From: an uncultured Bacilli bacterium
Lineage (GTDB): Bacteria > Bacillota_I > Bacilli_A > RF39 > UBA660
DNA length: 64,000 nucleotides
NCBI GenBank assembly: GCA_944371905.1
Contig: CALVYA010000008.1
Coordinates: 1-64,000, forward strand
Direction of reading: 5' to 3'
Both the position numbers and the translations under genes were made by a program. Below the pieces are notes generated by a model. That model ran no database searches. It was given only the letters and a program-made list of their open reading frames with translations, and was not told the DNA's origin. Of the stretch, positions 1-64,000 are shown one piece after another (positions within the stretch are counted from its first letter, which is position 1; each line of letters begins with the position of its first letter).

Positions 1-96
1 GTAGATCTATATATAGAAGATTATCAGGATTTTCTTAAGAAAAGAAGTAATAAGTATAAACAAGTTAGTTTATTTGATGATGATAGATTATTTTGA
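1..96 (+). CDS. C-terminal fragment of a DNA-transaction protein with a clamp-binding motif
   Basis: The window opens inside a reading frame that runs to TGA at 94-96. The last 31 residues end ...KQVSLFDDDRLF. QVSLF closely matches the bacterial beta-clamp-binding consensus QL(S/D)LF, which in low-GC Gram-positives often sits at the C-terminus of Y-family (UmuC/UvrX-like) polymerases carried on plasmids and mobile elements. The motif is seen; the polymerase identity is inference, because the catalytic part lies outside the window. The gene precedes the replication region of the mobile element. Confidence 0.5.
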   Translation, partial: VDLYIEDYQDFLKKRSNKYKQVSLFDDDRLF

Positions 97-198
97 TGTA
101 TATGGTTTTTATATAGTTATTAATTGTGTTTATATATTTTGTTTTATATTTTTTAAAGTTAGATGATCAATACTATGTATTTTATTTTTAGCACACTG

Positions 199-327
199 TT
201 GCATTTTAGGAAATAGCGATTAGGCTTAATTGCGAAGGCAATAGACAACCCACTTTAGCCCTACCCTAGCTTATACAGTCTATTCCTTCCAATTGCCTTA
301 AAATCGCGTAGGGTCCCTGAAATGCAA
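199..327. repeat. Long imperfect inverted repeat
   Basis: Left-arm blocks TTGCATTTTAGG (199-210), GCGATT (216-221) and GAAGGCAATAGAC (234-246) pair in nested order with GTCTATTCCTTCC (278-290), AATCGC (302-307) and CCTGAAATGCAA (316-327). There are small mismatches and bulges. The fold would be a ~130-nt stem-loop. It could be a single- or double-strand origin of a rolling-circle element, or a structured RNA. Confidence 0.55.
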
Positions 328-437
328 TAGGAAAATAAAAATAAAATTGCTGGTACTATGATCTATAGTTATGTAGTAATAATGATTGCGGACGTTTGTT
401 TGCACTGCATTTTATTGCGATTAAAAAACAATAAAAA

Positions 438-471
438 TGCTTTTGGGATGTATGATGAGGGCCCAAAAGCA
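438..471. repeat. Perfect hairpin upstream of the rep gene
   Basis: TGCTTTTGGG (438-447) pairs perfectly with CCCAAAAGCA (462-471) around a 14-nt loop. The hairpin lies just before the strong Shine-Dalgarno at 479-484. No U-tract follows. Possible nick-site cruciform or translational control hairpin. Confidence 0.5.
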
Positions 472-490
472 GCATATTAGGAGGAAATAT

Positions 491-547
491 ATGTTAAATA
501 TTACATTATTTTTAAAAGTTGGTGATCAAAAAAATGGCAGAAAATAA
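491..547 (+). CDS. Possible 18-aa leader peptide overlapping the rep start
   Basis: A strong AGGAGG site at 479-484 is correctly spaced for ATG 491, not for the downstream rep start. The frame encodes 18 residues (MLNITLFLKVGDQKNGRK) and stops at 547, just past the rep ATG at 534. This arrangement would couple rep translation to a short leader peptide. It is too short to judge by composition, so the peptide could equally be non-functional. Confidence 0.4.
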   Translation: MLNITLFLKVGDQKNGRK

Positions 548-1754
548 TTTCGATAGAACCCTCACTACTAATAGGGGGGTGGACAATACATTAAATCTTT
601 CTAATTTCCTTTTATATCAAGGGTTTGAGAACGATTTAGGTCAATTCATATTATTTGACTGGTTTCAAGCTACAATATTGAGTGAAAGTTTTGATTTTGA
701 TCATAGTTCGGGTGTAGTTTTTGGTGTTAGTAATATAAATTATAAAGTTATAGAAATGTTTAAATATTTATTTCATATTGATGCTAGAGATTTGTCTTTT
801 GAGTATACTGGTGTTAGTGGATATAATTCAACTTATAGCTATAAAGATATAAAAATAATGTTTAATCAAAATAGGCCTGAAATGGGTATAAATATTTTGA
901 TGTCTGGTCAAGGGTGTAGGTGCTTTGAAGAATTAAAATTAGACTATATTGAATTTTTTAAGAAAATAAAGTCTTATTCTTCTGTAAATTTTAATAGGAT
1001 TGATATATCAATTGACGATTTTACTTCTAATTATTTCACATTAGGAAAATTGAAAAAATATATAAATAAAGGATCAGTATGTTCTAAATTTTTATCTAGT
1101 TTAACAATAGAAAAAAATTTATTATCGACGAATGAACGAATTGGACATACTATACAATTTGGTAGTAAAGCTAGTAATATACAAGTTACTTTTTATGATA
1201 AATTGAAAGAACGTAAATCAAAGAATTTTATAGTTGATAATCATATAAAATATTGGACAAGAACAGAGTTGCGTTTTCGTCATGAATCAGCAAAAACTGT
1301 TATTGATATTATATTAGCTAATAGTAGTAACATTAATGTTATTATAAAGTCTATTTTGAAAGAATACATTAATTTTAAGGATTTAAATAGTAAAGATAGT
1401 AATAAATCAAGAAGATTAAACGCAATTTGGTGGGATAGATATTTAGAAAATTTGGATTCATTAAAAATAACTAATTATTTACCAGAATCCACAATAATAA
1501 AAAAGAAAGAATGGGTATATAATTCTACATCTAAATCTAATTTAATGGTTTATTTAACTCAATTAGATAATATACAATTATCAGATATAAATTATAGTTA
1601 TATAGTAGATTTATTTCAAGCTGGTGTAGATAAGATAAGTTTAAAAGATTTAAAGATAATAAATGAAGAACGTAAAAAGAATAATAAAGAGCCTTTGACT
1701 TCTAGCGAGATAAAAGCTTATATAGATAGTTTACATGATTATAATATTAAGTAA
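534..1754 (+). CDS. Rep_trans-family replication initiator / MobT-like relaxase
   Basis: Resembles the Rep_trans family (rolling-circle plasmid initiators and the relaxases NicK of ICEBs1 and Orf20/MobT of Tn916). Supporting segments are FDWFQATI near the N-terminus, INILMSGQGCR, the central NRIDISIDDF block, QVTFYDKLKER and WTRTELRFRHES. About 406 residues. ATG 534 is preferred over the upstream GTG/TTG codons; it has only a weak GGTG site of its own and may be coupled to the 18-aa leader. By family the protein nicks one DNA strand and stays attached to it through a tyrosine; I did not assign that tyrosine. With the downstream integrase it suggests an integrative mobilizable element. Whether it serves replication, transfer or both cannot be told. 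Confidence 0.75.
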   Translation: MAENNFDRTLTTNRGVDNTLNLSNFLLYQGFENDLGQFILFDWFQATILSESFDFDHSSGVVFGVSNINYKVIEMFKYLFHIDARDLSFEYTGVSGYNSTYSYKDIKIMFNQNRPEMGINILMSGQGCRCFEELKLDYIEFFKKIKSYSSVNFNRIDISIDDFTSNYFTLGKLKKYINKGSVCSKFLSSLTIEKNLLSTNERIGHTIQFGSKASNIQVTFYDKLKERKSKNFIVDNHIKYWTRTELRFRHESAKTVIDIILANSSNINVIIKSILKEYINFKDLNSKDSNKSRRLNAIWWDRYLENLDSLKITNYLPESTIIKKKEWVYNSTSKSNLMVYLTQLDNIQLSDINYSYIVDLFQAGVDKISLKDLKIINEERKKNNKEPLTSSEIKAYIDSLHDYNIK

Positions 1755-1771
1755 TGAGGAGTGATATTTTT

Positions 1772-1918
1772 ATGAATGAGGTTTCTGCTTTAGAATTTTT
1801 TGGTTATTTAGGTAGACTTGGTGAAAATTCTTTTAAAAAATTACTTATAAAGTCTGGTTTTGTTATTTGTATTTTAGGATGTTTTTTATTGATAAGACAT
1901 TGTAAAAATAATGTATAG
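1772..1918 (+). CDS. Small membrane protein (48 aa), mobile element
   Basis: ATG 1772 is preceded by a good Shine-Dalgarno (GAGGAG, 1756-1761). The product has a polar first half (MNEVSALEFFGYLGRLGENS) and one hydrophobic helix (SGFVICILGCFLLI), then a short basic tail. It lies 17 bp after the rep gene in the same direction, so it is probably cotranscribed. Small single-helix proteins are common in the transfer/replication modules of Gram-positive elements. No family recognised. Confidence 0.55.
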   Translation: MNEVSALEFFGYLGRLGENSFKKLLIKSGFVICILGCFLLIRHCKNNV

Positions 1919-2001
1919 TTTACATTATTTTTCTTTTAGTTAATTGAATTTTAAAAGATAATATTTTATACTTATACTATGATATGGTAAGGGAGTGTAT
2001 T

Positions 2002-2322
2002 ATGATTAGTTTTTTGTATTATAGTACTAGTAGTGGAATTAATAATAATTCTTTTAATTCTGGTATTGAATTTGATTGGGCAAATTTTTGGTTAACATTT
2101 TTTATTTGTTTTCTTATTTTTATAGTATTATTTTATTTTTTATATCATTTTTTTATATGGTATTTAAGTAAGTTTTTATCTAAATTAAAATATAAAACAA
2201 TTTTAGAATATGATTATTTAGTATCTACTAAAGGCAGACCTGATAAATATTCATATTCTAATGTTTATCAAGTTAATAATGTTACATTTTCTAATTCTAA
2301 TAGTAATAGTAATAGCACTTAA
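2002..2322 (+). CDS. Small membrane protein with Asn/Ser-rich tail
   Basis: ATG 2002 is preferred to the in-frame ATG 1984 because AAGGGAGTG (1989-1997) is correctly spaced for it. The 106-aa product has one long hydrophobic segment (about residues 28-55, FWLTFFICFLIFIVLFYFLYHFF), a basic stretch and a C-terminus made almost only of Asn and Ser. It lies in the mobile-element operon after rep. No family recognised. Confidence 0.55.
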   Translation: MISFLYYSTSSGINNNSFNSGIEFDWANFWLTFFICFLIFIVLFYFLYHFFIWYLSKFLSKLKYKTILEYDYLVSTKGRPDKYSYSNVYQVNNVTFSNSNSNSNST

Positions 2323-2339
2323 AAATAAGTGTTTTTTTA
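2314..2339 (+). terminator. Intrinsic terminator
   Basis: Stem CACTT/AAGTG (2316-2331) followed by T7. It closes the rep/small-membrane-protein unit. Confidence 0.65.
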
Positions 2340-2403
2340 TTTTTATATTTAGTATTATATAAATTTATGTTATATTAAAATTGAGGTGATTAATAATGAA
2401 GAT

Positions 2404-2431
2404 TTGACAAAAGTTAAAAAATATATATAAT
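2404..2431 (+). promoter_or_regulatory. Integrase promoter
   Basis: TTGACA (2404-2409), 16-bp spacer, TATAAT (2426-2431). Just downstream, CACCCGAGGTG is a small inverted repeat that overlaps the integrase Shine-Dalgarno. Confidence 0.7.
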
Positions 2432-2451
2432 ACTCACCCGAGGTGATGTAT

Positions 2452-3423
2452 ATGAACTTTGAAAAAGTTTATAAAGAATATTTAATATATGCTTCAAAAC
2501 GGCATAAGAAAGAAAGTTTTGAGAATCTTACCCGAGATTTTAACTGTAAAGTATTACCATATTTTAAAAATACTAATATTTATAATTTAACTGAAAAAGA
2601 TATTTTGAAATGGAAAGATGAACTTTCTAGTTTTAATTATAGTAAAAAATATTTATCTAAAATTTATTATGTTTTTTCTATATTTTTTGATTATTGTTGT
2701 TTATATTATGATATTGAAACTAATATAGTTAGAAATGTAGGTAATTTTAAAGTTATTACTAAAAAGAAAAAAAGTGATTTTTATACAAAAAAAGAATTTG
2801 AACAATTTATAAGTGGTTTTGATAATATAGTATATCAATCATTTTTTATATTAATGTTTTATACTGGTACACGTCCTAGTGAAGCAATGGCATTAAAATT
2901 TAGTGATTTTAATGGTAAGTATATTTCTATTAATAAATCTATTGAAAGACGTGGAGAACGTAATCTTTGTACAACTAAAAACGTTTATTCTAATCGTGAT
3001 ATTATTTTATGTAATCAAGTTATTAAATGTATTTTAAAATTAAAAAAGTATTATACAGTTAAATATGGTAAGTTTTCTAATGATTATTTTATATTTGGAG
3101 GATTAAAACCTTTAAGTGGTACATCTATAGATAGATATAAAATAAAAGCTTGTGAAAAATCTAATATTAGATCTATTACTCAACATCAATTTAGACATAG
3201 TTATGCAACTTATTTAATTAGTAATGGTATACCTATTAATACTGTATCTAAATTGTTAGGTCATAGTAATATTGATACTACAGCTCGTGTTTATGTACAT
3301 CAGGATTCAACACAAGAAAAAAGAGTATTAAATACTCTTAATTCTAATAATTTTATTTTTGCGAATCTTACCCGAGATTTTAAAATAAAATTATTTATTA
3401 TAAAACATTTTACAATGTTTTAA
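2452..3423 (+). CDS. int: Tyrosine site-specific integrase
   Basis: A 323-aa phage/ICE-type integrase with an N-terminal SAM-like arm-binding domain (about 1-95) and a catalytic domain. The catalytic set is visible: R141 (TGTRPSEA), H245-x-x-R248 (QHQFRHSY), H271 (LLGHSN) and Y281 (ARVYVH). ATG 2452 is chosen because GAGGTG (2440-2445) sits 6 nt upstream. The gene has its own strong promoter and stops 6 bp from the 3' end of the convergent tRNA-Glu, the usual layout for an element integrated in a tRNA gene. Oddity: residues 24-31 (ENLTRDFN) and 304-311 (ANLTRDFK) come from a 21-bp identical DNA repeat. The last ~20 residues extend past the usual end of such integrases. Confidence 0.9.
   Translation: MNFEKVYKEYLIYASKRHKKESFENLTRDFNCKVLPYFKNTNIYNLTEKDILKWKDELSSFNYSKKYLSKIYYVFSIFFDYCCLYYDIETNIVRNVGNFKVITKKKKSDFYTKKEFEQFISGFDNIVYQSFFILMFYTGTRPSEAMALKFSDFNGKYISINKSIERRGERNLCTTKNVYSNRDIILCNQVIKCILKLKKYYTVKYGKFSNDYFIFGGLKPLSGTSIDRYKIKACEKSNIRSITQHQFRHSYATYLISNGIPINTVSKLLGHSNIDTTARVYVHQDSTQEKRVLNTLNSNNFIFANLTRDFKIKLFIIKHFTMF
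2523..2543 (+). repeat. 21-bp direct repeat, copy 1 (inside int)
   Basis: Begins GAATCTTACCCGAGATT and is identical to 3363-3383. It contains a small inverted repeat, AATCT...AGATT. A five-base TTTTG flank, one base away, is also shared. Confidence 0.9.
3363..3383 (+). repeat. 21-bp direct repeat, copy 2 (end of int)
   Basis: Identical to 2523-2543, exactly 840 bp (280 codons) apart and in the same reading frame. It lies about 47 bp before the 3' end of tRNA-Glu. Confidence 0.9.
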
Positions 3424-3429
3424 TCAATT

Positions 3430-3506
3430 TGGTGACCAGTACGGGATTCGGACCCGTGAGTGCCGCCGTGAAAGGGCGGTGTGTTAAGCCTCTTCACCAA
3501 CTGGCC
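3430..3506 (-). tRNA. tRNA-Glu (TTC)
   Basis: On the minus strand the acceptor GGCCAGT pairs with ACTGGTC, followed by A and an encoded CCA. The anticodon stem-loop CCGCCCTTTCACGGCGG gives anticodon TTC. The 3' end faces the integrase stop codon, making this tRNA the likely attachment site of the element. Confidence 0.95.
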
Positions 3507-3513
3507 AAAAAAA

Positions 3514-3589
3514 TGGCGCTCAATGTAGGACTCGGACCTACGACCTGCCGGTTAACAGCCGGATGCTCTACCAACTGAGCTAATTGAGC
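3514..3589 (-). tRNA. tRNA-Asn (GTT)
   Basis: Acceptor GCTCAAT pairs with ATTGAGC, then G and an encoded CCA. Anticodon loop CTGTTAA gives GTT. It lies 7 bp upstream of tRNA-Glu on the same strand and just downstream of aspS/gatCAB, whose T-box appears to sense tRNA-Asn. Confidence 0.95.
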
Positions 3590-3595
3590 ACTATT

Positions 3596-3624
3596 AGAAG
3601 TCTCTTTCATCAATTGAGACTTCT
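3596..3624. terminator. Perfect 9-bp hairpin between aspS and the tRNAs
   Basis: AGAAGTCTC (3596-3604) pairs with GAGACTTCT (3616-3624). Plus-strand reading is followed by TTATTA; minus-strand reading has no T-run. It may act as a weak terminator or as part of the tRNA precursor leader, since the tRNA promoter -10 lies immediately beside it. Confidence 0.45.
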
Positions 3625-3626
3625 TT

Positions 3627-3655
3627 ATTATATATGCTTTTTTTATTCTTGGCAA
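3627..3655 (-). promoter_or_regulatory. Promoter of the tRNA-Asn/tRNA-Glu unit
   Basis: Minus strand TTGCCA (3650-3655), 17-bp spacer, TATAAT (3627-3632). The tRNAs can therefore be expressed independently of the upstream T-box operon. Confidence 0.65.
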
Positions 3656-3682
3656 TACTTTTTTTTATTTTTTTGTTTTTTT

Positions 3683-5428
3683 TTAGCGAATTTTTATATG
3701 TACTTCTCTTAATTGTTGTTCAGAGACTTCACTAGGACATCCCATCATTAAATCTTGCCCACTAACACTCATTGGGAAAGCTTGCACTTCACGTAAGTTT
3801 TCTTCCTCAAGTAAAAGCATTAAAATTCTATCAATACCAGGAGCCATTCCAGCATGTGGTGGTGCTCCATATTGAAAGGCATTATATAATGATTGGAATC
3901 TCTCTTTTACTACTTCTTTTGAGTACCCTACCATCTCAAAAGCTTTTTCTAAGCAATCTAAATCATGGTTTCTCACTGCCCCACTAGCCATTTCATTTCC
4001 ATTACACACAAAATCATATTGATATGCTAATATTTCTTCTTTATCTTTATTAGTTAAAGCAGTGATGCCCCCTTGTGGCATACTAAATGGGTTATGACAG
4101 AAATCATATTTTCCTTCTTCTTCATTATATTCAAACATTGGAAAATCGTTAATAATACAAAATTCAAATGTATTAGGATCAATTAAATCTAATTTTTTCC
4201 CTAATTCCGTTCTAATCATTCCTGCAAATTTACTTGCCACTTTTTCCTTTTTATCTGCAATAAAGAATAAAACACTACCAGGAGTTAATTTAGCTTTATC
4301 AATTAATGAGGTACGTTCTTCACTAGTTAAAAACTTATCAATAGGTCCTTTAAAAGACATATCATCTTGAACGGTAATATAACCAATTCCAGGCATTCCA
4401 ATACTAGATGCATATTCTACTAATTCATTATACCAAGAATTTGGCTTACTACTAATACCATCTACTTTGATTCCTCTTACTGTATTACCTCTAAATGGTT
4501 TAAATCCACTTTCCTTAAACTCACTACTTAAATCCATAATAAGTAATGGGTTTCTTAAATCAGGTTTATCTGTCCCATATAGCAACATAGCATCTTTATA
4601 AGCAATTCTCCTAAATGGTCTAGGACTTACTTTCTTATTACTAAATTTAGTAAAAGTATCATAGAAGATTTCTTCTCCAATTTCATAAACATCTTCTTCT
4701 GTAACAAAGCTCATTTCAAAATCCAATTGATAAAACTCTAAGGTTCTATCACTTCTACAATCTTCATCTCTAAAACAAGGTGCTATTTGATAATATTTAT
4801 CAAATCCTCCCACCATTAATAATTCTTTAAAAATTTGAGGTGCTTGAGGAAGAGCATAGAATTTACCATGAAATTTACGAGATGGAATAATAAAGTCTCT
4901 TGCTCCTTCTGGAGAAGATGCCGTAATAATAGGAGTTTGTACTTCTGTAAATCCTAAAGCATCCATTTTATTACGTAAAAATTTTAATACTTCACTTCTT
5001 AATACAATATTATCACGAACTTTTTTATTTCTTAAATCTAGATAACGATATTTTAATCTTACCTCTTCTCCTACTTCATGAGAAGTTTTCACTTCAAATG
5101 GCAATACATGTAAAGCTCTACCTAAAACTTTAATATCTTCTACTAATATTTCAATAGTACCCGTAGAAATATTCTTATTATAATCTTCTTCTTCTCTTTT
5201 TCTTACCGTTCCATCGACACATACCGTAGACTCTTTTGTAAGTCCTAGAAAGATATTATCATCATTACTTACTAATTGCACTACACCTTTTTCATCTCTT
5301 ACATCAACGAAAATAACTCCTCCGTGATCTCTTATATTTTCTATCCATCCAGAGATTTTCACTTTGTTACCTATATCAGATTCGCTTATTTGTCCACAAT
5401 AATGATCTCTATATCGATTTGCTTTCAT
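3683..5428 (-). CDS. aspS: Aspartyl-tRNA synthetase, probably non-discriminating
   Basis: Class II synthetase of the bacterial AspRS type, 581 aa. It has an OB-fold anticodon domain (about 1-110), motif 2 (FRDEDCRSDRTLEF), a GAD insertion in the middle, and motif 3 (GMAPGIDRILMLL). The anticodon-binding loop reads RDHGG with His35. Characterised AspRS enzymes with His here also charge tRNA-Asn, while discriminating ones usually have Leu. It is the last gene of gatC-gatA-gatB-aspS (12 bp after gatB), so Asp-tRNA-Asn made here could be amidated by the cotranscribed GatCAB. Start ATG 5428 follows AAAGGAGAAATT. Confidence 0.95.
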   Translation of the reverse strand: MKANRYRDHYCGQISESDIGNKVKISGWIENIRDHGGVIFVDVRDEKGVVQLVSNDDNIFLGLTKESTVCVDGTVRKREEEDYNKNISTGTIEILVEDIKVLGRALHVLPFEVKTSHEVGEEVRLKYRYLDLRNKKVRDNIVLRSEVLKFLRNKMDALGFTEVQTPIITASSPEGARDFIIPSRKFHGKFYALPQAPQIFKELLMVGGFDKYYQIAPCFRDEDCRSDRTLEFYQLDFEMSFVTEEDVYEIGEEIFYDTFTKFSNKKVSPRPFRRIAYKDAMLLYGTDKPDLRNPLLIMDLSSEFKESGFKPFRGNTVRGIKVDGISSKPNSWYNELVEYASSIGMPGIGYITVQDDMSFKGPIDKFLTSEERTSLIDKAKLTPGSVLFFIADKKEKVASKFAGMIRTELGKKLDLIDPNTFEFCIINDFPMFEYNEEEGKYDFCHNPFSMPQGGITALTNKDKEEILAYQYDFVCNGNEMASGAVRNHDLDCLEKAFEMVGYSKEVVKERFQSLYNAFQYGAPPHAGMAPGIDRILMLLLEEENLREVQAFPMSVSGQDLMMGCPSEVSEQQLREVHIKIR

Positions 5429-5440
5429 AATTTCTCCTTT

Positions 5441-6904
5441 CTATCTATTTTCTAATTCTTGTTTTAACAAATCATAAGTAGTACTAGGATTTGCTCTTCC
5501 TTTGGTTTTTTTCATCACTTGACCAACAAGAAAGTCAATAATATTAGTTTTACCATTTTTATATTGATCAATAGCATTTGGTTGCTCTTCCAATACTTCT
5601 ATTACTATCTTCTTAATTTCATCAAGACTACCAATTTGTTTTATTCCTAAATCATCGATTACTTTAATAGGATCTAAATCTTCTTCTAAAGACTTTAATA
5701 GTACTTCTTTTCCTTGTTTAATCGATACTTCTCCTTTAGTTACCTTAGTAATTAATTCGGCTAACATTTTAGGAGTTAAAGAAATATCTTTAATCTCTTT
5801 TTCCAATTTATTTAAATTTCCTAACATAATACTACTAATCCAGTTTGATGCTATCTTAGGTTCTACTCCTTCTTTTAATACATCCTCAAAGAAATCAGAA
5901 ACACTTTTCTCTTTTACTAAGATAGTAGCATCATATTCAGATAATTCTAATTGATTCATGTATTTTTCCTTACGCTCATTAGCTAGTTCTGGAATATTTT
6001 TTCTTATTTCTTCTAACCACTGATCTGAAATTTTAAATTTAGGAATATTAGGTTCTACAAAGTATTTATAGTCGATAGCATCTACTTTACTACGCATATA
6101 AACTGTCTCCCCTAATTCTTCATCCCATCGCCTGGTTTGTTGTTCCATCTCATCATAGTTACCAGTATGTTTTAATTCTATTTGACGTTCTATCTCATAG
6201 TTGATAGCATCTCTTACTCCACCAAACGAATTTACATTTTTGATTTCTACTTTAGTTCCCCAATTTTCTTCTTTAGATTCATCTTTGTCTTTATCCATAA
6301 TAGAAACATTAACATCACATCTTATTTGTCCTTTTTTACTATCCGCTTCACTAATACCAGCATATTGGTAAATAGAACGCATCGTCTCTAAAAACGCTAC
6401 TGCTTCCTCTGCCGAATGTAAATCTGGATAAGTAACTAGTTCTAGTAAGGGAACTCCTGCTCTATTGTAATCAATCGTAGAATAACTTCCATAGTGATCC
6501 GTTGATGCGGCATCTTCTTCTAAGTGAATATTATTAATTCTTACTTCTTTTTCTTCTCCATTACAATTAAACTTTAGACTACCATAAATACCAACTGGCG
6601 CAGGTTTTGTCTCTTGCGTAATTTGAAATCCTTTTGGTAAGTCTGGATAATAATAATTTTTCCTTTCAAAATACATATATTCTGGTTGTTTACAATTTAA
6701 AATAATACTTGCCATTAACGCTTTCTTAACAGCTTCTTTGTTAACTACAGGAAGAGTTCCGGGAAATGCCATATCGACTGGTCTTATATTAGAATTTGGA
6801 ACATCACTATAAGAGTTTCTGGCACTAGAGAATACTTTAGTATTCGTTTCACTTATCTCACAGTGCATCTCTAATCCAATTAGAACTTTATAATTATTAT
6901 CCAT
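5441..6904 (-). CDS. gatB: Asp-tRNA(Asn)/Glu-tRNA(Gln) amidotransferase subunit B
   Basis: GatB activates the misacylated aminoacyl-tRNA and transfers ammonia to it. 487 aa, normal length. N-terminal catalytic cradle with GLEMHCEI and RPVDMAFPGTLPVVN, a tRNA-binding helical region, and a C-terminal YqeY-like tail (about 340-487) ending GRANPSTTYDLLKQEL. Its start codon overlaps the gatA stop (TAATG) behind an AGGAGGTG site, indicating translational coupling. Confidence 0.97.
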   Translation of the reverse strand: MDNNYKVLIGLEMHCEISETNTKVFSSARNSYSDVPNSNIRPVDMAFPGTLPVVNKEAVKKALMASIILNCKQPEYMYFERKNYYYPDLPKGFQITQETKPAPVGIYGSLKFNCNGEEKEVRINNIHLEEDAASTDHYGSYSTIDYNRAGVPLLELVTYPDLHSAEEAVAFLETMRSIYQYAGISEADSKKGQIRCDVNVSIMDKDKDESKEENWGTKVEIKNVNSFGGVRDAINYEIERQIELKHTGNYDEMEQQTRRWDEELGETVYMRSKVDAIDYKYFVEPNIPKFKISDQWLEEIRKNIPELANERKEKYMNQLELSEYDATILVKEKSVSDFFEDVLKEGVEPKIASNWISSIMLGNLNKLEKEIKDISLTPKMLAELITKVTKGEVSIKQGKEVLLKSLEEDLDPIKVIDDLGIKQIGSLDEIKKIVIEVLEEQPNAIDQYKNGKTNIIDFLVGQVMKKTKGRANPSTTYDLLKQELENR

Positions 6905-8361
6905 TATGCCACCTCCTTAGCTATTTGGCCTTTATATCCTAATTTTTCTTCTAAGGCATAAGCAATATTTAATACATTTTCATCATCATAACATTTACCG
7001 GTGATATTTACTCCCACTGGTAAATCATTTACAAAACCATCGGGAATCGTAATTGATGGGAATCCTCCAAAGTTTCCTATTTGTAAATGTTCTTCTAAAA
7101 TAGTAGTATCCTTATCTAACATATCATCGTTTTTCTCTAATAATTTGGCTGGACCACTACCTACTGGTAAAATAACAGCATCATAGTTTTCAAATAATTT
7201 ATTCCATTCATCTACTAATAATCTTCTAACGCGTTGTGCATTATGGAAATAACGATCTTTATTTTGTGCTTGTAATACATAAGAACCTATCACGAATCTT
7301 CTTTTAATAAGAGGTGAAAAACCTTTCGTACGATAATCTTTCATCGATTCAATATAATCTCTTCCTTCACTTCTTGGTCCAAAAATAAGCCCTGTTAAAT
7401 TTGACATATTAGAAGTGGCTTCTGCACAAGAGATAACAACATAAACAGAAGCTAGAGCATTAAGAAGTGTTTTATCGACGGATACTTCTTCTACTTCCAT
7501 ACCTAAACTTCTACATACTTCAAGACAATTCTTGAAATTTTGTAAATGCTCTTTTAGTTCTTCAGTAGCATTTGGATAATTTGCAATATCACATATCTCT
7601 TTTACATAACAAAGTTTTTTACCTGTCACATTTCCGTTAAGTGACTCATATAAATGAATATTACTAGAGTCCCAACTAGTCATGTCAAGTTTATCAATAC
7701 CTTTCATAGCATCCACTACAATAGCTGCATCTTCTACACTTCTAGTTAAAGCTCCACAATGATCCAAGCTAGATGCAAAAGGAAACAATCCATAACGAGA
7801 AATCATTCCATACGTTGGTTTATATCCTACAATTCCACAATAAGCAGCTGGCTTTCTAATAGAGTCTCCCGTGTCACTTCCTGTAGCATAAGGATATACT
7901 CCTGCTGCTACTGCTGCAGCACTTCCTGAAGAAGATCCTGCACACATTCTTTTAGTATCCCAAGGATTTCTAACTATACCAGTATGCCCAGTCGTTCCAG
8001 TTCCCCCCATACCAAACTCATCCATAACTGTTTTATTAACAGGAACTGCTCCCTGTTTCGATAAATTTTCAATTGCAGTAGCGGTAAAAAAGGGAACATA
8101 ATCTTTTAAGGTATTAGATGACCCTGTACTTAAAATTCCTTTCGTACTATAGTTATCTTTAATACCATAAGGAATACCTGATAATAAATCACTAGTTACC
8201 TCTTTTTCCTTTGCATCATCTAAAATAGTAACAAAAGCATTACACTTTTCTTGCACTTGATGAGATTTTTCCAAAGATTCTTGAATTAACTCTCTAGATG
8301 TCACTTTTCCACTTTGCAATGCTTCATGGATCTCTTTAATTCCTTTATTCATGTATGTCAT
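6904..8361 (-). CDS. gatA: Asp-tRNA(Asn)/Glu-tRNA(Gln) amidotransferase subunit A
   Basis: The glutaminase subunit (amidase signature family, 485 aa) that releases ammonia from glutamine and channels it to GatB. The Ser-cisSer-Lys triad is visible: Lys68 in GIPYGIKDNY, the serines of AGSSSGSAAA (141-150), and Ser167 in GSDTGDSIRKPA. The residue before Ser167 is Asp where most family members have Gly (TGGSIR). This may be a lineage variant and I would not infer loss of activity. It overlaps gatC by 17 bp. Confidence 0.97.
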   Translation of the reverse strand: MTYMNKGIKEIHEALQSGKVTSRELIQESLEKSHQVQEKCNAFVTILDDAKEKEVTSDLLSGIPYGIKDNYSTKGILSTGSSNTLKDYVPFFTATAIENLSKQGAVPVNKTVMDEFGMGGTGTTGHTGIVRNPWDTKRMCAGSSSGSAAAVAAGVYPYATGSDTGDSIRKPAAYCGIVGYKPTYGMISRYGLFPFASSLDHCGALTRSVEDAAIVVDAMKGIDKLDMTSWDSSNIHLYESLNGNVTGKKLCYVKEICDIANYPNATEELKEHLQNFKNCLEVCRSLGMEVEEVSVDKTLLNALASVYVVISCAEATSNMSNLTGLIFGPRSEGRDYIESMKDYRTKGFSPLIKRRFVIGSYVLQAQNKDRYFHNAQRVRRLLVDEWNKLFENYDAVILPVGSGPAKLLEKNDDMLDKDTTILEEHLQIGNFGGFPSITIPDGFVNDLPVGVNITGKCYDDENVLNIAYALEEKLGYKGQIAKEVA

Positions 8362-8659
8362 TTTTATCCACCACCCTTGGTACTCTTACTTCTCTATTTA
8401 TATAGTCATCACAATTTGATAACAAGTCATCAATATCAACAGACTCTTCTACTACATCTTCTCTTAACTCATAGACAAAATTATCTAAGCAATGTGTCAT
8501 CGGTACTACTTCACTAATATTAGGAATTTGATTGATTAAGTCAATATTTTGATCAATAATTTCAAACTCATCTAATACTTGTTTGTTTTCTTCCTTCGTT
8601 AAACCAATTAATAACTTATCGGCATAATCATCTACCATCTCTTTAGTAAACTTACTCAT
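8345..8659 (-). CDS. gatC: Amidotransferase subunit C
   Basis: 104-aa GatC, the belt subunit that stabilises the GatA-GatB pair. It has the usual N-terminal helices (KLLIGLTKEENKQVLDEFEIIDQNIDLI), the linker containing VVPMTHCLDN, and a C-terminal acidic segment. First gene after the T-box. Start ATG 8659 follows AAGGAGGATAT. Confidence 0.93.
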   Translation of the reverse strand: MSKFTKEMVDDYADKLLIGLTKEENKQVLDEFEIIDQNIDLINQIPNISEVVPMTHCLDNFVYELREDVVEESVDIDDLLSNCDDYINREVRVPRVVDKNDIHE

Positions 8660-8671
8660 ATATCCTCCTTA

Positions 8672-8917
8672 CAATAAAAAAACAGTAAAACTTCCCCAAG
8701 GGACGAATTACTGTAATATCCGCGGTACCACCCTAATTATCATAAATGATCTCTTATTAAGACTAGTTTTGTTAACGGTAAACAACCGGCTTACATTACT
8801 ATTATTTCACATAAGCAACTCCGAAGTGTTATTCACAATTCCTCTTAGTGTTAGCTCCCACCATACCTAACTCGCTTATCTAGAAATGCAATTGTTACTT
8901 CTCTTCATCAACATTGA
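8672..8917 (-). promoter_or_regulatory. T-box leader, apparent Asn (AAC) specifier
   Basis: On the minus strand the T-box core AGGGTGGTACCGCG lies at 8721-8734. It is followed by a terminator hairpin (about 8681-8714; CAGTAA...TTACTG with GTCCCTTGGGGAAGT) and a T-run before gatC. Upstream, the Stem I distal region reads GCGAGTTAGG...GGGAGCTAAC. The 3' specifier strand reads GTGAATAACACTTCGG, where the codon in the specifier position is AAC (8828-8830). Uncharged tRNA-Asn would then stabilise the antiterminator and switch on gatCAB-aspS. The T-box itself is certain; the codon call depends on the Stem I fold. Confidence 0.9.
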
Positions 8918-8924
8918 TGGATAT

Positions 8925-8953
8925 AGTATAAAATAAATTCTTTTATTAGTCAA
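8925..8953 (-). promoter_or_regulatory. Promoter of the T-box/gatCAB-aspS operon
   Basis: Minus strand TTGACT (8948-8953), 17-bp spacer, TATACT (8925-8930), placing the transcript start near 8917. Confidence 0.75.
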
Positions 8954-8967
8954 GACTTTATAAAAAG

Positions 8968-9942
8968 CTATTTCCTTTTATATCTACTATTAAATTTATC
9001 AATTCTACTTTCAGGACTCTTAATTAATTGTTTAGGTTTTAATTCATACTTTATAGATGTAAATGGATATACTTCATTTGATAAAATAAGAGATTGTAAT
9101 AATAATTCGTCATTTTTAAATGTAATTTCATATGCTCCTGTATACATTCTAGAAGGTGAATTATAACATGCTGGAACATTTAAAACAATAGAATCCATTT
9201 CATTGGTATAAATACCATTATGATGGGTATGACCTCTTAATACTAAATCAAATTCCGGATTTAAATACAACTCTTTTATCTCATCATCATACTTTTGATC
9301 ATTAACAATGGTAAAAGGATGATGTAATAAAACAGTTCTATTCCCTATCGTGATTCGACTATTTTTATATCCTAAAAAATGCATATCCAATCTTCTTTTA
9401 CTAATCGTTCTTGAAATATCGATTCCATTCGGTACACTTCGATAATCATGATTTCCTAAAATATATAGCGTTGTTACACTATCGCTTTTAGGATAATTTT
9501 TAGTAAGAAAATCCACTTGATCATGAATATCTAATCTTTTAATTCTTGCTTGACTTTGATTTTCCAAAGCTTGTCCTTCGATCATATCTCCTAAATGAAA
9601 AATATATCTAATATTATTCATTTCTGCATATTCATATACTTTATTTAACATAGCAACATTTTCATAAATATTCCCTAAATGAGTATCGGAAATAACTAAA
9701 AACGTAAATTTTGATTCTATAGGAATCACAACATTATCTTGTAATGCTACTATCGGTGCCTCTGCTAATTTAAATTTTACCCCATATTCATTAAATATCC
9801 GATCAATTAAGTAACCTCTATCTTCTAGACTATGAATCTTTTTTACTACATCCGATGAATACATTCCTGTTTTCGATTTTAATTTTTGTAAAGTTACTCC
9901 TTTCTTTAATAGTTCAATTACTCTTGCATCTACTTCTAACAT
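8968..9942 (-). CDS. Metallophosphoesterase with N-terminal winged-helix-like domain
   Basis: 324-aa calcineurin-like phosphoesterase with the full two-metal motif set: SDTHLGN, GDMIEG, GNHDYR, LHHP and GHTHHNG. An N-terminal ~65-residue segment (LLKKGVTLQKLKSKTG..SSDVVKKIHSLEDRGYLIDR) looks like a DNA-binding helix-turn-helix, unusual for a stand-alone phosphoesterase. Substrate unknown; nucleic acid is possible. An extended -10 (TGTTATAAT, minus strand, 9965-9973) precedes the gene. Confidence 0.8.
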   Translation of the reverse strand: MLEVDARVIELLKKGVTLQKLKSKTGMYSSDVVKKIHSLEDRGYLIDRIFNEYGVKFKLAEAPIVALQDNVVIPIESKFTFLVISDTHLGNIYENVAMLNKVYEYAEMNNIRYIFHLGDMIEGQALENQSQARIKRLDIHDQVDFLTKNYPKSDSVTTLYILGNHDYRSVPNGIDISRTISKRRLDMHFLGYKNSRITIGNRTVLLHHPFTIVNDQKYDDEIKELYLNPEFDLVLRGHTHHNGIYTNEMDSIVLNVPACYNSPSRMYTGAYEITFKNDELLLQSLILSNEVYPFTSIKYELKPKQLIKSPESRIDKFNSRYKRK

Positions 9943-10003
9943 AATTTACCTCTTCCCTAAATTCATTATAACATTATTTTATAAAAGAATTCTAGTATTT
10001 TTG

Positions 10004-10051
10004 TTGACAATTTGTACCAATTATTGTATTATTGTATTAAGTTATTAATAC
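10004..10051 (+). promoter_or_regulatory. Promoter and palindromic operator of the ytrA-like operon
   Basis: TTGACA (10004-10009), 17-bp spacer, TATTAT (10027-10032). A perfect inverted repeat GTATTAAGTTATTAATAC (10034-10051) covers the start point. YtrA-type GntR repressors bind such palindromes at their own promoters, so autorepression is likely. Confidence 0.75.
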
Positions 10052-10069
10052 AAAGAAAGGGATGATGGC

Positions 10070-10423
10070 ATGAAGATAGAATTTGATAATTTCCGACCGA
10101 TCTATGTTCAAATAGTAGAACAATTGAAAATATCAATAGCATCTGGAAAATATCAAAGTGGTGAGCAATTACCTGTAGTAAGAAATTTAGCTAGTGACTT
10201 TAAAGTAAATCCTAATACCGTTCAAAGAGCTTTTATGGAATTAGAAAACGAAAAATTAGTCTACACTGATAGAACTAATGGTAGATATGTAACTGATGAT
10301 AAAAAGTTAATTGAAAAAGTAAAATTAGAATTAGCCAAAGAAAAAATAGATGAATTTCTAACTCATATGCATAATCTAGGTATTAATAATAAAGAAATAA
10401 TTGATTATTTAAAATCAAAATAG
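10070..10423 (+). CDS. GntR-family regulator, YtrA subfamily
   Basis: 117 aa, too short for a FadR/HutC effector domain. It has a GntR winged helix (about 1-75: IYVQIVEQLKISIASGKYQSGEQLPVVRNLASDFKVNPNTVQRAFMELENEKLV) plus a short C-terminal dimerisation helix, which is the YtrA architecture. Such proteins repress their own operon and an adjacent ABC transporter, often responding to cell-envelope stress. It is 11 bp upstream of the ATPase gene and follows a palindromic operator. Confidence 0.9.
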   Translation: MKIEFDNFRPIYVQIVEQLKISIASGKYQSGEQLPVVRNLASDFKVNPNTVQRAFMELENEKLVYTDRTNGRYVTDDKKLIEKVKLELAKEKIDEFLTHMHNLGINNKEIIDYLKSK

Positions 10424-10434
10424 AAAGGAAACAT

Positions 10435-11130
10435 ATGGAATTAGTAAAATGTAATAAGTTATACAAAGACTATGGATTTGAAAAAGTATTAAAAGATATT
10501 AATATCACAATTCCCAAAGGAAGAATTGTTGGATTATTAGGATCTAATGGAAGTGGTAAAACTACTTTAATTAAATTAATCAATGATTTAATTACTCCTA
10601 CGAAAGGAGAAGTACTTATTAATGGTGAGAAACCCGGAGTAAACAGTAAAAAAATTATCTCATATCTACCAGAGAGAACTTATTTAAATAGGGATATGAA
10701 AGTAAGCGAAATATTAGAATATTTTAATGACTTTTATTCTGATTTTGATACCAATAAAGCTATTAAATTATTAAAAAAATTAAACATTAATACAACGGAT
10801 AAATTAAAAACTATGTCTAAAGGTACAAAAGAAAAAGTTCAATTAGTATTAGTGATGAGTAGAAAAGCGGACCTATATATTTTAGATGAACCTATTGGTG
10901 GAGTTGATCCTGCGGCTAGAGATTATATATTAGATACGATTTTAACTAATTTCAATAAAGAGGCATCTATCATTATTTCAACTCATTTAATTTCTGATAT
11001 TGAAAGAATATTAGATGATGTTATCTTTATCTCTAATGGTGAAATTGTATTATATGAAGAAGCCGATAAATTAAGAAAAAAAGAAAAAAAATCAATCGAT
11101 GCTATTTTTAGGGAGATGTTCAAATGTTAA
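10435..11130 (+). CDS. ABC transporter ATPase (YtrB-like)
   Basis: 231-aa ATPase: Walker A GLLGSNGSGKTT, degenerate signature MSKGTKEKVQLVL in place of LSGGQ, Walker B DLYILDEP with GGVDP, and H-loop STHL. The MSKG signature and short length match the YtrB group of the YtrA-regulated exporters. It overlaps the permease gene by 7 bp, so the two are translated together. Confidence 0.92.
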   Translation: MELVKCNKLYKDYGFEKVLKDINITIPKGRIVGLLGSNGSGKTTLIKLINDLITPTKGEVLINGEKPGVNSKKIISYLPERTYLNRDMKVSEILEYFNDFYSDFDTNKAIKLLKKLNINTTDKLKTMSKGTKEKVQLVLVMSRKADLYILDEPIGGVDPAARDYILDTILTNFNKEASIIISTHLISDIERILDDVIFISNGEIVLYEEADKLRKKEKKSIDAIFREMFKC

Positions 11131-11915
11131 ATAAATTATTAAAATATGACGTTAAATCTTTAGCCAAAAGTTTAGTTCCATTTTATGGATTAGTTTTATT
11201 ATTAGGATTATTAGTAAGAATCTCAGGAATAGTCCAAGAACACTTTCCAGTAACTAGTTTTATTCATGGCATGATGTTAATATTCTTTATTATTTTAATA
11301 GTAGCCATTCTATTCTATACATTCTTTATATCTATTAGAAGATTTTATAGAAATGTTTTAAAAGATGAAGGATATCTAACTAATACATTACCAGTAAAAA
11401 GAAGTAGTATTATTCTATCACAAACAATTACATCCTTTGTCTTCTCTATAATCAGTACTATTATCATGGTGCTAGCATTATTAGTTGCTTTCTATACAAA
11501 AGGATCTTTAAGTGAAATATTTGAACTTATTAATAAATTATTCATCGCTATGGAAATAGAACCATGGATTGGTTACAGTTATACTATCATGACAATGATT
11601 ACTGGATATATGGGATATGTATTAATATTCTATCTTGCTTTAATATTAGGACATCAAAGATATAGTAATAAAATAGTATATTCTATTGTATATGGACTAG
11701 TTATCTATGGAGTATTGCAAGTATTATCCCTTATCACAGTAGGTCTTACTATATTAATTGATCCTAACTTAATAGAAGTTATGAATAATGAATATGCCAC
11801 CTTTAAAGACATGGCTTCCCTATTTATCTCTTCTGGAATATTAAGTATTTTAATTCCTATTGGATGTTATTTCTTATCTTGTAAATTTATCAATACTAAA
11901 TTGAACTTAGAATAA
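11124..11915 (+). CDS. ABC transporter permease
   Basis: 263 aa with about six hydrophobic helices (residues 18-35, 45-75, 100-125, 155-175, 185-210, 232-255). No enzymatic motif. It is the membrane half of the preceding ATPase. The substrate cannot be deduced from sequence; regulator context suggests envelope stress or peptide export. Confidence 0.85.
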   Translation: MLNKLLKYDVKSLAKSLVPFYGLVLLLGLLVRISGIVQEHFPVTSFIHGMMLIFFIILIVAILFYTFFISIRRFYRNVLKDEGYLTNTLPVKRSSIILSQTITSFVFSIISTIIMVLALLVAFYTKGSLSEIFELINKLFIAMEIEPWIGYSYTIMTMITGYMGYVLIFYLALILGHQRYSNKIVYSIVYGLVIYGVLQVLSLITVGLTILIDPNLIEVMNNEYATFKDMASLFISSGILSILIPIGCYFLSCKFINTKLNLE

Positions 11916-11942
11916 ACTAACAAACCATTGTTAGTTTTTTTA
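11916..11942 (+). terminator. Intrinsic terminator of the ytrA-like operon
   Basis: ACTAACAA/TTGTTAGT stem followed by a run of T. Confidence 0.8.
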
Positions 11943-11975
11943 TTATCCGATATAATAATATAGAGGAGATACATA

Positions 11976-12785
11976 ATGAAAAAATTAAAAAATATAAAAA
12001 TTATTTTTATTGATATCGATGGAACATTAACTAATAGTAAAAGATGTCTAGAAGAAGTTAATAAAGATGCTATTCAAAAAATAACAAATAAAGATATTTA
12101 TGTCGTTCTCTGTTCTGGAAGAACGAATCAATATGTATGTGATTTAAGTAAGCAAGCTAATGCTTCTTGCTATGCTATCAGTTGTAATGGCGCTTTGGTT
12201 TATGACTATCAACGAGATAAAGATATTTTTAATAGTAATCTTAATTTGCAAGAAGTCACTACTCTTTGGAATTATTGTTTAGAAAATCATTTAGGTTTTA
12301 TTATCAACACTAAAGAAATGCGTTATGGGAACCACTATTTGCATAATGTGAAAGAAAATGGCATAAAACCAATTCGTTCAATTAATGAAATTAATAATAT
12401 TGATATTTATCAAATCGTAATTACTAGTAGTGATGAACCTAAAATGAATGAACTAAAAACAATGGTAAATGAAATTCCTTCTCTATTTATGGCAAATATT
12501 TCAACTAGATTCGTAGATAACTTAACGGTTTATTTTTTTGATATTGTTAACGTTGATATTAACAAAGGTCAAGCAATAAAGCATTTACTAAATTATTTAA
12601 ATATTAAAAAAGAAGAATCAGTTTGTATTGGTGATCATATCAATGATTATCAAATGTTTAATGAAGTAGGGTTCAAAGTGGCTATGAAGAATGCTAATAA
12701 AGAACTAATAAAACAAGCGGATTATGTAACTCTATCTAATGATGAAAATGGAGTTGCTCATTTTCTTAACAATTTTATAGAATAA
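11976..12785 (+). CDS. HAD-superfamily phosphatase, Cof type
   Basis: 269 aa. Motif I DIDGTLTNS (residues 13-21), motif II near VVLCSGR, a C2B-type cap in the middle, and motif III/IV GDHINDYQMF near 215. Cof-type HADs dephosphorylate sugar phosphates, flavin precursors or pyridoxal phosphate; the substrate cannot be assigned. Good Shine-Dalgarno (GAGGAGATAC). Followed 11 bp later by an HD hydrolase gene, probably cotranscribed. Confidence 0.9.
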   Translation: MKKLKNIKIIFIDIDGTLTNSKRCLEEVNKDAIQKITNKDIYVVLCSGRTNQYVCDLSKQANASCYAISCNGALVYDYQRDKDIFNSNLNLQEVTTLWNYCLENHLGFIINTKEMRYGNHYLHNVKENGIKPIRSINEINNIDIYQIVITSSDEPKMNELKTMVNEIPSLFMANISTRFVDNLTVYFFDIVNVDINKGQAIKHLLNYLNIKKEESVCIGDHINDYQMFNEVGFKVAMKNANKELIKQADYVTLSNDENGVAHFLNNFIE

Positions 12786-12796
12786 AGAAGAAAAAT

Positions 12797-13456
12797 ATGT
12801 TAGAAAGTTATTTAGAAAAATTACAACCTTATATTTTAGAATTATTTAAAAATGATTATAGTGGACATGATTTTGGCCACTTAAAAAGAACGATGCAACT
12901 GGCTTTGTATTTGCAGCAAAAAGAAGGCGGAGATAGGACAATTATTGGAATTGCAGCACTTGTACATGACATGCATAGAGCAATGCAAATCAAAGAAGGC
13001 CACTTCGTATCTCCTAAAGATTCTCTTCCTAAAATAAGAGAATTATTAGAAAAAGTAGCTTTAACGGAAGAGCAAATCAATGAAATTTGCTATTGTGTAG
13101 AAAATCATGAACAATATAATTGGAATGGAAATAATATCACTAATATCAATGCCTTAATATTACAAGATGCTGATAACTTAGATGCTATTGGAGCCATTGG
13201 AATTGGAAGAATTTTTACTTATTGTGGAGCTAATCAAATGCCAATGTATGATGAGAATATTCCTTTAAATATTAATAGTGATTATAATGAAGATAGTGGA
13301 AATGACGAATCCGCTACCCACCACTTTTATCATAAATTATCCAAATTGAAGGATAACATGAATACTGAAACGGGGAAAATACTAGCAACTAAAAAACATG
13401 AATGTATGACTAATTTTGTTACATCTTTTTTAAACGAATGGAATGGAATTTATTAA
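12797..13456 (+). CDS. HD-domain hydrolase
   Basis: 219 aa with the HD metal set: GHDFGHLKR (residues 23-31), LVHDMHR (near 57), CVENHEQY (near 98) and QDADNLDAIGAIGIGR. It resembles the YedJ/YpgQ-type HD phosphohydrolases, which act on nucleotides or related phosphates. Substrate unknown. Weak Shine-Dalgarno, likely expressed with the HAD gene. Confidence 0.85.
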   Translation: MLESYLEKLQPYILELFKNDYSGHDFGHLKRTMQLALYLQQKEGGDRTIIGIAALVHDMHRAMQIKEGHFVSPKDSLPKIRELLEKVALTEEQINEICYCVENHEQYNWNGNNITNINALILQDADNLDAIGAIGIGRIFTYCGANQMPMYDENIPLNINSDYNEDSGNDESATHHFYHKLSKLKDNMNTETGKILATKKHECMTNFVTSFLNEWNGIY

Positions 13457-13493
13457 TATTCCACCCTTGCCTATTATTTTTTAATATAAATAA

Positions 13494-13523
13494 AAAAAGC
13501 AATCGTAATTTGATTGCTTTTTA
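13494..13523 (+). terminator. Intrinsic terminator
   Basis: AAAAGCAATC...GATTGCTTTTT hairpin with a 7-nt loop and T-run after the HD gene. The A-rich left side makes it usable in both directions. Confidence 0.8.
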
Positions 13524-13731
13524 AGTTCTTATGGAGCAATAGATAAGATAATTTGAAACCTATTACTTATAAGAAAAGTTGTTAATACAACTAATTTCTA
13601 TAATAATAATACCATAAATATTAATTAATTCCAATATAAATGATAAAATTTTATAAAAATGATGATATAATAAGTATAGTGTAAGAAGAAACTACTTAAT
13701 TTGTTATTTGGTGAAAAAGGAAGTGTTTTTT

Positions 13732-14703
13732 ATGGAACAAAATGGTATTTTTATTAGTTATCAAATGGCAGAAGCAATAGAATTGATTGAAAGTTTTGAT
13801 TTAAATATACCAGAAGAAAAAGCAAAAGCCGAAGAATCTTTACTAGAAATAAAGAAAAAATGGTTAAATGATACATTACCTGGGACCGATGTAAAAATTG
13901 GGGATAAATTTGTTGGTATGCAAGATATTTCAATAAATGATATTGTGCAAATATCATCCATAGCAAAGCAAGCAGATACCTATACTTTAGAAAATGCAGG
14001 AGCATTTCAACATATTTTGATTACTGATGAAAATGGACAATTTGCATTTGACTTTGAAAAGTTAGATAAAATTGCAACACTAGCAAGAAAAAATAACAAA
14101 AAACTAATTATTGATTCAGCAATTGTTTTTGGCGACCATTTTCCATTTAAAATTGCAAATTTAAATAAAGAAGCTATTTCCAAATTGATTGCTGAATATA
14201 CAAAGCAATTAACTGGTAAATATGGAGATATTATTGATAGAATGGATGTTTTAAATTCAGTTTTTCAAAGAGGTTACGTTTCTCCTGGAAATAATGCAGA
14301 AGAATTTTGGATTGAAAAATTTGGAGAAAATTATGGTCAAGAAATTATCAGTATTGTAAAAAATAATATAGATCCTAATAATCCCAATATCAAATTATGT
14401 TGGAATGAATTTTATTTAACAAATAGTAATTTTGAACAAAGAAAAATGGATTTTTTAAACAGAGTCAAATCTATTGATGGATTAGATGTTATTGGTGTTC
14501 AAGATAGATTTATGTCTGGAGAAAGTATAGATTATATTATTAAGTCTTTAGATGAAATTTCAATGGTTAGTAGCGAATCAAATAAAGAAGTTTGTATTAC
14601 AGAATTTGGTTGTTCTGCAAGTGGTGTTGATTTAAGAAATGGTAATGTTGAAACAACTAATTCAAAAATTCAAAATATCATGAATGCTGTAAAAAAATTA
14701 TAG
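13732..14703 (+). CDS. GH10-like TIM-barrel protein, frameshifted at an A7 tract
   Basis: Looks like glycoside hydrolase family 10 (xylanase fold). MDVLNSVF stands where GH10 has WDVVNE. IKLCWNEFYL and a GLDVIGVQDRF strand follow, and VCITEFGCSAS matches the nucleophile strand. The nucleophile glutamate (TEF) is kept, but the acid/base glutamate is Ser (NS instead of NE), so normal retaining hydrolysis is doubtful. ATG 13732 is preferred over the upstream TTG because AAGGAAGTG is well spaced. The frame ends at TAG right after seven A's (14691-14697). Reading one base fewer would continue into the next frame, 14693-15112, and add a membrane tail. Confidence 0.6.
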   Translation: MEQNGIFISYQMAEAIELIESFDLNIPEEKAKAEESLLEIKKKWLNDTLPGTDVKIGDKFVGMQDISINDIVQISSIAKQADTYTLENAGAFQHILITDENGQFAFDFEKLDKIATLARKNNKKLIIDSAIVFGDHFPFKIANLNKEAISKLIAEYTKQLTGKYGDIIDRMDVLNSVFQRGYVSPGNNAEEFWIEKFGENYGQEIISIVKNNIDPNNPNIKLCWNEFYLTNSNFEQRKMDFLNRVKSIDGLDVIGVQDRFMSGESIDYIIKSLDEISMVSSESNKEVCITEFGCSASGVDLRNGNVETTNSKIQNIMNAVKKL

Positions 14704-15112
14704 TTCTAAAAGTGATACTATAAAAAGAATTGAGGGTCGTATTTGTGATAAATTTGATTTCAATTATGGAGAGTTAAAAAAGAAAGGCTTTGATAATATA
14801 AGCACAACAGGAAGAAAAGGAGTTACTGTAGAAGACCGAACTCGTATTGATAAAAAAGCCGCTCCTTTTGATAAAAGAAGTCAAGGAGAAGTTCAAGTTT
14901 ATCAACAAATAAAAGCAAAAAATCAAATAATAAAACAACAAAAAGCACAACAAAGGCAAATGGAAAAACCTAAGACAAAAGTACTTACCCAACCATCATC
15001 TAATAGTCAAAATAGTAATAAAGGATTTGCTAATGCAATTATGCTATCATTAATTGTTAGTTTTGTCTGTGGCGCATTATTTATGGTTGTTTATATGATT
15101 ATTGGGAGGTAG
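14693..15112 (+). pseudogene. Out-of-frame continuation of the GH10-like gene with C-terminal membrane helix
   Basis: An open frame without a start codon. It lies +1 relative to the GH10-like gene and begins inside its A7 tract. It encodes a charged region (KGVTVEDRTRIDKKAAPFDK), a Gln/Lys-rich stretch (KNQIIKQQKAQQRQMEK), a Ser/Asn linker and one transmembrane helix (FANAIMLSLIVSFVCGALFMVVYMI) at the very end. The lack of any start and the perfect join at a homopolymer suggest one original gene of about 460 codons. Explanations are a true frameshift mutation, phase variation, or a sequencing indel. Confidence 0.55.
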
Positions 15113-15118
15113 TTTTAA

Positions 15119-15736
15119 ATGAATAATGATTTAAATTTAAAAGTACTAGAATCTTATGTTGAAATCGATAAAATCCATGATGATATCAATAATAAGTTAT
15201 TTAATTTTATTACAAAGGCAAACGAGTTAGTTGAATTATCCGAAGATGATTATCAAATTGAAAAAACATTAAAATTAAATAAAATATCTTTAAAAGGATT
15301 TATATTGGATTCATCTTGTTGTATCAATTTAAATATGAATAATATAATAAATTATTCAATTCAAGAATTAAAAGCATATTTAATGCAATATGAAAATAAA
15401 TATAACGAAGATTATTCAAAGTACTATTTGGCTGTTTCCTTATATGAATTGATTGAAGAAATAGAAAATTTAATTGATTCAAAAATTGGTTTAGAAATAG
15501 AAAATTTAAGTAGAATTATACCTAATATTAAAAGTATAAAAGAAATGGATAAGGCTAAATATGAAGAAGTATACTTCAATTCAAAAAATTACATAAATGA
15601 ATATTTTAAAAATTTAAAATTAGATGAAAAAACTTATAATATATGTATCCAAAGTTTAAATAACATTTTTAATTTTTATATTAGCGGATATCCAAATATT
15701 CCTGATGAATATTTATATAAAAATGATGGTTCATAA
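15119..15736 (+). CDS. Hypothetical helical protein
   Basis: 205 aa, mostly helical and acidic, rich in Asn, Ile, Leu and Lys. No signal peptide or membrane segment and no recognised motif. Two cysteines lie together (SSCCIN, about residues 64-69). Its Shine-Dalgarno (GGGAGG) overlaps the end of the previous frame, so it probably shares a transcript with the GH10-like gene and ends at a good terminator. Confidence 0.55.
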   Translation: MNNDLNLKVLESYVEIDKIHDDINNKLFNFITKANELVELSEDDYQIEKTLKLNKISLKGFILDSSCCINLNMNNIINYSIQELKAYLMQYENKYNEDYSKYYLAVSLYELIEEIENLIDSKIGLEIENLSRIIPNIKSIKEMDKAKYEEVYFNSKNYINEYFKNLKLDEKTYNICIQSLNNIFNFYISGYPNIPDEYLYKNDGS

Positions 15737-15757
15737 AGATAAACCATCATCTTTTTT
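15724..15757 (+). terminator. Intrinsic terminator
   Basis: GATGGTTcataaagataAACCATC stem followed by a T-run. It overlaps the stop of the 205-aa gene. Confidence 0.75.
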
Positions 15758-17043
15758 AGTAGGAAATATTCTTACAACGACACCTTCTTTAAAAAGTGGT
15801 AGCATTTTTAATTCTTTAGTTTTCTTATATAAAGTTCCTTTATAAAAACTAACATCATAATATTCGTTTAATCTCATTAAATGCCTATACACTTCTTTAA
15901 AAGGTAAGTATTCACTATAACGAACTTTAGTATCAACACCAATTCCTTTAAATGAATGTGTTATTTTTCTTTTCCAATCAATATAACCTTATCAAATAAG
16001 TCTTTAAATTCTTTATAGAACGTAGTTCTAAAATTAACTAGTTTAACTCTATATTTATTATTAACTAATTCAAGTTCTATTTCATCTATGTATCTCATAA
16101 CTATATCAGCTTTATCATCTCTATCTAAATCATTCCAACTATCAGAGAAAGCATCATATAAAATTGGTAGTTTAACTTTATTGATAAAGTCCATATCACG
16201 TTTTATTAAAATATCATCAATAGTTAAATTTAAATTATTAACTTGTTCATTTTCTAATAATTTCTTTTCTAGATTTTTGATTTTATTTTCAATAATAGAA
16301 GTTTCTTCTTTATATTCTTCTTCAGTAAATAATTCATCAATATAGGCTTTTCTAATTCTAACTTTTTTATTATTTAAATTAGTTATTTCTTTTTCGTAAT
16401 CTTCTTTTGGATTATGTATTTTATTTTGTAATACAAGTAAGAAGAATTCGTTAACAACTGAATCATATTCAAATATATCTGATAGTATTTCTTTAATAGA
16501 GTTTTCTATTTCGTGTTCTCTAATATTACCTCTACATTTTTCACATCTATAATAGTAATACCATTTATCAGATTTAATTTTATGTGAAGCACCACCAGCA
16601 AGTATTCTTCCACATTTTGGACATTTTAATTTTTGTAAGAAAATATAAGTTTGACTTCTCATATAATTTCTTTGATTCTTTTTCTTTTGAACTTGGCAAT
16701 TTTCCCATAATTCTTTTGATACAATGGGTTCTACAACGTTTTCAAAGTATCTAGGATTTTTAGTTGTTTTCCTTGAATATAATCTCCCTTATAAACAACA
16801 TTAGAGATAATTTTTAAAATACTTGTATCTTTCCAATTTGTTTTATCACATACTTTTTCTTCATTAAATAATTTAGCAATAGTATTATAAGTTAGTCTGT
16901 CATAATATAAATTATATATTCTAATAACAATATCCTTTGTAAGTGGATCAGGAACCAATTTTTTATCAACATGTTTATAACCAAGTGGAGCACAAGCTAG
17001 AATGTGTCCTTTTTTTATTGCCCCCTCTAAACCAATAATAGTT
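15731..17043 (-). pseudogene. Decayed large serine recombinase (catalytic domain lost)
   Basis: On the minus strand a fragment starts after a stop at about 17044 with GLEGAIKKGHILACAPLGYKH..VPDP. It runs through the Recombinase domain (IVIRIYNLYYDRLTYNTIAKLFNE) to YKGDYIQGK. There a single-base shift in an A-run near 16785 moves to the frame reading TTKNPRYFENVVEPIVS. That frame continues with the zinc ribbon (CPKCGRILAGG...YYRCEKCRG), coiled coil and C-terminal domain to 15961. A further shifted frame (ITHSFKGIGVDTKVRYSEY...) extends to 15731. The N-terminal resolvase domain with the catalytic serine is absent. Remnant of an excised or degraded element. Confidence 0.8.
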
Positions 17044-17295
17044 TAGAATATTTAAATGAAAAACAAGCGAAATACAAAAAAACACTTTAATACCATTTTC
17101 AAAGTTACATAAAAAAGGAAATCTAATAATTGATTTCTTTTTTACAATGGAACTTCTAACATGAATACTATTTATATCACTAGTGTAAAATATATTGTAG
17201 ATTTATTAGTTTTCCATTACCAGCGTGGTCTAAAATATTTATTGCTCTAACACTAAACATTTTTAATAGTGCTAATACAATTGTTATAAAAGTAA

Positions 17296-17859
17296 TTAAA
17301 ATTCATTAGAATTATTATCACGTTTCTTCTTTACCAAAACAGATGTTTTTTGTCTTTCTTCTCCTAGTTCTCTTTTAACAAAATTTTCTGCTAAATGCAT
17401 TATTTCATTTTTGGTCAATTGTTTATTATTTTGAAGTGTTGCAATTTCCTGAATAAATTCATTTAGATATGGAAAAGGATTTACTTTTAAATTATCAGAA
17501 TTGTCTTGAAATTCAGTTTCAAAATTGCCGGTTTTTTTTCTAAATGGATCATATTCTCTACAGTAATCACTCTTCCCAGCTAAATACGGATCATATATAC
17601 AAGTTATCGGATGAGATATTTTATCAATCATCCAAGGACAAACATGATTACTTGTAAAATATAAATTTTCATAACCAGATTTTACAATCGATAATAAAGT
17701 ACTACAACTAGCCTCAAAGCCAGACCCCCTTCTCCAATACGTAGAATAGTAATTAACATATTCTAAAATGTATTCTTCATTTTCAATTTGTGAAACTATG
17801 AAAACTAAAGCATCACCTATATTTTCAACAGTAAAATTAAAATTTGCATTTTGTTTCAT
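17296..17859 (-). CDS. Hypothetical protein
   Basis: 187 aa with a strong AAGGAGG start signal. No signal peptide or membrane helix. Contains isolated Cys residues (ASCSTLL, NHVCPWMI, TCIYDP, DYCREY) and a basic C-terminus (KTSVLVKKKRDNN). No family recognised. It lies beside the recombinase remnant in a low-density accessory patch, so acquisition by transfer is plausible. Confidence 0.5.
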   Translation of the reverse strand: MKQNANFNFTVENIGDALVFIVSQIENEEYILEYVNYYSTYWRRGSGFEASCSTLLSIVKSGYENLYFTSNHVCPWMIDKISHPITCIYDPYLAGKSDYCREYDPFRKKTGNFETEFQDNSDNLKVNPFPYLNEFIQEIATLQNNKQLTKNEIMHLAENFVKRELGEERQKTSVLVKKKRDNNSNEF

Positions 17860-18127
17860 TTTTCCTCCTTAAATTGGGTATATAATAACATAAAAGTGTT
17901 TTTATTTCAACACTATTTGTAATTTCGTCATCACTTTTGTATCTGCCGTTTAAATAATAATGATTAAGTTATTTTTAATATTATGTTCTAATTCTACAAT
18001 TTTAATCTTTTTATTAAGACTACCTACATAATAGTAGAGTAATTAAATACTAGAAAAGTAATATTATTAACAATAATTTTATGTAATTCTTGTAATTTAA
18101 GTTAATGTTATTAATTCTTTTGTGAAC
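17860..18127. other. Gene-free AT-rich stretch
   Basis: No convincing gene or RNA seen between the hypothetical gene and the tRNA-Cys terminator. It should hold the promoter of the minus-strand 187-aa gene (a TATTATATAC-like -10 about 20 bp upstream of its Shine-Dalgarno). Stop codons occur in all frames. Confidence 0.4.
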
Positions 18128-18158
18128 CAAAAAAATCAACCCAAAACGGATTGATATG
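18128..18158 (-). terminator. Terminator downstream of tRNA-Cys
   Basis: Minus strand ATCAATCCgttttGGGTTGAT followed by T7. Confidence 0.75.
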
Positions 18159-18198
18159 TATTTCAAGTTCAAATTAAAGGTTTGAACAGATTCATCTC

Positions 18199-18272
18199 TG
18201 GAGGGCCTAGTCGGATTTGAACCAACGCTCAGGGAGTTGCAGTCCCATGCCTTACCACTTGGCTATAGACCC
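18199..18272 (-). tRNA. tRNA-Cys (GCA)
   Basis: Minus strand acceptor GGGTCTA pairs with TAGGCCC (one G-U), then T and an encoded CCA. The anticodon loop CTGCAAC gives GCA. The D-arm AGCCAAGTGGTAAGGC is typical for tRNA-Cys. Confidence 0.93.
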
Positions 18273-18411
18273 ATTTGCCATTGCATTTATAATAATACAC
18301 TATTGTCTTGTTTTTGTCAATTATCGTATTTACATTAATAAATTTTATTCCTATTGTCTTATAATATGTACCGTTTATGTTATAATAGATTTATTCAAGG
18401 AGTGATGTAAT

Positions 18412-19347
18412 ATATATAGTTTAAAAAATTTAGAACAGTTTAGAAAAAAGATTGTTAAAAAAAGTATAATAAATTTAAGTATAATGATTTTTTTATTTAT
18501 TTTATCGATAACTCTTTTTATATTTGCTAGAGTTTCTTCAGACCAAATAATTGGTATGATATCTCTTTGTTTATTCTGGGTATGCTATTCATTTCCTAGT
18601 TATGCCTATTATAAATATATGCATGAAGAAGTCAAAAAATACAAATCAATTTATAAAGAGTTCATTGTACTAGAGGCTTTTAAAGATGTTTTTGCTAATA
18701 TTCATTACGATATGAATAAAGGATTAAATGAAAAAATCATTAGACAAACTCATATGATTGACATGGGTGATAAATACACTTCTAATGATTATATACATGG
18801 TAATTACAAAAATGTAAACTTTCATTTTGCAGATATTGAAATTATCAAAGAAAATAAGAATAAAAATAATAAACGTACATACCTAAGTACTATATTTTTA
18901 GGTCAATGGTTTATTTTCGATTTTAATAAATATTTTAGTGCCAATCTTCAAATTCGTGAAAAAGATTTTGAAGGAGCAAAACTGGGCAATAGTTGGTTCT
19001 TTAGTACTGATTATCATAAAGTAGAATTAGAAGATATGGATTTTAATACATTATTTGATGTATATGCCATCGAACCTCACGATGCTTTTTATATCTTAAC
19101 TCCTAATACTATGGAAAAAATAAAAGAATTAAATAAAAAAATTCCAGGTAAATTATTATTTTGCTTTATCAATAATAGACTCCATATTGCTATTCATAAC
19201 AATAAAGATTTCCTAGAACCAAAAATTTTAAAGAAAATTGTTTTTAAAGAAGAAAAAGCAAGAATATGCAATGAGATAAAAATTATCATGGAACTTATAG
19301 ATATTTTAAATTTAGATAATACTTTATTTAAACCATTCACAAGTTAA
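18412..19347 (+). CDS. DUF3137-family membrane protein, apparent AUA start
   Basis: 311 aa if translation starts at ATA 18412. That codon lies 9 nt after AAGGAG (18397-18402), and an extended -10 (TGTTATAAT) lies just upstream. The first ATG in frame (18484) has no Shine-Dalgarno and would remove the N-terminal helix shared with the neighbouring paralogue (LKNLEQFRKK versus LEELERLRKK). Two membrane helices (about 25-65) precede a soluble DUF3137-like domain (VLEAFKDVF, GQWFIFDFNK, AFYILTPNTMEKIKEL). DUF3137 genes commonly neighbour lemA, as here. Function unknown. Confidence 0.7.
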   Translation: MYSLKNLEQFRKKIVKKSIINLSIMIFLFILSITLFIFARVSSDQIIGMISLCLFWVCYSFPSYAYYKYMHEEVKKYKSIYKEFIVLEAFKDVFANIHYDMNKGLNEKIIRQTHMIDMGDKYTSNDYIHGNYKNVNFHFADIEIIKENKNKNNKRTYLSTIFLGQWFIFDFNKYFSANLQIREKDFEGAKLGNSWFFSTDYHKVELEDMDFNTLFDVYAIEPHDAFYILTPNTMEKIKELNKKIPGKLLFCFINNRLHIAIHNNKDFLEPKILKKIVFKEEKARICNEIKIIMELIDILNLDNTLFKPFTS

Positions 19348-19387
19348 TTTATGTTATAATTATAAATAAGATAAGGAGGTGTAATAT

Positions 19388-20293
19388 ACGAATTATTTAG
19401 AAGAATTAGAACGACTAAGAAAAAAAATCATCGCTAAAAACAGAAAAGTTCTCATATCGTGTGCTATTTTATTTATCATTTCATTAATAATATCGATTTC
19501 TACTAAAGATATACAAGCATGTTTTTTCTTCTCCATATTTATGATTTTTATTGTATTTGCTAGTAGTTTTTTCACTCAAAGTGATCGTCAAAACTATAAA
19601 GCAATTTACAAAAGAAATATAGTTCTAGAAGCATTTAAAGATTTTTTTACCGATATTCAATATCATAGTAATGTCGGATTAGATGAAGAAATCATAGAAA
19701 AAACTAATATGATGAATACAGGAGATCGGTATAGTTCTAACGATTATATAATAGCAAAATACAAAAATATAAACTTTTCTTCTTCTGATGTTGAAATTGA
19801 AGAAAAACATAAAGATAGTGACGGCAATACTCATTATACAACTATTTTTAAAGGTCAGTGGTTTATTTTCGATTTTAACAAAAAATTCAAAGCTAATGTA
19901 CAAATATATGAAAAAAATTTTTATGGTGCTACACAAGGTGGTTTATTCAGTACTAAAATATACCATAGAATAAAAATGGAAGATGTAGAATTTAACAAAA
20001 TATTTAAAGTGTATGCAGAAAATGAATTTGATGCTTTTTATATTTTAACTCCTAATACAATGGAGAAAATAAAAGAACTAAATAGAAAAATTACAGGTAA
20101 TCTACTCTTCTGTTTTATAGATAATAAAATGCATGTTGGTATTCATAATGATAAAGATTTATTTGAACCTAATATTTATAAAAAAATTGATTTAAAGAAA
20201 GAAAAAGAAAAAATATTAAATGAAATAAAAATCATTACTGAATTCGTAGATATACTGGATTTAGATAACGATTTATTTAAAAGGAGTGTTTAG
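19388..20293 (+). CDS. DUF3137-family membrane protein, apparent ACG start
   Basis: Tandem paralogue of the previous gene, sharing the same domain blocks (GQWFIFDFNKKFKANVQI, DAFYILTPNTMEKIKEL, LLFCFIDNKMHVGIHND). No ATG occurs before 19541, but AAGGAGG (19373-19379) is ideally spaced for ACG 19388. From there the frame reads NYLEELERLRKKI and then two membrane helices, giving 301 aa. An extended -10 TGTTATAAT precedes it. It stops 2 bp before lemA. The start is inferred from spacing and from the paralogue. Confidence 0.7.
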   Translation, partial: TNYLEELERLRKKIIAKNRKVLISCAILFIISLIISISTKDIQACFFFSIFMIFIVFASSFFTQSDRQNYKAIYKRNIVLEAFKDFFTDIQYHSNVGLDEEIIEKTNMMNTGDRYSSNDYIIAKYKNINFSSSDVEIEEKHKDSDGNTHYTTIFKGQWFIFDFNKKFKANVQIYEKNFYGATQGGLFSTKIYHRIKMEDVEFNKIFKVYAENEFDAFYILTPNTMEKIKELNRKITGNLLFCFIDNKMHVGIHNDKDLFEPNIYKKIDLKKEKEKILNEIKIITEFVDILDLDNDLFKRSV

Positions 20294-20295
20294 AA

Positions 20296-20838
20296 ATGGA
20301 ATTTTTAATTATAATAGCTTTAGTAATAGTTATTATCGCTTTTATTTGGTATATTATGATATCAAATAAATTTAATCGATATATTGTAAAAATTGATGAA
20401 GCAGATTCTGGTATTGATATTGCTTTAACTAAAAGATATGATGTCCTAAATAAAATGATCGATGTTGTTAAATCTTATACAAAACATGAGAAAGAAACAT
20501 TATTTGAAATTATCAATCTTAGAAAGAACATGACTTTAGAAGAAAAAAATGAAGCAAATCAAAAGATAAGCAAAAATTTAGAAAAAATTAATCTTTTAGT
20601 AGAATCCTATCCAGAATTAAAAGCAAGTCAAACTTATATTACTTTACAAAAATCAATCATTGAAGTGGAAGAACATTTACAAGCAGCAAGACGCGTTTAT
20701 AATTCGAATGTATCAGCTTATAATCAAATGGTAGTTTCTTTCCCTTCTAGTTTAATTGCTAAACAAAAAGCATTAATCAAAAAAGAGTTTTTTGAAGCAG
20801 AAGAAACAAAAAAAGCAGATATAAAAATAAATTTATAA
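20296..20838 (+). CDS. lemA: LemA-family membrane protein
   Basis: 180 aa: N-terminal membrane helix (FLIIIALVIVIIAFIWYI), then the helical LemA domain (YVKIDEADSGIDIALTKRYDVLNKMIDVVKSYTKHEKETL, YPELKASQTYITLQKSI, EEHLQAARRVYNSNVSAYN). The motif set is classic. Cellular role is undefined; the family often pairs with DUF3137 or TPM-domain proteins. It has a normal ATG and AAGGAG, unlike the two upstream paralogues. Confidence 0.92.
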   Translation: MEFLIIIALVIVIIAFIWYIMISNKFNRYIVKIDEADSGIDIALTKRYDVLNKMIDVVKSYTKHEKETLFEIINLRKNMTLEEKNEANQKISKNLEKINLLVESYPELKASQTYITLQKSIIEVEEHLQAARRVYNSNVSAYNQMVVSFPSSLIAKQKALIKKEFFEAEETKKADIKINL

Positions 20839-20840
20839 TA

Positions 20841-20882
20841 GAAAAAAATAAACATAACTAAAATAATGTTTATTTTTTTTCG
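20841..20882. terminator. Bidirectional terminator between lemA and the hydrogenase gene
   Basis: AAAAATAAACAT...ATGTTTATTTTTTTT hairpin flanked by A and T runs, serving both converging genes. Confidence 0.75.
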
Positions 20883-22318
20883 TTAAAATTTAGAAACATA
20901 CTCCTCTTACTTTTATAAGACGTATGAAGCAACTCTAATGCTTTCTTACTTAAAGGATAACCTAAATAAGAATGATATACATCTATCACATCTTTATTCT
21001 CATAGCAATCTTTAATTTTAGATTCTTGATCATTTTGATATAGAGAATTCATTCTTGCCTTTATATAGTCTTTATTTTTATTGATTGGTAACAATGGTTG
21101 CCCTCCTCCACCAATACATCCTCCCGGACAGTTCATAACTTCTATATAAGTATATTCTTCTTTTCTTTTTAATATTTCTTCTAAATTTTTCATACCATTA
21201 ACAACTGCAACCTTAAAATGATACTTATCAATATTAACTTCTGTTTCTTTTATGCCTTCTACTCCCCTAATATCTTCTAATTGATAAAATTCTTTAGGCG
21301 CCTTTCTTTTAGTTAACAAATAATACATAGTTCTAAGAGATGATTCCATAACTCCACCACTAGTCCCAAAAATTAATCCACTACTACTACCTCGTTCCAT
21401 AAGAGAATCAAACTGATCCTCTCCTAAAGAATTAAAATCTATTTCACATTCTTTCAACATCATAATTAGTTCTTGTGTAGTAATGACATAATTCATTCCA
21501 GGTAATTCTTTTCTTTTTATTTCATATTTTTTAGCTACACAAGGCGCTACCATCACATTAATCAATTTATTTTTATCTATATTATTATATTCAGCAAAAT
21601 AAGAAGTAATTAGAGAACCCTGAATGCTAATAGGACTTTTGGTAGTAGACAAATTAGGAATTAATTCATCATGAAAAATTTCACAATACTTAATCCACGC
21701 TGGACAACAAGAAGTAAATTGAGGAAGATTTTTCTTTTCCTTGATACGTTCTATTAACTCACTAGCCTCTTCCATAATTGTCATATCGGCACCAAAAGTT
21801 AAATCAAATACATAATCAAATTTTAATTTTCGCAAAGCACTTACTAACTTACCTTCTAAAAAAGTACCCTCTGCAAAACCAAATAAATCTCCAATCGCTA
21901 CTCTTACCGAAGGAGCTACCGAAATAGTTACAGTATAATCTGTATCATTCAAATAATCTAAAACTTTTTTATAATCATATTTAGGTACTAATGCTTTCGT
22001 AGGACAATTCATAATACATTGTCCACAATGAATACAAATAGGATTATCCGCTTTTTGCTTATCATAAGAAATATTGATTTGTTCCGTACAAACTCTTTGA
22101 CACATACCACAATCAATACATAATTCTTCAATTCTAGCAATACTTGGATTTAATTTTGAAATCCACACTCTTTTCTTTTCACGTTCTTCTTTAATAAAAC
22201 CTTCTTGTTCATTCCAAGGAAGAATATCCTTTTTATTTCCATCGCATAACAGACAACGATCTATTCCATCAAGTGAATTATAAATATAACCACAAATTTC
22301 ACATCTAAACTTATTCAT
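20870..22318 (-). CDS. Rubredoxin-linked monomeric [FeFe]-hydrogenase-like protein
   Basis: 482 aa. N-terminal rubredoxin-like domain (CEICGYIYN...CLLC, 1-30), two [4Fe-4S] ferredoxin motifs (CIDCGMCQRVC and CIHCGQCIMNCP, about 65-110), then the H-cluster domain. L1 is TSCCPAW, L2 is APCVAKKYE and L3 is VMNCPGGCIGGGGQP. All four cluster cysteines are present. The L2 Met that precedes the Pro-Cys in most catalytic enzymes (MPC) is Ala. By family it would interconvert protons and H2 with ferredoxin or rubredoxin as donor, or act as a redox/H2 sensor. No maturase (HydEFG) is in the window. Confidence 0.88.
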   Translation of the reverse strand: MNKFRCEICGYIYNSLDGIDRCLLCDGNKKDILPWNEQEGFIKEEREKKRVWISKLNPSIARIEELCIDCGMCQRVCTEQINISYDKQKADNPICIHCGQCIMNCPTKALVPKYDYKKVLDYLNDTDYTVTISVAPSVRVAIGDLFGFAEGTFLEGKLVSALRKLKFDYVFDLTFGADMTIMEEASELIERIKEKKNLPQFTSCCPAWIKYCEIFHDELIPNLSTTKSPISIQGSLITSYFAEYNNIDKNKLINVMVAPCVAKKYEIKRKELPGMNYVITTQELIMMLKECEIDFNSLGEDQFDSLMERGSSSGLIFGTSGGVMESSLRTMYYLLTKRKAPKEFYQLEDIRGVEGIKETEVNIDKYHFKVAVVNGMKNLEEILKRKEEYTYIEVMNCPGGCIGGGGQPLLPINKNKDYIKARMNSLYQNDQESKIKDCYENKDVIDVYHSYLGYPLSKKALELLHTSYKSKRSMFLNFNEKK

Positions 22319-22387
22319 ACTACCACCTATTGTTATTATAACATTCTCTTTTCCTGAAATAAAAGAAATATTAATTTAATATCCCTT

Positions 22388-23989
22388 TTATTTTAATACA
22401 TAAGTATATACTTTATCTAAAATAATAATATCCAAATACACTTCATCCGCATCTTTAGCATCACCACTAATTTCATAATATTTGCTATTTTTTACTACAT
22501 CTGGTGTAATATCTGCTATCTCTACATTTTGCGTATATTCTTTATCATTTTTAACATATCTGATATGCCCAAATAATGAGATAAAATTATTCTCTAACTT
22601 ATCGTTATATAAACTACTATCTATGGATAAATCAAAATCTAACTTCATAACCATCATATTCCTACTAGTATTTACTTTTGGAGTAATATAATCATTAAAA
22701 GTATAACATTCTTGCCTTACACACTGTTGATAAGTATATAAAAATCTATCTTTCATTTCTACATTACGAATAGTAAAACTAGTATTTTTTAATATACTTT
22801 CTTCTAAAGTTAATTTTTCTTGTAATTTTACCTCTTTTATTTTTTCTTCTTTTCCTTTCGTCTTTGGTTTTAAATCTACTTTAATATAGTGATAAATTCT
22901 TTCAATCCCATTTACTTTATAACCGCTAACAAATTCTAATCTTTTACTACTATTGATATCTTCTTTATCTATTCGATATACTAAAATAAATATATCCTCT
23001 TTCTTACTTTCTACTTTAATAGTATCACTAGTGTCTCCTAGTCCGATAAAGTAGTTATTATATTTATTATCAATACGATATTTTTTATTTCCAACTCGTA
23101 ATTCAAAATTGCTGGTACTAAAAGACAAAGGATTATCAGATATATTTTTGACATAAATTCTTGCCACTACAAAACTATATTTACTATTTGTAACATCATT
23201 ACCAAAAGTATCCGTATCTAATTGATAACTATCGATAACATGCATCTCTAATCCGTTAGACTTAAATATTTCTTGTTCTTCGTACACTTTATTTTTTACA
23301 TACATCGTATTATGCAGAATAGCACCAGTGATGATTAATACAACTCCTACTAAAGTCAATACAATTAATTTATTTTCTTTCAAAACATATTTGATAATTC
23401 TAATTCTTCTACGAAATCTTGTTTTTACATCATCAGAATCAATATCGATATCTAACTCAAATTCTTCATTATCTTTTTCATCAATTTGTAACTCCATTAA
23501 GTCTTTTTGAAAATTAAATTTTTTGATATTAAAGCCAACTGCTCTTACTAAAGCCATGATAATAAATGGTATTTGGGCTAAACATAATACTAATGAAACA
23601 TCTCTACTAATTCTTAATAACATAGTATCAATTCTATTATAAGATATATTATCTAGTTGTAAACTTATAAAAATAAGCCCTACAATTAGCAAAAAATAAT
23701 AAATAATAGACGCTAAATAATATTTATATGGCTTATCTTTATTCTTCATTAATAAGAAAATAAAAATACTAATAAATATCACAAATAATATTGCAATATA
23801 GATTAAAGGTCCTAAATAATTAGCACTTAATCCATCAATGACATCATGTCTAGAAGAAGCTATATAAGCATTAAAGAAGGATAAAATTTTATAACTTTTA
23901 TAAAAGATATAAATAAGAATACCAGTTAATATTAAGTGAATTAACTTAAACTTTTTAATTAAAAAAGCATATGGCTTTCTTAAGATCAT
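22388..23989 (-). CDS. Multi-helix membrane protein with extracytoplasmic Ig-like domain
   Basis: 533 aa. About four N-terminal membrane helices (14-160), an acidic cytoplasmic linker (ELDIDIDSDD), another helix near 210-230, then a soluble exported domain (about 240-370). The exported part resembles DUF4352-type beta-sandwiches (YSFVVARIYVKNISDNPLSFSTSNFELRVGNKKY), with a further domain after it. Domains of this kind occur in Gram-positive envelope proteins. No enzymatic motif. Clear AGGAGGG start signal. Function unknown. Confidence 0.55.
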   Translation of the reverse strand: MILRKPYAFLIKKFKLIHLILTGILIYIFYKSYKILSFFNAYIASSRHDVIDGLSANYLGPLIYIAILFVIFISIFIFLLMKNKDKPYKYYLASIIYYFLLIVGLIFISLQLDNISYNRIDTMLLRISRDVSLVLCLAQIPFIIMALVRAVGFNIKKFNFQKDLMELQIDEKDNEEFELDIDIDSDDVKTRFRRRIRIIKYVLKENKLIVLTLVGVVLIITGAILHNTMYVKNKVYEEQEIFKSNGLEMHVIDSYQLDTDTFGNDVTNSKYSFVVARIYVKNISDNPLSFSTSNFELRVGNKKYRIDNKYNNYFIGLGDTSDTIKVESKKEDIFILVYRIDKEDINSSKRLEFVSGYKVNGIERIYHYIKVDLKPKTKGKEEKIKEVKLQEKLTLEESILKNTSFTIRNVEMKDRFLYTYQQCVRQECYTFNDYITPKVNTSRNMMVMKLDFDLSIDSSLYNDKLENNFISLFGHIRYVKNDKEYTQNVEIADITPDVVKNSKYYEISGDAKDADEVYLDIIILDKVYTYVLK

Positions 23990-24084
23990 ATCAATACCCT
24001 CCTTAGTCTAACATTATTATAATATACAAATATATTTTAATGCAATTTAGATAAAAAAACAATCTAATATTAAAATTCGATTGT

Positions 24085-24537
24085 TTATTTTTTATCTACA
24101 CTAATAATTAATTGTTCTGGTATTAAATAAAGATTTTTATTATATGTTGGTAAGTCATTTAAAGTTAAATGCCCTTTTTCTATTAAACTATTAATAGTAT
24201 CTCCTTCTTGTGTTATATAAAGTTTTGTATTTTCTTTAGGAACGATAATAATTTGATTTGGATAAATATAATCATATAATTTTAATCCATTAATCTCTGA
24301 TAATATTACAGGATCAGTTCCAAATTCTTCAGCAATGCTATACAAACTATCCCCTTTTTTTACTACATAATCAAGAAAAACACTCTCGCTTTCTTTAGGA
24401 ATGATTAATACAGTTCCCGGATTTAAATAATAAGTATCCAAATTATTAGCTTTTACAATATCAATAGTAGATACTCCAAATTTTTTTGCTACATCATCTA
24501 AAGTTTCTTGCTTCGTTACCGTATATCTTTGTACCAT
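24085..24537 (-). CDS. Triple LysM protein without signal peptide
   Basis: 150 aa made of three LysM-like repeats: residues 3-48 (YTVTKQETLDDVAKKFGVS), 54-100 (YVVKKGDSLYSIAEEFGTD) and a degenerate third (YITQEGDTINSLIEKG). LysM domains bind N-acetylglucosamine chains of peptidoglycan. There is no signal peptide or anchor, a pattern also seen in spore-coat-type LysM proteins. Sporulation is not otherwise supported in this window. Confidence 0.8.
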   Translation of the reverse strand: MVQRYTVTKQETLDDVAKKFGVSTIDIVKANNLDTYYLNPGTVLIIPKESESVFLDYVVKKGDSLYSIAEEFGTDPVILSEINGLKLYDYIYPNQIIIVPKENTKLYITQEGDTINSLIEKGHLTLNDLPTYNKNLYLIPEQLIISVDKK

Positions 24538-24584
24538 CTAAAAACCCTCCTAATAAATTATATGCCATAGCAAAAGAAAAGTAC

Positions 24585-25805
24585 CTATTTAAAATAGGCA
24601 CTATATATATTCTTATAATTATATTGAAATTCTTTATTTGTTAATATTTTCTTTACTCCTGTATCATCATAACGATATAAAGTGGTATCACTAATAAAGT
24701 ATATATAATCACTAATTAATTGTACTTCTCTTATATTATCAAATTGGAATAGATAAATTTTCTTATTTAGGTCTTTTTTATATACTTTATAAAATTCATT
24801 TTTATTATTATAGTAGTAATAAAACTTATTGGATTCAAAAGCTTTTACATAATTATCTTTAATTGGAAAATCATTATTAAAAGTTAATTCTTGTTTAGAA
24901 AAATCATAAATATTTTTAGTTTCCCATTCTCCATTATAATATTGAGCTCCTGTAGATTTATCACCAGTAATCCGATACGTTACTTCTTTAGGATCTATTT
25001 CATATTGCATTAAATTACTTTTATCAAATAAATATAATTTCCCATCTACTGCGCCATTAATATATAAATTGGTAGACGCTGGCTCATCAAAATATAAGTA
25101 TTCAGTCTCTTCACTAATAATATCAATAATAGCAAATCCTCTATATTCTGGTCGATTTTCAAACATAGGTAATATATAATATCTATCTACTAAAATTCCT
25201 AAATCATTATTATAAATATCATAATCTGCAAAATTAATTCTTTCATTAGAAGGTTTAGTTATTTTTAATAAATCATTATATTCATAGACAACTAATATTT
25301 CATCAGCATACATATTGTCTTTATATACTTTAGAGTTACCAATAGTACTATTAGTAGTATTAGCCACTTCATATTTATCTTCATTAAAATGCTCTAAAGT
25401 ATCTGTGAACTCTTTTATATTATATTTATCTTTAATACTAGTATAAGAATATTGTTCGTTATTAATGTTACAAAAAACTTGAGAATCCTCATTATTTTTT
25501 ATGTAAACAGGTGAAATACATACTAAATTTTCTTTTTCATATAACTTAATATCACTAATTATTTGCTTTTGCTTATTGAATTTATTATCTATATCAAAGA
25601 CAAAATCATTGTTATCAAGCTCTAACTTAAAAAAATAATAATCACTTGTCTTATCTTTGTAATATTCCTCATGAATATATATATCTTTATCGTCTACTTT
25701 TAAATTATATTCCACCGTATGCTTGCTTTTAAAGAAATTAATTCCAAATTGAAACACTAAAAATAATATTCCTAAAACAATGATAAAGTTAACTATTTTT
25801 TTCAT
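24585..25805 (-). CDS. Membrane-anchored extracytoplasmic protein
   Basis: 406 aa: N-terminal hydrophobic anchor (IVNFIIVLGILFLVFQFGINFF) followed by a long Asp/Asn/Tyr-rich exported region. Repeated short beta motifs (YINGAVDGKLYLFDKSN, KFYYYYNNKNEFYKVYKKDL, DYIYFISDTTLYRYDD) suggest a beta-propeller-like fold. No lipobox or enzymatic motif. Lies between the LysM and PH-domain genes on the same strand. Function unknown. Confidence 0.5.
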   Translation of the reverse strand: MKKIVNFIIVLGILFLVFQFGINFFKSKHTVEYNLKVDDKDIYIHEEYYKDKTSDYYFFKLELDNNDFVFDIDNKFNKQKQIISDIKLYEKENLVCISPVYIKNNEDSQVFCNINNEQYSYTSIKDKYNIKEFTDTLEHFNEDKYEVANTTNSTIGNSKVYKDNMYADEILVVYEYNDLLKITKPSNERINFADYDIYNNDLGILVDRYYILPMFENRPEYRGFAIIDIISEETEYLYFDEPASTNLYINGAVDGKLYLFDKSNLMQYEIDPKEVTYRITGDKSTGAQYYNGEWETKNIYDFSKQELTFNNDFPIKDNYVKAFESNKFYYYYNNKNEFYKVYKKDLNKKIYLFQFDNIREVQLISDYIYFISDTTLYRYDDTGVKKILTNKEFQYNYKNIYSAYFK

Positions 25806-25859
25806 ATTATCACCAATATTAGTATATCAAAAAAATAGTTGTTAAAACAACTATTTTTA

Positions 25860-26306
25860 TTATGAATGATTTTCTTGACGATTAGGATATAATTTCTTTT
25901 CTTCTAACATATAGCCTGAAATACTAGTTTCAATTTCATCTAAAGCATTCTTATCAATATTAGATAAAGTAATAAATTCCTTTACTGTATCTACAAATAC
26001 TTTCCCCCATAAAAGATTAGATACTACTTTCAAATCATTAAACATATCAGGTGTAACAGTATCTAGAAAGTAACCAAATACTACTCTTTTTCTTCCTAAT
26101 AAAATTCTTTTATTTGTAAGTACTACTACAGCTGTTGAAAAAATATCAAAAGAACTTTTACTTTTTTGAGCAGCAAAAGCGTAAACAACATGTTCATCTG
26201 GATTTAAATGCTTTTGTACTACTTTAGAATTAGCTTTTAATCTCCACGCTACTGTCATAGGATATTTATTTTTAAACTCTCTTACTTTTTCATAAACGTC
26301 ATTCAT
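25860..26306 (-). CDS. Bacterial PH-domain protein
   Basis: 148 aa. The core (NPDEHVVYAFAAQKS...IFSTAVVVLTNKRILLGRKRVVFGYFLDTVTPDMFNDLKV) has the LTNKRILL-type signature of bacterial pleckstrin-homology domains (YokE/bPH-like). No membrane helix. It starts 4 bp after the thioredoxin-like gene, so the two are cotranscribed. Such domains often occur in cell-envelope stress proteins; the specific role is unknown. Confidence 0.7.
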   Translation of the reverse strand: MNDVYEKVREFKNKYPMTVAWRLKANSKVVQKHLNPDEHVVYAFAAQKSKSSFDIFSTAVVVLTNKRILLGRKRVVFGYFLDTVTPDMFNDLKVVSNLLWGKVFVDTVKEFITLSNIDKNALDEIETSISGYMLEEKKLYPNRQENHS

Positions 26307-26310
26307 ATTC

Positions 26311-26814
26311 TTACTCCTCTATCGTCATATATTTTTGTAATAATTCTACTAATTCAGCAAGAGAAATATTACCAAGATTCATATCAATTGCTTTTCCTTT
26401 TTGAACTAAAATAATAGTTGGTGTTCTAATACCATCTGCTTCATATTCTTCCTCTTGCATTGTTCCATAAGATGAATATAATTCATTAGCTTCATCGCTA
26501 GTAACATTGTTTACATTCAAATAATTTACAGTTACTCCGTATTCATTCACTAATTGTTTCATAATAGGTTCTTGTTGTGCACAATAACCACAAGTAGGAC
26601 TAGCAATATAAATTAATGATACTTCTTCCCCATTTAATAAAGTTCTATACTCATCCATTGTAATTTCTGTAATATCTAATTCTTCTTCTTTACAACTTCC
26701 ACAGTTTTTTAATTCTGGTACAAAATAAGCTAAGCCAAATACAATAACTAAAGATAAAACAATAATTACGCCTGTTTGAAATTTTTCTTTATTGAAACTC
26801 TTTTTCTTTTCCAC
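26311..26814 (-). CDS. Membrane-anchored thioredoxin-like protein (CGYC)
   Basis: 167 aa with GTG start (AAGGAGG 5'). N-terminal helix (GVIIVLSLVIVFGLAYFV) places a thioredoxin fold outside the membrane, with active site SPTCGYCAQQEP and the cis-Pro loop RTPTIILV. An additional CGSC pair (NCGSCKEEE) lies right after the membrane helix and could pass electrons or form a regulatory disulfide. It could act as a thiol oxidase or reductase for exported proteins. Extended -10 TGTTATAAT lies upstream. Confidence 0.82.
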   Translation of the reverse strand: MEKKKSFNKEKFQTGVIIVLSLVIVFGLAYFVPELKNCGSCKEEELDITEITMDEYRTLLNGEEVSLIYIASPTCGYCAQQEPIMKQLVNEYGVTVNYLNVNNVTSDEANELYSSYGTMQEEEYEADGIRTPTIILVQKGKAIDMNLGNISLAELVELLQKYMTIEE

Positions 26815-26942
26815 AATATAAACCTCCTTAATACTTCTTTATTATAACATAGAATAAGTAATTGGTACTATGTTTTTAATAAAATTTGTAAAACAACTCA
26901 TAAATGTTTTTCTACTTTAGTATACTGAAATGGAGGAATAAA

Positions 26943-27857
26943 ATGATTACGATCGGAATACCAAATGCTTTATTATTTCATAAATATAAAAATTTATGGA
27001 TAAATTTTTTTAAAGAACTAGGTTGTGAAGTGATAATTAGTAATAAAAGTAATAAAAAAATATTAGAAGAAGGATGTAAATATGCACAAGATGAAGCATG
27101 TCTATCATTAAAACTATATCTTGGACATGTTAATTCTTTAATAGGAAAAGTAGATTATATCCTAGTCCCTAGATTAGTAAGTATTAAAAAAAGGGAAAAA
27201 TTATGTACTAATTTTGCCCTTTTATATGATCTAATTCATAATACTTTTCAAACGAAAATCATTCATTATAATGTTGATATTGATAAAGGGATTAACGAAA
27301 AAGATTCCTTTATTCAAATGGGATTAGAATTAGGTAAAAGTAGACACGAATCTCAAAAAGCTTATTTAAAAGCAAAACAAATAGAAAAAGATATATTAAA
27401 TAAAAAAATAAAAGAACAAAATCTTGCCTTAAAAAGCCAACAACCTAAAATTTTATTAGTATCACACTCTTATAATTTATATGATAATTTAATTGGTCTA
27501 CCTATTATTGAATATTTAAAAGAAAACCATATTCAACCAATATATTCAGATATTTATGATAATATAAAAACTAATTATGAATCTTCCTTTATTAGTCACT
27601 CTATTTATTGGACTTACAATAAAGAATTAATGGGTGCTATTAATCATTATAAAAAATATGTAGATGGAATTATTTTAATTACCACTTTCCCTTGTGGCCC
27701 TGATTCATTAAGTAACGAAATGATAACGAAAAAAGTAAAAGACATTCCAATCATTTCTATTATTATAGATGAATTAAATAATTCTTCTGGATTAATTACC
27801 AGACTAGAAAGTTTCATTGATATTATTACTATGAAAAAAGGTGTAACCCATGGATAA
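26943..27857 (+). CDS. DUF2229-like subunit of an acyl-CoA-dehydratase-activase-type system
   Basis: 304 aa from ATG 26943 (GGAGG 9 nt upstream). MITIGIPNALLFHKYKNLWINFFKELG and the later CKYAQDEACLSLKLYLGHV match the N-terminal half of the DUF2229/CoA-activase-associated proteins, which are related to 2-hydroxyacyl-CoA dehydratase subunits. Cysteines in EEGCKYAQDEAC and FPCGPDS could hold an Fe-S cluster. It overlaps the next gene by 8 bp. In many anaerobes these parts are fused into one ~1,000-1,400-aa protein; here they are three genes. Confidence 0.75.
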   Translation: MITIGIPNALLFHKYKNLWINFFKELGCEVIISNKSNKKILEEGCKYAQDEACLSLKLYLGHVNSLIGKVDYILVPRLVSIKKREKLCTNFALLYDLIHNTFQTKIIHYNVDIDKGINEKDSFIQMGLELGKSRHESQKAYLKAKQIEKDILNKKIKEQNLALKSQQPKILLVSHSYNLYDNLIGLPIIEYLKENHIQPIYSDIYDNIKTNYESSFISHSIYWTYNKELMGAINHYKKYVDGIILITTFPCGPDSLSNEMITKKVKDIPIISIIIDELNNSSGLITRLESFIDIITMKKGVTHG

Positions 27858-28926
27858 TAGAAAAGTTAGTTTTCCTCATTTAGGAAATTATTATATCCCT
27901 ATTCATTATTTATTGAATAAATTAATAAATATAAAAGTAGTACCCGCTCCCCCAATCACAAAAAAAACATTAGAATTAGGGAGTAAATATAGTCCTGATT
28001 TTGTATGTTTACCATTTAAATATAATCTAGGAAATTTTATTGAAGCATTAAACCAAGGTGCTAATATTTTAATACAAGCTGGCGGTGGATGCCGATATGG
28101 ATATTATGCGGAAGTGCAAGAGACCATTCTAAAAAGTCTAGGATATGACTTTGAATTTTATCATCTAGTGAATACAGACAAATTTACTGTAAAACATCTA
28201 TATCATACTTTTAAAAAGTTAAATCCTAAATTATCGTTTATCAAGTTCAGTTATTATACGTTACTTACTTTATTAATGATTAATTATATGGATAATATAG
28301 ATGATTATATTAGAAAAAATATTGGATTCGAAGTCTACAAAGATAGCTTTAAAAATCTTCAAAAAAGAATGCTAAAAGATTTCACTAACTGTAATACTTT
28401 TACTAATTTAACATGGAAATATTTTAAATATAAGAAGAAATTCAAAAATTTAAAAATTAATAAACCTAAAAATTGCTTAAAAGTTGGAGTTATTGGAGAA
28501 CTCTATACTTCTATGGAAGAATTTTCAAGTTACTTTTTAGAAAAAGAATTAGCCAAAATGAATATCGAAGTTAAGCGATTTACTAATGTTACTTATCTAT
28601 TAATTAAAAAGAAGTTTCATACTAAAAAAATGCTGAAGTATATGAAAAAATATATGAAATATACTATTGGTGCAGATGGCTTGGATAATATTTATCGAGC
28701 TAAAAAATTAATTGATGAAGGTTATGATGGACTAATTCATATCAAACCATTTGGATGTACTCCTGAAGTTGGAGCAATACCAATTATTAAAAAAGTATGT
28801 CTAGATTATAAAATGCCTATTATTTTTTTCTCATTTGATACACAAACCAGTGAAGAAGGCATAAAAACAAGATTAGAAGCATTTTATGATATGTTAAAAA
28901 TGAAAAAGGAGGATCATAATGATTAA
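27850..28926 (+). CDS. Second DUF2229/HgdB-like subunit
   Basis: 358 aa. Same superfamily as the previous gene: VSFPHLGNYYIPIHYLLNKL, GSKYSPDFVCLPFKYNLGNFIEAL, GGGCRYGYYAEVQ and IKPFGCTPEVGAIPIIKKV. Conserved Cys in FVCLPFK, GGGCRYG and FGCTPE are candidate cluster ligands. It overlaps both neighbours by 8 bp. With the ATPase below it forms a two-part system in which ATP-driven electron transfer reduces an unusual Fe-S protein. Substrate unknown. Confidence 0.75.
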   Translation: MDNRKVSFPHLGNYYIPIHYLLNKLINIKVVPAPPITKKTLELGSKYSPDFVCLPFKYNLGNFIEALNQGANILIQAGGGCRYGYYAEVQETILKSLGYDFEFYHLVNTDKFTVKHLYHTFKKLNPKLSFIKFSYYTLLTLLMINYMDNIDDYIRKNIGFEVYKDSFKNLQKRMLKDFTNCNTFTNLTWKYFKYKKKFKNLKINKPKNCLKVGVIGELYTSMEEFSSYFLEKELAKMNIEVKRFTNVTYLLIKKKFHTKKMLKYMKKYMKYTIGADGLDNIYRAKKLIDEGYDGLIHIKPFGCTPEVGAIPIIKKVCLDYKMPIIFFSFDTQTSEEGIKTRLEAFYDMLKMKKEDHND

Positions 28927-29872
28927 ATGTGCATTAGGAATAGATATCGGTTCTATTTCAACGAAAGGAGTAATTATTGATGAAAATAATGATATTATAG
29001 CAAGTAGTTATATTGAAACTAAAGGTAATCCTCTAAATGCAGTAAAAGAGTTAATTACTATTTTAAAAAGGGATTTTAATAGCGATAAATATAAAATTGT
29101 TCATGTAGGTACGACTGGAAGTGCTAGGAAATTAATAGGAACTATTTTAGGAGCTAAAACCATAAAAAATGAAATTACTGCTCATGCTGTAGGAACAATA
29201 TCAAAATATCCAAATGTTAGAACCATTTTAGAAATTGGTGGTCAAGATTCTAAAATCATTTTAATTGAAAATAAAATAGTTACGGATTATGCTATGAATA
29301 CTCTTTGCGCAGCAGGGACCGGATCTTTTTTATCTAGCCAAGCCAAAAGATTAGGAGTCGATGTAAAAGATTTTGGTAAAATTGCTCTTACTTCTAACAA
29401 CCCAACTAAAATAGCAGCCCGTTGTACTGTTTTTGCAGAATCAGATCTCGTACATAAAGCAGGTGTTGGTTATAAAAAAGAAGATATTATTGCAGGACTT
29501 TGTTATAGTGTTGCTAATAATTATTTAAATAATGTAGGAAAAGGTAAAAAAATACTTGCTCCTATTATTTTCCAAGGTGGAGTTAGTAAAAATATAGGAG
29601 TTAAAAAAGCTTTTCAAGATATATTAGGGGAAGAAATTATTGTAGATGAGAATGGACATCTAATGGGTGCTTTAGGTATTGCTTTACTATCTAAAAAAGA
29701 AAAAGAAGAAATAGAATTTAACTTTGAAATACTAGAAACTAAATTTGAAACAATAGGTACCGAATGTAATAAATGTCCTAATCACTGTGAAATTATCTGT
29801 ATCAAAAAAAATAATAAACTATTAGATGCTTGGGGTAATAGATGTGAAAACGGACTATATGGACTAGAGTAA
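28919..29872 (+). CDS. BadF/BadG/BcrA/BcrD-type (HgdC-like) activase ATPase
   Basis: 317 aa. ASKHA ATPase motifs GIDIGSISTKGVIID, GTTGSARKLIG and ILEIGGQDSKII, the cluster-binding CAAGTGSFL and AARCTVFAESD cysteines of HgdC-type activases, and a C-terminal CNKCPNHCEIIC motif. HgdC-type proteins hydrolyse ATP to fire low-potential electrons into a dehydratase or double-cubane partner. AAGGAGG start signal inside the previous gene. Confidence 0.88.
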   Translation: MIKCALGIDIGSISTKGVIIDENNDIIASSYIETKGNPLNAVKELITILKRDFNSDKYKIVHVGTTGSARKLIGTILGAKTIKNEITAHAVGTISKYPNVRTILEIGGQDSKIILIENKIVTDYAMNTLCAAGTGSFLSSQAKRLGVDVKDFGKIALTSNNPTKIAARCTVFAESDLVHKAGVGYKKEDIIAGLCYSVANNYLNNVGKGKKILAPIIFQGGVSKNIGVKKAFQDILGEEIIVDENGHLMGALGIALLSKKEKEEIEFNFEILETKFETIGTECNKCPNHCEIICIKKNNKLLDAWGNRCENGLYGLE

Positions 29873-29903
29873 AAAAAGAGTATAAATTACTCTTTTAATT
29901 TGT
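29869..29903. terminator. Convergent terminator
   Basis: AAAAAGAGTAtaaatTACTCTTTT hairpin between the converging activase and surface-protein genes. Confidence 0.75.
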
Positions 29904-31412
29904 CCTAATTATGTATGGATTGGAAATTGTTCCATCTCCTCGGGTAATTTCAACAGTAGATTTTAAATTAATAACAGGTCTAACACTTCTCATTCGATAA
30001 GCATAATAACTAGCCAAATGTCCATCAGAAAAAACACTACCAATCGCACTATTTAATTCTCGGAAAACGAAAGGAGAAAGCATCCAATAATTATCTCCTG
30101 TATATAAATAATATTCATCATTACCTAAAAAGTTAGAGCCACCTGCATACATTGCTTCATCTATTGTTATTAATCCTATTGGATAATCTAACGCTTTATT
30201 TCCTTTTGTACTATTTTTTGTTGTATATAAATCTTGATTTTGTGGACATAAAAATTGTGGATTCTTATTAAGATATAATCTATTATAGGTTCCATAATTA
30301 GTCTCATTTTCTCCATATCCTAATGCAGTATCATTTATATACCATGAGTTAGGTTCCTCTGCCATACTTCGATCCCCACAAAATCCACTATCGGCTAAAT
30401 AAGAAGCATAACTTGATAAATTCTCTTTATACCAATTATCTAATACTGTCTTTATTGTACTATTATTAATATTTGCATGTGTTTCTTCATAGGTATCACT
30501 ACCTGGTGTTCCATACATATATCCTAGATAGGCATTGTCATTATAATTAGTATTAAAAGTACTATTTCCTATTGCAGTTGCACCTCCTGTAGCATTAGGA
30601 GTTTCTCCTTGATAAATTAATCTTACTGATCCATCTTCATTGATTCTTATGATTCTCCAGTAGAATCCTGCAAAATATACATAATTATTCTCTACTGCTC
30701 CTCGATAATAATATGAAATTTGATTATTTTCTGTATTCTGTCTTGTATAATATAACCCTTTCGTTCCATCTTCTTCACTTGTCTTACTAAAATCAATGTT
30801 GGTATCACTCTGTATCTTATTATCATTTAATATCTTCTCTGGTAATGTATAGATATTTAATTCTGGGATTAATTCTCCATCTGGTGTTGGATTATTTGAT
30901 ACATATTGTCCAATATCTAACGTGATACTAATATCTTTAGTCTTTTCTTCTGGATCACTTGCAACACTGACATCATACCCTACTTTTACTATTACCGTTA
31001 CTTTGGGACATGTACTTTGTCCTTTGCAACTAGCAATTCTAGTTCCCTTTCTTATTCCTTCAAACCTTACATAAATAGCTTCACTTCCCGTAGATGTATA
31101 AGTTGCTCCTTTCACTTCTGCTTCGATATCTCCATAATTAGTGATATCTATCTCATACGTAATTTCATCTCCTGGTTGGACTAAATCTACTTCAAAGTTA
31201 GCCGTAGTTTTACTTACTGTAGGCGTTATTTTATTAGTGGCTCCTCCTTTTTGTTCTACCGTTCTTATATCACTAAACTCTACTTGCCAATTAGAAGTAA
31301 CCGCTGTACTTCCATTAATATTTAGACTAGTCGATAATAACGCATATCCTACTGCCATAAAAGCAATTACTATAACCATTATCATAATCACTTTAGTTTT
31401 CTTTCGATACAT
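29895..31412 (-). CDS. Exported surface protein with lectin-like (DUF6273-like) C-terminal domain
   Basis: 505 aa. N-terminal signal/anchor (IMIMVIVIAFMAVGYALLSTSLNINGS), a beta-rich domain (45-175), then a ~300-aa domain. That domain shows the pattern YYYRGAVENNYVYFAGFYWRIIRINEDGSVRLIY, DNWYKENL, YPIGLITIDEAMYAG, NYWMLSPF and SVRPVINLKS. The WxLSP...VRPVI tail resembles C-type-lectin-like DUF6273 domains. No LPxTG. It is paralogous to the truncated gene at the end of the window and more distantly to 41984-43090. The promoter contains a G12 tract, predicting variable expression. Confidence 0.7.
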   Translation of the reverse strand: MYRKKTKVIMIMVIVIAFMAVGYALLSTSLNINGSTAVTSNWQVEFSDIRTVEQKGGATNKITPTVSKTTANFEVDLVQPGDEITYEIDITNYGDIEAEVKGATYTSTGSEAIYVRFEGIRKGTRIASCKGQSTCPKVTVIVKVGYDVSVASDPEEKTKDISITLDIGQYVSNNPTPDGELIPELNIYTLPEKILNDNKIQSDTNIDFSKTSEEDGTKGLYYTRQNTENNQISYYYRGAVENNYVYFAGFYWRIIRINEDGSVRLIYQGETPNATGGATAIGNSTFNTNYNDNAYLGYMYGTPGSDTYEETHANINNSTIKTVLDNWYKENLSSYASYLADSGFCGDRSMAEEPNSWYINDTALGYGENETNYGTYNRLYLNKNPQFLCPQNQDLYTTKNSTKGNKALDYPIGLITIDEAMYAGGSNFLGNDEYYLYTGDNYWMLSPFVFRELNSAIGSVFSDGHLASYYAYRMRSVRPVINLKSTVEITRGDGTISNPYIIRTN

Positions 31413-31446
31413 ATTACCAACTCCGTTTTAATCTATCTCATATATC

Positions 31447-31477
31447 ATTATACCCCCCCCCCCCAGAAAATTTTCAA
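31447..31477 (-). promoter_or_regulatory. Promoter with G12 homopolymer spacer (phase-variation candidate)
   Basis: Minus strand TTGAAA (31472-31477), then ATTTTCT plus twelve G (31453-31464), then TATAAT (31447-31452). The spacer is 19 bp. Slippage of the G run would move it through the 17-bp optimum. Transcription would start near 31440, upstream of the surface protein. Confidence 0.75.
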
Positions 31478-31583
31478 TTAAATTTTTTAGGATCTGACAT
31501 TACTTGACAGAGTATAATTATCTATATTTTTATTTTATCAAAAATATCTTTCTCTTGTAATACTCCTATGCCCTATAAAATTC

Positions 31584-31613
31584 GACAAAAAAACTAACCC
31601 AAGGTTAGTTTTA
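31584..31613 (-). terminator. Terminator of the T4SS operon
   Basis: Minus strand AAACTAACCttgGGTTAGTTTTTTT, directly after the virD4-like stop codon. Confidence 0.8.
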
Positions 31614-31619
31614 TCTTTT

Positions 31620-33992
31620 TTAATCATCAAAGAAATCATCAAAGAATTTATTATCTTCTACTTCTTCATCAATTGTAATTGTTGCACCAGGTTTCTTTTC
31701 TTCTTCTTTTGTTTTATTGTTTAATGCAGTAGTTGGAACAAAAGTAGGTTCTTTAGATTCTTCTTTTTCAATCTTAGGAACAAAATTATTCATTTCTCGA
31801 TTTACTTTTTGTTCAATCATTCTACTTATATCCATACTATTAGAAGACTCTTTAGGCTTATTTGATATTTCACTATTGTGATTGTTATCTATTCTTTTAT
31901 CTTCAAAACCTACTCTATCAAATTCTTGTTTAATAGGTTCTCTTATAATTGATTGTTGTTTCTCATGATTTAAGTCATTGTTGATGGAATTATTGACATT
32001 AGAATTATCCTTTGGAGGTACTGATGATTTATTAATTTCTGGTGCCTTTGCTTTCTTCTCCTCTTCTTCAATCTCAGCAATTTTTGCATCAATTTTTTTA
32101 ATAAGTTCATCCATATTAATATCTGGTCCTGAAGCATTTCTAGGTGTTGAATTCGTTGCGGTGTGTGATGTAAAATTATTATTTGGATTTGTTATTGGTG
32201 GCATACCAGGATAAGCATTATTCATATTTGACATCATTCCACCACTTGGATTAGGATTTCCTCCGTTAGCCATCATTTCTTTTATCTTTTGTTGCCTTTT
32301 TTCTTTAACAAATTCTCTTACATCAAATACTGCAACTGGCTTTTTTTCACGTTCAGGATATTCAATTGGACCATATTTTCTACCCCAGTCAATCTTAAAA
32401 TCTGGGGTGAATGACGTTTTAAATGGTTGCATACGCATTCTTAATACAATCTGATCAAATTGTTTCATACGTTGTAAATCACTTACTGTTACTAATGGTG
32501 TTGATGCTGTCTTATCATCTTTTTTAGACTTTACTTCACCACATAATTTACTAATTTCTTCTAGTGCGGCTAACTCTGTCGAAATCAAATAAATTAAGTT
32601 ACCGCAATTACCTTTAATAGTTTCAGCATTATCTGCTCCATATACTTGCTTTAATTGAGCAAAATTTTGGATAATCATAGTAAATCTTATCTGTCTAGAA
32701 CGAGCGGCTGTAATCATAGTAGTAACATCTTTTAATGGCGGCATATTAGCAAACTCATCTAGTAAGAAGTTAGTTCTACATGGCAATTTACCACCATTAG
32801 ATTGAGCTACATCAATTAATGTTTCATAACATTGTTTAACAAAGATAGTAGCAAGAGAATGATATGTTTTCTTTTCATCTTGAATAATGATAAAAACTGC
32901 TGTTTTTTCTTTACCAATAGAATTCATATCAAAATCACTATAAGAAAGCATCTCTGACAAATTTTCTCGAGATGAAAATAATTTTATTTTTTGTTTGAAT
33001 ACAGCAATAATACTCCCCTTTGTTTCACTAGGCGCCATAATAGTTCCACTAGCATTAATATATGCTGCACTATTAGGATCTTTTAAATTAAAGTATTCCT
33101 TTACATACGTGGATGCTCCACATTTTTCTTCACCTACAGTAGTAGTTAAACTGATACTATTAATATTAATCTTATCTTCTGTCGTATCTTCAAACATTCC
33201 TAAAGCTAATCCAGAAAAATAGTCAGCTGATGTTTTTTCCCAAAATGGATCAGCATTTCCGTTATTCTCTTCATATAGGATATTAAGAGCTAAGTCATCT
33301 AATAACTCAATCGCTTTATCTTGATTACCACTTTTATATAAACGATATGGTAATGTTAATGGATTCCAAGCATTACCTTTTTGTGGATTACGGAAATTAA
33401 GTAAAATAATATTATATCCTTTTGCTTTTAACATACTACCAGTTTTTTCAAACAATTCACCTTTTGGGTCAGTACAAATAATTGACTCCCCTTTTTTAGC
33501 CAAAATTTTAATAGTAGGTAAAATAGTACTTACCGTTTTACCACTACCAGTAGCTCCTATTACAAGGTTATGATATTCACCATCATCAACCCAAAGCTCA
33601 CCATTTTTACTAATCAAAGGAATACCAGCATAATCACTTTTTTCATCAGTAGGATGAACACATTTTAATACTTTTTTCATTTCTTTTTCTTTAGCCCATC
33701 TACTATATCCTTTATCTTTTTTATTTAAAGTTAATCCTACTCCTTCTTCTCTTTCAAAAAAGTATGAGGATACGCTCATAAACAATGCTCCTAAAGCGAT
33801 AAGATAAAAAACAATTGTTTTAAATAAATTATCTGGTTCAAAAGCAGGAAATGGATTTAATCCTGCAAATCTTCCTTCAGTTGCTAATGTTGGTAAGTTA
33901 ATTACTCCAAGAGCAATAACATATAAAAGGAAAATTGCAAAAACTACAAATATTAATACATCTTGTGGTTCCGCTCTAAATCTTAGTTTCAT
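31620..33992 (-). CDS. virD4: VirD4/TraG-type coupling ATPase
   Basis: 790 aa. Two N-terminal membrane helices (about 12-32 and 58-77), Walker A IGATGSGKT (near 145), TDPKGELF, NAWNPL, Walker B FLLDEFANMPPL, and QNFAQLKQVYG. The last ~200 residues are low-complexity and charged (PNPSGGMMSNMNNAYPG..., ending EDNKFFDDFFDD). This is the T4SS coupling protein that brings substrates to the channel. The acidic disordered tail could be the substrate- or partner-docking region. Last gene of the cluster. Confidence 0.93.
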   Translation of the reverse strand: MKLRFRAEPQDVLIFVVFAIFLLYVIALGVINLPTLATEGRFAGLNPFPAFEPDNLFKTIVFYLIALGALFMSVSSYFFEREEGVGLTLNKKDKGYSRWAKEKEMKKVLKCVHPTDEKSDYAGIPLISKNGELWVDDGEYHNLVIGATGSGKTVSTILPTIKILAKKGESIICTDPKGELFEKTGSMLKAKGYNIILLNFRNPQKGNAWNPLTLPYRLYKSGNQDKAIELLDDLALNILYEENNGNADPFWEKTSADYFSGLALGMFEDTTEDKININSISLTTTVGEEKCGASTYVKEYFNLKDPNSAAYINASGTIMAPSETKGSIIAVFKQKIKLFSSRENLSEMLSYSDFDMNSIGKEKTAVFIIIQDEKKTYHSLATIFVKQCYETLIDVAQSNGGKLPCRTNFLLDEFANMPPLKDVTTMITAARSRQIRFTMIIQNFAQLKQVYGADNAETIKGNCGNLIYLISTELAALEEISKLCGEVKSKKDDKTASTPLVTVSDLQRMKQFDQIVLRMRMQPFKTSFTPDFKIDWGRKYGPIEYPEREKKPVAVFDVREFVKEKRQQKIKEMMANGGNPNPSGGMMSNMNNAYPGMPPITNPNNNFTSHTATNSTPRNASGPDINMDELIKKIDAKIAEIEEEEKKAKAPEINKSSVPPKDNSNVNNSINNDLNHEKQQSIIREPIKQEFDRVGFEDKRIDNNHNSEISNKPKESSNSMDISRMIEQKVNREMNNFVPKIEKEESKEPTFVPTTALNNKTKEEEKKPGATITIDEEVEDNKFFDDFFDD

Positions 33993-34040
33993 ATTATTAT
34001 TCCTTCTTTCAGTAAATTACTAAATTTATTTTACAATATT

Positions 34041-34538
34041 TTATTCAAAAATACTAGTTATTTCATTATCAAAATCTAAAGCTACATTATAAACTAATAT
34101 GGCTTTCGCAGTAAAAGTATATTTGTTATTATATTGATCTAGTAAAATATAACGATCACTTCCATTAAAATTTTGAATAGTATACTTTTGAATCACGGCT
34201 GTACGTATTTGATCCCTATTATTATCTATAAAAATTTCAAAATCGGAGTAATTTTTAAAGTTTTCTTTCGTTTCTGAATTTAATAAATCATATGCTTCGC
34301 GAGGAGATGAAATCATTTTACTTTTAAAATCAACAAAATACCTTTGAATTAACATTTCTGTAGTAACATTAACGATTTGAAATTCATTATATTCATATTT
34401 ATCTTTTACTTCTTCTGGCACACTAAATTCATCATTACCATCCTCAATAAAAAAGCCTTTAATTAAAAATGCTACAACTCCACACACTATTACGATAATT
34501 ACGCAAATAGCAATTTGTTTCACTAAATTAGATCTCAT
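34041..34538 (-). CDS. VirB8/TcpC-like bitopic protein (NTF2-like)
   Basis: 165 aa from ATG 34538 (GGAGG 9 nt upstream; the longer frame to 34559 lacks a site). One N-terminal helix (QIAICVIIVIVCGVVAFLIKGFF) and a soluble alpha+beta domain (LIQRYFVDFKSKMISSPREAYDLLNSETKENF, YTFTAKAILVYNVALDF) of the kind seen in VirB8/TcpC scaffold proteins. It overlaps its upstream sister gene by 11 bp. Assignment rests on topology and neighbourhood rather than strong motifs. Confidence 0.6.
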   Translation of the reverse strand: MRSNLVKQIAICVIIVIVCGVVAFLIKGFFIEDGNDEFSVPEEVKDKYEYNEFQIVNVTTEMLIQRYFVDFKSKMISSPREAYDLLNSETKENFKNYSDFEIFIDNNRDQIRTAVIQKYTIQNFNGSDRYILLDQYNNKYTFTAKAILVYNVALDFDNEITSIFE

Positions 34539-35025
34539 CAAAATATACCTCCACTTCACTAGGTATTACAGAATAAGTATTATTATCAACATTTAGTTTC
34601 ACAATCAATCCATATTCTATTTTTTCGCTAGTAAATTCATCAAGTTCTTCTATTAGATCTCCCTTAACATAATAAGTATATTTTTCTTTTTTATCTTGAA
34701 GCATTTGCTGAGCAGTAAAAGAATAATTACCAGATAACTTTATATTATTAGCTAAAACATTATTAATTGTTATTCCATTATCTTCTTTGTACTTATCATC
34801 GATCACATTGTATAAAGATGTACTATCTTTAGCCACAATTAAACCAATATATTTATTGACACAACTTTCTACAGTAAAAAAGATATTAGCATTAGTAACA
34901 TACTCTACTTCTATTTTTTCTTCTTCTAGACTATTTTTGTATAAAGAAAAAGCAAATAATCCCCCAAAAATAAGAAGTGAAAATATTATTACTACTAGAA
35001 AAATTTTAAATGACGTTTTATCCAT
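34528..35025 (-). CDS. Second VirB8/TcpC-like bitopic protein
   Basis: 165 aa with the same plan as the next gene: membrane helix (FLVVIIFSLLIFGGLFAFSLY), then a ~125-aa exported domain (CVNKYIGLIVAKDSTSLYNVIDDKYKE, YSFTAQQMLQDKKEKYTYYVKGDLI) ending in beta strands. Tandem VirB8-like pairs could form a hetero-oligomeric scaffold. Family assignment is inference. Confidence 0.55.
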   Translation of the reverse strand: MDKTSFKIFLVVIIFSLLIFGGLFAFSLYKNSLEEEKIEVEYVTNANIFFTVESCVNKYIGLIVAKDSTSLYNVIDDKYKEDNGITINNVLANNIKLSGNYSFTAQQMLQDKKEKYTYYVKGDLIEELDEFTSEKIEYGLIVKLNVDNNTYSVIPSEVEVYFDEI

Positions 35026-35048
35026 AAAATCACCCTTCTTTTATTCTT

Positions 35049-37136
35049 TTACCAACTAGAAACATCATAATATTTCACAGGATTCCCAGCAATATAACTT
35101 AATGGATCGTATTTGTAGTCTCCTTCTAAAAATAATTCATATTCTTCTGCTCTTCTTAACTTTAATCCATATACTTCTTGATACACTCCATCAATAGTAG
35201 CATGTGTACATCTACTCATCTCATTCCATAATGCTTTGGAATCACCATTCGTACCATATGCTACTAACGTAGGAGCTGCCCATCCAGGTCCACAATTATA
35301 CATTAAACTCAAAATAGCATCATCTTGGTTTTTAGTAAGCGTAATATTATAATTTGCTTTTACAGTTGCTAATGTATTTCTAGAACCAGACATATATTGA
35401 TTAAACATTTTATCAACAATTTGCATAGGAATTCTACTACCAACAGTAACTGGAGTATCATAAATATCAGTATATAGTTGAGTTCCACTAGAATTAACAA
35501 TTACAATACCATAACCAACAGTTAATACGCCATCTCCTCCATCGTATACAACATAGTTATTTCCATCGACATATTCACCACTTACTCCACCTTCCATGGT
35601 TTTGATCCATTCAATAAAAGCATCAGAAGAAGGTCTTGGATTGTCTGGATCCACATATAACTCCGGATCAACTATAAACAAAGAAGAACTTCCTCCAATA
35701 CGAACTTCAAAGTGCAAATGCGCTCCAGTGGAATTACCACTATGTCCCATTTTAGCAATTACTTGTCCTTGTTCTACCGTATCACCAGCCATAACAGTAA
35801 TGGAATTTTGAGCTAAGTGAGCATATAATGTATACTCTCCACCACCATGATCAATGATCACATAGTTACCATACCCACCACCATCATAATTTCCTAAATA
35901 TCCATTATCAGGAAAATTAGTTTGACTTTTACTAGTAGGATAAACAACTGTACCACTACGCGATGCAATTATATTAATACGGTTTAATGCATTACTACCA
36001 CTAATATCAAGGCCTTCATGCAATTTTCCCCAGCGCATTTCATATCTACTGGTAATAACTGTCGGTGTTGGATCTCCACTAGCAAATAATTTACCATTTT
36101 CCATAGTAGTTACATCACTACCTATTGGCCACCAATACCCACTTCCAACACTATACATACCAAATAAATCATCACTATCAGCTACTTGTAATAAACTTTC
36201 ATAATATAAGTATATTTCTTGAATAATTTCATCGATCTTCTCATCGTTTTCTCCATTATTAGAATTAGGATTTACCATATATTCATTATAGAAATTAAAT
36301 ATAAAACCTTCATCAATCAAATTCCAATAATAAGTACTTCCACTGTTATCATCATCCATATTACCAATTTCAGTGGATAATGAATAACTCTCGCCTTCCA
36401 TTTCTTCTGATACACATTTGTAATTAGCTTCTACTGATATACCATCATTACTGGCTATTTCACGCATAGTATCTGATTTATAATTACACTGCTTGGTAGT
36501 CATAATTTGATATTGAGCTAATATTGAAACTTGACTTTTTAAATAGTCCATATTTTGAACCACAGTATCTTCTTCACTATCAATATCTTCTACGTCATTA
36601 TATCCTACTAAAGTTGCTAATATTAACACTCCATCAATATCTACTTTTCCACTATAAGTAGACATAACACTAGCTATCTCTTTACGTAAATCCTCATATA
36701 CATCTTCACCATTACCACGTCCACTAATAGTGTCTTTACTAAAAATCATCACAAAAAATAGTAAAATAATCAAAATTGGTGCAGCGATGATAGCAATATT
36801 TCTTAAAACTGTTTTATTAGCGATCACTTTCATAACATTAGCAACTCCTTCTCTAACAGAAGAAGAAGATGCTGCAGAATCTAATGCCTCTCTACCAGTT
36901 TCAGTCTCTAAGATTCTTTCAGTCGCTGCTTTAGGTACACCAAAACTTTGGGCACCAGTTTTTACACCTTCTTTTATAGCATTTCTTTTCATTCTATTTT
37001 TCACTGCTTGTCCTGATGCCATATTGTTTTTAAATTGATTCTGTCTAGGATCAAAAGAAGGTGATGAAGCAGCAGATCGATTCAATTTACCATGATTATT
37101 AACATTATGATTTGGATTATTTGAATTATCAGCCAT
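35049..37136 (-). CDS. VirB1-like bifunctional wall hydrolase (M23 peptidase + lysozyme domain)
   Basis: 695 aa. Long Asn/Gln-rich cytoplasmic N-terminus, membrane helix (about 112-132, IAIIAAPILIILLFFVMIF), helical linker, M23 endopeptidase (HEGLDISG, GNYVIIDHGGGEYTLYAHL, STGAHLHFEV) and a C-terminal GH24/phage-lysozyme-like domain (IKTMEGG, LTVGYGIVI, ALWNEMSRC). It should cut both peptide and glycan of peptidoglycan to open a path for the secretion channel, as in Gram-positive conjugation systems. Confidence 0.88.
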   Translation of the reverse strand: MADNSNNPNHNVNNHGKLNRSAASSPSFDPRQNQFKNNMASGQAVKNRMKRNAIKEGVKTGAQSFGVPKAATERILETETGREALDSAASSSSVREGVANVMKVIANKTVLRNIAIIAAPILIILLFFVMIFSKDTISGRGNGEDVYEDLRKEIASVMSTYSGKVDIDGVLILATLVGYNDVEDIDSEEDTVVQNMDYLKSQVSILAQYQIMTTKQCNYKSDTMREIASNDGISVEANYKCVSEEMEGESYSLSTEIGNMDDDNSGSTYYWNLIDEGFIFNFYNEYMVNPNSNNGENDEKIDEIIQEIYLYYESLLQVADSDDLFGMYSVGSGYWWPIGSDVTTMENGKLFASGDPTPTVITSRYEMRWGKLHEGLDISGSNALNRINIIASRSGTVVYPTSKSQTNFPDNGYLGNYDGGGYGNYVIIDHGGGEYTLYAHLAQNSITVMAGDTVEQGQVIAKMGHSGNSTGAHLHFEVRIGGSSSLFIVDPELYVDPDNPRPSSDAFIEWIKTMEGGVSGEYVDGNNYVVYDGGDGVLTVGYGIVIVNSSGTQLYTDIYDTPVTVGSRIPMQIVDKMFNQYMSGSRNTLATVKANYNITLTKNQDDAILSLMYNCGPGWAAPTLVAYGTNGDSKALWNEMSRCTHATIDGVYQEVYGLKLRRAEEYELFLEGDYKYDPLSYIAGNPVKYYDVSSW

Positions 37137-37168
37137 TTTATCACCACCTACTTAAATTTTATATTAAA

Positions 37169-38962
37169 TTATAGTCCTCCTCCACTACCAAATGATGCTA
37201 ATTCTTCTGGAGTTACAATAATATTTATTCTCATACGACGATGTCCGCAAACAAATAATGCTTCTCCTTGTGAATAACGTTTAATGCTTTCTTTTTCATT
37301 ATCATTTAAATCTACCAGTTTAGATAAATCTTCAGCTGCTTGTTTCTTTAATCCCATAATAATATAATAAGAAGCATTATCAAAAATTGCTTTACCTTGA
37401 GTAATAACACTAGGTGTTGCAAAATCACTTGGTTGTTGTGTAATAATGATAGAACCTGTGTTATATTTACGAGCACGTCTTTGAACTTGTGCTAAAAAGT
37501 CAGCTCCTAGTGAATTATTGTCACCTAGTAATACATGAGCCTCATCAACCATTAATATGGTATCTAAATCACGATTTAAACAAAGTCCCCAAGCATATTT
37601 TAAAATATTAAAGAACAAAGCATTTCTTATATTAGCTTCCGCATTCATTAATTCTTTAATATTAAAGGTAATAAAATCACTATCATGAGTTATAGTTGTA
37701 TGTCCATCAAAATAATATTTTAAATCATTAGTTAATGGCCTAATTTTTAACTCAAGACGTTCCATAATATCTTTTTCATGTGTATGATCAGCCATTGCCA
37801 TAAGACGTCCCTTAATAGTTGCATATACATCACTAAAGGTTGGATAATCTTTAGCGGTAAAGTTATAGAAATCTTTATCGAAATCGATTCCAAAACGACG
37901 ATAGGTATCTTGGACTACTTCACTAAATAACGTTAAAACATCCTCTTCGATCGAAGGATCATAATATTTCATAAATGCTTTTAAAAATTGTAGCGTTCTA
38001 GTTAATACCGTATAACCTAATCCTTGTTTAATCTCATCTTCATCAGCATCAATTACTATTTGTAGAGGGTTAATCATACCATATTCTCCACCTTTACCAA
38101 GGTCAATAGTATCTCCACCAAACGCTTTTGTCATATCCTCTAATTCATTTTCAGGATCGATAGCCACAATTTGACAACCATTACGAATATGACCACGAAG
38201 TAATAATTTAGCTGCTGTTGATTTACCTGAACCAGAAGTTCCTAATAAAATCAAATTAGCATTATTCCTATTATTTTCCTTTTTTATTTTATACAAGAAT
38301 TGATTAAATAGAATAACACCACCTGAGAAATCTACTCCTAATAAAGTAGATAGTCCAGGATCTTTAATACTATCAAAAATAAATGGATACATAGCAGCCA
38401 TAGTAATAGAAGGAATTGGAGTTCCAATACGATCTTCTATATCTTGTTTTGGGAAAATTGGTATTATAGATTTCAATACCTTTTCTTGCTCAAAACGTAA
38501 AGCTACTGCTTTTAATTCCATAGCATCTAAATAATTTTTAACATTTGTTTTCTTTAACTCTAAATCTTCTTTAGTATCCGCTGTAATCATAATATGCATT
38601 TGGAAATCAAAAATTCTTGCTTGACTTCCTGCTAACATTGTTACGAAATATTCAAGTGATTCATAATCCAATCGAATTCTCTCTTGAATTGTACGATCTT
38701 TTTCTTCTTGATATCTAGTTTTTAATTCAGCAATTTGCTTATTTAACATTTTAGAAATTGTTGAAAATGGAACTGGGATATGTTTGATAACCACTTTAAT
38801 ACCAGGCATAGTAGTAAGTGTAGATAAATAACCAGGTGCTATAAACTTAGGATAAGATATTACTGTTAAAATTGTTGCATATTTATCACTTACAAAGAAA
38901 TCACTATATCCAAAACTAAGTCCTTTAGGAGCTATTTGTGATTTAAAATTCATTGTACTCAT
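37169..38962 (-). CDS. virB4: VirB4-type ATPase, C-terminal part
   Basis: 597 aa with Walker A LLGTSGSGKSTAAKLLL (near 245), IDPENELEDM, Walker B ILMVDEAHVLL, and QQPSDFATPSV. VirB4 powers assembly and transport in T4SS. Normal VirB4 proteins of Gram-positive systems carry their N-terminal domain in the same chain; here that part is encoded by the preceding overlapping gene, joined by an ATGA overlap. Cytoplasmic, membrane-associated through VirB3. Confidence 0.92.
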   Translation of the reverse strand: MSTMNFKSQIAPKGLSFGYSDFFVSDKYATILTVISYPKFIAPGYLSTLTTMPGIKVVIKHIPVPFSTISKMLNKQIAELKTRYQEEKDRTIQERIRLDYESLEYFVTMLAGSQARIFDFQMHIMITADTKEDLELKKTNVKNYLDAMELKAVALRFEQEKVLKSIIPIFPKQDIEDRIGTPIPSITMAAMYPFIFDSIKDPGLSTLLGVDFSGGVILFNQFLYKIKKENNRNNANLILLGTSGSGKSTAAKLLLRGHIRNGCQIVAIDPENELEDMTKAFGGDTIDLGKGGEYGMINPLQIVIDADEDEIKQGLGYTVLTRTLQFLKAFMKYYDPSIEEDVLTLFSEVVQDTYRRFGIDFDKDFYNFTAKDYPTFSDVYATIKGRLMAMADHTHEKDIMERLELKIRPLTNDLKYYFDGHTTITHDSDFITFNIKELMNAEANIRNALFFNILKYAWGLCLNRDLDTILMVDEAHVLLGDNNSLGADFLAQVQRRARKYNTGSIIITQQPSDFATPSVITQGKAIFDNASYYIIMGLKKQAAEDLSKLVDLNDNEKESIKRYSQGEALFVCGHRRMRINIIVTPEELASFGSGGGL

Positions 38963-39510
38963 AGTGCCACCACCGTTCCAAATTCAGTTGTTTGACCACC
39001 ATTTAAGAAATTATCTAATATAATTCTCAAATCTTCATTACTAGTTTGACTAGATAATAATCCGCAAGCAGATAAAGAATTAATCATCATTCTTATTCTT
39101 TTTTGGATTAAATCTAAATTACTTTCTTTAAATAATATGTAATACTCTGTATCAACAACATTGTTATTCATAAAACCATTACCTTTTTGAATATCCTCGC
39201 TAATCAATTTTCTAATAGCAGGGGAACTATTTTGATTATACAAAAGTTGTAGTTGTGACATATAAACAGATATATCAACAGGTCTATCGGCAACAATTAG
39301 CCAGAATTCAAAATCTATTTGATTATAGAAATTTTTTAAATTCATCAAAACATTAGCCTGTGATTCTTCATCTAAAATAAAAATGTTTCTCGGTGCTATT
39401 TTTACACCTGTTACTTTTAATTGATTATCTAGGATTATCATACCATTAGCAATAGATTGCACTGGTACCCAATCTTCAGTATATTTACTGCTTATCGGTT
39501 TCTTCGCCAT
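38959..39510 (-). CDS. VirB4 N-terminal-domain protein (split gene)
   Basis: 183 aa from ATG 39510 (AGGTTGGTG upstream; the longer frame to 39555 has no site). TEDWVPVQSIANGMIILDNQLKVTGVKIAPRNIFILDEES and FYNQIDFEFWLIVADRPVDI resemble the N-terminal region of VirB4/TraE-like ATPases. Its stop overlaps the virB4 start by 4 bp, so the halves are made together and probably assemble. It also overlaps the prgI-like gene by 26 bp. Confidence 0.7.
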   Translation of the reverse strand: MAKKPISSKYTEDWVPVQSIANGMIILDNQLKVTGVKIAPRNIFILDEESQANVLMNLKNFYNQIDFEFWLIVADRPVDISVYMSQLQLLYNQNSSPAIRKLISEDIQKGNGFMNNNVVDTEYYILFKESNLDLIQKRIRMMINSLSACGLLSSQTSNEDLRIILDNFLNGGQTTEFGTVVAL

Positions 39511-39823
39511 AGTTATTACACCAACCTTTCCAATAATATCTTTGTCTATTAACAAAGAAATACTTATAAATATTTGTTAAAAATACTAATACATTATGCT
39601 GATAAGGAATTGGAATTACTAGAAATCCAGTAAGTGCTACTGGAGCAAGTACACCAATAGCTACTAACCAGTTACTCATCATACCTTGAAATGCTATGAT
39701 TAATATCAAAGTAATCAAAGCACCAGTTCCAAATATTGCTAAGTCAATTCCTCTAAAAAAACCAAGAATTAACTTTCCACGATTCGCATTAGCAGGAATC
39801 AAATAATTATTATTATTTTCCAC
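39485..39823 (-). CDS. PrgI/VirB3-like membrane protein
   Basis: 112 aa: polar N-terminus, two close membrane helices (about 29-47 and 53-72), then IPYQHNVLVFLTNIYKYFF. This is the PrgI-family layout that replaces VirB3 in Gram-positive T4SS and recruits VirB4, whose gene follows directly. Confidence 0.82.
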   Translation of the reverse strand: MENNNNYLIPANANRGKLILGFFRGIDLAIFGTGALITLILIIAFQGMMSNWLVAIGVLAPVALTGFLVIPIPYQHNVLVFLTNIYKYFFVNRQRYYWKGWCNNYGEETDKQ

Positions 39824-39849
39824 TATATATCACTCTCCTTTTATTCTAT

Positions 39850-41505
39850 CTACCTTTCCACATTCATTTTACCTTTCTGAGGATCAAATCTTCCTTTTGC
39901 TTTATACTGAGCTTTAGTTTTTGTACCTCGTCTATAATCAACTTTAGCCTCTTTTTTATCTTTCTTAAGGTCTTCAGCAAAGGTTCTATTAATCTTATAT
40001 GCATCTCCTGCCTTATTAGCCTTTTCGTAATTCTTAGTTGCTATTGTAGAAGCAGTAGAAGTCTCGGCAACAATTTTTTGGGCTTTTTCCATAGCTGTAC
40101 CATTTTCATCCGATACAAGTAAATTTCCTTGTAAATCTCTAAATTCACCTGTTTGAACACCATATTGCCAATTACGTTCAGCTTCAGCGGCAAGACCTTG
40201 CATATCGATCATATTTTGTTTAGCTGCTGATAATGTATCATCCGTTAAATTTAATTTGCTTGCTTCTCTTGCTAATTGAGATTTAGTAGCTTGCATTTGA
40301 AGTGATGCTAATATACCACTCTTAGCATGTGGATCCGCAGTTCTAGCTTGTAATGCAGCGTCTCCACCAGCTCTCCAAGATTGATCGCGTTTTCCACTGA
40401 TAGCAGCATCATATGCAGCACCGGCTCCATGTACTGCTCCGGTAATAGCTCCACTCAAGCTTCTACCCGAAATAGCTCCTGAAACGAATCCCATTCCAGC
40501 ACCAGTAATTCTAGCTATAGTAGCATCCGGATTTTTATCATGTTTAATTCCTAGTGCGTCTTTTACAAAATTAGGCGCATCCTTAGCAAACATCAATAAA
40601 GCGATAACTATAAATACCATCAAATAAGAACTTCTCATTGTATCTGTTGGCCAACTACTTGCATCTACAAGTGTACCATCCGCCAATGCAGACATTAACA
40701 TTAATACAACATATACAATTCCTAATCTTACAAAAATATCTAAAAATGTAGAAATCAATTGCTTTACCCAAGAAGCAAAAGCTCCATCTTTAGCTGCTTT
40801 GGGATCAATATAACTCATGATAGGTACAGGAGCAATCATCTCTAAAATAAACATTTTAAACATTCGAATTCCTATTTTTATCGTGATTGACAATAAAATA
40901 ACCGCCATAATAATTCCAACAACTATTGCCCAAATATAATTAAAATCATAGGCAAATTGACCATTTACCCTATCCCCATAAGTATTCATCATATCATCGA
41001 TGGAAGTAATAGGATCTGGCTTGTCGGCTTCACTACAACTACTACAAGGAGAATAAAAAGCTCCTAGTACAGCTGCTGTCATTGCTTCTGCATTATCCTC
41101 TACCGTATCCGAATTGTCCGTATCTTGTCCTAAAATAATACGTGGTAAGACTGGTAAGAATTCTCTTTGTGCTTCTCTTAACAAAGGGAAAAATTGAGGT
41201 AACAAAATCAAAAGTGCTAACATAACAATAGTATGACTTACTAATTTACCTACTCCTTTTTCTTTATCTACTAAACTATCGGGATCTACCATATATTTAA
41301 GGAATGATATCGTAAGTTTAAAAAGCATGAAAATTCCAAGAAAAACATAAATACGAGTATATATATCATTTAATAATCCAGTATTAATTTCTAATGCTGC
41401 TATATCAAAGATTCCATACATAATCCATTCAATTAAAGAATAGATACAGTAATTGATACCGGCAAATAAACCTCTTATTTGAGTTTGAATCCATGAAACT
41501 ATCAT
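39850..41505 (-). CDS. VirB6/TrbL-like polytopic channel protein
   Basis: 551 aa with an amphipathic N-terminus, about six to seven membrane helices (45-65, 85-105, 190-215, 222-240, 265-290, 300-315), then a Gly/Ala-rich segment (GAGMGFVSGAISGRSLSGAITGAVHGAGAAYDAAISG) and a long basic soluble tail (KKDKKEAKVDYRRGTKTKAQYKAKGRF). The fold and position match VirB6/TrbL, the inner-membrane core of the T4SS. Confidence 0.85.
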   Translation of the reverse strand: MIVSWIQTQIRGLFAGINYCIYSLIEWIMYGIFDIAALEINTGLLNDIYTRIYVFLGIFMLFKLTISFLKYMVDPDSLVDKEKGVGKLVSHTIVMLALLILLPQFFPLLREAQREFLPVLPRIILGQDTDNSDTVEDNAEAMTAAVLGAFYSPCSSCSEADKPDPITSIDDMMNTYGDRVNGQFAYDFNYIWAIVVGIIMAVILLSITIKIGIRMFKMFILEMIAPVPIMSYIDPKAAKDGAFASWVKQLISTFLDIFVRLGIVYVVLMLMSALADGTLVDASSWPTDTMRSSYLMVFIVIALLMFAKDAPNFVKDALGIKHDKNPDATIARITGAGMGFVSGAISGRSLSGAITGAVHGAGAAYDAAISGKRDQSWRAGGDAALQARTADPHAKSGILASLQMQATKSQLAREASKLNLTDDTLSAAKQNMIDMQGLAAEAERNWQYGVQTGEFRDLQGNLLVSDENGTAMEKAQKIVAETSTASTIATKNYEKANKAGDAYKINRTFAEDLKKDKKEAKVDYRRGTKTKAQYKAKGRFDPQKGKMNVER

Positions 41506-41521
41506 AAATCAATTCTCCTTT

Positions 41522-41899
41522 CTATTCTTCAACTCCGCACATTGGATCATCAACTAAATTAATATTATCCTTTATACCAGGTAGATTTAATAGTAGTTCT
41601 ACCAATAATGGTATAAAAAATACGGCTAATGCTGCTAAGCATCTTTTCATAAATTTAGAAGTTGCTTTCTTTAAATTATCTTTATCTTCACTAATTACAG
41701 CACTACCAAAATCAACGACACCTAAAATAATTAACAAAATAGGTACTAAGATTCTTATCCAACCAACAATCTTTTTTAACAAATCTGCAGCACCTCTAGT
41801 TAAAATTCCATTGCAATTAGCTGCAAATACTTGATCTATAGTCAAAAAACAAAGGCAAATTAATAGTATTGTCAGTAATAATCGCTTGTGCTTATTCAT
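41522..41899 (-). CDS. VirB2/TrbC-like small membrane protein
   Basis: 125 aa from ATG 41899 (GAGGTG 8-9 nt away; ATG 41905 is too close). Signal peptide ending DQVFAA, then two helices (WIRILVPILLIILGVVDFGSAVI, RCLAALAVFFIPLLVELLL) separated by a basic cytoplasmic loop. This is the VirB2 pilin topology. A Cys soon after the signal sequence and one near the C-terminus could form a disulfide. Paralogue of 43178-43513. First gene of the T4SS transcript. Confidence 0.75.
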   Translation of the reverse strand: MNKHKRLLLTILLICLCFLTIDQVFAANCNGILTRGAADLLKKIVGWIRILVPILLIILGVVDFGSAVISEDKDNLKKATSKFMKRCLAALAVFFIPLLVELLLNLPGIKDNINLVDDPMCGVEE

Positions 41900-41931
41900 A
41901 ACCATTCACCTCGAGACAATTAATCAAAGAT

Positions 41932-41940
41932 ATTATATCA
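41932..41940 (-). promoter_or_regulatory. Extended -10 promoter of the T4SS operon
   Basis: Minus strand TGATATAAT, about 25 bp upstream of the Shine-Dalgarno. No good -35 is visible, as in several other promoters here. Confidence 0.5.
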
Positions 41941-41944
41941 CAAA

Positions 41945-41980
41945 AAAAATAATAACAAAACATTTTGTTATTATTTTTAT
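41945..41980. terminator. Terminator after the DUF6273-like gene
   Basis: AATAATAACAAAAcatTTTTGTTATTATT hairpin with A/T flanks. It separates the 41984-43090 gene from the T4SS operon. Confidence 0.8.
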
Positions 41981-41983
41981 TAT

Positions 41984-43090
41984 TTATTTTATAATATATG
42001 GATCATCCACTGTACCACTACCAGATACATAAGAAACGTACTTATTTAAATGTACCATCAAACGTCCACTTCTGTTATAATTAGCAAAATTAGTTTCTAT
42101 TTTACCATCTACATAATAAACATTTTCAGTGCTATTCCCTACTCCTGTTGCTAACCACCAACTACTATCTGCAGAAGTACTTAAATAATTATAATTAGAA
42201 CAAGAGTCATTTAAAGCTTTACTACAATTTTCATCTAAACTAGCATTCATATAATCATATACTGGTAACAAACTAAAATATTCATTTTCTAATACTTTAG
42301 AACATTCCGTACTGCCATCACGTGATGTGTCTTCTTCATTCCGATTAGCCACACAAGCTGTAAATGGAGTAATTAATCCTTTAATATTTACAAACATATC
42401 TTCTGGTTCAATCACATCAGATATAATAAATTCTCTAATACGACTAACTTCATAATCATTAATTCCATTATAGTGATTAGTGTTGATATTGTATCTATCA
42501 TCCCAAGTAGCTCTTAATAATGCGGTATCACCTAAAGCAACAATTTCACCATTATCCAATATTTTAATTACTTGCCAAAGATAATCTCCTACTTGAATAT
42601 AATTATTTACATTATCTCCTCTATAAACATATACAGTTTCATTTTCGTCACTACCTGGAACAACTTGTTCCATTTCATAAAGTCCAGAACCACTGGTTAC
42701 TATATTGTCTTTTAAATATTCACTAAACAATTCTGTTTTATATTCACTCCCACAATCTAAATAAGAATAATAAGCATAATCGTTTGGTGTTTTAGTAACT
42801 ATTAATTTACCACTACAACTAGTTCCTTCTTCTGTATAAGTAGATAATTCATTCATGTATCCTTCAGATACTAATGTACTGACATTTAGTTCTATTTGCC
42901 CTTTTTTTGGTAATTTATCTTCATTATCTTCATAATAGGATTTTCCACTTGTTACAATTCGATTCTCAATCTCTTCAAAACTTAAATTTTTACTTCCCCC
43001 ACCAATAAAAAGTAATAACACAATGATGATGACTACAATAACTCCCACCACAGAAGCCATAATAATAATCATTTTTTTATTTAATTTCAT
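41984..43090 (-). CDS. Membrane-anchored exported protein with lectin-like C-terminal domain
   Basis: 368 aa from ATG 43090 (GGTGGAG upstream). N-terminal anchor (IIIMASVVGVIVVIIIVLLLFIGG) followed by pseudopilin-like FEEIENRIVTSGKSYYEDNEDKLPKKGQIELNVSTLVSEGYMNEL. The C-terminal domain is related to the DUF6273-like surface proteins (WQVIKILDNGEIVALG, SSWWLATGVGN, GTVDDPYIIK). It has paired cysteines. Its own promoter and terminator sit between the two pilin-like genes, so it may be a pilus-associated or tip protein. Confidence 0.6.
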   Translation of the reverse strand: MKLNKKMIIIMASVVGVIVVIIIVLLLFIGGGSKNLSFEEIENRIVTSGKSYYEDNEDKLPKKGQIELNVSTLVSEGYMNELSTYTEEGTSCSGKLIVTKTPNDYAYYSYLDCGSEYKTELFSEYLKDNIVTSGSGLYEMEQVVPGSDENETVYVYRGDNVNNYIQVGDYLWQVIKILDNGEIVALGDTALLRATWDDRYNINTNHYNGINDYEVSRIREFIISDVIEPEDMFVNIKGLITPFTACVANRNEEDTSRDGSTECSKVLENEYFSLLPVYDYMNASLDENCSKALNDSCSNYNYLSTSADSSWWLATGVGNSTENVYYVDGKIETNFANYNRSGRLMVHLNKYVSYVSGSGTVDDPYIIK

Positions 43091-43121
43091 AAACTCTCCA
43101 CCTTTATCCACTTTCAAGAAA

Positions 43122-43130
43122 ATTATATCA
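43122..43130 (-). promoter_or_regulatory. Extended -10 promoter
   Basis: Minus strand TGATATAAT, identical to the element before the T4SS operon and about 25 bp upstream of the Shine-Dalgarno. Confidence 0.5.
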
Positions 43131-43140
43131 AATAGCATAA

Positions 43141-43171
43141 AAAAAAACAAATATATTTTCTATATTTGTTA
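43141..43171 (-). terminator. Terminator after the first VirB2-like gene
   Basis: Minus strand ACAAATATAgaaaaTATATTTGT followed by T9. Confidence 0.8.
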
Positions 43172-43177
43172 TATTTT

Positions 43178-43513
43178 TTATGCTCCAGAACCAGCCTTGT
43201 CGCTACTAGACCAACAAGTCCAGAAATTATCAGCATTACTAGAACTTGAGTCCCCGCTATTAGCAACCATACCAATTAATAAGTTAACTAATAATGGCAC
43301 GAAGAATACGGCAACTGCTGCTATAGCTCTTTTTACTAATTTACTAGTAGCTCCTTTAATTTCTTTATCATCACTTGACATAACTGCTTTACCTAAATCA
43401 ACTGTTCCCATAATGATTAATAAAATAGGAATAGCAAATTGAATGATTGTTAAAATTCCTTTTAAAAATTTTATTACAGGAGCCAAATCAGTACAGGTAT
43501 CCATGAATAACAT
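43178..43513 (-). CDS. VirB2-like small membrane protein, monocistronic
   Basis: 111 aa. Two hydrophobic helices (GILTIIQFAIPILLIIMGTVDLGKAVM and RAIAAVAVFFVPLLVNLLIGMV) around a charged loop (SSDDKEIKGATSKLVKR), closely matching its paralogue at 41522. There is no N-terminal signal peptide here. Cys near each end (MDTCTD, WTCWSS) could pair outside the membrane. It has its own consensus promoter, strong AAAGGAGG site and terminator, as expected for a highly expressed pilin subunit. Confidence 0.75.
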   Translation of the reverse strand: MLFMDTCTDLAPVIKFLKGILTIIQFAIPILLIIMGTVDLGKAVMSSDDKEIKGATSKLVKRAIAAVAVFFVPLLVNLLIGMVANSGDSSSSNADNFWTCWSSSDKAGSGA

Positions 43514-43541
43514 AATAAATTCCTCCTTTTTCCTTAACTAA

Positions 43542-43570
43542 ATAATACTTTATTCTACAAATATTGTCAA
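43542..43570 (-). promoter_or_regulatory. Strong promoter of the VirB2-like gene
   Basis: Minus strand TTGACA (43565-43570), 17-bp spacer, TATTAT (43542-43547). Confidence 0.75.
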
Positions 43571-43601
43571 TATTATTCAATTTAATTAACATTTATTTAC
43601 A

Positions 43602-44582
43602 TTATTTCTTACTAATAATTCCTAATTTAACAAAGAAATCAGTAAGCATAGGTTTAGAAGAACGATCGTCTAACGGTTTTATTACATCAAATACTTTTAA
43701 GCCAGTTTCATATTCAAAAGTATCAATATTTCCACCTGCTACTAGTGTTTTATTTAATACTACTTTTTGTCCTTTTAATTTATCAAAAGCATCCACATCT
43801 AATCTTAATAATTTATTTAATTGTAAGATAGAGGGTTCTATTAAATAAATAACTTCATCACACATATTACCGTCACAATCATTTAAATCAACTACAATAA
43901 CATTACAATTTCTACCTTTTAATAATTGATTCATTAAATCATTTTTATTAACTGATACTAATGTTGAATCGTTAAAATACATAAATTCTCTTTTATTTAC
44001 TTCAATCGCCATAGCACTAATTCCATGTATATTTTCTAATTCTCTTTTCATTAAGTACGCTAAAGTAGTAGCTCCTGCGTGTTGAGTAACATTTTTGATA
44101 CCAATAATCCTGCTAATAGGAACTGCTTGCATTGGTCCTGTAGCTATCGCTTGTATAGGTGCTTGAACATTTCCTACCACTACCGGAGTTGATACTGTAG
44201 TCTCTAATTGATGCATATGAGCTACATCTTTATAAGTATTAGGATGATCTACTAAATAAGTTACTTCTTCTAAAGTTTTACCAAAGTTATAGAATCCCAA
44301 GGATATTAATTTGGAAATAAAACTAGGATTCGTAACTTCGTTATCTGTAGATAAAAATAATATAATTTTATCCACAGGCAATCCAATAGATAATTTTTGA
44401 TAAGTAGTAATGTCTTTATATCCTTTCATAGCAGTAATATCTAAGATCATTCTACCAAAGAAAAAATTAGAAAACTGATTAATTATTTCTTCTACGTCGT
44501 ATTCACCACGTAAAGTTTTAATAATTTCTATGTTTAAGCCAGACAATATAGCTTCTTGTTGATTCGTTATTAAAACATTCAT
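43602..44582 (-). CDS. CpaE-like protein with degenerate P-loop
   Basis: 326 aa from ATG 44582 (GAAGGTGATTAT upstream). The N-terminal half resembles a receiver-like CpaE domain. The C-terminal half looks like a MinD/CpaE ATPase, but the P-loop position reads IKNVTQHAGATTLAYLM, without the lysines of GKGGxGKT. Later strands (AMAIEVN, VIVVDLNDCD) fit the fold. CpaE localises and organises Tad pilus assembly. Loss of the P-loop lysines suggests a non-hydrolysing scaffold. Last Tad gene before the pilin-like genes. Confidence 0.65.
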   Translation of the reverse strand: MNVLITNQQEAILSGLNIEIIKTLRGEYDVEEIINQFSNFFFGRMILDITAMKGYKDITTYQKLSIGLPVDKIILFLSTDNEVTNPSFISKLISLGFYNFGKTLEEVTYLVDHPNTYKDVAHMHQLETTVSTPVVVGNVQAPIQAIATGPMQAVPISRIIGIKNVTQHAGATTLAYLMKRELENIHGISAMAIEVNKREFMYFNDSTLVSVNKNDLMNQLLKGRNCNVIVVDLNDCDGNMCDEVIYLIEPSILQLNKLLRLDVDAFDKLKGQKVVLNKTLVAGGNIDTFEYETGLKVFDVIKPLDDRSSKPMLTDFFVKLGIISKK

Positions 44583-44593
44583 ATAATCACCTT

Positions 44594-44983
44594 CTAATAA
44601 TCTTTTTGCGTACAAGTACCTTCTTCGTCCAAATCATTAAAAACTGTATCAATTAATCTTGTCTCTCCTGTAATTGGTATTTGAATAGCAGTTCTCACAA
44701 TAGGAAGTTGAAAAGTTATATATATTTTTACATTATATATAGCTCCTTTAGATGTAGTAACATGAGATATCACATAATCACCTGTATATCCTACATCTGA
44801 TACCATATCTTTAATATCGGTACAAGTTCCATAACCTTCATTTTGTTCTATTTTATTAATGATAGCATTCTTATACCTAAAAATCTTACCATAATTGATG
44901 ACAATAGCCATAAACCCTATATATACAGTTAAAAATACTAATACAATTTGTAATAGTAAAGTACCTCCTACGGATTCTCTCAC
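44594..44983 (-). CDS. TadE-like pseudopilin
   Basis: 129 aa. N-terminal hydrophobic helix right after a short MRESVGG leader (TLLLQIVLVFLTVYIGFMAIVINYG), then an alpha/beta exported part with cysteines (YGTCTDI, EGTCTQ). The topology fits TadE/TadF minor pilins. There is a Gly-Gly just before the helix but no clear +5 Glu, so prepilin-peptidase processing is uncertain. Confidence 0.6.
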   Translation of the reverse strand: MRESVGGTLLLQIVLVFLTVYIGFMAIVINYGKIFRYKNAIINKIEQNEGYGTCTDIKDMVSDVGYTGDYVISHVTTSKGAIYNVKIYITFQLPIVRTAIQIPITGETRLIDTVFNDLDEEGTCTQKDY

Positions 44984-45012
44984 TATTTATCACCTCTTTT
45001 ACTCATCATTCA

Positions 45013-45177
45013 TTAATCAACATTTGGTACATCAATAGTAGTTTCATCATTAGATCCCCATCTATCTTGAATGGACTCTAAAATTTGTGGAACAAACAAA
45101 GTTACAAAAGCTAAAATTGCTGCTACTGCCATAATTGTAACTAAAGTCATATTTAATTCTCCAGTCGCTTCTTTCAT
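45013..45177 (-). CDS. Flp-like major pilin candidate (54 aa)
   Basis: Short gene with its own AAAGGAG site and a consensus promoter just upstream. Product: MKEATGELNMTLVTIMAVAA, then ILAFVTLFVPQILESIQDRWG and an acidic tail. It has the size and single N-terminal helix of Flp pilins, and lies between tadC and a tadE-like gene, the usual flp neighbourhood. Glu directly follows the Gly instead of being at +5, and no prepilin peptidase is in the window, so it may be assembled unprocessed or cut by an unusual enzyme. Confidence 0.75.
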   Translation of the reverse strand: MKEATGELNMTLVTIMAVAAILAFVTLFVPQILESIQDRWGSNDETTIDVPNVD

Positions 45178-45214
45178 TTACAATAACTCCTTTCTACTAT
45201 TTCTTATATTAATA

Positions 45215-45243
45215 ATTATATCCAATTATAGAATTTATATCAA
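45215..45243 (-). promoter_or_regulatory. Promoter of the Flp-like pilin gene
   Basis: Minus strand TTGATA (45238-45243), 17-bp spacer, TATAAT (45215-45220). Confidence 0.7.
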
Positions 45244-45247
45244 TAGT

Positions 45248-46030
45248 TTATATTCCAAAAAGTAACATAGTTGACAATAATAAAATTACCATAGTACCAC
45301 CACCAGTAACTACTAACATCAGCATGGTACGTCTTTCCATATTAGATAATCTGTTTTTATATTTTACTTCCCTAGCTTTATTTTGTAAGTTAGATACTGA
45401 TCGTGAGAACATTAATAACTGTTGATATTTATTCTCTTGTGCTCCTAGACTTAATCGGTAAAGTAAGCGCATCATTCTCATTGAATCTCTAACTGGATAT
45501 TTAATAGCAAAATCCATATATGGTTTAATTGTGGAATCTCCAGCATCAATTCTTGCAATCATATTTCTTAGCCCTGGTTTAAAAATATCAGGTGCATCAT
45601 CAATTGATCTTGAAATGGCTACAGGAACCGTATAATTTTGACATAAAATCTCTAAACTTTTTAAATAATAGGGAAGCATTTGGTCTATCTCATGCATATA
45701 TCTTTTATAATATTTTTTTAAAGACATATATTGAGATTTAAATATTAGAAATGCAACTAATATTATTGCAATAAAGTTAATAAAACTAGCATTAGTAATG
45801 AATAGAACCGTAACAAATAAAATTCCTATAAAAGTAGATTGTAATCTTTTCATAAATAATTGATTAGGATCTACTTTATCTCCATACTTAGCACTAACAT
45901 AGAAATCATAATCTTTTTCTTTTAAACCTTTTAAATATATATCGTTCTCTGCTATAAACGTTCTAGTATCTACTTTTCTTGTATAAATTAATACAAAAAG
46001 TAGTATGATAGCAATAATAAATATTTCCAT
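45248..46030 (-). CDS. tadC: TadC-like platform protein
   Basis: 260 aa, type II secretion F-domain protein. Helices at 1-15, 65-95 and 235-257; core segment YYKRYMHEIDQMLPYYLKSLEILCQNYTVPVAISRSIDDAPDIF and MMRLLYRLSLGAQENKYQQ. With TadB it forms the inner-membrane platform on which CpaF acts. Its start overlaps the tadB stop. Confidence 0.85.
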   Translation of the reverse strand: MEIFIIAIILLFVLIYTRKVDTRTFIAENDIYLKGLKEKDYDFYVSAKYGDKVDPNQLFMKRLQSTFIGILFVTVLFITNASFINFIAIILVAFLIFKSQYMSLKKYYKRYMHEIDQMLPYYLKSLEILCQNYTVPVAISRSIDDAPDIFKPGLRNMIARIDAGDSTIKPYMDFAIKYPVRDSMRMMRLLYRLSLGAQENKYQQLLMFSRSVSNLQNKAREVKYKNRLSNMERRTMLMLVVTGGGTMVILLLSTMLLFGI

Positions 46031-46923
46031 TATTCAGCACCTACATTCTCGTTATAATATTTTTCTCCAGATAGAAGAAAATAACTATTAAATAATACGA
46101 TGATGTGTAAACAAATCGTTACAAAAGGTTCACTCAATAATTGTAAGTAAGTATCAACACCTAATAAATATTGAACTAACATTACTAGTAAATATAACAT
46201 AATTCCATATTGAACAAATTGCTTATGAAATGTTTGTCTATCTACTCTATCACGATATACTCCTTCTACTAGCATATCTATATCTTGTAACATATTTTCT
46301 AAAACTTCAGTAGTATCTCTAGATCCTTCTTTAGTAATTTGTAAAAATAACTGATGCATATTTTTTGTCATATAAAAATTATATTTAGAATTCATATACT
46401 CAATAGATTGATCAACATCACCATTTTGATAAGCTAAATCAATCATCATTTTAACATCTGAAGCTACAGGATCTTGCAATACTCCCGAAGAATATACTCC
46501 TTCTAGTGCTTTTACAAAACTTTGAGTTGTTTGAAATTCCATAATGGTATTGGTAACATATACTTGAATTTGCTCAAAGATAAACTCACTATAAATTCTT
46601 TTACATCTCAAATAAGTAAGATAAGGAATAATAGCTACTACTAGTAAAGTATAAATGATAGAAATAATAGGATTGTAAAAATATAGGTATGAAATTAGAA
46701 AACCACCACCAGCAAAAGTTACTAATTGAATTAAATATTGCTTAGGGGTATACTCTTGCCCTAATTCCTTTACTTTCTCCCTTACAACTTTAAAAGAGTA
46801 TGGAGCATATTTATTATAAATATTACCAGTCTGGTTAACAACAAACTTATATAGAGATTCTCCTTTTTTTACTCGATATAAAACAACAAATATAATTATT
46901 GCACCAATTATAATAATCTCCAT
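46030..46923 (-). CDS. tadB: TadB-like platform protein
   Basis: 297 aa, type II secretion F-domain: N-terminal helix, helix pair near 70-105, cytoplasmic F domain (IQVYVTNTIMEFQTTQSFVKALEGVYSSGVLQDPVASDVKMMIDLAYQNGDVDQSIEYM) and C-terminal helices (QYGIMLYLLVMLVQYLL, TICLHIIVLFNSYFLL). Partner of TadC; transcribed directly after cpaF. Confidence 0.87.
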   Translation of the reverse strand: MEIIIIGAIIIFVVLYRVKKGESLYKFVVNQTGNIYNKYAPYSFKVVREKVKELGQEYTPKQYLIQLVTFAGGGFLISYLYFYNPIISIIYTLLVVAIIPYLTYLRCKRIYSEFIFEQIQVYVTNTIMEFQTTQSFVKALEGVYSSGVLQDPVASDVKMMIDLAYQNGDVDQSIEYMNSKYNFYMTKNMHQLFLQITKEGSRDTTEVLENMLQDIDMLVEGVYRDRVDRQTFHKQFVQYGIMLYLLVMLVQYLLGVDTYLQLLSEPFVTICLHIIVLFNSYFLLSGEKYYNENVGAE

Positions 46924-46944
46924 ATATTATCACCATCTCTCTTT

Positions 46945-48261
46945 TTAAATTAATTCTTCTACTTTAGAAGCCATAGCTTCTGTATTATTAATATTACTAA
47001 ATAGATCGTCGACATATACGCCTTGCCCTTCTAAATATTCTTTTAAATATTTAGAAGGCATGTGATAAGTTTCTGTACCATTTACAGTTTTTCTATAAAT
47101 CGTATTATGCCCTGCTTCATTATTATCATCGACAAAAAATTCTGTTACTTCTGTAATTTCTCGTCTAAATCTTTTTTCATTAGGATCGTATCGACCACGA
47201 ACGTTAATTCCTAATTGTACATAACGATGAATCGTCTTTAAAAACTGGTCAACGTCAATATTAGTTTCTAGCAAACTATACATACGATTAGGAATACTTT
47301 CTGCCTTATCCGCATGAATAGTAGATAAGATATTGTGCCCAGAAGAAATTGAATTACGAACCGCTGTTACTGCTTCTGCACTACGAACTTCTGATAACAA
47401 AATCCACTTTGGATTTTGTCTCATACAGGTAACTAATACATCTGAATAGGAAGCAATATTATTCGTCTTCATAGCTACAATATCTCTTTGTGGAAAAATC
47501 CTATCCAAATGTAGTTCTAGAGTATCTTCTATTGTTATAATTTTTTCATTTTCAGCCGTATGAGCAGCCAAATATTTAACTAACTCTGTTTTTCCAGAAC
47601 CAGTTTCTCCACTTACTATAATATTGCAATGCCCAGTTACTGCACGCATTAAAAATTCATGAATGTTTACTGTGACATATTTATCTGATAATAATTTTTC
47701 CTTCTCTAATCTTATTTTAGCTGGTGTTTTACGAAACACTGCGGCAATTCCATTTCTAGCAATAGAATCATGTACAAAGTTCATTCTTAATTCCGCTGAT
47801 TCGCTATCTAGAAAAGGATGTGCCATGTTGAATGTTTTTCCCATAACATTAGAACATTGAAAAGCTATCTTTTCGATTAAAGCATCATTAATTTCTGTCC
47901 CGTCTGAACGATATACCCCCTTATCTAGAGATTTCAACCAAACTTGTCCACCATTACTATAAGAAATATCCGTGATATTGTCATCAGATAAATACTTTCT
48001 TAATGGTCCAAAATCAATATTAGAAAAAAGACTATCACTTCTTAAATAATTATCATTAGAACTTATTGCTTCCGTTTGTCTAGCAACCGTGTTAGTATTA
48101 TCTACGTTTTGAGTTGGATTTAATTCTTGTGGTTGCGGTTGATTAGTAAAAGTTGAGGTAACATTAGTAGAGGTTACGGTAGGATTATTGCCAGGATTAC
48201 TACTAGTTACCACACTATTCGTCCCATAAGAAATCCCATTTAAGTTCATTCCTTCATTCAT
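46945..48261 (-). CDS. cpaF: CpaF/TadA secretion ATPase (VirB11 superfamily)
   Basis: 438 aa. Low-complexity Asn/Thr-rich N-terminus (about 1-70), N-terminal domain (FGPLRKYLSDDNITDISYSNGGQVWLKS), Walker A IVSGETGSGKTELVKYL (near 215), Asp box ITIEDTLEL, Walker B ILLSEVRSAEA, His box STIHADKAESIP. It drives Tad pilus polymerisation. CpaF and VirB11 are homologous hexameric ATPases. No separate virB11 is present, so this protein could serve both the Tad and T4SS parts. Confidence 0.94.
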   Translation of the reverse strand: MNEGMNLNGISYGTNSVVTSSNPGNNPTVTSTNVTSTFTNQPQPQELNPTQNVDNTNTVARQTEAISSNDNYLRSDSLFSNIDFGPLRKYLSDDNITDISYSNGGQVWLKSLDKGVYRSDGTEINDALIEKIAFQCSNVMGKTFNMAHPFLDSESAELRMNFVHDSIARNGIAAVFRKTPAKIRLEKEKLLSDKYVTVNIHEFLMRAVTGHCNIIVSGETGSGKTELVKYLAAHTAENEKIITIEDTLELHLDRIFPQRDIVAMKTNNIASYSDVLVTCMRQNPKWILLSEVRSAEAVTAVRNSISSGHNILSTIHADKAESIPNRMYSLLETNIDVDQFLKTIHRYVQLGINVRGRYDPNEKRFRREITEVTEFFVDDNNEAGHNTIYRKTVNGTETYHMPSKYLKEYLEGQGVYVDDLFSNINNTEAMASKVEELI

Positions 48262-48263
48262 AA

Positions 48264-49190
48264 TTATTGTTCCTCTTCATTAGTATTATCATTATCTTGT
48301 TCATTAGTATTCTCTTCTTCGTTTTCTGTAGTATCATTTTGATTATTGTCACCATTTGGATCTACATTCTCTACTAAATCTTCCTCTGGTATGTAAACAC
48401 TTTTTTCTTCAATAAAGTCTCTTAAATATTCACTACTAACTTGTGTAACAACTCCTTCTGTACTGTTACCATCAAATCCTGTAGTATTAGGTACAGGTAT
48501 GATTTCAATTTTATATTCTGTACTCAAGTTACCGATAGAGGCTGCTTTTCTTAATAAAAGATGAATATCTTCTTTTACTGAGAAAATAATAGTAGCAGGA
48601 ATTCTAGCTTCATCACTTGTTTCAAATACATTTAATCCATTAGATGTTTTTACCGCACGAACTAATACATTAGATACTAATTTACCAACCATAACTTTTG
48701 TTTGTCCATCCACGTCTGTTGTTATCGTTTGCATATAAATATCGATATAATTACCAGGCAAAATAGAATTACTATAAGATGTTGTAATATTTACCCCTAA
48801 ATAATATAATGTCTCATCTAAAGGCATGTCATATAAAGCTGCATCTGGTAATTCTTCTTTTTGTACAACTGTACTTTTATAAAACATACTTCCTTTAGGA
48901 ATAACTGTATTTGCATTAACATAATAACCAATCAAATCATCTACATTTCTAATAACATCGTCTGTCACTGCTGATTTAGCCATGTCTCTATACCCTATCA
49001 TATCGGCAGTGATTTCACTTCTTGGATCAATAGTATCTAATGCATAAGGTACTCTTACTGGATCAATAGCACTTTTTACACGCCAATTATATCCAACAAA
49101 CAAAACTGCTATTGCTAATAAAGCACACAAAATAGTTACTGTGTTCTTATTTTTTAGGAACATTTTTAATTTTAAACCTAAATTATTCAT
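48264..49190 (-). CDS. cpaB: CpaB-like SAF-domain protein
   Basis: 308 aa: membrane helix (NTVTILCALLAIAVLFVGYNW), SAF domain (RVPYALDTIDPRSEITADMIGYRDM...VDDLIGYYVNANTVIPKGSMF), a second beta domain (GNYIDIYMQTI, KLVSNVLVRAV) and an acidic Asn/Glu/Asp-rich C-terminal tail (ENEEENTNEQDNDNTNEEE). CpaB is the periplasmic/wall-side assembly factor of Tad pili. It ends 2 bp before cpaF. Confidence 0.87.
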   Translation of the reverse strand: MNNLGLKLKMFLKNKNTVTILCALLAIAVLFVGYNWRVKSAIDPVRVPYALDTIDPRSEITADMIGYRDMAKSAVTDDVIRNVDDLIGYYVNANTVIPKGSMFYKSTVVQKEELPDAALYDMPLDETLYYLGVNITTSYSNSILPGNYIDIYMQTITTDVDGQTKVMVGKLVSNVLVRAVKTSNGLNVFETSDEARIPATIIFSVKEDIHLLLRKAASIGNLSTEYKIEIIPVPNTTGFDGNSTEGVVTQVSSEYLRDFIEEKSVYIPEEDLVENVDPNGDNNQNDTTENEEENTNEQDNDNTNEEEQ

Positions 49191-49212
49191 TTTCCCTTCT
49201 CCTTCTCTTTCA

Positions 49213-49719
49213 TTATTTAAATTTATCTTCTAATATAGCACTTAAAGTATTTACTATTTGGGCAGAATCAGTTTCATAATTAAATTCATCTGTACCTTGT
49301 CCAAATACTTTAGATAACCATCCATAAGTCTCTCTAGCTGTTACTGTAATACTTACTTTAGGAGGGCACTCATCTATATCATCGAAACTAATTTGATAAG
49401 AACGGTTTTGTTCCACTGATTCTGAAAATCTTCTAACAAAGCTTTCTACGAATTTTTCTTTTACTATGCGAACAGTACCAGGAATTCCAGAAATACAATG
49501 CATAGAATCAGGATCACTATCTTCAGTTACTCCATCATAACCTACTCCAACACGATAAGCCTGATAGTCAATGGAATCAATCATAGAAGCTTCAGTAACC
49601 TCTTTTAATATATAGTACATATCTTCATTACTTACCGTAATGTTTCCAAATAAATTAATTAGAACGATACCAACTAATCCTAATACCAGGAATAAATACC
49701 CCCATACTGATGATTGCAT
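49213..49719 (-). CDS. TadE/F-like bitopic protein
   Basis: 168 aa: N-terminal helix (SVWGYLFLVLGLVGIVLINLFGNI) and an exported domain (YILKEVTEASMIDSIDYQAYRVGVG, KEKFVESFVRRFSESV, YQISFDDIDECPPKVSITVTARETYG). The size, topology and position next to cpaB suggest a minor pilin or pseudopilin. One Cys pair (HCISG, DECPP). Not a confident family match. Confidence 0.5.
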   Translation of the reverse strand: MQSSVWGYLFLVLGLVGIVLINLFGNITVSNEDMYYILKEVTEASMIDSIDYQAYRVGVGYDGVTEDSDPDSMHCISGIPGTVRIVKEKFVESFVRRFSESVEQNRSYQISFDDIDECPPKVSITVTARETYGWLSKVFGQGTDEFNYETDSAQIVNTLSAILEDKFK

Positions 49720-49724
49720 TTACA

Positions 49725-52484
49725 TCACACTCCTCTTCCTTCGATTAAAGTAAAGAACGAATAAAATCCTCCATCACCAACATCGTTAGTATGAATAAAC
49801 TTGCTCTCATATGCTCCATCACGTTTATTTTCATTTTCATAAACATAATCAATATAAGCATTACCACCTTCATTTGTTGCATTATAACGAAGAGTTTGAC
49901 TTCTTATAGAATCTATTCTATCTGGAGTTAATTCTATTACATATTCTGCAGGTGTCCCAGGATTTAAAACAGGGTTTAATAAATCGTCTGTAATATATAT
50001 TTCTTTACCGTACCAGTTATAACCAGGACGACGATTATTTGGGAATGGATCAATTAATGATATTGGACGATATAAATAATCACATGCAACTCCTAAACAA
50101 GGTTCATCATCTGGTCTAGGTAAATCTAGGCAATCATTTAAACAACTAGCTTCATTTTTATATCCATCTTTTAAATAATTAGTCTCACAATATCTTTCAA
50201 CAGCTGCTTCATCGCTAGAATCAAAATCCGGATTATTTTTACAAGTATTATTTCCATAAGAGCAAGAGTTAAAACAATCACTAGCACTAGAATAATTTGC
50301 AGTATCACTTAACCAGTTAGCATCACAATAATCTTTAATCTTATCATATTCTGCTGCTTTAAAAAGAGCAGTACAAGTATTTTCTCCATTATTGTTATTA
50401 CCATTATTATCACAAGTAGCTAAGAAATTTCCATCTTCATCTGCTACTACACCATATAATTTAAAATTACTTGAATTTACTCGATATTCTGTTAATCCAT
50501 TCAATTCATATTTAGTACCAGATAATCCATAAGTTACTTTTACTTTGTTCTTATTTTCTATTCTTAATTCATATCGATTGTTATCATCAGGATCTCTAAC
50601 TATTGAACAGGTAACTGGGTCATTACCATTATCAATATTATAATTACATGTATTAGATACATCTAAATTACTGCTTCCTTTATTCACAGTAGTTTCAGTA
50701 TCATAGATTCCTTCATTTATTTTTAATTCTGTAAAATAATCATAATATGGTCCATCGTTTTTAGAATCACAATTTCCGTTACTATCAGCATTATATAACT
50801 CACCATCTCCTGCACGAATACATACTGCAGGTAATCTATATGACGTTTTATTAGAAGAATTTGTTTTTATCACACCAAATACCGTTTGCGTTGTTTTATT
50901 ACCACTATTAAATAATGGAACACTAACACTCCCACCGGAACTAACCTTAATTGTATCATCTAACAAATTAATAGTTTCATTGGCTTCTAATTTCTTAGTA
51001 GTAGTATCTTTACTGTTATTACTATTGCTTACCTCTATTGTAATATCAGCATTACTAGAGTCATATTTATAATTATTATTTAAATCTTTATACCAAATAG
51101 AAGTAGAATCAATTTTTTGAAAATTTTGAAGGATTCCTAACAATTTTGTTCTTTCTGCACTAGTATAAGAAGCTGCGTAATCAAATTTCCATTTTTCTGT
51201 TTCAAAAGTCATCTCGCACTGTTTGCTACCACTTAATACCGGTGTATAACTAAATGAAGTTCCAGGTCTTAAAGTAGTAGGCAAACTATTACCATACTGA
51301 ATCGTACTGGACTCTGTACAAGTTGTTTTATAATAAGTACTTGTAGTAGCTTTAGTACAACTACTAATAGACCCTGTTGTAGACGCTGAACAAACAGTAT
51401 CATCTCCATCAGTCAACTGATCACTACCACAACTACTAAATGATTTAGGAGTATATCCACAAGATGTTATACATTCTCTTTTACTCGTCGAATCCGTCGT
51501 ATTAATTTGACAAAAATTTTCTGCGCAAGCTAATAATCCATCTCCAGACGTACCTCTACAAGTACTTTGACAAGTTTTAGAAGGAGATGGAACAATATCG
51601 GGTGAACCAACCCAGAATACATTAATTCCTAATCCATATCTATTATTAATCATAGCATTTTTTATATTATCACTACTTTGATAAAAACTGCTAGGAACAA
51701 TTTGTACTAATCCGCTACCATCGTATGATACAAAATTATAATCATCCACTTTCCCACTTGCTACACTAGAAGCCATGATAGCAGTTGGTGTATTTCTAGT
51801 GATAACATATCTCATACCATCTTCGTAAAGAAATTGTTTATTAGATCTTATTAGTTCATATGGTGTACCATAAAAATAATTTCCCGTTCCACTTTTATAA
51901 AAGAAAAGTGTAGGCTCAACAGTAATGTAAGTATATGTCAAATCATCTAGTTGTTTACCAAAAACACTTTTTATTGCCGCACTTACATCATCATAATTTT
52001 GGGTATCAAATTTAAATAAATCTTTTATCTGATTTTCTACATTGATATAACTACAACTTCCTTCATCATAACAACTAAATCTAATTGATGTATTAGCATT
52101 AATAGTGGTAGGTGTATCAGACCAACTATAACTAGCTTTACCACTTTGATACGCCACTTTACCTGCTTTATTCACTGTTGTTGCTGCTGTTCGTCCATCA
52201 AAACATCCGCCTCCACTACAAAAGTCAACAGAAGAATGATAAACTAAATTTTTCCCATCATATTCATATAAGGATAATCTAATACCATAACCATTACCAC
52301 CAGAAGCTCCAAAACAATATGCATAATTACAACTATCATATTGACTTCCACCAGAACCACCAGTTGTATTACCACTATCATTGTTTGCTTTAACCAATGA
52401 TATAGAAGCGATTAAAACTATTACTAAAAAGAAAAACATTTTTGCTATTTGTTTACGATTTTTTATTTTTAACATTTTTTTCAC
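49725..52484 (-). CDS. Large cysteine-rich exported protein
   Basis: 919 aa. Signal peptide (KMFFFLVIVLIASISLVKAN), then a long Ser/Thr/Asn-rich region with dozens of cysteines in close pairs (SCNYAYCFGASGG, DFCSGGGCFDG, CQSTCRGTSGDG, CAENFCQ, CDANWLSD, CFNSCSYGNNTC, CLGVACDYLY). No sorting signal or C-terminal membrane helix. First large gene of the Tad operon, so it could be a secreted adhesin, pilus tip or wall-spanning component stabilised by disulfides. No family recognised. Confidence 0.6.
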   Translation of the reverse strand: MKKMLKIKNRKQIAKMFFFLVIVLIASISLVKANNDSGNTTGGSGGSQYDSCNYAYCFGASGGNGYGIRLSLYEYDGKNLVYHSSVDFCSGGGCFDGRTAATTVNKAGKVAYQSGKASYSWSDTPTTINANTSIRFSCYDEGSCSYINVENQIKDLFKFDTQNYDDVSAAIKSVFGKQLDDLTYTYITVEPTLFFYKSGTGNYFYGTPYELIRSNKQFLYEDGMRYVITRNTPTAIMASSVASGKVDDYNFVSYDGSGLVQIVPSSFYQSSDNIKNAMINNRYGLGINVFWVGSPDIVPSPSKTCQSTCRGTSGDGLLACAENFCQINTTDSTSKRECITSCGYTPKSFSSCGSDQLTDGDDTVCSASTTGSISSCTKATTSTYYKTTCTESSTIQYGNSLPTTLRPGTSFSYTPVLSGSKQCEMTFETEKWKFDYAASYTSAERTKLLGILQNFQKIDSTSIWYKDLNNNYKYDSSNADITIEVSNSNNSKDTTTKKLEANETINLLDDTIKVSSGGSVSVPLFNSGNKTTQTVFGVIKTNSSNKTSYRLPAVCIRAGDGELYNADSNGNCDSKNDGPYYDYFTELKINEGIYDTETTVNKGSSNLDVSNTCNYNIDNGNDPVTCSIVRDPDDNNRYELRIENKNKVKVTYGLSGTKYELNGLTEYRVNSSNFKLYGVVADEDGNFLATCDNNGNNNNGENTCTALFKAAEYDKIKDYCDANWLSDTANYSSASDCFNSCSYGNNTCKNNPDFDSSDEAAVERYCETNYLKDGYKNEASCLNDCLDLPRPDDEPCLGVACDYLYRPISLIDPFPNNRRPGYNWYGKEIYITDDLLNPVLNPGTPAEYVIELTPDRIDSIRSQTLRYNATNEGGNAYIDYVYENENKRDGAYESKFIHTNDVGDGGFYSFFTLIEGRGV

Positions 52485-52486
52485 CT

Positions 52487-53188
52487 CTATATTTTTATTT
52501 TTACCTTTGATTTTCTTCTATTTAAAATAAGTTTTACAATCAATATTATTATCAATAATAATAGAATAACCGTCATAGGTATAGCAATTGCTAAATTATC
52601 TACATAAAAGTTAATCAAATTAGTTATAAAACTACCTGTAGAATTATCTTCCTTATTATCATTTGTTTTCAATGTTTGTTTATATTTTTCTACTTGCTCT
52701 AAAAAAAATTCTTCTGATTCAATATATCCTCCATAATATGGCTGACACAAGTCAAAATTCTCAATTCCTTTACATTCTGCCCTTTGAGAATAATCATTGT
52801 AATAAGGCAATTCTACTTTCTTTGTCATTAATTTTGTACCTTCGCATTTAGTATTATTAGAAGTATATATTTCAAAAGAATAAGTTCTTCCTTCAGCTAA
52901 TTGAGGTATCAAAAGATTACCATTGTCTGTATCACTATAATCAAAATAAAGCCCGTTAGATATTCTAATATAAAAATCATTTGAAAGGTTTGTAGCATAC
53001 ACATCAAAATAATATTTATGATCTTCGTTATAAGTATCGTCATGTAATTCATAACTAAAATTAATATTATATGCTAATTGTTTTAAAGTATTTAATTCTT
53101 TTGTAGTACAAGTATCTGCATCCACATTTTCAACTATAAAAAAGCAAAAGAAAATAAATAACAATGGCAACAAAAGTTTTTTATTCAT
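52487..53188 (-). CDS. Exported protein with C-terminal membrane anchor
   Basis: 233 aa: signal peptide (LLLPLLFIFFCFFIVENVDA), beta-rich exported domain with several cysteines (DTCTTKE, NTKCEGTK, RAECKGIENFDLCQPYY), and a C-terminal helix (LAIAIPMTVILLLLIIILIVKLIL) with a basic tail. First gene of the Tad operon, 2 bp before the 919-aa gene, with which it probably interacts at the surface. Confidence 0.6.
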   Translation of the reverse strand: MNKKLLLPLLFIFFCFFIVENVDADTCTTKELNTLKQLAYNINFSYELHDDTYNEDHKYYFDVYATNLSNDFYIRISNGLYFDYSDTDNGNLLIPQLAEGRTYSFEIYTSNNTKCEGTKLMTKKVELPYYNDYSQRAECKGIENFDLCQPYYGGYIESEEFFLEQVEKYKQTLKTNDNKEDNSTGSFITNLINFYVDNLAIAIPMTVILLLLIIILIVKLILNRRKSKVKIKI

Positions 53189-53307
53189 ATAAAAAGCCCC
53201 TTTACTATACTAATACTAAATATAGTATACTATAACAATATAAAAAAAACAATCATTTTATTGAGTTAAAATTATATTTATGTTACTATATTATTCGAGG
53301 TGTATTT

Positions 53308-53733
53308 ATGAAAAAGTTAGCAATAATTATGATTTTATTCGCTTCCATTTTACTAATCACAGGATGTAATAATGAAAAAAAATCTACCTATTTAGAAGAA
53401 GTAACTTTTGATGAGTTATATGAAATGATAAATAATGAAGAATCCTTCATTTTAGAATTCGTTCAAGACGGTTGCACTCATTGTGCTGTATTTACTCCAA
53501 GATTTGAAAATGTATTAGAAGAATATCAAATAGAAGCAAAACAATTAAATTTTTCTAATATCAATGAAGAACAATATTCTCAAATAGTAAGAGACTTTGG
53601 ATCCTTTGGTACTCCTACTGTGGTATTTATAGAAAATGGAAAAGAAAAAACAACTATCAATCGTCTTACTGGTGAACCTAGTGAAAAAGAAATTATTAGA
53701 AAATTAACACAAAACGGCTACATAGAAGAATAA
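53308..53733 (+). CDS. Thioredoxin-like lipoprotein (CTHC)
   Basis: 141 aa. Lipoprotein signal with lipobox ITGC (Cys20), then a thioredoxin fold with active site DGCTHCAVF and cis-Pro loop GTPTVVF. An extracellular lipid-anchored thiol-disulfide enzyme. It is divergent from the Tad/T4SS cluster, whose exported proteins are cysteine-rich, so it may help form or repair their disulfides (inference). Confidence 0.85.
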   Translation: MKKLAIIMILFASILLITGCNNEKKSTYLEEVTFDELYEMINNEESFILEFVQDGCTHCAVFTPRFENVLEEYQIEAKQLNFSNINEEQYSQIVRDFGSFGTPTVVFIENGKEKTTINRLTGEPSEKEIIRKLTQNGYIEE

Positions 53734-53756
53734 TAGCTTATTTACAATGGATCCAT

Positions 53757-53790
53757 AAAAAAACTATCTACTTATCAGATAGTTTTTTTT
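53757..53790. terminator. Bidirectional terminator
   Basis: AAAAACTATCTacttatcAGATAGTTTTTTTT between converging genes. Confidence 0.85.
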
Positions 53791-54697
53791 GAAATAAAGT
53801 ATTTACATTTTTTCTAGGTAATAATATTTTTACATTTTTCTTAACCGTAATTTCATAGTCAGTTTCCTCTTCTTCTAAATGTTCTCCGTCTACACACCAA
53901 GAAGATACTGGCTTTTTAAATGAAATTTTTAAATTATCAGTTTTATGAAAATAAAATCCAGGAACTTTAGTAATATCACTCGTTCTTAAATAATACAAGG
54001 TCTTTAAAACATCTTGTTTTCTAGATAAGTTACAAAATAACACCTCAAATTTCCCATCATCTAATTTAACATCATTATAAAAATTATTAATTCCTGCAAT
54101 TCTATTGGCATTAGAAATAATTAAAAAAGAATAAAGTCCATGATATGTTTCATTATCAATAGTATAACTTAGTTCATACAGTTTAGTTATATTAAAAAAT
54201 TCTTTAGCTCCTTCTACTAAATAGGCAAGATACCCTATTTTTTTCTTTAATTCACGACTAGTCTCATAAGGAACATTCATAAATTTACCAAAACCAGCGA
54301 CATAAACAAATGGCTTTCCATTTACACAACAAATATCCATATCTTTCACTTCTCCTTCTAAAAGAAGTTTTAAGTTGTTAATAACATCTTTTCCATAGCC
54401 AAACATTGCTCCAATATCGTTAGTCGTACCAAGTGGAATATGAGCAAGTAATAGTCTTTCCTCTCTTAAAAAATTACCATTCATTGCTTCGTTAAAAGTT
54501 CCGTCTCCCCCCAAAGTAATCACTAAATCAACTGGTCTTAATTCTGAAATTATTTTCGTAATATGACCTTTATATTTAGAAAAAATTACTTCAGGTTCAT
54601 AACCATAATCCATAAGAATATCTAAATAAGCAGCTAAAAACTCTTGTTTAACATTTTTACCACTATTGGGATTATATATAACTACACACTTTTTCAT
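53768..54697 (-). CDS. Diacylglycerol kinase-family lipid kinase
   Basis: 309 aa of the DagK/YegS/sphingosine kinase family: VVIYNPNSGKN at the N-terminus, LVITLGGDGTFNEAMNG (nucleotide site) and IPLGTTNDIGAMFG, then the C-terminal beta-sandwich with SSWCVDGEHL. It phosphorylates diacylglycerol or a related lipid at the membrane, recycling lipid from wall-polymer synthesis. Cotranscribed with the pentapeptide-repeat gene upstream. Confidence 0.9.
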   Translation of the reverse strand: MKKCVVIYNPNSGKNVKQEFLAAYLDILMDYGYEPEVIFSKYKGHITKIISELRPVDLVITLGGDGTFNEAMNGNFLREERLLLAHIPLGTTNDIGAMFGYGKDVINNLKLLLEGEVKDMDICCVNGKPFVYVAGFGKFMNVPYETSRELKKKIGYLAYLVEGAKEFFNITKLYELSYTIDNETYHGLYSFLIISNANRIAGINNFYNDVKLDDGKFEVLFCNLSRKQDVLKTLYYLRTSDITKVPGFYFHKTDNLKISFKKPVSSWCVDGEHLEEEETDYEITVKKNVKILLPRKNVNTLFQKKLSDK

Positions 54698-54704
54698 TTT
54701 CTAT

Positions 54705-55334
54705 CTACTCCTCTTTTATAACAATTCCTAATATTCTAGATAAAAGTAATGCCTGATACGAATTAACTACTACTCCTTTAATACTATAAGTATCAATAGC
54801 AATTCCTTCTATTTTAGAAGTTGATAAATCAATCTTATTTAAAGATGTTTTAAAAATTTCACTAGAATTTAAATCGCACTGGGAAAAATGGACATTATCC
54901 ATATTGTTTTCTAAAAAGCGACTTTTTTCTAATAGACAATCTTTAAATAAAATATTTTTTAACTTATTATTAGGAAAATTACTATAATTTAAATTGCAAT
55001 TATCAAAAATAATATTTTGTAACAATTCTTCACTAATGATAATTCCTACTAATCTACAATTAATAAATTTACATCTTAAAAACAACTTTTTAGTAAATTC
55101 TAAATTGGATAAATCACAATTTTCAAAAATGCAATCAACAAAGTCAATATTATCTAATAAAGCATTAGTAAAGTCAACATTTTTAAAAATACACTCATTA
55201 AATTCTATTCCGCTCATTGTAAGATTACTTAACTTCTGTTCATTGAAAATACAATTATAAAAATTTTCTTCTATAGGTTCAAAACTATCTTTTATTTCTA
55301 GATCAGAAGAAATTTTTGGCTCTATTATTTTCAT
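54705..55334 (-). CDS. Pentapeptide-repeat protein
   Basis: 209 aa made largely of A(D/N)LXX-type repeats (FNECIFKNVDFTNALLDNIDFVDCIFENCDLSNLEF and so on), forming a right-handed quadrilateral beta-helix. Two blocks are separated by a short irregular part. The C-terminus (VVVNSYQALLLSRILGI) resembles the end of Qnr/McbG-like proteins, which mimic DNA and bind gyrase, but that function is only a possibility. Confidence 0.8.
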   Translation of the reverse strand: MKIIEPKISSDLEIKDSFEPIEENFYNCIFNEQKLSNLTMSGIEFNECIFKNVDFTNALLDNIDFVDCIFENCDLSNLEFTKKLFLRCKFINCRLVGIIISEELLQNIIFDNCNLNYSNFPNNKLKNILFKDCLLEKSRFLENNMDNVHFSQCDLNSSEIFKTSLNKIDLSTSKIEGIAIDTYSIKGVVVNSYQALLLSRILGIVIKEE

Positions 55335-55397
55335 ACAATCACCTAAACAACTTTATTATATAAACTTTAGAAAAATAAATCAATATTTTATAAGTTA

Positions 55398-57053
<1,656 letters not shown>

Positions 57054-57055
<2 letters not shown>

Positions 57056-57083
57056 AACCGTTGTTTAACGGCTTTATTTTTTT
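57054..57083 (+). terminator. pyrG terminator
   Basis: AAACCGTTgtttAACGGCTTT followed by T-run. It overlaps the stop of the convergent gene. Confidence 0.75.
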
Positions 57084-57502
57084 ATCATAACTTTAGGACT
57101 ATCAAACTGAACATAGTTATTTAATTCTTTTGAAGGAATACCACTTCCTTGAAAAGAAGCAGTATATTTACGTAATCTGTTTCTTATTTCTTCTTTTAAG
57201 TTAGGGTCATCAATACTTTTATTTACATAATTCGCTACATGAAAGATGACTCCAAACGATTCGGAAAATTTTCCTTTCTTATCATCAAAAAAACTTCTAT
57301 TATCATCAATAATATTAACTAATGGCTGATAATAACGACATTCTGATAAAGGGCTATTACTAATAATTAATTCCGTAACAGCTTCTAATACTGTTATGTT
57401 ATTATCCGTTTTGTAAAGTAAAATATTATTTAACACATGTCCGTTGTTATCAATAAATTCAATTTTCTCACGAATCACTTCATTAGTTGTTTTGTTTGCC
57501 AA
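57074..57502 (-). CDS. Hypothetical protein (TTG start)
   Basis: 142 aa. The start is TTG 57502, well spaced from GGGAGATG. Mostly helical soluble protein with no membrane segment or signal (TNEVIREKIEFIDNNGHVLNNILLYKTDNNITVLEAV; RKYTASFQGSGIPSKELNNYVQF). An extended -10 (TGTTATAAT) lies upstream. No family recognised. Confidence 0.6.
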   Translation of the reverse strand: MANKTTNEVIREKIEFIDNNGHVLNNILLYKTDNNITVLEAVTELIISNSPLSECRYYQPLVNIIDDNRSFFDDKKGKFSESFGVIFHVANYVNKSIDDPNLKEEIRNRLRKYTASFQGSGIPSKELNNYVQFDSPKVMIKK

Positions 57503-57593
57503 ATTATCATCTCCCTATTATTTTGTTGGCGAGTGCTATTATAACATTATTTCAAATAAAAAGCAAGGATTAATAATCGCTTATCCTTGTTAC

Positions 57594-59216
57594 TTATGGT
57601 TCAATATATTCTATTCCTAAAGCTTCTACATATGTTCTTATTTTATCTTCACTTAATTTTTTCCAATTATTTTTAGTATAATACCAATCAAAATCTTTAG
57701 AATTACTCAAATAGGATCCTTCAAATAATACATTATTCACATGAAATAATTGATATGGTACTCTTAAAACAGCATAATAATCTGTAAAGTAATATTTATT
57801 ATTATCTTCTTTTGTAAAAATAGAATTCGTATTATAATTTCTTGTATAAATTCTTGTATGTTCTTCTAAAGTAGGATAGCTTTTTTTCCATCGATCTTTT
57901 ATCTTATAAATATTAGATAAATATTCTTGAGATGACGTAGCAGGAACAATTATCTCCCAACCACTTAAATTCGGATCTTCACTACTATTATGATGATTAC
58001 TATAAGTTATTTTAGATACTACCCCATAAAATCCTAGCGCATAAGCTTTTTTTCTAACCGGAGGCCAAGAACTATCGCCCATAGTCATTCCATAACTCAA
58101 ATCATTTCTTAACAACAAAACTTTCAATCCGTGCTCTTCATATCGCTTTTTTTCATATAAAGATTGGATTAAATTTAATTGCTTTTCATCTATAATGTTA
58201 TTAGATGCTCCAGGATCGCTTCCACCATGTCCTGGATCTATCAAAATATCATATTGATAAGAAAAATCATCGACAATTATTTTTACATTATTATGGTCAT
58301 AATCAAAAGTTACTAATTTATTACCCAACTTAGCTCTTACAATTCTGTATTGCATATCCAATTTATCTATTACTTTCTCTGAAATTTCTGATTCTATCCA
58401 CATATAATAAATACCATTATCCAAACTAGATAATTTAATATTACCATAGTAATAATAATCGTCCTTTTTATTCATATCATAACTAACACAATCTTTTTGA
58501 TTATCTTTACACACTTTTATTTTAAAATTTCCATTATTATCTTTAACATAACCCTCTATATAGATACCATCATTAATAAAAACCATATTAGTAATTTGAT
58601 TAGAATCCATCAAATTTATATAATTATCTTTATTAGTATCCCCTTTTGGTTTTACAACAACTTTTCTAGTTACAGAATTTTTATTACCACTTTCATCGAC
58701 AACCGAATAAACTACTTCGTAAACTCCAACTTCACTGGTATTAACATAATTAGTAATTTGAATCTTATCTTTGACTTTAGGGTCATAATTATCAACTACA
58801 TAGCATCCAGGATCTTGATAAACACTACCCTCTTCTATTGTTATTTCTTCCTTTCCTTTTAAAGTTAAAGTAGGTTTTTCAGTATCTACAACTTTTACTG
58901 TTCTTACTAATTGAAATTCTTTATCTTCATAATTAATTTTATAAATAATTTCATAAGTACCCACTTTGTTCATATCTACCTTAGAATCATCAATAACTAC
59001 ATTACTAGATAAATCTTTCTTATCAACCGTAGCCTGAATCCCTGGCTCATTATATTGAGCATACACTTCAACTGTTAAAACTTCTTCCCCTATTAATTTA
59101 AAGACTAATTTATCACGAGTTAAAAAGAAATATAATAAAATACTAGCTACTAATAACATCACTACTAAACTAACAATAAATATTAATATATTTTTTTTAT
59201 TTACTATCGTTTTCAT
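57594..59216 (-). CDS. N-acetylmuramoyl-L-alanine amidase with Ig-like domains
   Basis: 540 aa. N-terminal anchor (ILIFIVSLVVMLLVASILLYFFL), two DUF5011-type Ig-like repeats (residues 35-110, EPGIQATVDKKDLSSN; 113-190, YQDPGCYVVDNYDPKVKD), a linker domain, then Amidase_3: IDPGHGGSDPGA, Glu in IDEKQLNLIQ, SNHHNSS. Zinc ligands His-Glu-His are present. A membrane-tethered wall amidase cleaving the stem peptide from MurNAc. Confidence 0.88.
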   Translation of the reverse strand: MKTIVNKKNILIFIVSLVVMLLVASILLYFFLTRDKLVFKLIGEEVLTVEVYAQYNEPGIQATVDKKDLSSNVVIDDSKVDMNKVGTYEIIYKINYEDKEFQLVRTVKVVDTEKPTLTLKGKEEITIEEGSVYQDPGCYVVDNYDPKVKDKIQITNYVNTSEVGVYEVVYSVVDESGNKNSVTRKVVVKPKGDTNKDNYINLMDSNQITNMVFINDGIYIEGYVKDNNGNFKIKVCKDNQKDCVSYDMNKKDDYYYYGNIKLSSLDNGIYYMWIESEISEKVIDKLDMQYRIVRAKLGNKLVTFDYDHNNVKIIVDDFSYQYDILIDPGHGGSDPGASNNIIDEKQLNLIQSLYEKKRYEEHGLKVLLLRNDLSYGMTMGDSSWPPVRKKAYALGFYGVVSKITYSNHHNSSEDPNLSGWEIIVPATSSQEYLSNIYKIKDRWKKSYPTLEEHTRIYTRNYNTNSIFTKEDNNKYYFTDYYAVLRVPYQLFHVNNVLFEGSYLSNSKDFDWYYTKNNWKKLSEDKIRTYVEALGIEYIEP

Positions 59217-59277
59217 ATTACTTCTCCTACTGCACTTAAATTATACCACATTTTCCTATTTCAAAAAAGAAAATGAA

Positions 59278-61068
59278 CTAACTATTCTTTAGTTCATTAT
59301 ATAAAATACTAATAATGGCTGGTAAAGCAAACACACAAGGTAGAATATATCTAAAATAGGTATTCGCTGGTCCTACTACACATACTAAAATAAGAGATAA
59401 AGATGGTAATAACAGAACAATATATTTTTTCATCTTATTCACTATCAAAATACCTATTAATAAAATATGAATCCATACCACCATTCCAATGTTAGCAATA
59501 GTACCAATAACAGGAATATAAGGAAAAACTTCACCATAGCCTGTTAAAATTAATCTTAATCCACTTAATCCATTATAATGATAATCAAATCCTGCTTCTG
59601 GTAATTTTTCATTTAAATCTGTATAAATATACCAAGCACTAGTATTAGGATAAAAATAGCCATAAATATTATTAATTGTTGCATCGATATACACCACTGG
59701 CCTTTTGAAAAAATATTTTAGCCATACTGTAAAATAATCTTTTAATTCTTCATCGGTTGTATATTTATTAAATTTATTTTTTACAGGATCAGACAAATCA
59801 GGATCATACCTTTCAGCTAAATCTTCATATCCTAAAACTTTATCAATGATTTCCTTGTCTTCTAAACTAATTTCATCTCCATAATACTTAGCATATCTTG
59901 CAGTTTGTTGAAAAGGAACAGATAATACTTCTCTAATACTAGTATTAGCAATTTCAAAGCTAGGAAGTAATACTTTATTATACCCAACATACATAGAAAT
60001 ATTAAAAATTAAAATGATTACTATAGGAATTCTAATTTCTTTCTTAAAAATAAGAAGAAATGGTAGACTAAGAATTATTGTATATATACCATTATTTCTA
60101 AATAATATTATTAATAAAATTAATAATGCAAATAAAATATAGTCTCTAATTGTCTGTTTATACTTAATAATATCATACAATTTAATAATATAAAGGAAAA
60201 CCAAAGATGAGAAAATTACATCTTTAACAGCTGTCATAGCATAAAAAGGAAATAAAGGAACTAGTGAATATATTCCTAATACAATAAAAATAAATATTTT
60301 ATTTACTTTAATTTTATTTAAATAATAAATAGAATAAGCAAAAACACTAATTACAATAGTAACTTGAATCATAGAGTATAAAAACATTCCAAAATTAACG
60401 TTTCCCAATAAATATCCTACTTTAAATAATCCTCCTATTAAAAAGGTATGAATGATAGGATTAAAATTAGTAATATAAACATTAGGATTTAATAATACCA
60501 CACTATCCATATATCTAGTATGAATACCCATAACTTCTTTAATCTGATTAGCAGCATCATAGTTAATAATCACAGGATAAAAAGCTATTATATATGGCAA
60601 ATAAAAAATTAGTATAACTATAAAACTAAATAAAAAAGGATGTTTATCAAATAAACTAAATATTTTAGGAAGTTTGATATTATTTATTTTTTTATGTTTT
60701 ATTGTATCATCTAATAAATGAATAGATGTATTAAATAAAACATAGTATCCTATTCCTTTTAAAATAGAAAATAAAATTAAAGAAATATCTCCTAACACTA
60801 AAGAAGCATTGTGAACAACATCATAACTATAGCCAAAAACCATTAATAAACTAAAAATAATAGCAATCACATTATAAGTCATTCGCCTTTTAAATGTAGC
60901 AAAATATTTTTTATAAAAAATAAATAAAAGAATAGCTAAAACAACATAAGTAATCATCATAGTATTACTTCGATAAAATTTTAATCCTTTAGCAGTGACT
61001 TGAAATAACAAACTAAATGTTGTTATAATTCCTAATATTAAACAAATTATATTTCTATACTTTTTCAT
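59278..61068 (-). CDS. Polytopic membrane protein, DUF6020/GT-C-like
   Basis: 596 aa with about 13 membrane helices. The large loop after helix 5 (IINYDAANQIKEVMGIHTRYMDSVVLLNPNVYITNFNPIIHTFLIG) carries acidic residues near the membrane, and AMTAVKDVIFSSLVFLYIIKL follows, as in DUF6020 and GT-C glycosyltransferase-like proteins that use lipid-linked sugars. It overlaps gtrA by 4 bp. Probably the polymer- or sugar-transferring member of the cassette. Confidence 0.65.
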   Translation of the reverse strand: MKKYRNIICLILGIITTFSLLFQVTAKGLKFYRSNTMMITYVVLAILLFIFYKKYFATFKRRMTYNVIAIIFSLLMVFGYSYDVVHNASLVLGDISLILFSILKGIGYYVLFNTSIHLLDDTIKHKKINNIKLPKIFSLFDKHPFLFSFIVILIFYLPYIIAFYPVIINYDAANQIKEVMGIHTRYMDSVVLLNPNVYITNFNPIIHTFLIGGLFKVGYLLGNVNFGMFLYSMIQVTIVISVFAYSIYYLNKIKVNKIFIFIVLGIYSLVPLFPFYAMTAVKDVIFSSLVFLYIIKLYDIIKYKQTIRDYILFALLILLIILFRNNGIYTIILSLPFLLIFKKEIRIPIVIILIFNISMYVGYNKVLLPSFEIANTSIREVLSVPFQQTARYAKYYGDEISLEDKEIIDKVLGYEDLAERYDPDLSDPVKNKFNKYTTDEELKDYFTVWLKYFFKRPVVYIDATINNIYGYFYPNTSAWYIYTDLNEKLPEAGFDYHYNGLSGLRLILTGYGEVFPYIPVIGTIANIGMVVWIHILLIGILIVNKMKKYIVLLLPSLSLILVCVVGPANTYFRYILPCVFALPAIISILYNELKNS

Positions 61069-61508
61069 GTTCTTACTTCCTTCTTTTTATCATCATAAAA
61101 TATAAAATGTTTCTGAATAAAATAATTAACCAAAAATATGACAATGTCTACTGGTATTTTAATTATAGTTTCATTAATATTAGTCATCTTATATAATCCT
61201 AATACCAATGTAGCAGAAACAAACATTTGAATAACTACTAAAATATAATACTTTGCTAAAGTAGTTGTATCTATTTTCTTTGTATTTTTCTTAAATACAC
61301 CATTTCTATTCATCAAATAATTGATAAAAGACGATATAATTCTTGCTAAAACTGTTGCTATAATGATTGATATATCACTTATCGATTGTTTTAATAAAAA
61401 GTTAAACACAGTAAAAAGAGATAAATCTAAAATAAATGAAATACCAGCTGAAATAACATACTTTAAAAATACACTATATTTCTTTATCAAATTAACTACT
61501 TTATTCAT
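61065..61508 (-). CDS. GtrA-family membrane protein
   Basis: 147 aa, four helices, with the GtrA features KYVISAGISFILDLSLFTVFNFLL and RIISSFINYLMNRNGVFK. GtrA-type proteins are thought to move undecaprenyl-phosphate-linked sugars across the membrane. Located between GT2/DUF2304 and the GT-C-like gene, matching that role. Confidence 0.9.
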   Translation of the reverse strand: MNKVVNLIKKYSVFLKYVISAGISFILDLSLFTVFNFLLKQSISDISIIIATVLARIISSFINYLMNRNGVFKKNTKKIDTTTLAKYYILVVIQMFVSATLVLGLYKMTNINETIIKIPVDIVIFLVNYFIQKHFIFYDDKKKEVRT

Positions 61509-61510
61509 TA

Positions 61511-61849
61511 TTATTTATCCTTTTCATATTTTAAAATAGCAACTTCTTGAGCAAGAGTGGTAATTTTAGCTTTTTGTATAGATACTACTTCTGTTAAAAC
61601 AAAAGTAATAAATAATAATATTCCAAAACCTAAAAAGAAAATAAAATTCGACACAGTGGCAATGCCAATAGAATTGCAAATAATCTTTAAGAAATCCGGA
61701 ATTAATACAGCTATTGTCATAGCTATACTAAATATTAACCATAATAGCGCATATTTAATAATTAAATTCCTTTTTAACACATTTCTCCATACATAAATAA
61801 CAAACAATAACGCAAACAAAATTAAAACGACAACTAATTTTAATGGCAT
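61511..61849 (-). CDS. DUF2304 small membrane protein
   Basis: 112 aa from ATG 61849 (GGAAGTG upstream). Three helices (KLVVVLILFALLFVIYVW, YALLWLIFSIAMTIAVLI, FIFFLGFGILLFITFVLT) and a C-terminal helical tail. DUF2304 proteins regularly accompany GT2 dolichol/undecaprenyl-phosphate sugar transferases, as here. Confidence 0.85.
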   Translation of the reverse strand: MPLKLVVVLILFALLFVIYVWRNVLKRNLIIKYALLWLIFSIAMTIAVLIPDFLKIICNSIGIATVSNFIFFLGFGILLFITFVLTEVVSIQKAKITTLAQEVAILKYEKDK

Positions 61850-61850
61850 T

Positions 61851-62564
61851 CTATTCACTTCCCTTCTTAGAAGATGCACCTGCTATAATAATAGCTAAAC
61901 TAACTTTAATCATATAATAAATAGACTTCATTGGATTAATCGAACTTTTACCATTTTCTCTTTTATTCATTTTTACAGGTATTTCTGCTACTTGATATCC
62001 TTTCTTTATGACAGTTACAATCGTATCTGGCTCAGGATAATCAATCGGATAATCATTAGCAAATAATTGAATTATTTTTTTATCTGCAGCTCTAAAACCA
62101 CTCGTAGGATCATATATTTTTTTCCCTGTTACAACTTTAATTAGCCATGATAAAAAAGAAATTCCAATTCGTCTAATTTTAGTTGATTTAAACTCACTTA
62201 ATTCACTCACAAATCTAGACCCTATTACAATATTATTACCACTTTTTATTTCAGTAACTAAATTATTAATATAACTACCATCATGTTGACCGTCCCCATC
62301 AAACTGAATTGCTACATCATAGTTATTGTAATAAGCGTATTTATAGCCAGTTTGAACTGCTCCACCGATTCCCAAATTAAATGGTAAATCAATCAAATTA
62401 AGTTGATTCATCTCACATACTTCTTTTGTTTTATCCGTTGAACCATCATTAATAATAATATAATCTAAAGTATGACCTTTTAATTTTATCTTTTCTAAAC
62501 TATTAACAGTTTTTAATATACTTTTTTCTTCATTGTATGCAGGAATAATTACTAATACTTTCAT
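61851..62564 (-). CDS. GT2 glycosyltransferase, DPM1/polyprenol-phosphate type
   Basis: 237 aa: VLVIIPAYNEEKSI, DYIIINDGSTDKT, GIGGAVQTGYKYAYYNNYDVAIQFDGDGQHDG and DPTSGFRA. The DPM1-like layout without C-terminal helices suggests transfer of a sugar from a nucleotide donor to undecaprenyl phosphate, feeding GtrA and the GT-C-like enzyme. First gene of the cassette. Confidence 0.92.
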   Translation of the reverse strand: MKVLVIIPAYNEEKSILKTVNSLEKIKLKGHTLDYIIINDGSTDKTKEVCEMNQLNLIDLPFNLGIGGAVQTGYKYAYYNNYDVAIQFDGDGQHDGSYINNLVTEIKSGNNIVIGSRFVSELSEFKSTKIRRIGISFLSWLIKVVTGKKIYDPTSGFRAADKKIIQLFANDYPIDYPEPDTIVTVIKKGYQVAEIPVKMNKRENGKSSINPMKSIYYMIKVSLAIIIAGASSKKGSE

Positions 62565-62718
62565 AAAACCTCATTTCTTTCACAAATATTTTACCATATT
62601 ACTATAAAAAAGAACATGTTTTTTTATGATAGATAAACGAATAAAAGAATCTATACATTTTTTTAATATTTTCTTTTCCAACTAATTTTATCTTTTTATC
62701 ATGTTTTATTTTATTTAA

Positions 62719-62754
62719 AAAATGTAACTTTTCAATATTGTAAGTTACATTTTT
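62719..62754. terminator. Terminator downstream of the window-end surface gene
   Basis: AAATGTAACTT...AAGTTACATTT hairpin with T-runs on both sides. The rest of 62565-62835 holds nothing else that I recognise. Confidence 0.7.
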
Positions 62755-62835
62755 ATCGTTATTTTTACCTATTCGTACATAATTGGTCGTACTTTTCTCT
62801 TATTTTTCAATTCCTTTTTTAAAACTGTCCGTTAT

Positions 62836-64000
62836 TCAGCTAATCACGTAGGGATTTGAACTAGTTCCATCTCCTTGAGTAATTTCAATATTAGACTTAA
62901 GATTGATGACAGGGCGGACACCTACCGAACTGATAACATAACCGTTGTACGAGTCCTCGCCGGAAATGATGACGCCACCGATAGCGACACCCCCACCGAA
63001 GTAGAAAGTGCTAATTGTCCAATAACTTTCACCCGTATATAAATAGTATTGCAAATTGTCATTATTTCCATTTGAACCTGCATACATTGCTTCATCCGTA
63101 GTTATTAAGCCAATTGGATAATCTAATGCTTTGTTTCCTTTATTACTACTTTTGGTAGTATATAAATCATTTGATTGTGGGCAACTATATTGTGGTTGAT
63201 ATGTCATCATTCTATTCATCCCTTGGTACATTGTGGTATTTGTCCCATATCCTAATCCAGTTCCTTCTCCTTCATAGATACTTCTATCTCCACAAAATCC
63301 ACTGTCTGCTATATAACTCGCATAACTTAACAAATTTTTTTCATACCAATTATCTAATACTGTCTTGATTGTACTATCATTAGTATTAGCATGAGTTTCT
63401 TCATAGGTGCTACTTCCTGCTGTTCCATACATGTATCCTACATAGGCATTATCATTATATTCTTCATTAAATGCACTATCTCCTATCGTTGCTTCACTTC
63501 CCATAGCATTAGGAGTCTCTCCTTGATAAATAATTCTTAAACTTCCATCTTCATTGATTCGGATGATTCTCCAGTAGTATCCTGCAAATTTTACATAGTT
63601 ATTCTCTACTGCTCCTCTATAATAATATACTGTCTTCCCATCTTCTGTATTTGTTGAAGTGTAATATAATCCTTTCGTCCCATCTTGTTGACTTGTTTTA
63701 CTAAAATCTATATTTACATCGCTTTGTGGTATATTATCTTTTAATATCATACTTCCTAATGTTACTTTTTCTATTTCTGGATCACTTGGGGTTATCTCTT
63801 GTCCTATATTTTGGGCATAATCAATATTTACTGTTAACTTATTATTTGTCTTTTCTGGTTGACTTGTTATACTACTATCATAACTTATCTTTATCTTAAA
63901 GGTGGTACTCTCTTGTTTTAATAAGATATCTCCTATTCTTATATTACTTATCTCAAACTTTATTGCATCACTTCCTGTTTCACTAGCATTAATATCTTCT
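62836..64000 (-). CDS. Surface protein with lectin-like domain, 5' end outside the window; GC-rich variable tip
   Basis: The open frame continues past the internal Met at 63750 to the window edge (...SETGSDAIKFEISNIRIGDILLK...), so the N-terminus is missing. At least 387 residues are visible. It aligns along its length with the 29895-31412 protein (YYYRGAVENNYV, YWRIIRINEDGS, DNWYEKNLLSYASYIADSGFCGD, YPIGLITTDEAMYAG, VRPVINLKS). Between SYW and VRPVINL the two differ at most positions, and only this copy is GC-rich there (36 of 60 bases in 62941-63000), with mostly G/C-ending codons. That is a foreign-looking patch in an AT-rich gene. Confidence 0.75.
   Translation of the reverse strand, partial: EDINASETGSDAIKFEISNIRIGDILLKQESTTFKIKISYDSSITSQPEKTNNKLTVNIDYAQNIGQEITPSDPEIEKVTLGSMILKDNIPQSDVNIDFSKTSQQDGTKGLYYTSTNTEDGKTVYYYRGAVENNYVKFAGYYWRIIRINEDGSLRIIYQGETPNAMGSEATIGDSAFNEEYNDNAYVGYMYGTAGSSTYEETHANTNDSTIKTVLDNWYEKNLLSYASYIADSGFCGDRSIYEGEGTGLGYGTNTTMYQGMNRMMTYQPQYSCPQSNDLYTTKSSNKGNKALDYPIGLITTDEAMYAGSNGNNDNLQYYLYTGESYWTISTFYFGGGVAIGGVIISGEDSYNGYVISSVGVRPVINLKSNIEITQGDGTSSNPYVIS
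62900..63015 (-). other. Candidate variable region (VR-like patch)
   Basis: Codons for FYFGGGVAIGG through GVRPVINLK use TTC, GTC, ATC, GGC, TCC, TAC, AAC, CGC and CTT-AAG, unlike flanking codons. The patch includes the conserved VRPVINLK end, as a copied template segment would. See findings. Confidence 0.5.

Follow-up and report, generated by a model that had tools for sequence, protein, structure and literature searches.

We propose that the run of twelve G residues between the -35 and -10 elements of a sigma-70-type promoter in the window (the whole stretch of 64,000 nucleotides that was analysed) is a slippage switch, and that it belongs to a set of such switches spread over the genome and acting on a family of exported proteins that is diversified by a diversity-generating retroelement (DGR). 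We give this reading a probability of roughly 0.8. The promoter set, its convergent use, the conservation of its spacer, its insulation and the DGR were read from the sequence, and from these we infer slippage within the population, its consequence for expression and the length at which the promoter is ON. In the proposed mechanism, gains and losses of Gs during replication would alter the spacing between -35 and -10, and hence the transcription of that one gene; in this way the G-tract promoters would independently control the members of a large exported-protein family.

A G tract in the promoter spacer of the window gene

On the minus strand, the region upstream of the window gene reads TTGAAA-ATTTTCT-G12-TATAAT followed by ACGGAG, with the ATG 40 nt past the tract (Table 1). 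The original prediction had placed a G12 tract between TTGAAA and TATAAT on this strand, in a spacer of 19 bp, and this is exact by coordinates (31447-31477), the spacer being made up of the 7-nt linker and the 12 Gs. The window has a GC content of 27.6%, and the tract is the sole G/C run longer than 6 in its 64 kb (the next longest being 6); a Markov estimate gives an expectation of 4e-5 runs of at least 12 Gs per window and 8e-4 per genome.

Table 1. Coordinates of the features discussed in the text (window positions unless a contig is named).
Feature	Position	Strand	Remarks
G12 homopolymer tract in promoter spacer	31453..31464	-	C12 on + strand
-10 element TATAAT, abutting tract	31447..31452	-	Identical in 15 G-tract promoters of the genome
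-35 element TTGAAA, 7 nt ahead of tract	31472..31477	-	Hexamer and 7-nt linker common to most paralogue promoters
7-nt linker ATTTTCT, from -35 to tract	31465..31471	-	Between genomes, linkers and tracts compensate each other in length
Ribosome-binding site GGAG within ACGGAG	31421..31424	-	Read from sequence; common to paralogues
Terminator-like inverted repeat AACTAACCTTGGGTTAGTT and T run	31590..31612	.	Upstream of promoter; putative insulation; read from sequence
Gene for a predicted exported surface protein of 505 aa	29895..31412	-	Product with a hydrophobic N-terminus and a conserved domain at the C-terminus
Hypervariable C-terminal stretch, aa 443-478	29979..30086	-	From alignment; position corresponds to the retroelement variable region in the C20 paralogue
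Second paralogue, 57% identical, truncated by contig end	62839..64000 (contig coordinates 62839-64056)	-	
Complete diversity-generating retroelement beside a tract paralogue	G000 contig C20:12059-8354		Outside window

Tract promoters throughout the genome

The genome that contains the window (G000; 1.29 Mb in 43 contigs) has 19 runs of at least nine Gs, compared with an expectation of 0.18. Fifteen of them directly abut a TATAAT, and 17 lie in a recognisable promoter with TTGAAA 7 nt ahead (the exceptions being one mutated -35 and one longer linker); the remaining two lie at contig ends and are damaged. Wherever the gene downstream of a tract in this genome is intact, it is paralogous to the window gene, and paralogous matches put the family at about 45 members or fragments. 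Inside contigs the tracts are 10, 11, 12 (mostly), 13 and 14 Gs long, all lengths given here being MAG consensus values. Contigs often end at tracts, which makes some lengths unreliable, and the contig-end tracts of 14-18 Gs with junk flanks (on C7, C22, C30 and C40) were treated as such. Copies with similar flanks differ in their number of Gs, both in this genome (10-14) and in the congeneric genomes G004 (9, 11, 12 and 13) and G002 (10-12). The slipped-strand switching that had been predicted for the tract thus gains good comparative support, from the 19 tracts, nearly all of them in one kind of promoter, from lengths of 9-14 between similar copies, from the prevalence of a hydrophobic N-terminus in the products (below) and from convergent use on unrelated genes whose products are predicted to be exported.

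In G000, all 14 of the tract promoters scored have a terminator-like hairpin with a T run in the 150 nt upstream; 33/35 in G162 (a genome of another genus) and 10/11 in G004 have one even within 45 nt upstream. As background, such sites occur in 3-5% of random stretches of 45 nt and in about 20% of those of 150 nt, although these include coding DNA and the excess of terminators is therefore somewhat overstated. Such terminators would isolate each switched gene from its neighbour and, together with tandem arrays at 1-kb spacing, they mean that each gene would be switchable alone. Arrays of this kind are extensive in G162, which has 76 G9-type promoters (on contig C3 among others) in tandem arrays of genes of about 1 kb.

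Spacer length and the active state

The 19-bp spacer had been read as two Gs above an optimal 17. Ordinary TTGACA-like promoters in the examined DNA of G000 do peak at a spacer of 17; for tract promoters, however, 19 is the modal length, and it is held by compensating lengths of linker and tract: 7+12 in G000, 8+11 in G002 and G004, 9+10 in G136, and 10+9 in G162 and G122. Medians from nine genomes give a slope of -1.09 (r -0.96) for linker versus tract, which keeps the spacer near 19; the G162 rows of this regression were mostly entered as a count from a list, and independent parsing of 37 G162 tracts put 35 at a spacer of 19, with G9 though their linker sequences differ, and two at 18. Because of this compensation, 19 is not simply a broken 17. 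The near-uniformity of G162 in spite of its differing linkers indicates that slippage is slow or strongly selected there, and so sharp a mode might itself mark 19 as the active length.

The main rival to an active length of 17-18 is a slippage switch that is fully ON at 18-19 bp, the long G:C tract altering helix geometry; the window gene would then be ON at G12, and longer or shorter tracts would be OFF states. A mode of 19 in almost every genome, whatever the linker, is as expected for a selected active length, and in meningococcal porA the high state is the longer 11G tract (PMC3639595). Against this stand the 17-bp peak of ordinary promoters and two groups of tract genes found at 17-18, namely those with interrupted tracts and those in DGR cassettes (described below). 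Interrupted tracts, which no longer slip easily, have a spacer of 18 in 7 of 11 cases, whereas only 17 of the 60 pure tracts have spacers of 18 bp or shorter (genus; p 0.036), the comparison being a small one. An ON state at 18-19 is quite possible, although we lean against it. The interrupted tracts and the cassette genes suggest 17-18 as the active length; our own inference is that a promoter with a spacer of 19 is in a low or intermediate state, from which one slip would bring it into that range. In most copies, the window gene with its 12 Gs and spacer of 19 among them, the consensus would then probably be such a state, with a single slip leading to an active 18 (in the 17-18 range).

Recurrence in other genera

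Each of the five genomes of the genus has the pattern GGGGGGGGTATAAT, in 2-28 copies. In the family it turns up in 22 of 192 genomes, which represent 21 of 148 genera, and a single genome can have as many as 76 copies; a reversed-pattern control gave zero in every genome. In other genera the -35, the linker and the downstream proteins differ, and the tract precedes unrelated genes for predicted exported products: short proteins ending in ARAVVEI, pilin-like proteins and NPATGDN-anchored proteins. When one genome of each GTDB species was scanned, further Bacilli MAGs and several Clostridia proved to have the arrangement as well, for the most part ahead of genes for exported proteins. Across the family, 86 of 88 tract genes encode a hydrophobic N-terminus, compared with 24 of 59 genes in the window (p ~1e-15, which overstates independence since many of the 88 are paralogues); the other two lack one, and not every tract gene is exported.

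These results bear on a reading in which there is no switch, the G tract being a regulator binding site or geometry element (e.g. for a MerR-type activator, with 19-bp spacers) and the tract genes an ordinary regulon. Uniform 19-bp spacing, near-uniform G9 in G162 and conserved upstream sequence in the G000 paralogues all fit such a site, but the spacer contains no dyad, the linker and -35 vary between genera while the purity of the tract persists, unrelated genes have acquired the tract, and copies within one genome have 9-14 Gs. The genera have in common where the tract lies and that the product is a surface protein; this is easier to reconcile with contingency loci than with a single inherited site for a regulator, and we consider a regulon improbable. 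That the tracts and their lengths are products of homopolymer assembly or sequencing is scarcely credible: many contigs end at tracts and low-complexity junk follows some of the terminal ones, but the majority are internal to their contigs and flanked by an intact promoter and gene, which is seen in genera and assemblies that are independent of one another, and together with the zero reversed control this already contradicts an artefact as far as the existence of the tract is concerned.

The scans also gave several separate observations. G122 has a second promoter type (e.g. C1:45851 and C4:24809), consisting of TTGACT, an 8-nt linker, G9 and TTATAAT, in which one base separates the tract and the -10. 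Among named Clostridia, Alterileibacterium, Peptoniphilus and Aedoeadaptatus have repeated poly-G promoter spacers of varied lengths before related exported proteins, and these are candidates for a culturable model of the switch. Viral contigs gave ten matches to the pattern, which were rejected as all of them lack the promoter context of this family. A literature search for RF39 together with phase variation found nothing.

The window gene, its product and its site

The product of the window gene had been predicted to be an exported lectin-like protein. Its hydrophobic N-terminus bears out the first half of this description, whereas the lectin-like half stays putative: the protein has no Pfam or NCBIfam family match, a profile search of the PDB gave no sequence match, and an AlphaFold model of a candidate CTLD built from six sequences was poor (pLDDT 41) and was not used. 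The only hint toward a lectin-like protein is a sub-threshold DUF6273 match in a relative.

The gene is flanked by a T4SS coupling-protein gene and a BadF/BcrA-type ATPase gene, and T4SS-like genes (coupling protein, M23/lysozyme protein) occupy 31620-37136, immediately upstream of it. At the same site in G001, where the coupling protein is 91% identical, just a 3' remnant of the surface gene remains; in G002 the site is empty, and in G004 it holds a different gene. The site is therefore occupied, reduced to a remnant, empty or replaced among congeners, i.e. family members come and go there, which suggests frequent gain and loss of such genes after terminators (window 31413-31620; G001:C1 past the coupling gene). 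An intact orthologue of the window locus for the comparison of tract lengths was found in none of G001, G002 and G004.

A retroelement beside a paralogue of the window gene

The single RVT_1 match in the genome is on contig C20, where it directly follows a tract paralogue. This paralogue and the RT are separated by a template of 104 bp and an ORF of 112 aa that resembles bAvd (PF22296, E 2.4e-6, below the curated cut-off), and the C-terminal part of the RT matches MutS domain I (PF01624, E 1.3e-6). The arrangement is that of a DGR, in which an RT adjoins a template and a variable region with adenine-specific differences; here 16 of the 17 differences between the two fall at template adenines. 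The DGR would thus rewrite the 3' end of another gene of the window gene's family. That gene has a G10 tract and hence a spacer of 17, the sole 17 in G000. We rejected the window gene itself as a current target of the known template, as 51% of its non-A positions match versus 99% for C20; judged by its sequence, it is a member of the protein family of the DGR target.

Retroelements accompany tract genes in other genomes. Template/variable pairs lie by an RT in G002 and G004. In G162, whose tract-gene family is non-homologous, a DGR of the same layout lies within the tract-gene array; a number of tract genes far from it agree with its template apart from 0-3/71 non-A mismatches, and the cassette gene has G8 and a spacer of 18. 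The association of shorter spacers (17 in C20, 18 in G162) with the DGR was noticed post hoc and is suggestive. In G001 there are three templates, with no fewer than eight variable regions that show an A bias, and several of its DGR-target genes have degenerate or tract-free promoters; since targets there often lack an intact tract promoter, coupling of the two layers is not universal. A literature search for work joining G-tract promoters and DGRs found no paper.

Taken together, slippage of the G tracts would set which gene is expressed and the DGR would set the form of the binding tip, giving surface variation in two layers. A fuller version of this scheme, which we put forward tentatively and at a little under even odds, is two-layer antigen variation in which tens of genes are switched by slippage (19 being low and 17-18 on), the DGR hypermutates the tip of the gene in the on state, and the whole has evolved at least twice with unrelated families.

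Comparison with known systems

In a few pathogens, promoters switched by poly-G are known, each as a single locus. Mycoplasma vlp and vlhA are families of variable surface lipoproteins in which each gene has its own promoter-region repeat, of poly-A or GAA. The present system shares with them large surface families, small AT-rich genomes and a per-gene repeat in the promoter region; it differs in having poly-G, non-homologous exported proteins and a DGR where vlp and vlhA have poly-A or GAA and lipoproteins.

The closest single locus is porA of Neisseria meningitidis, in which 11G gives high expression, 10G 2-fold lower and 9G 13-fold lower expression (PMC3639595). In both, the poly-G lies between the -35 and -10 of a gene for a surface protein, with 9-11 Gs in porA and 9-14 here. 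Like porA, the window locus has a homopolymer of at least eight residues between -35 and -10, a tract length that differs between related copies (9-14 Gs among paralogues and congeneric genomes) and, to judge from the hydrophobic N-terminus, a surface or exported product. However, porA is a single gene whose expression is graded by tract length (PMC3639595), whereas the present system comprises a paralogous family and unrelated exported genes, compensating linkers, insulating terminators and a DGR. The DGR in turn resembles those with cellular surface targets (PMC8144416) in its RT, adenine-mutable template, 3'-end variable region and Avd-like ORF, and differs in that its target family is also under G-tract promoters; the main text of that survey makes no mention of phase variation or promoters (PMC8144416).

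Implications

Genome-wide sets of poly-G promoters have evolved repeatedly in one uncultured family, on gene families that are also targets of retroelements. The spacing rule that they follow (linker plus tract equal to 19, or 18 where the tract is interrupted) makes the effects of G-tract spacing directly testable. It appears that the organism varies its surface at two levels, in the choice of the protein that is made and in what that protein looks like, and, if slippage is true, lineages regarded as simple commensals would be running combinatorial surface variation.
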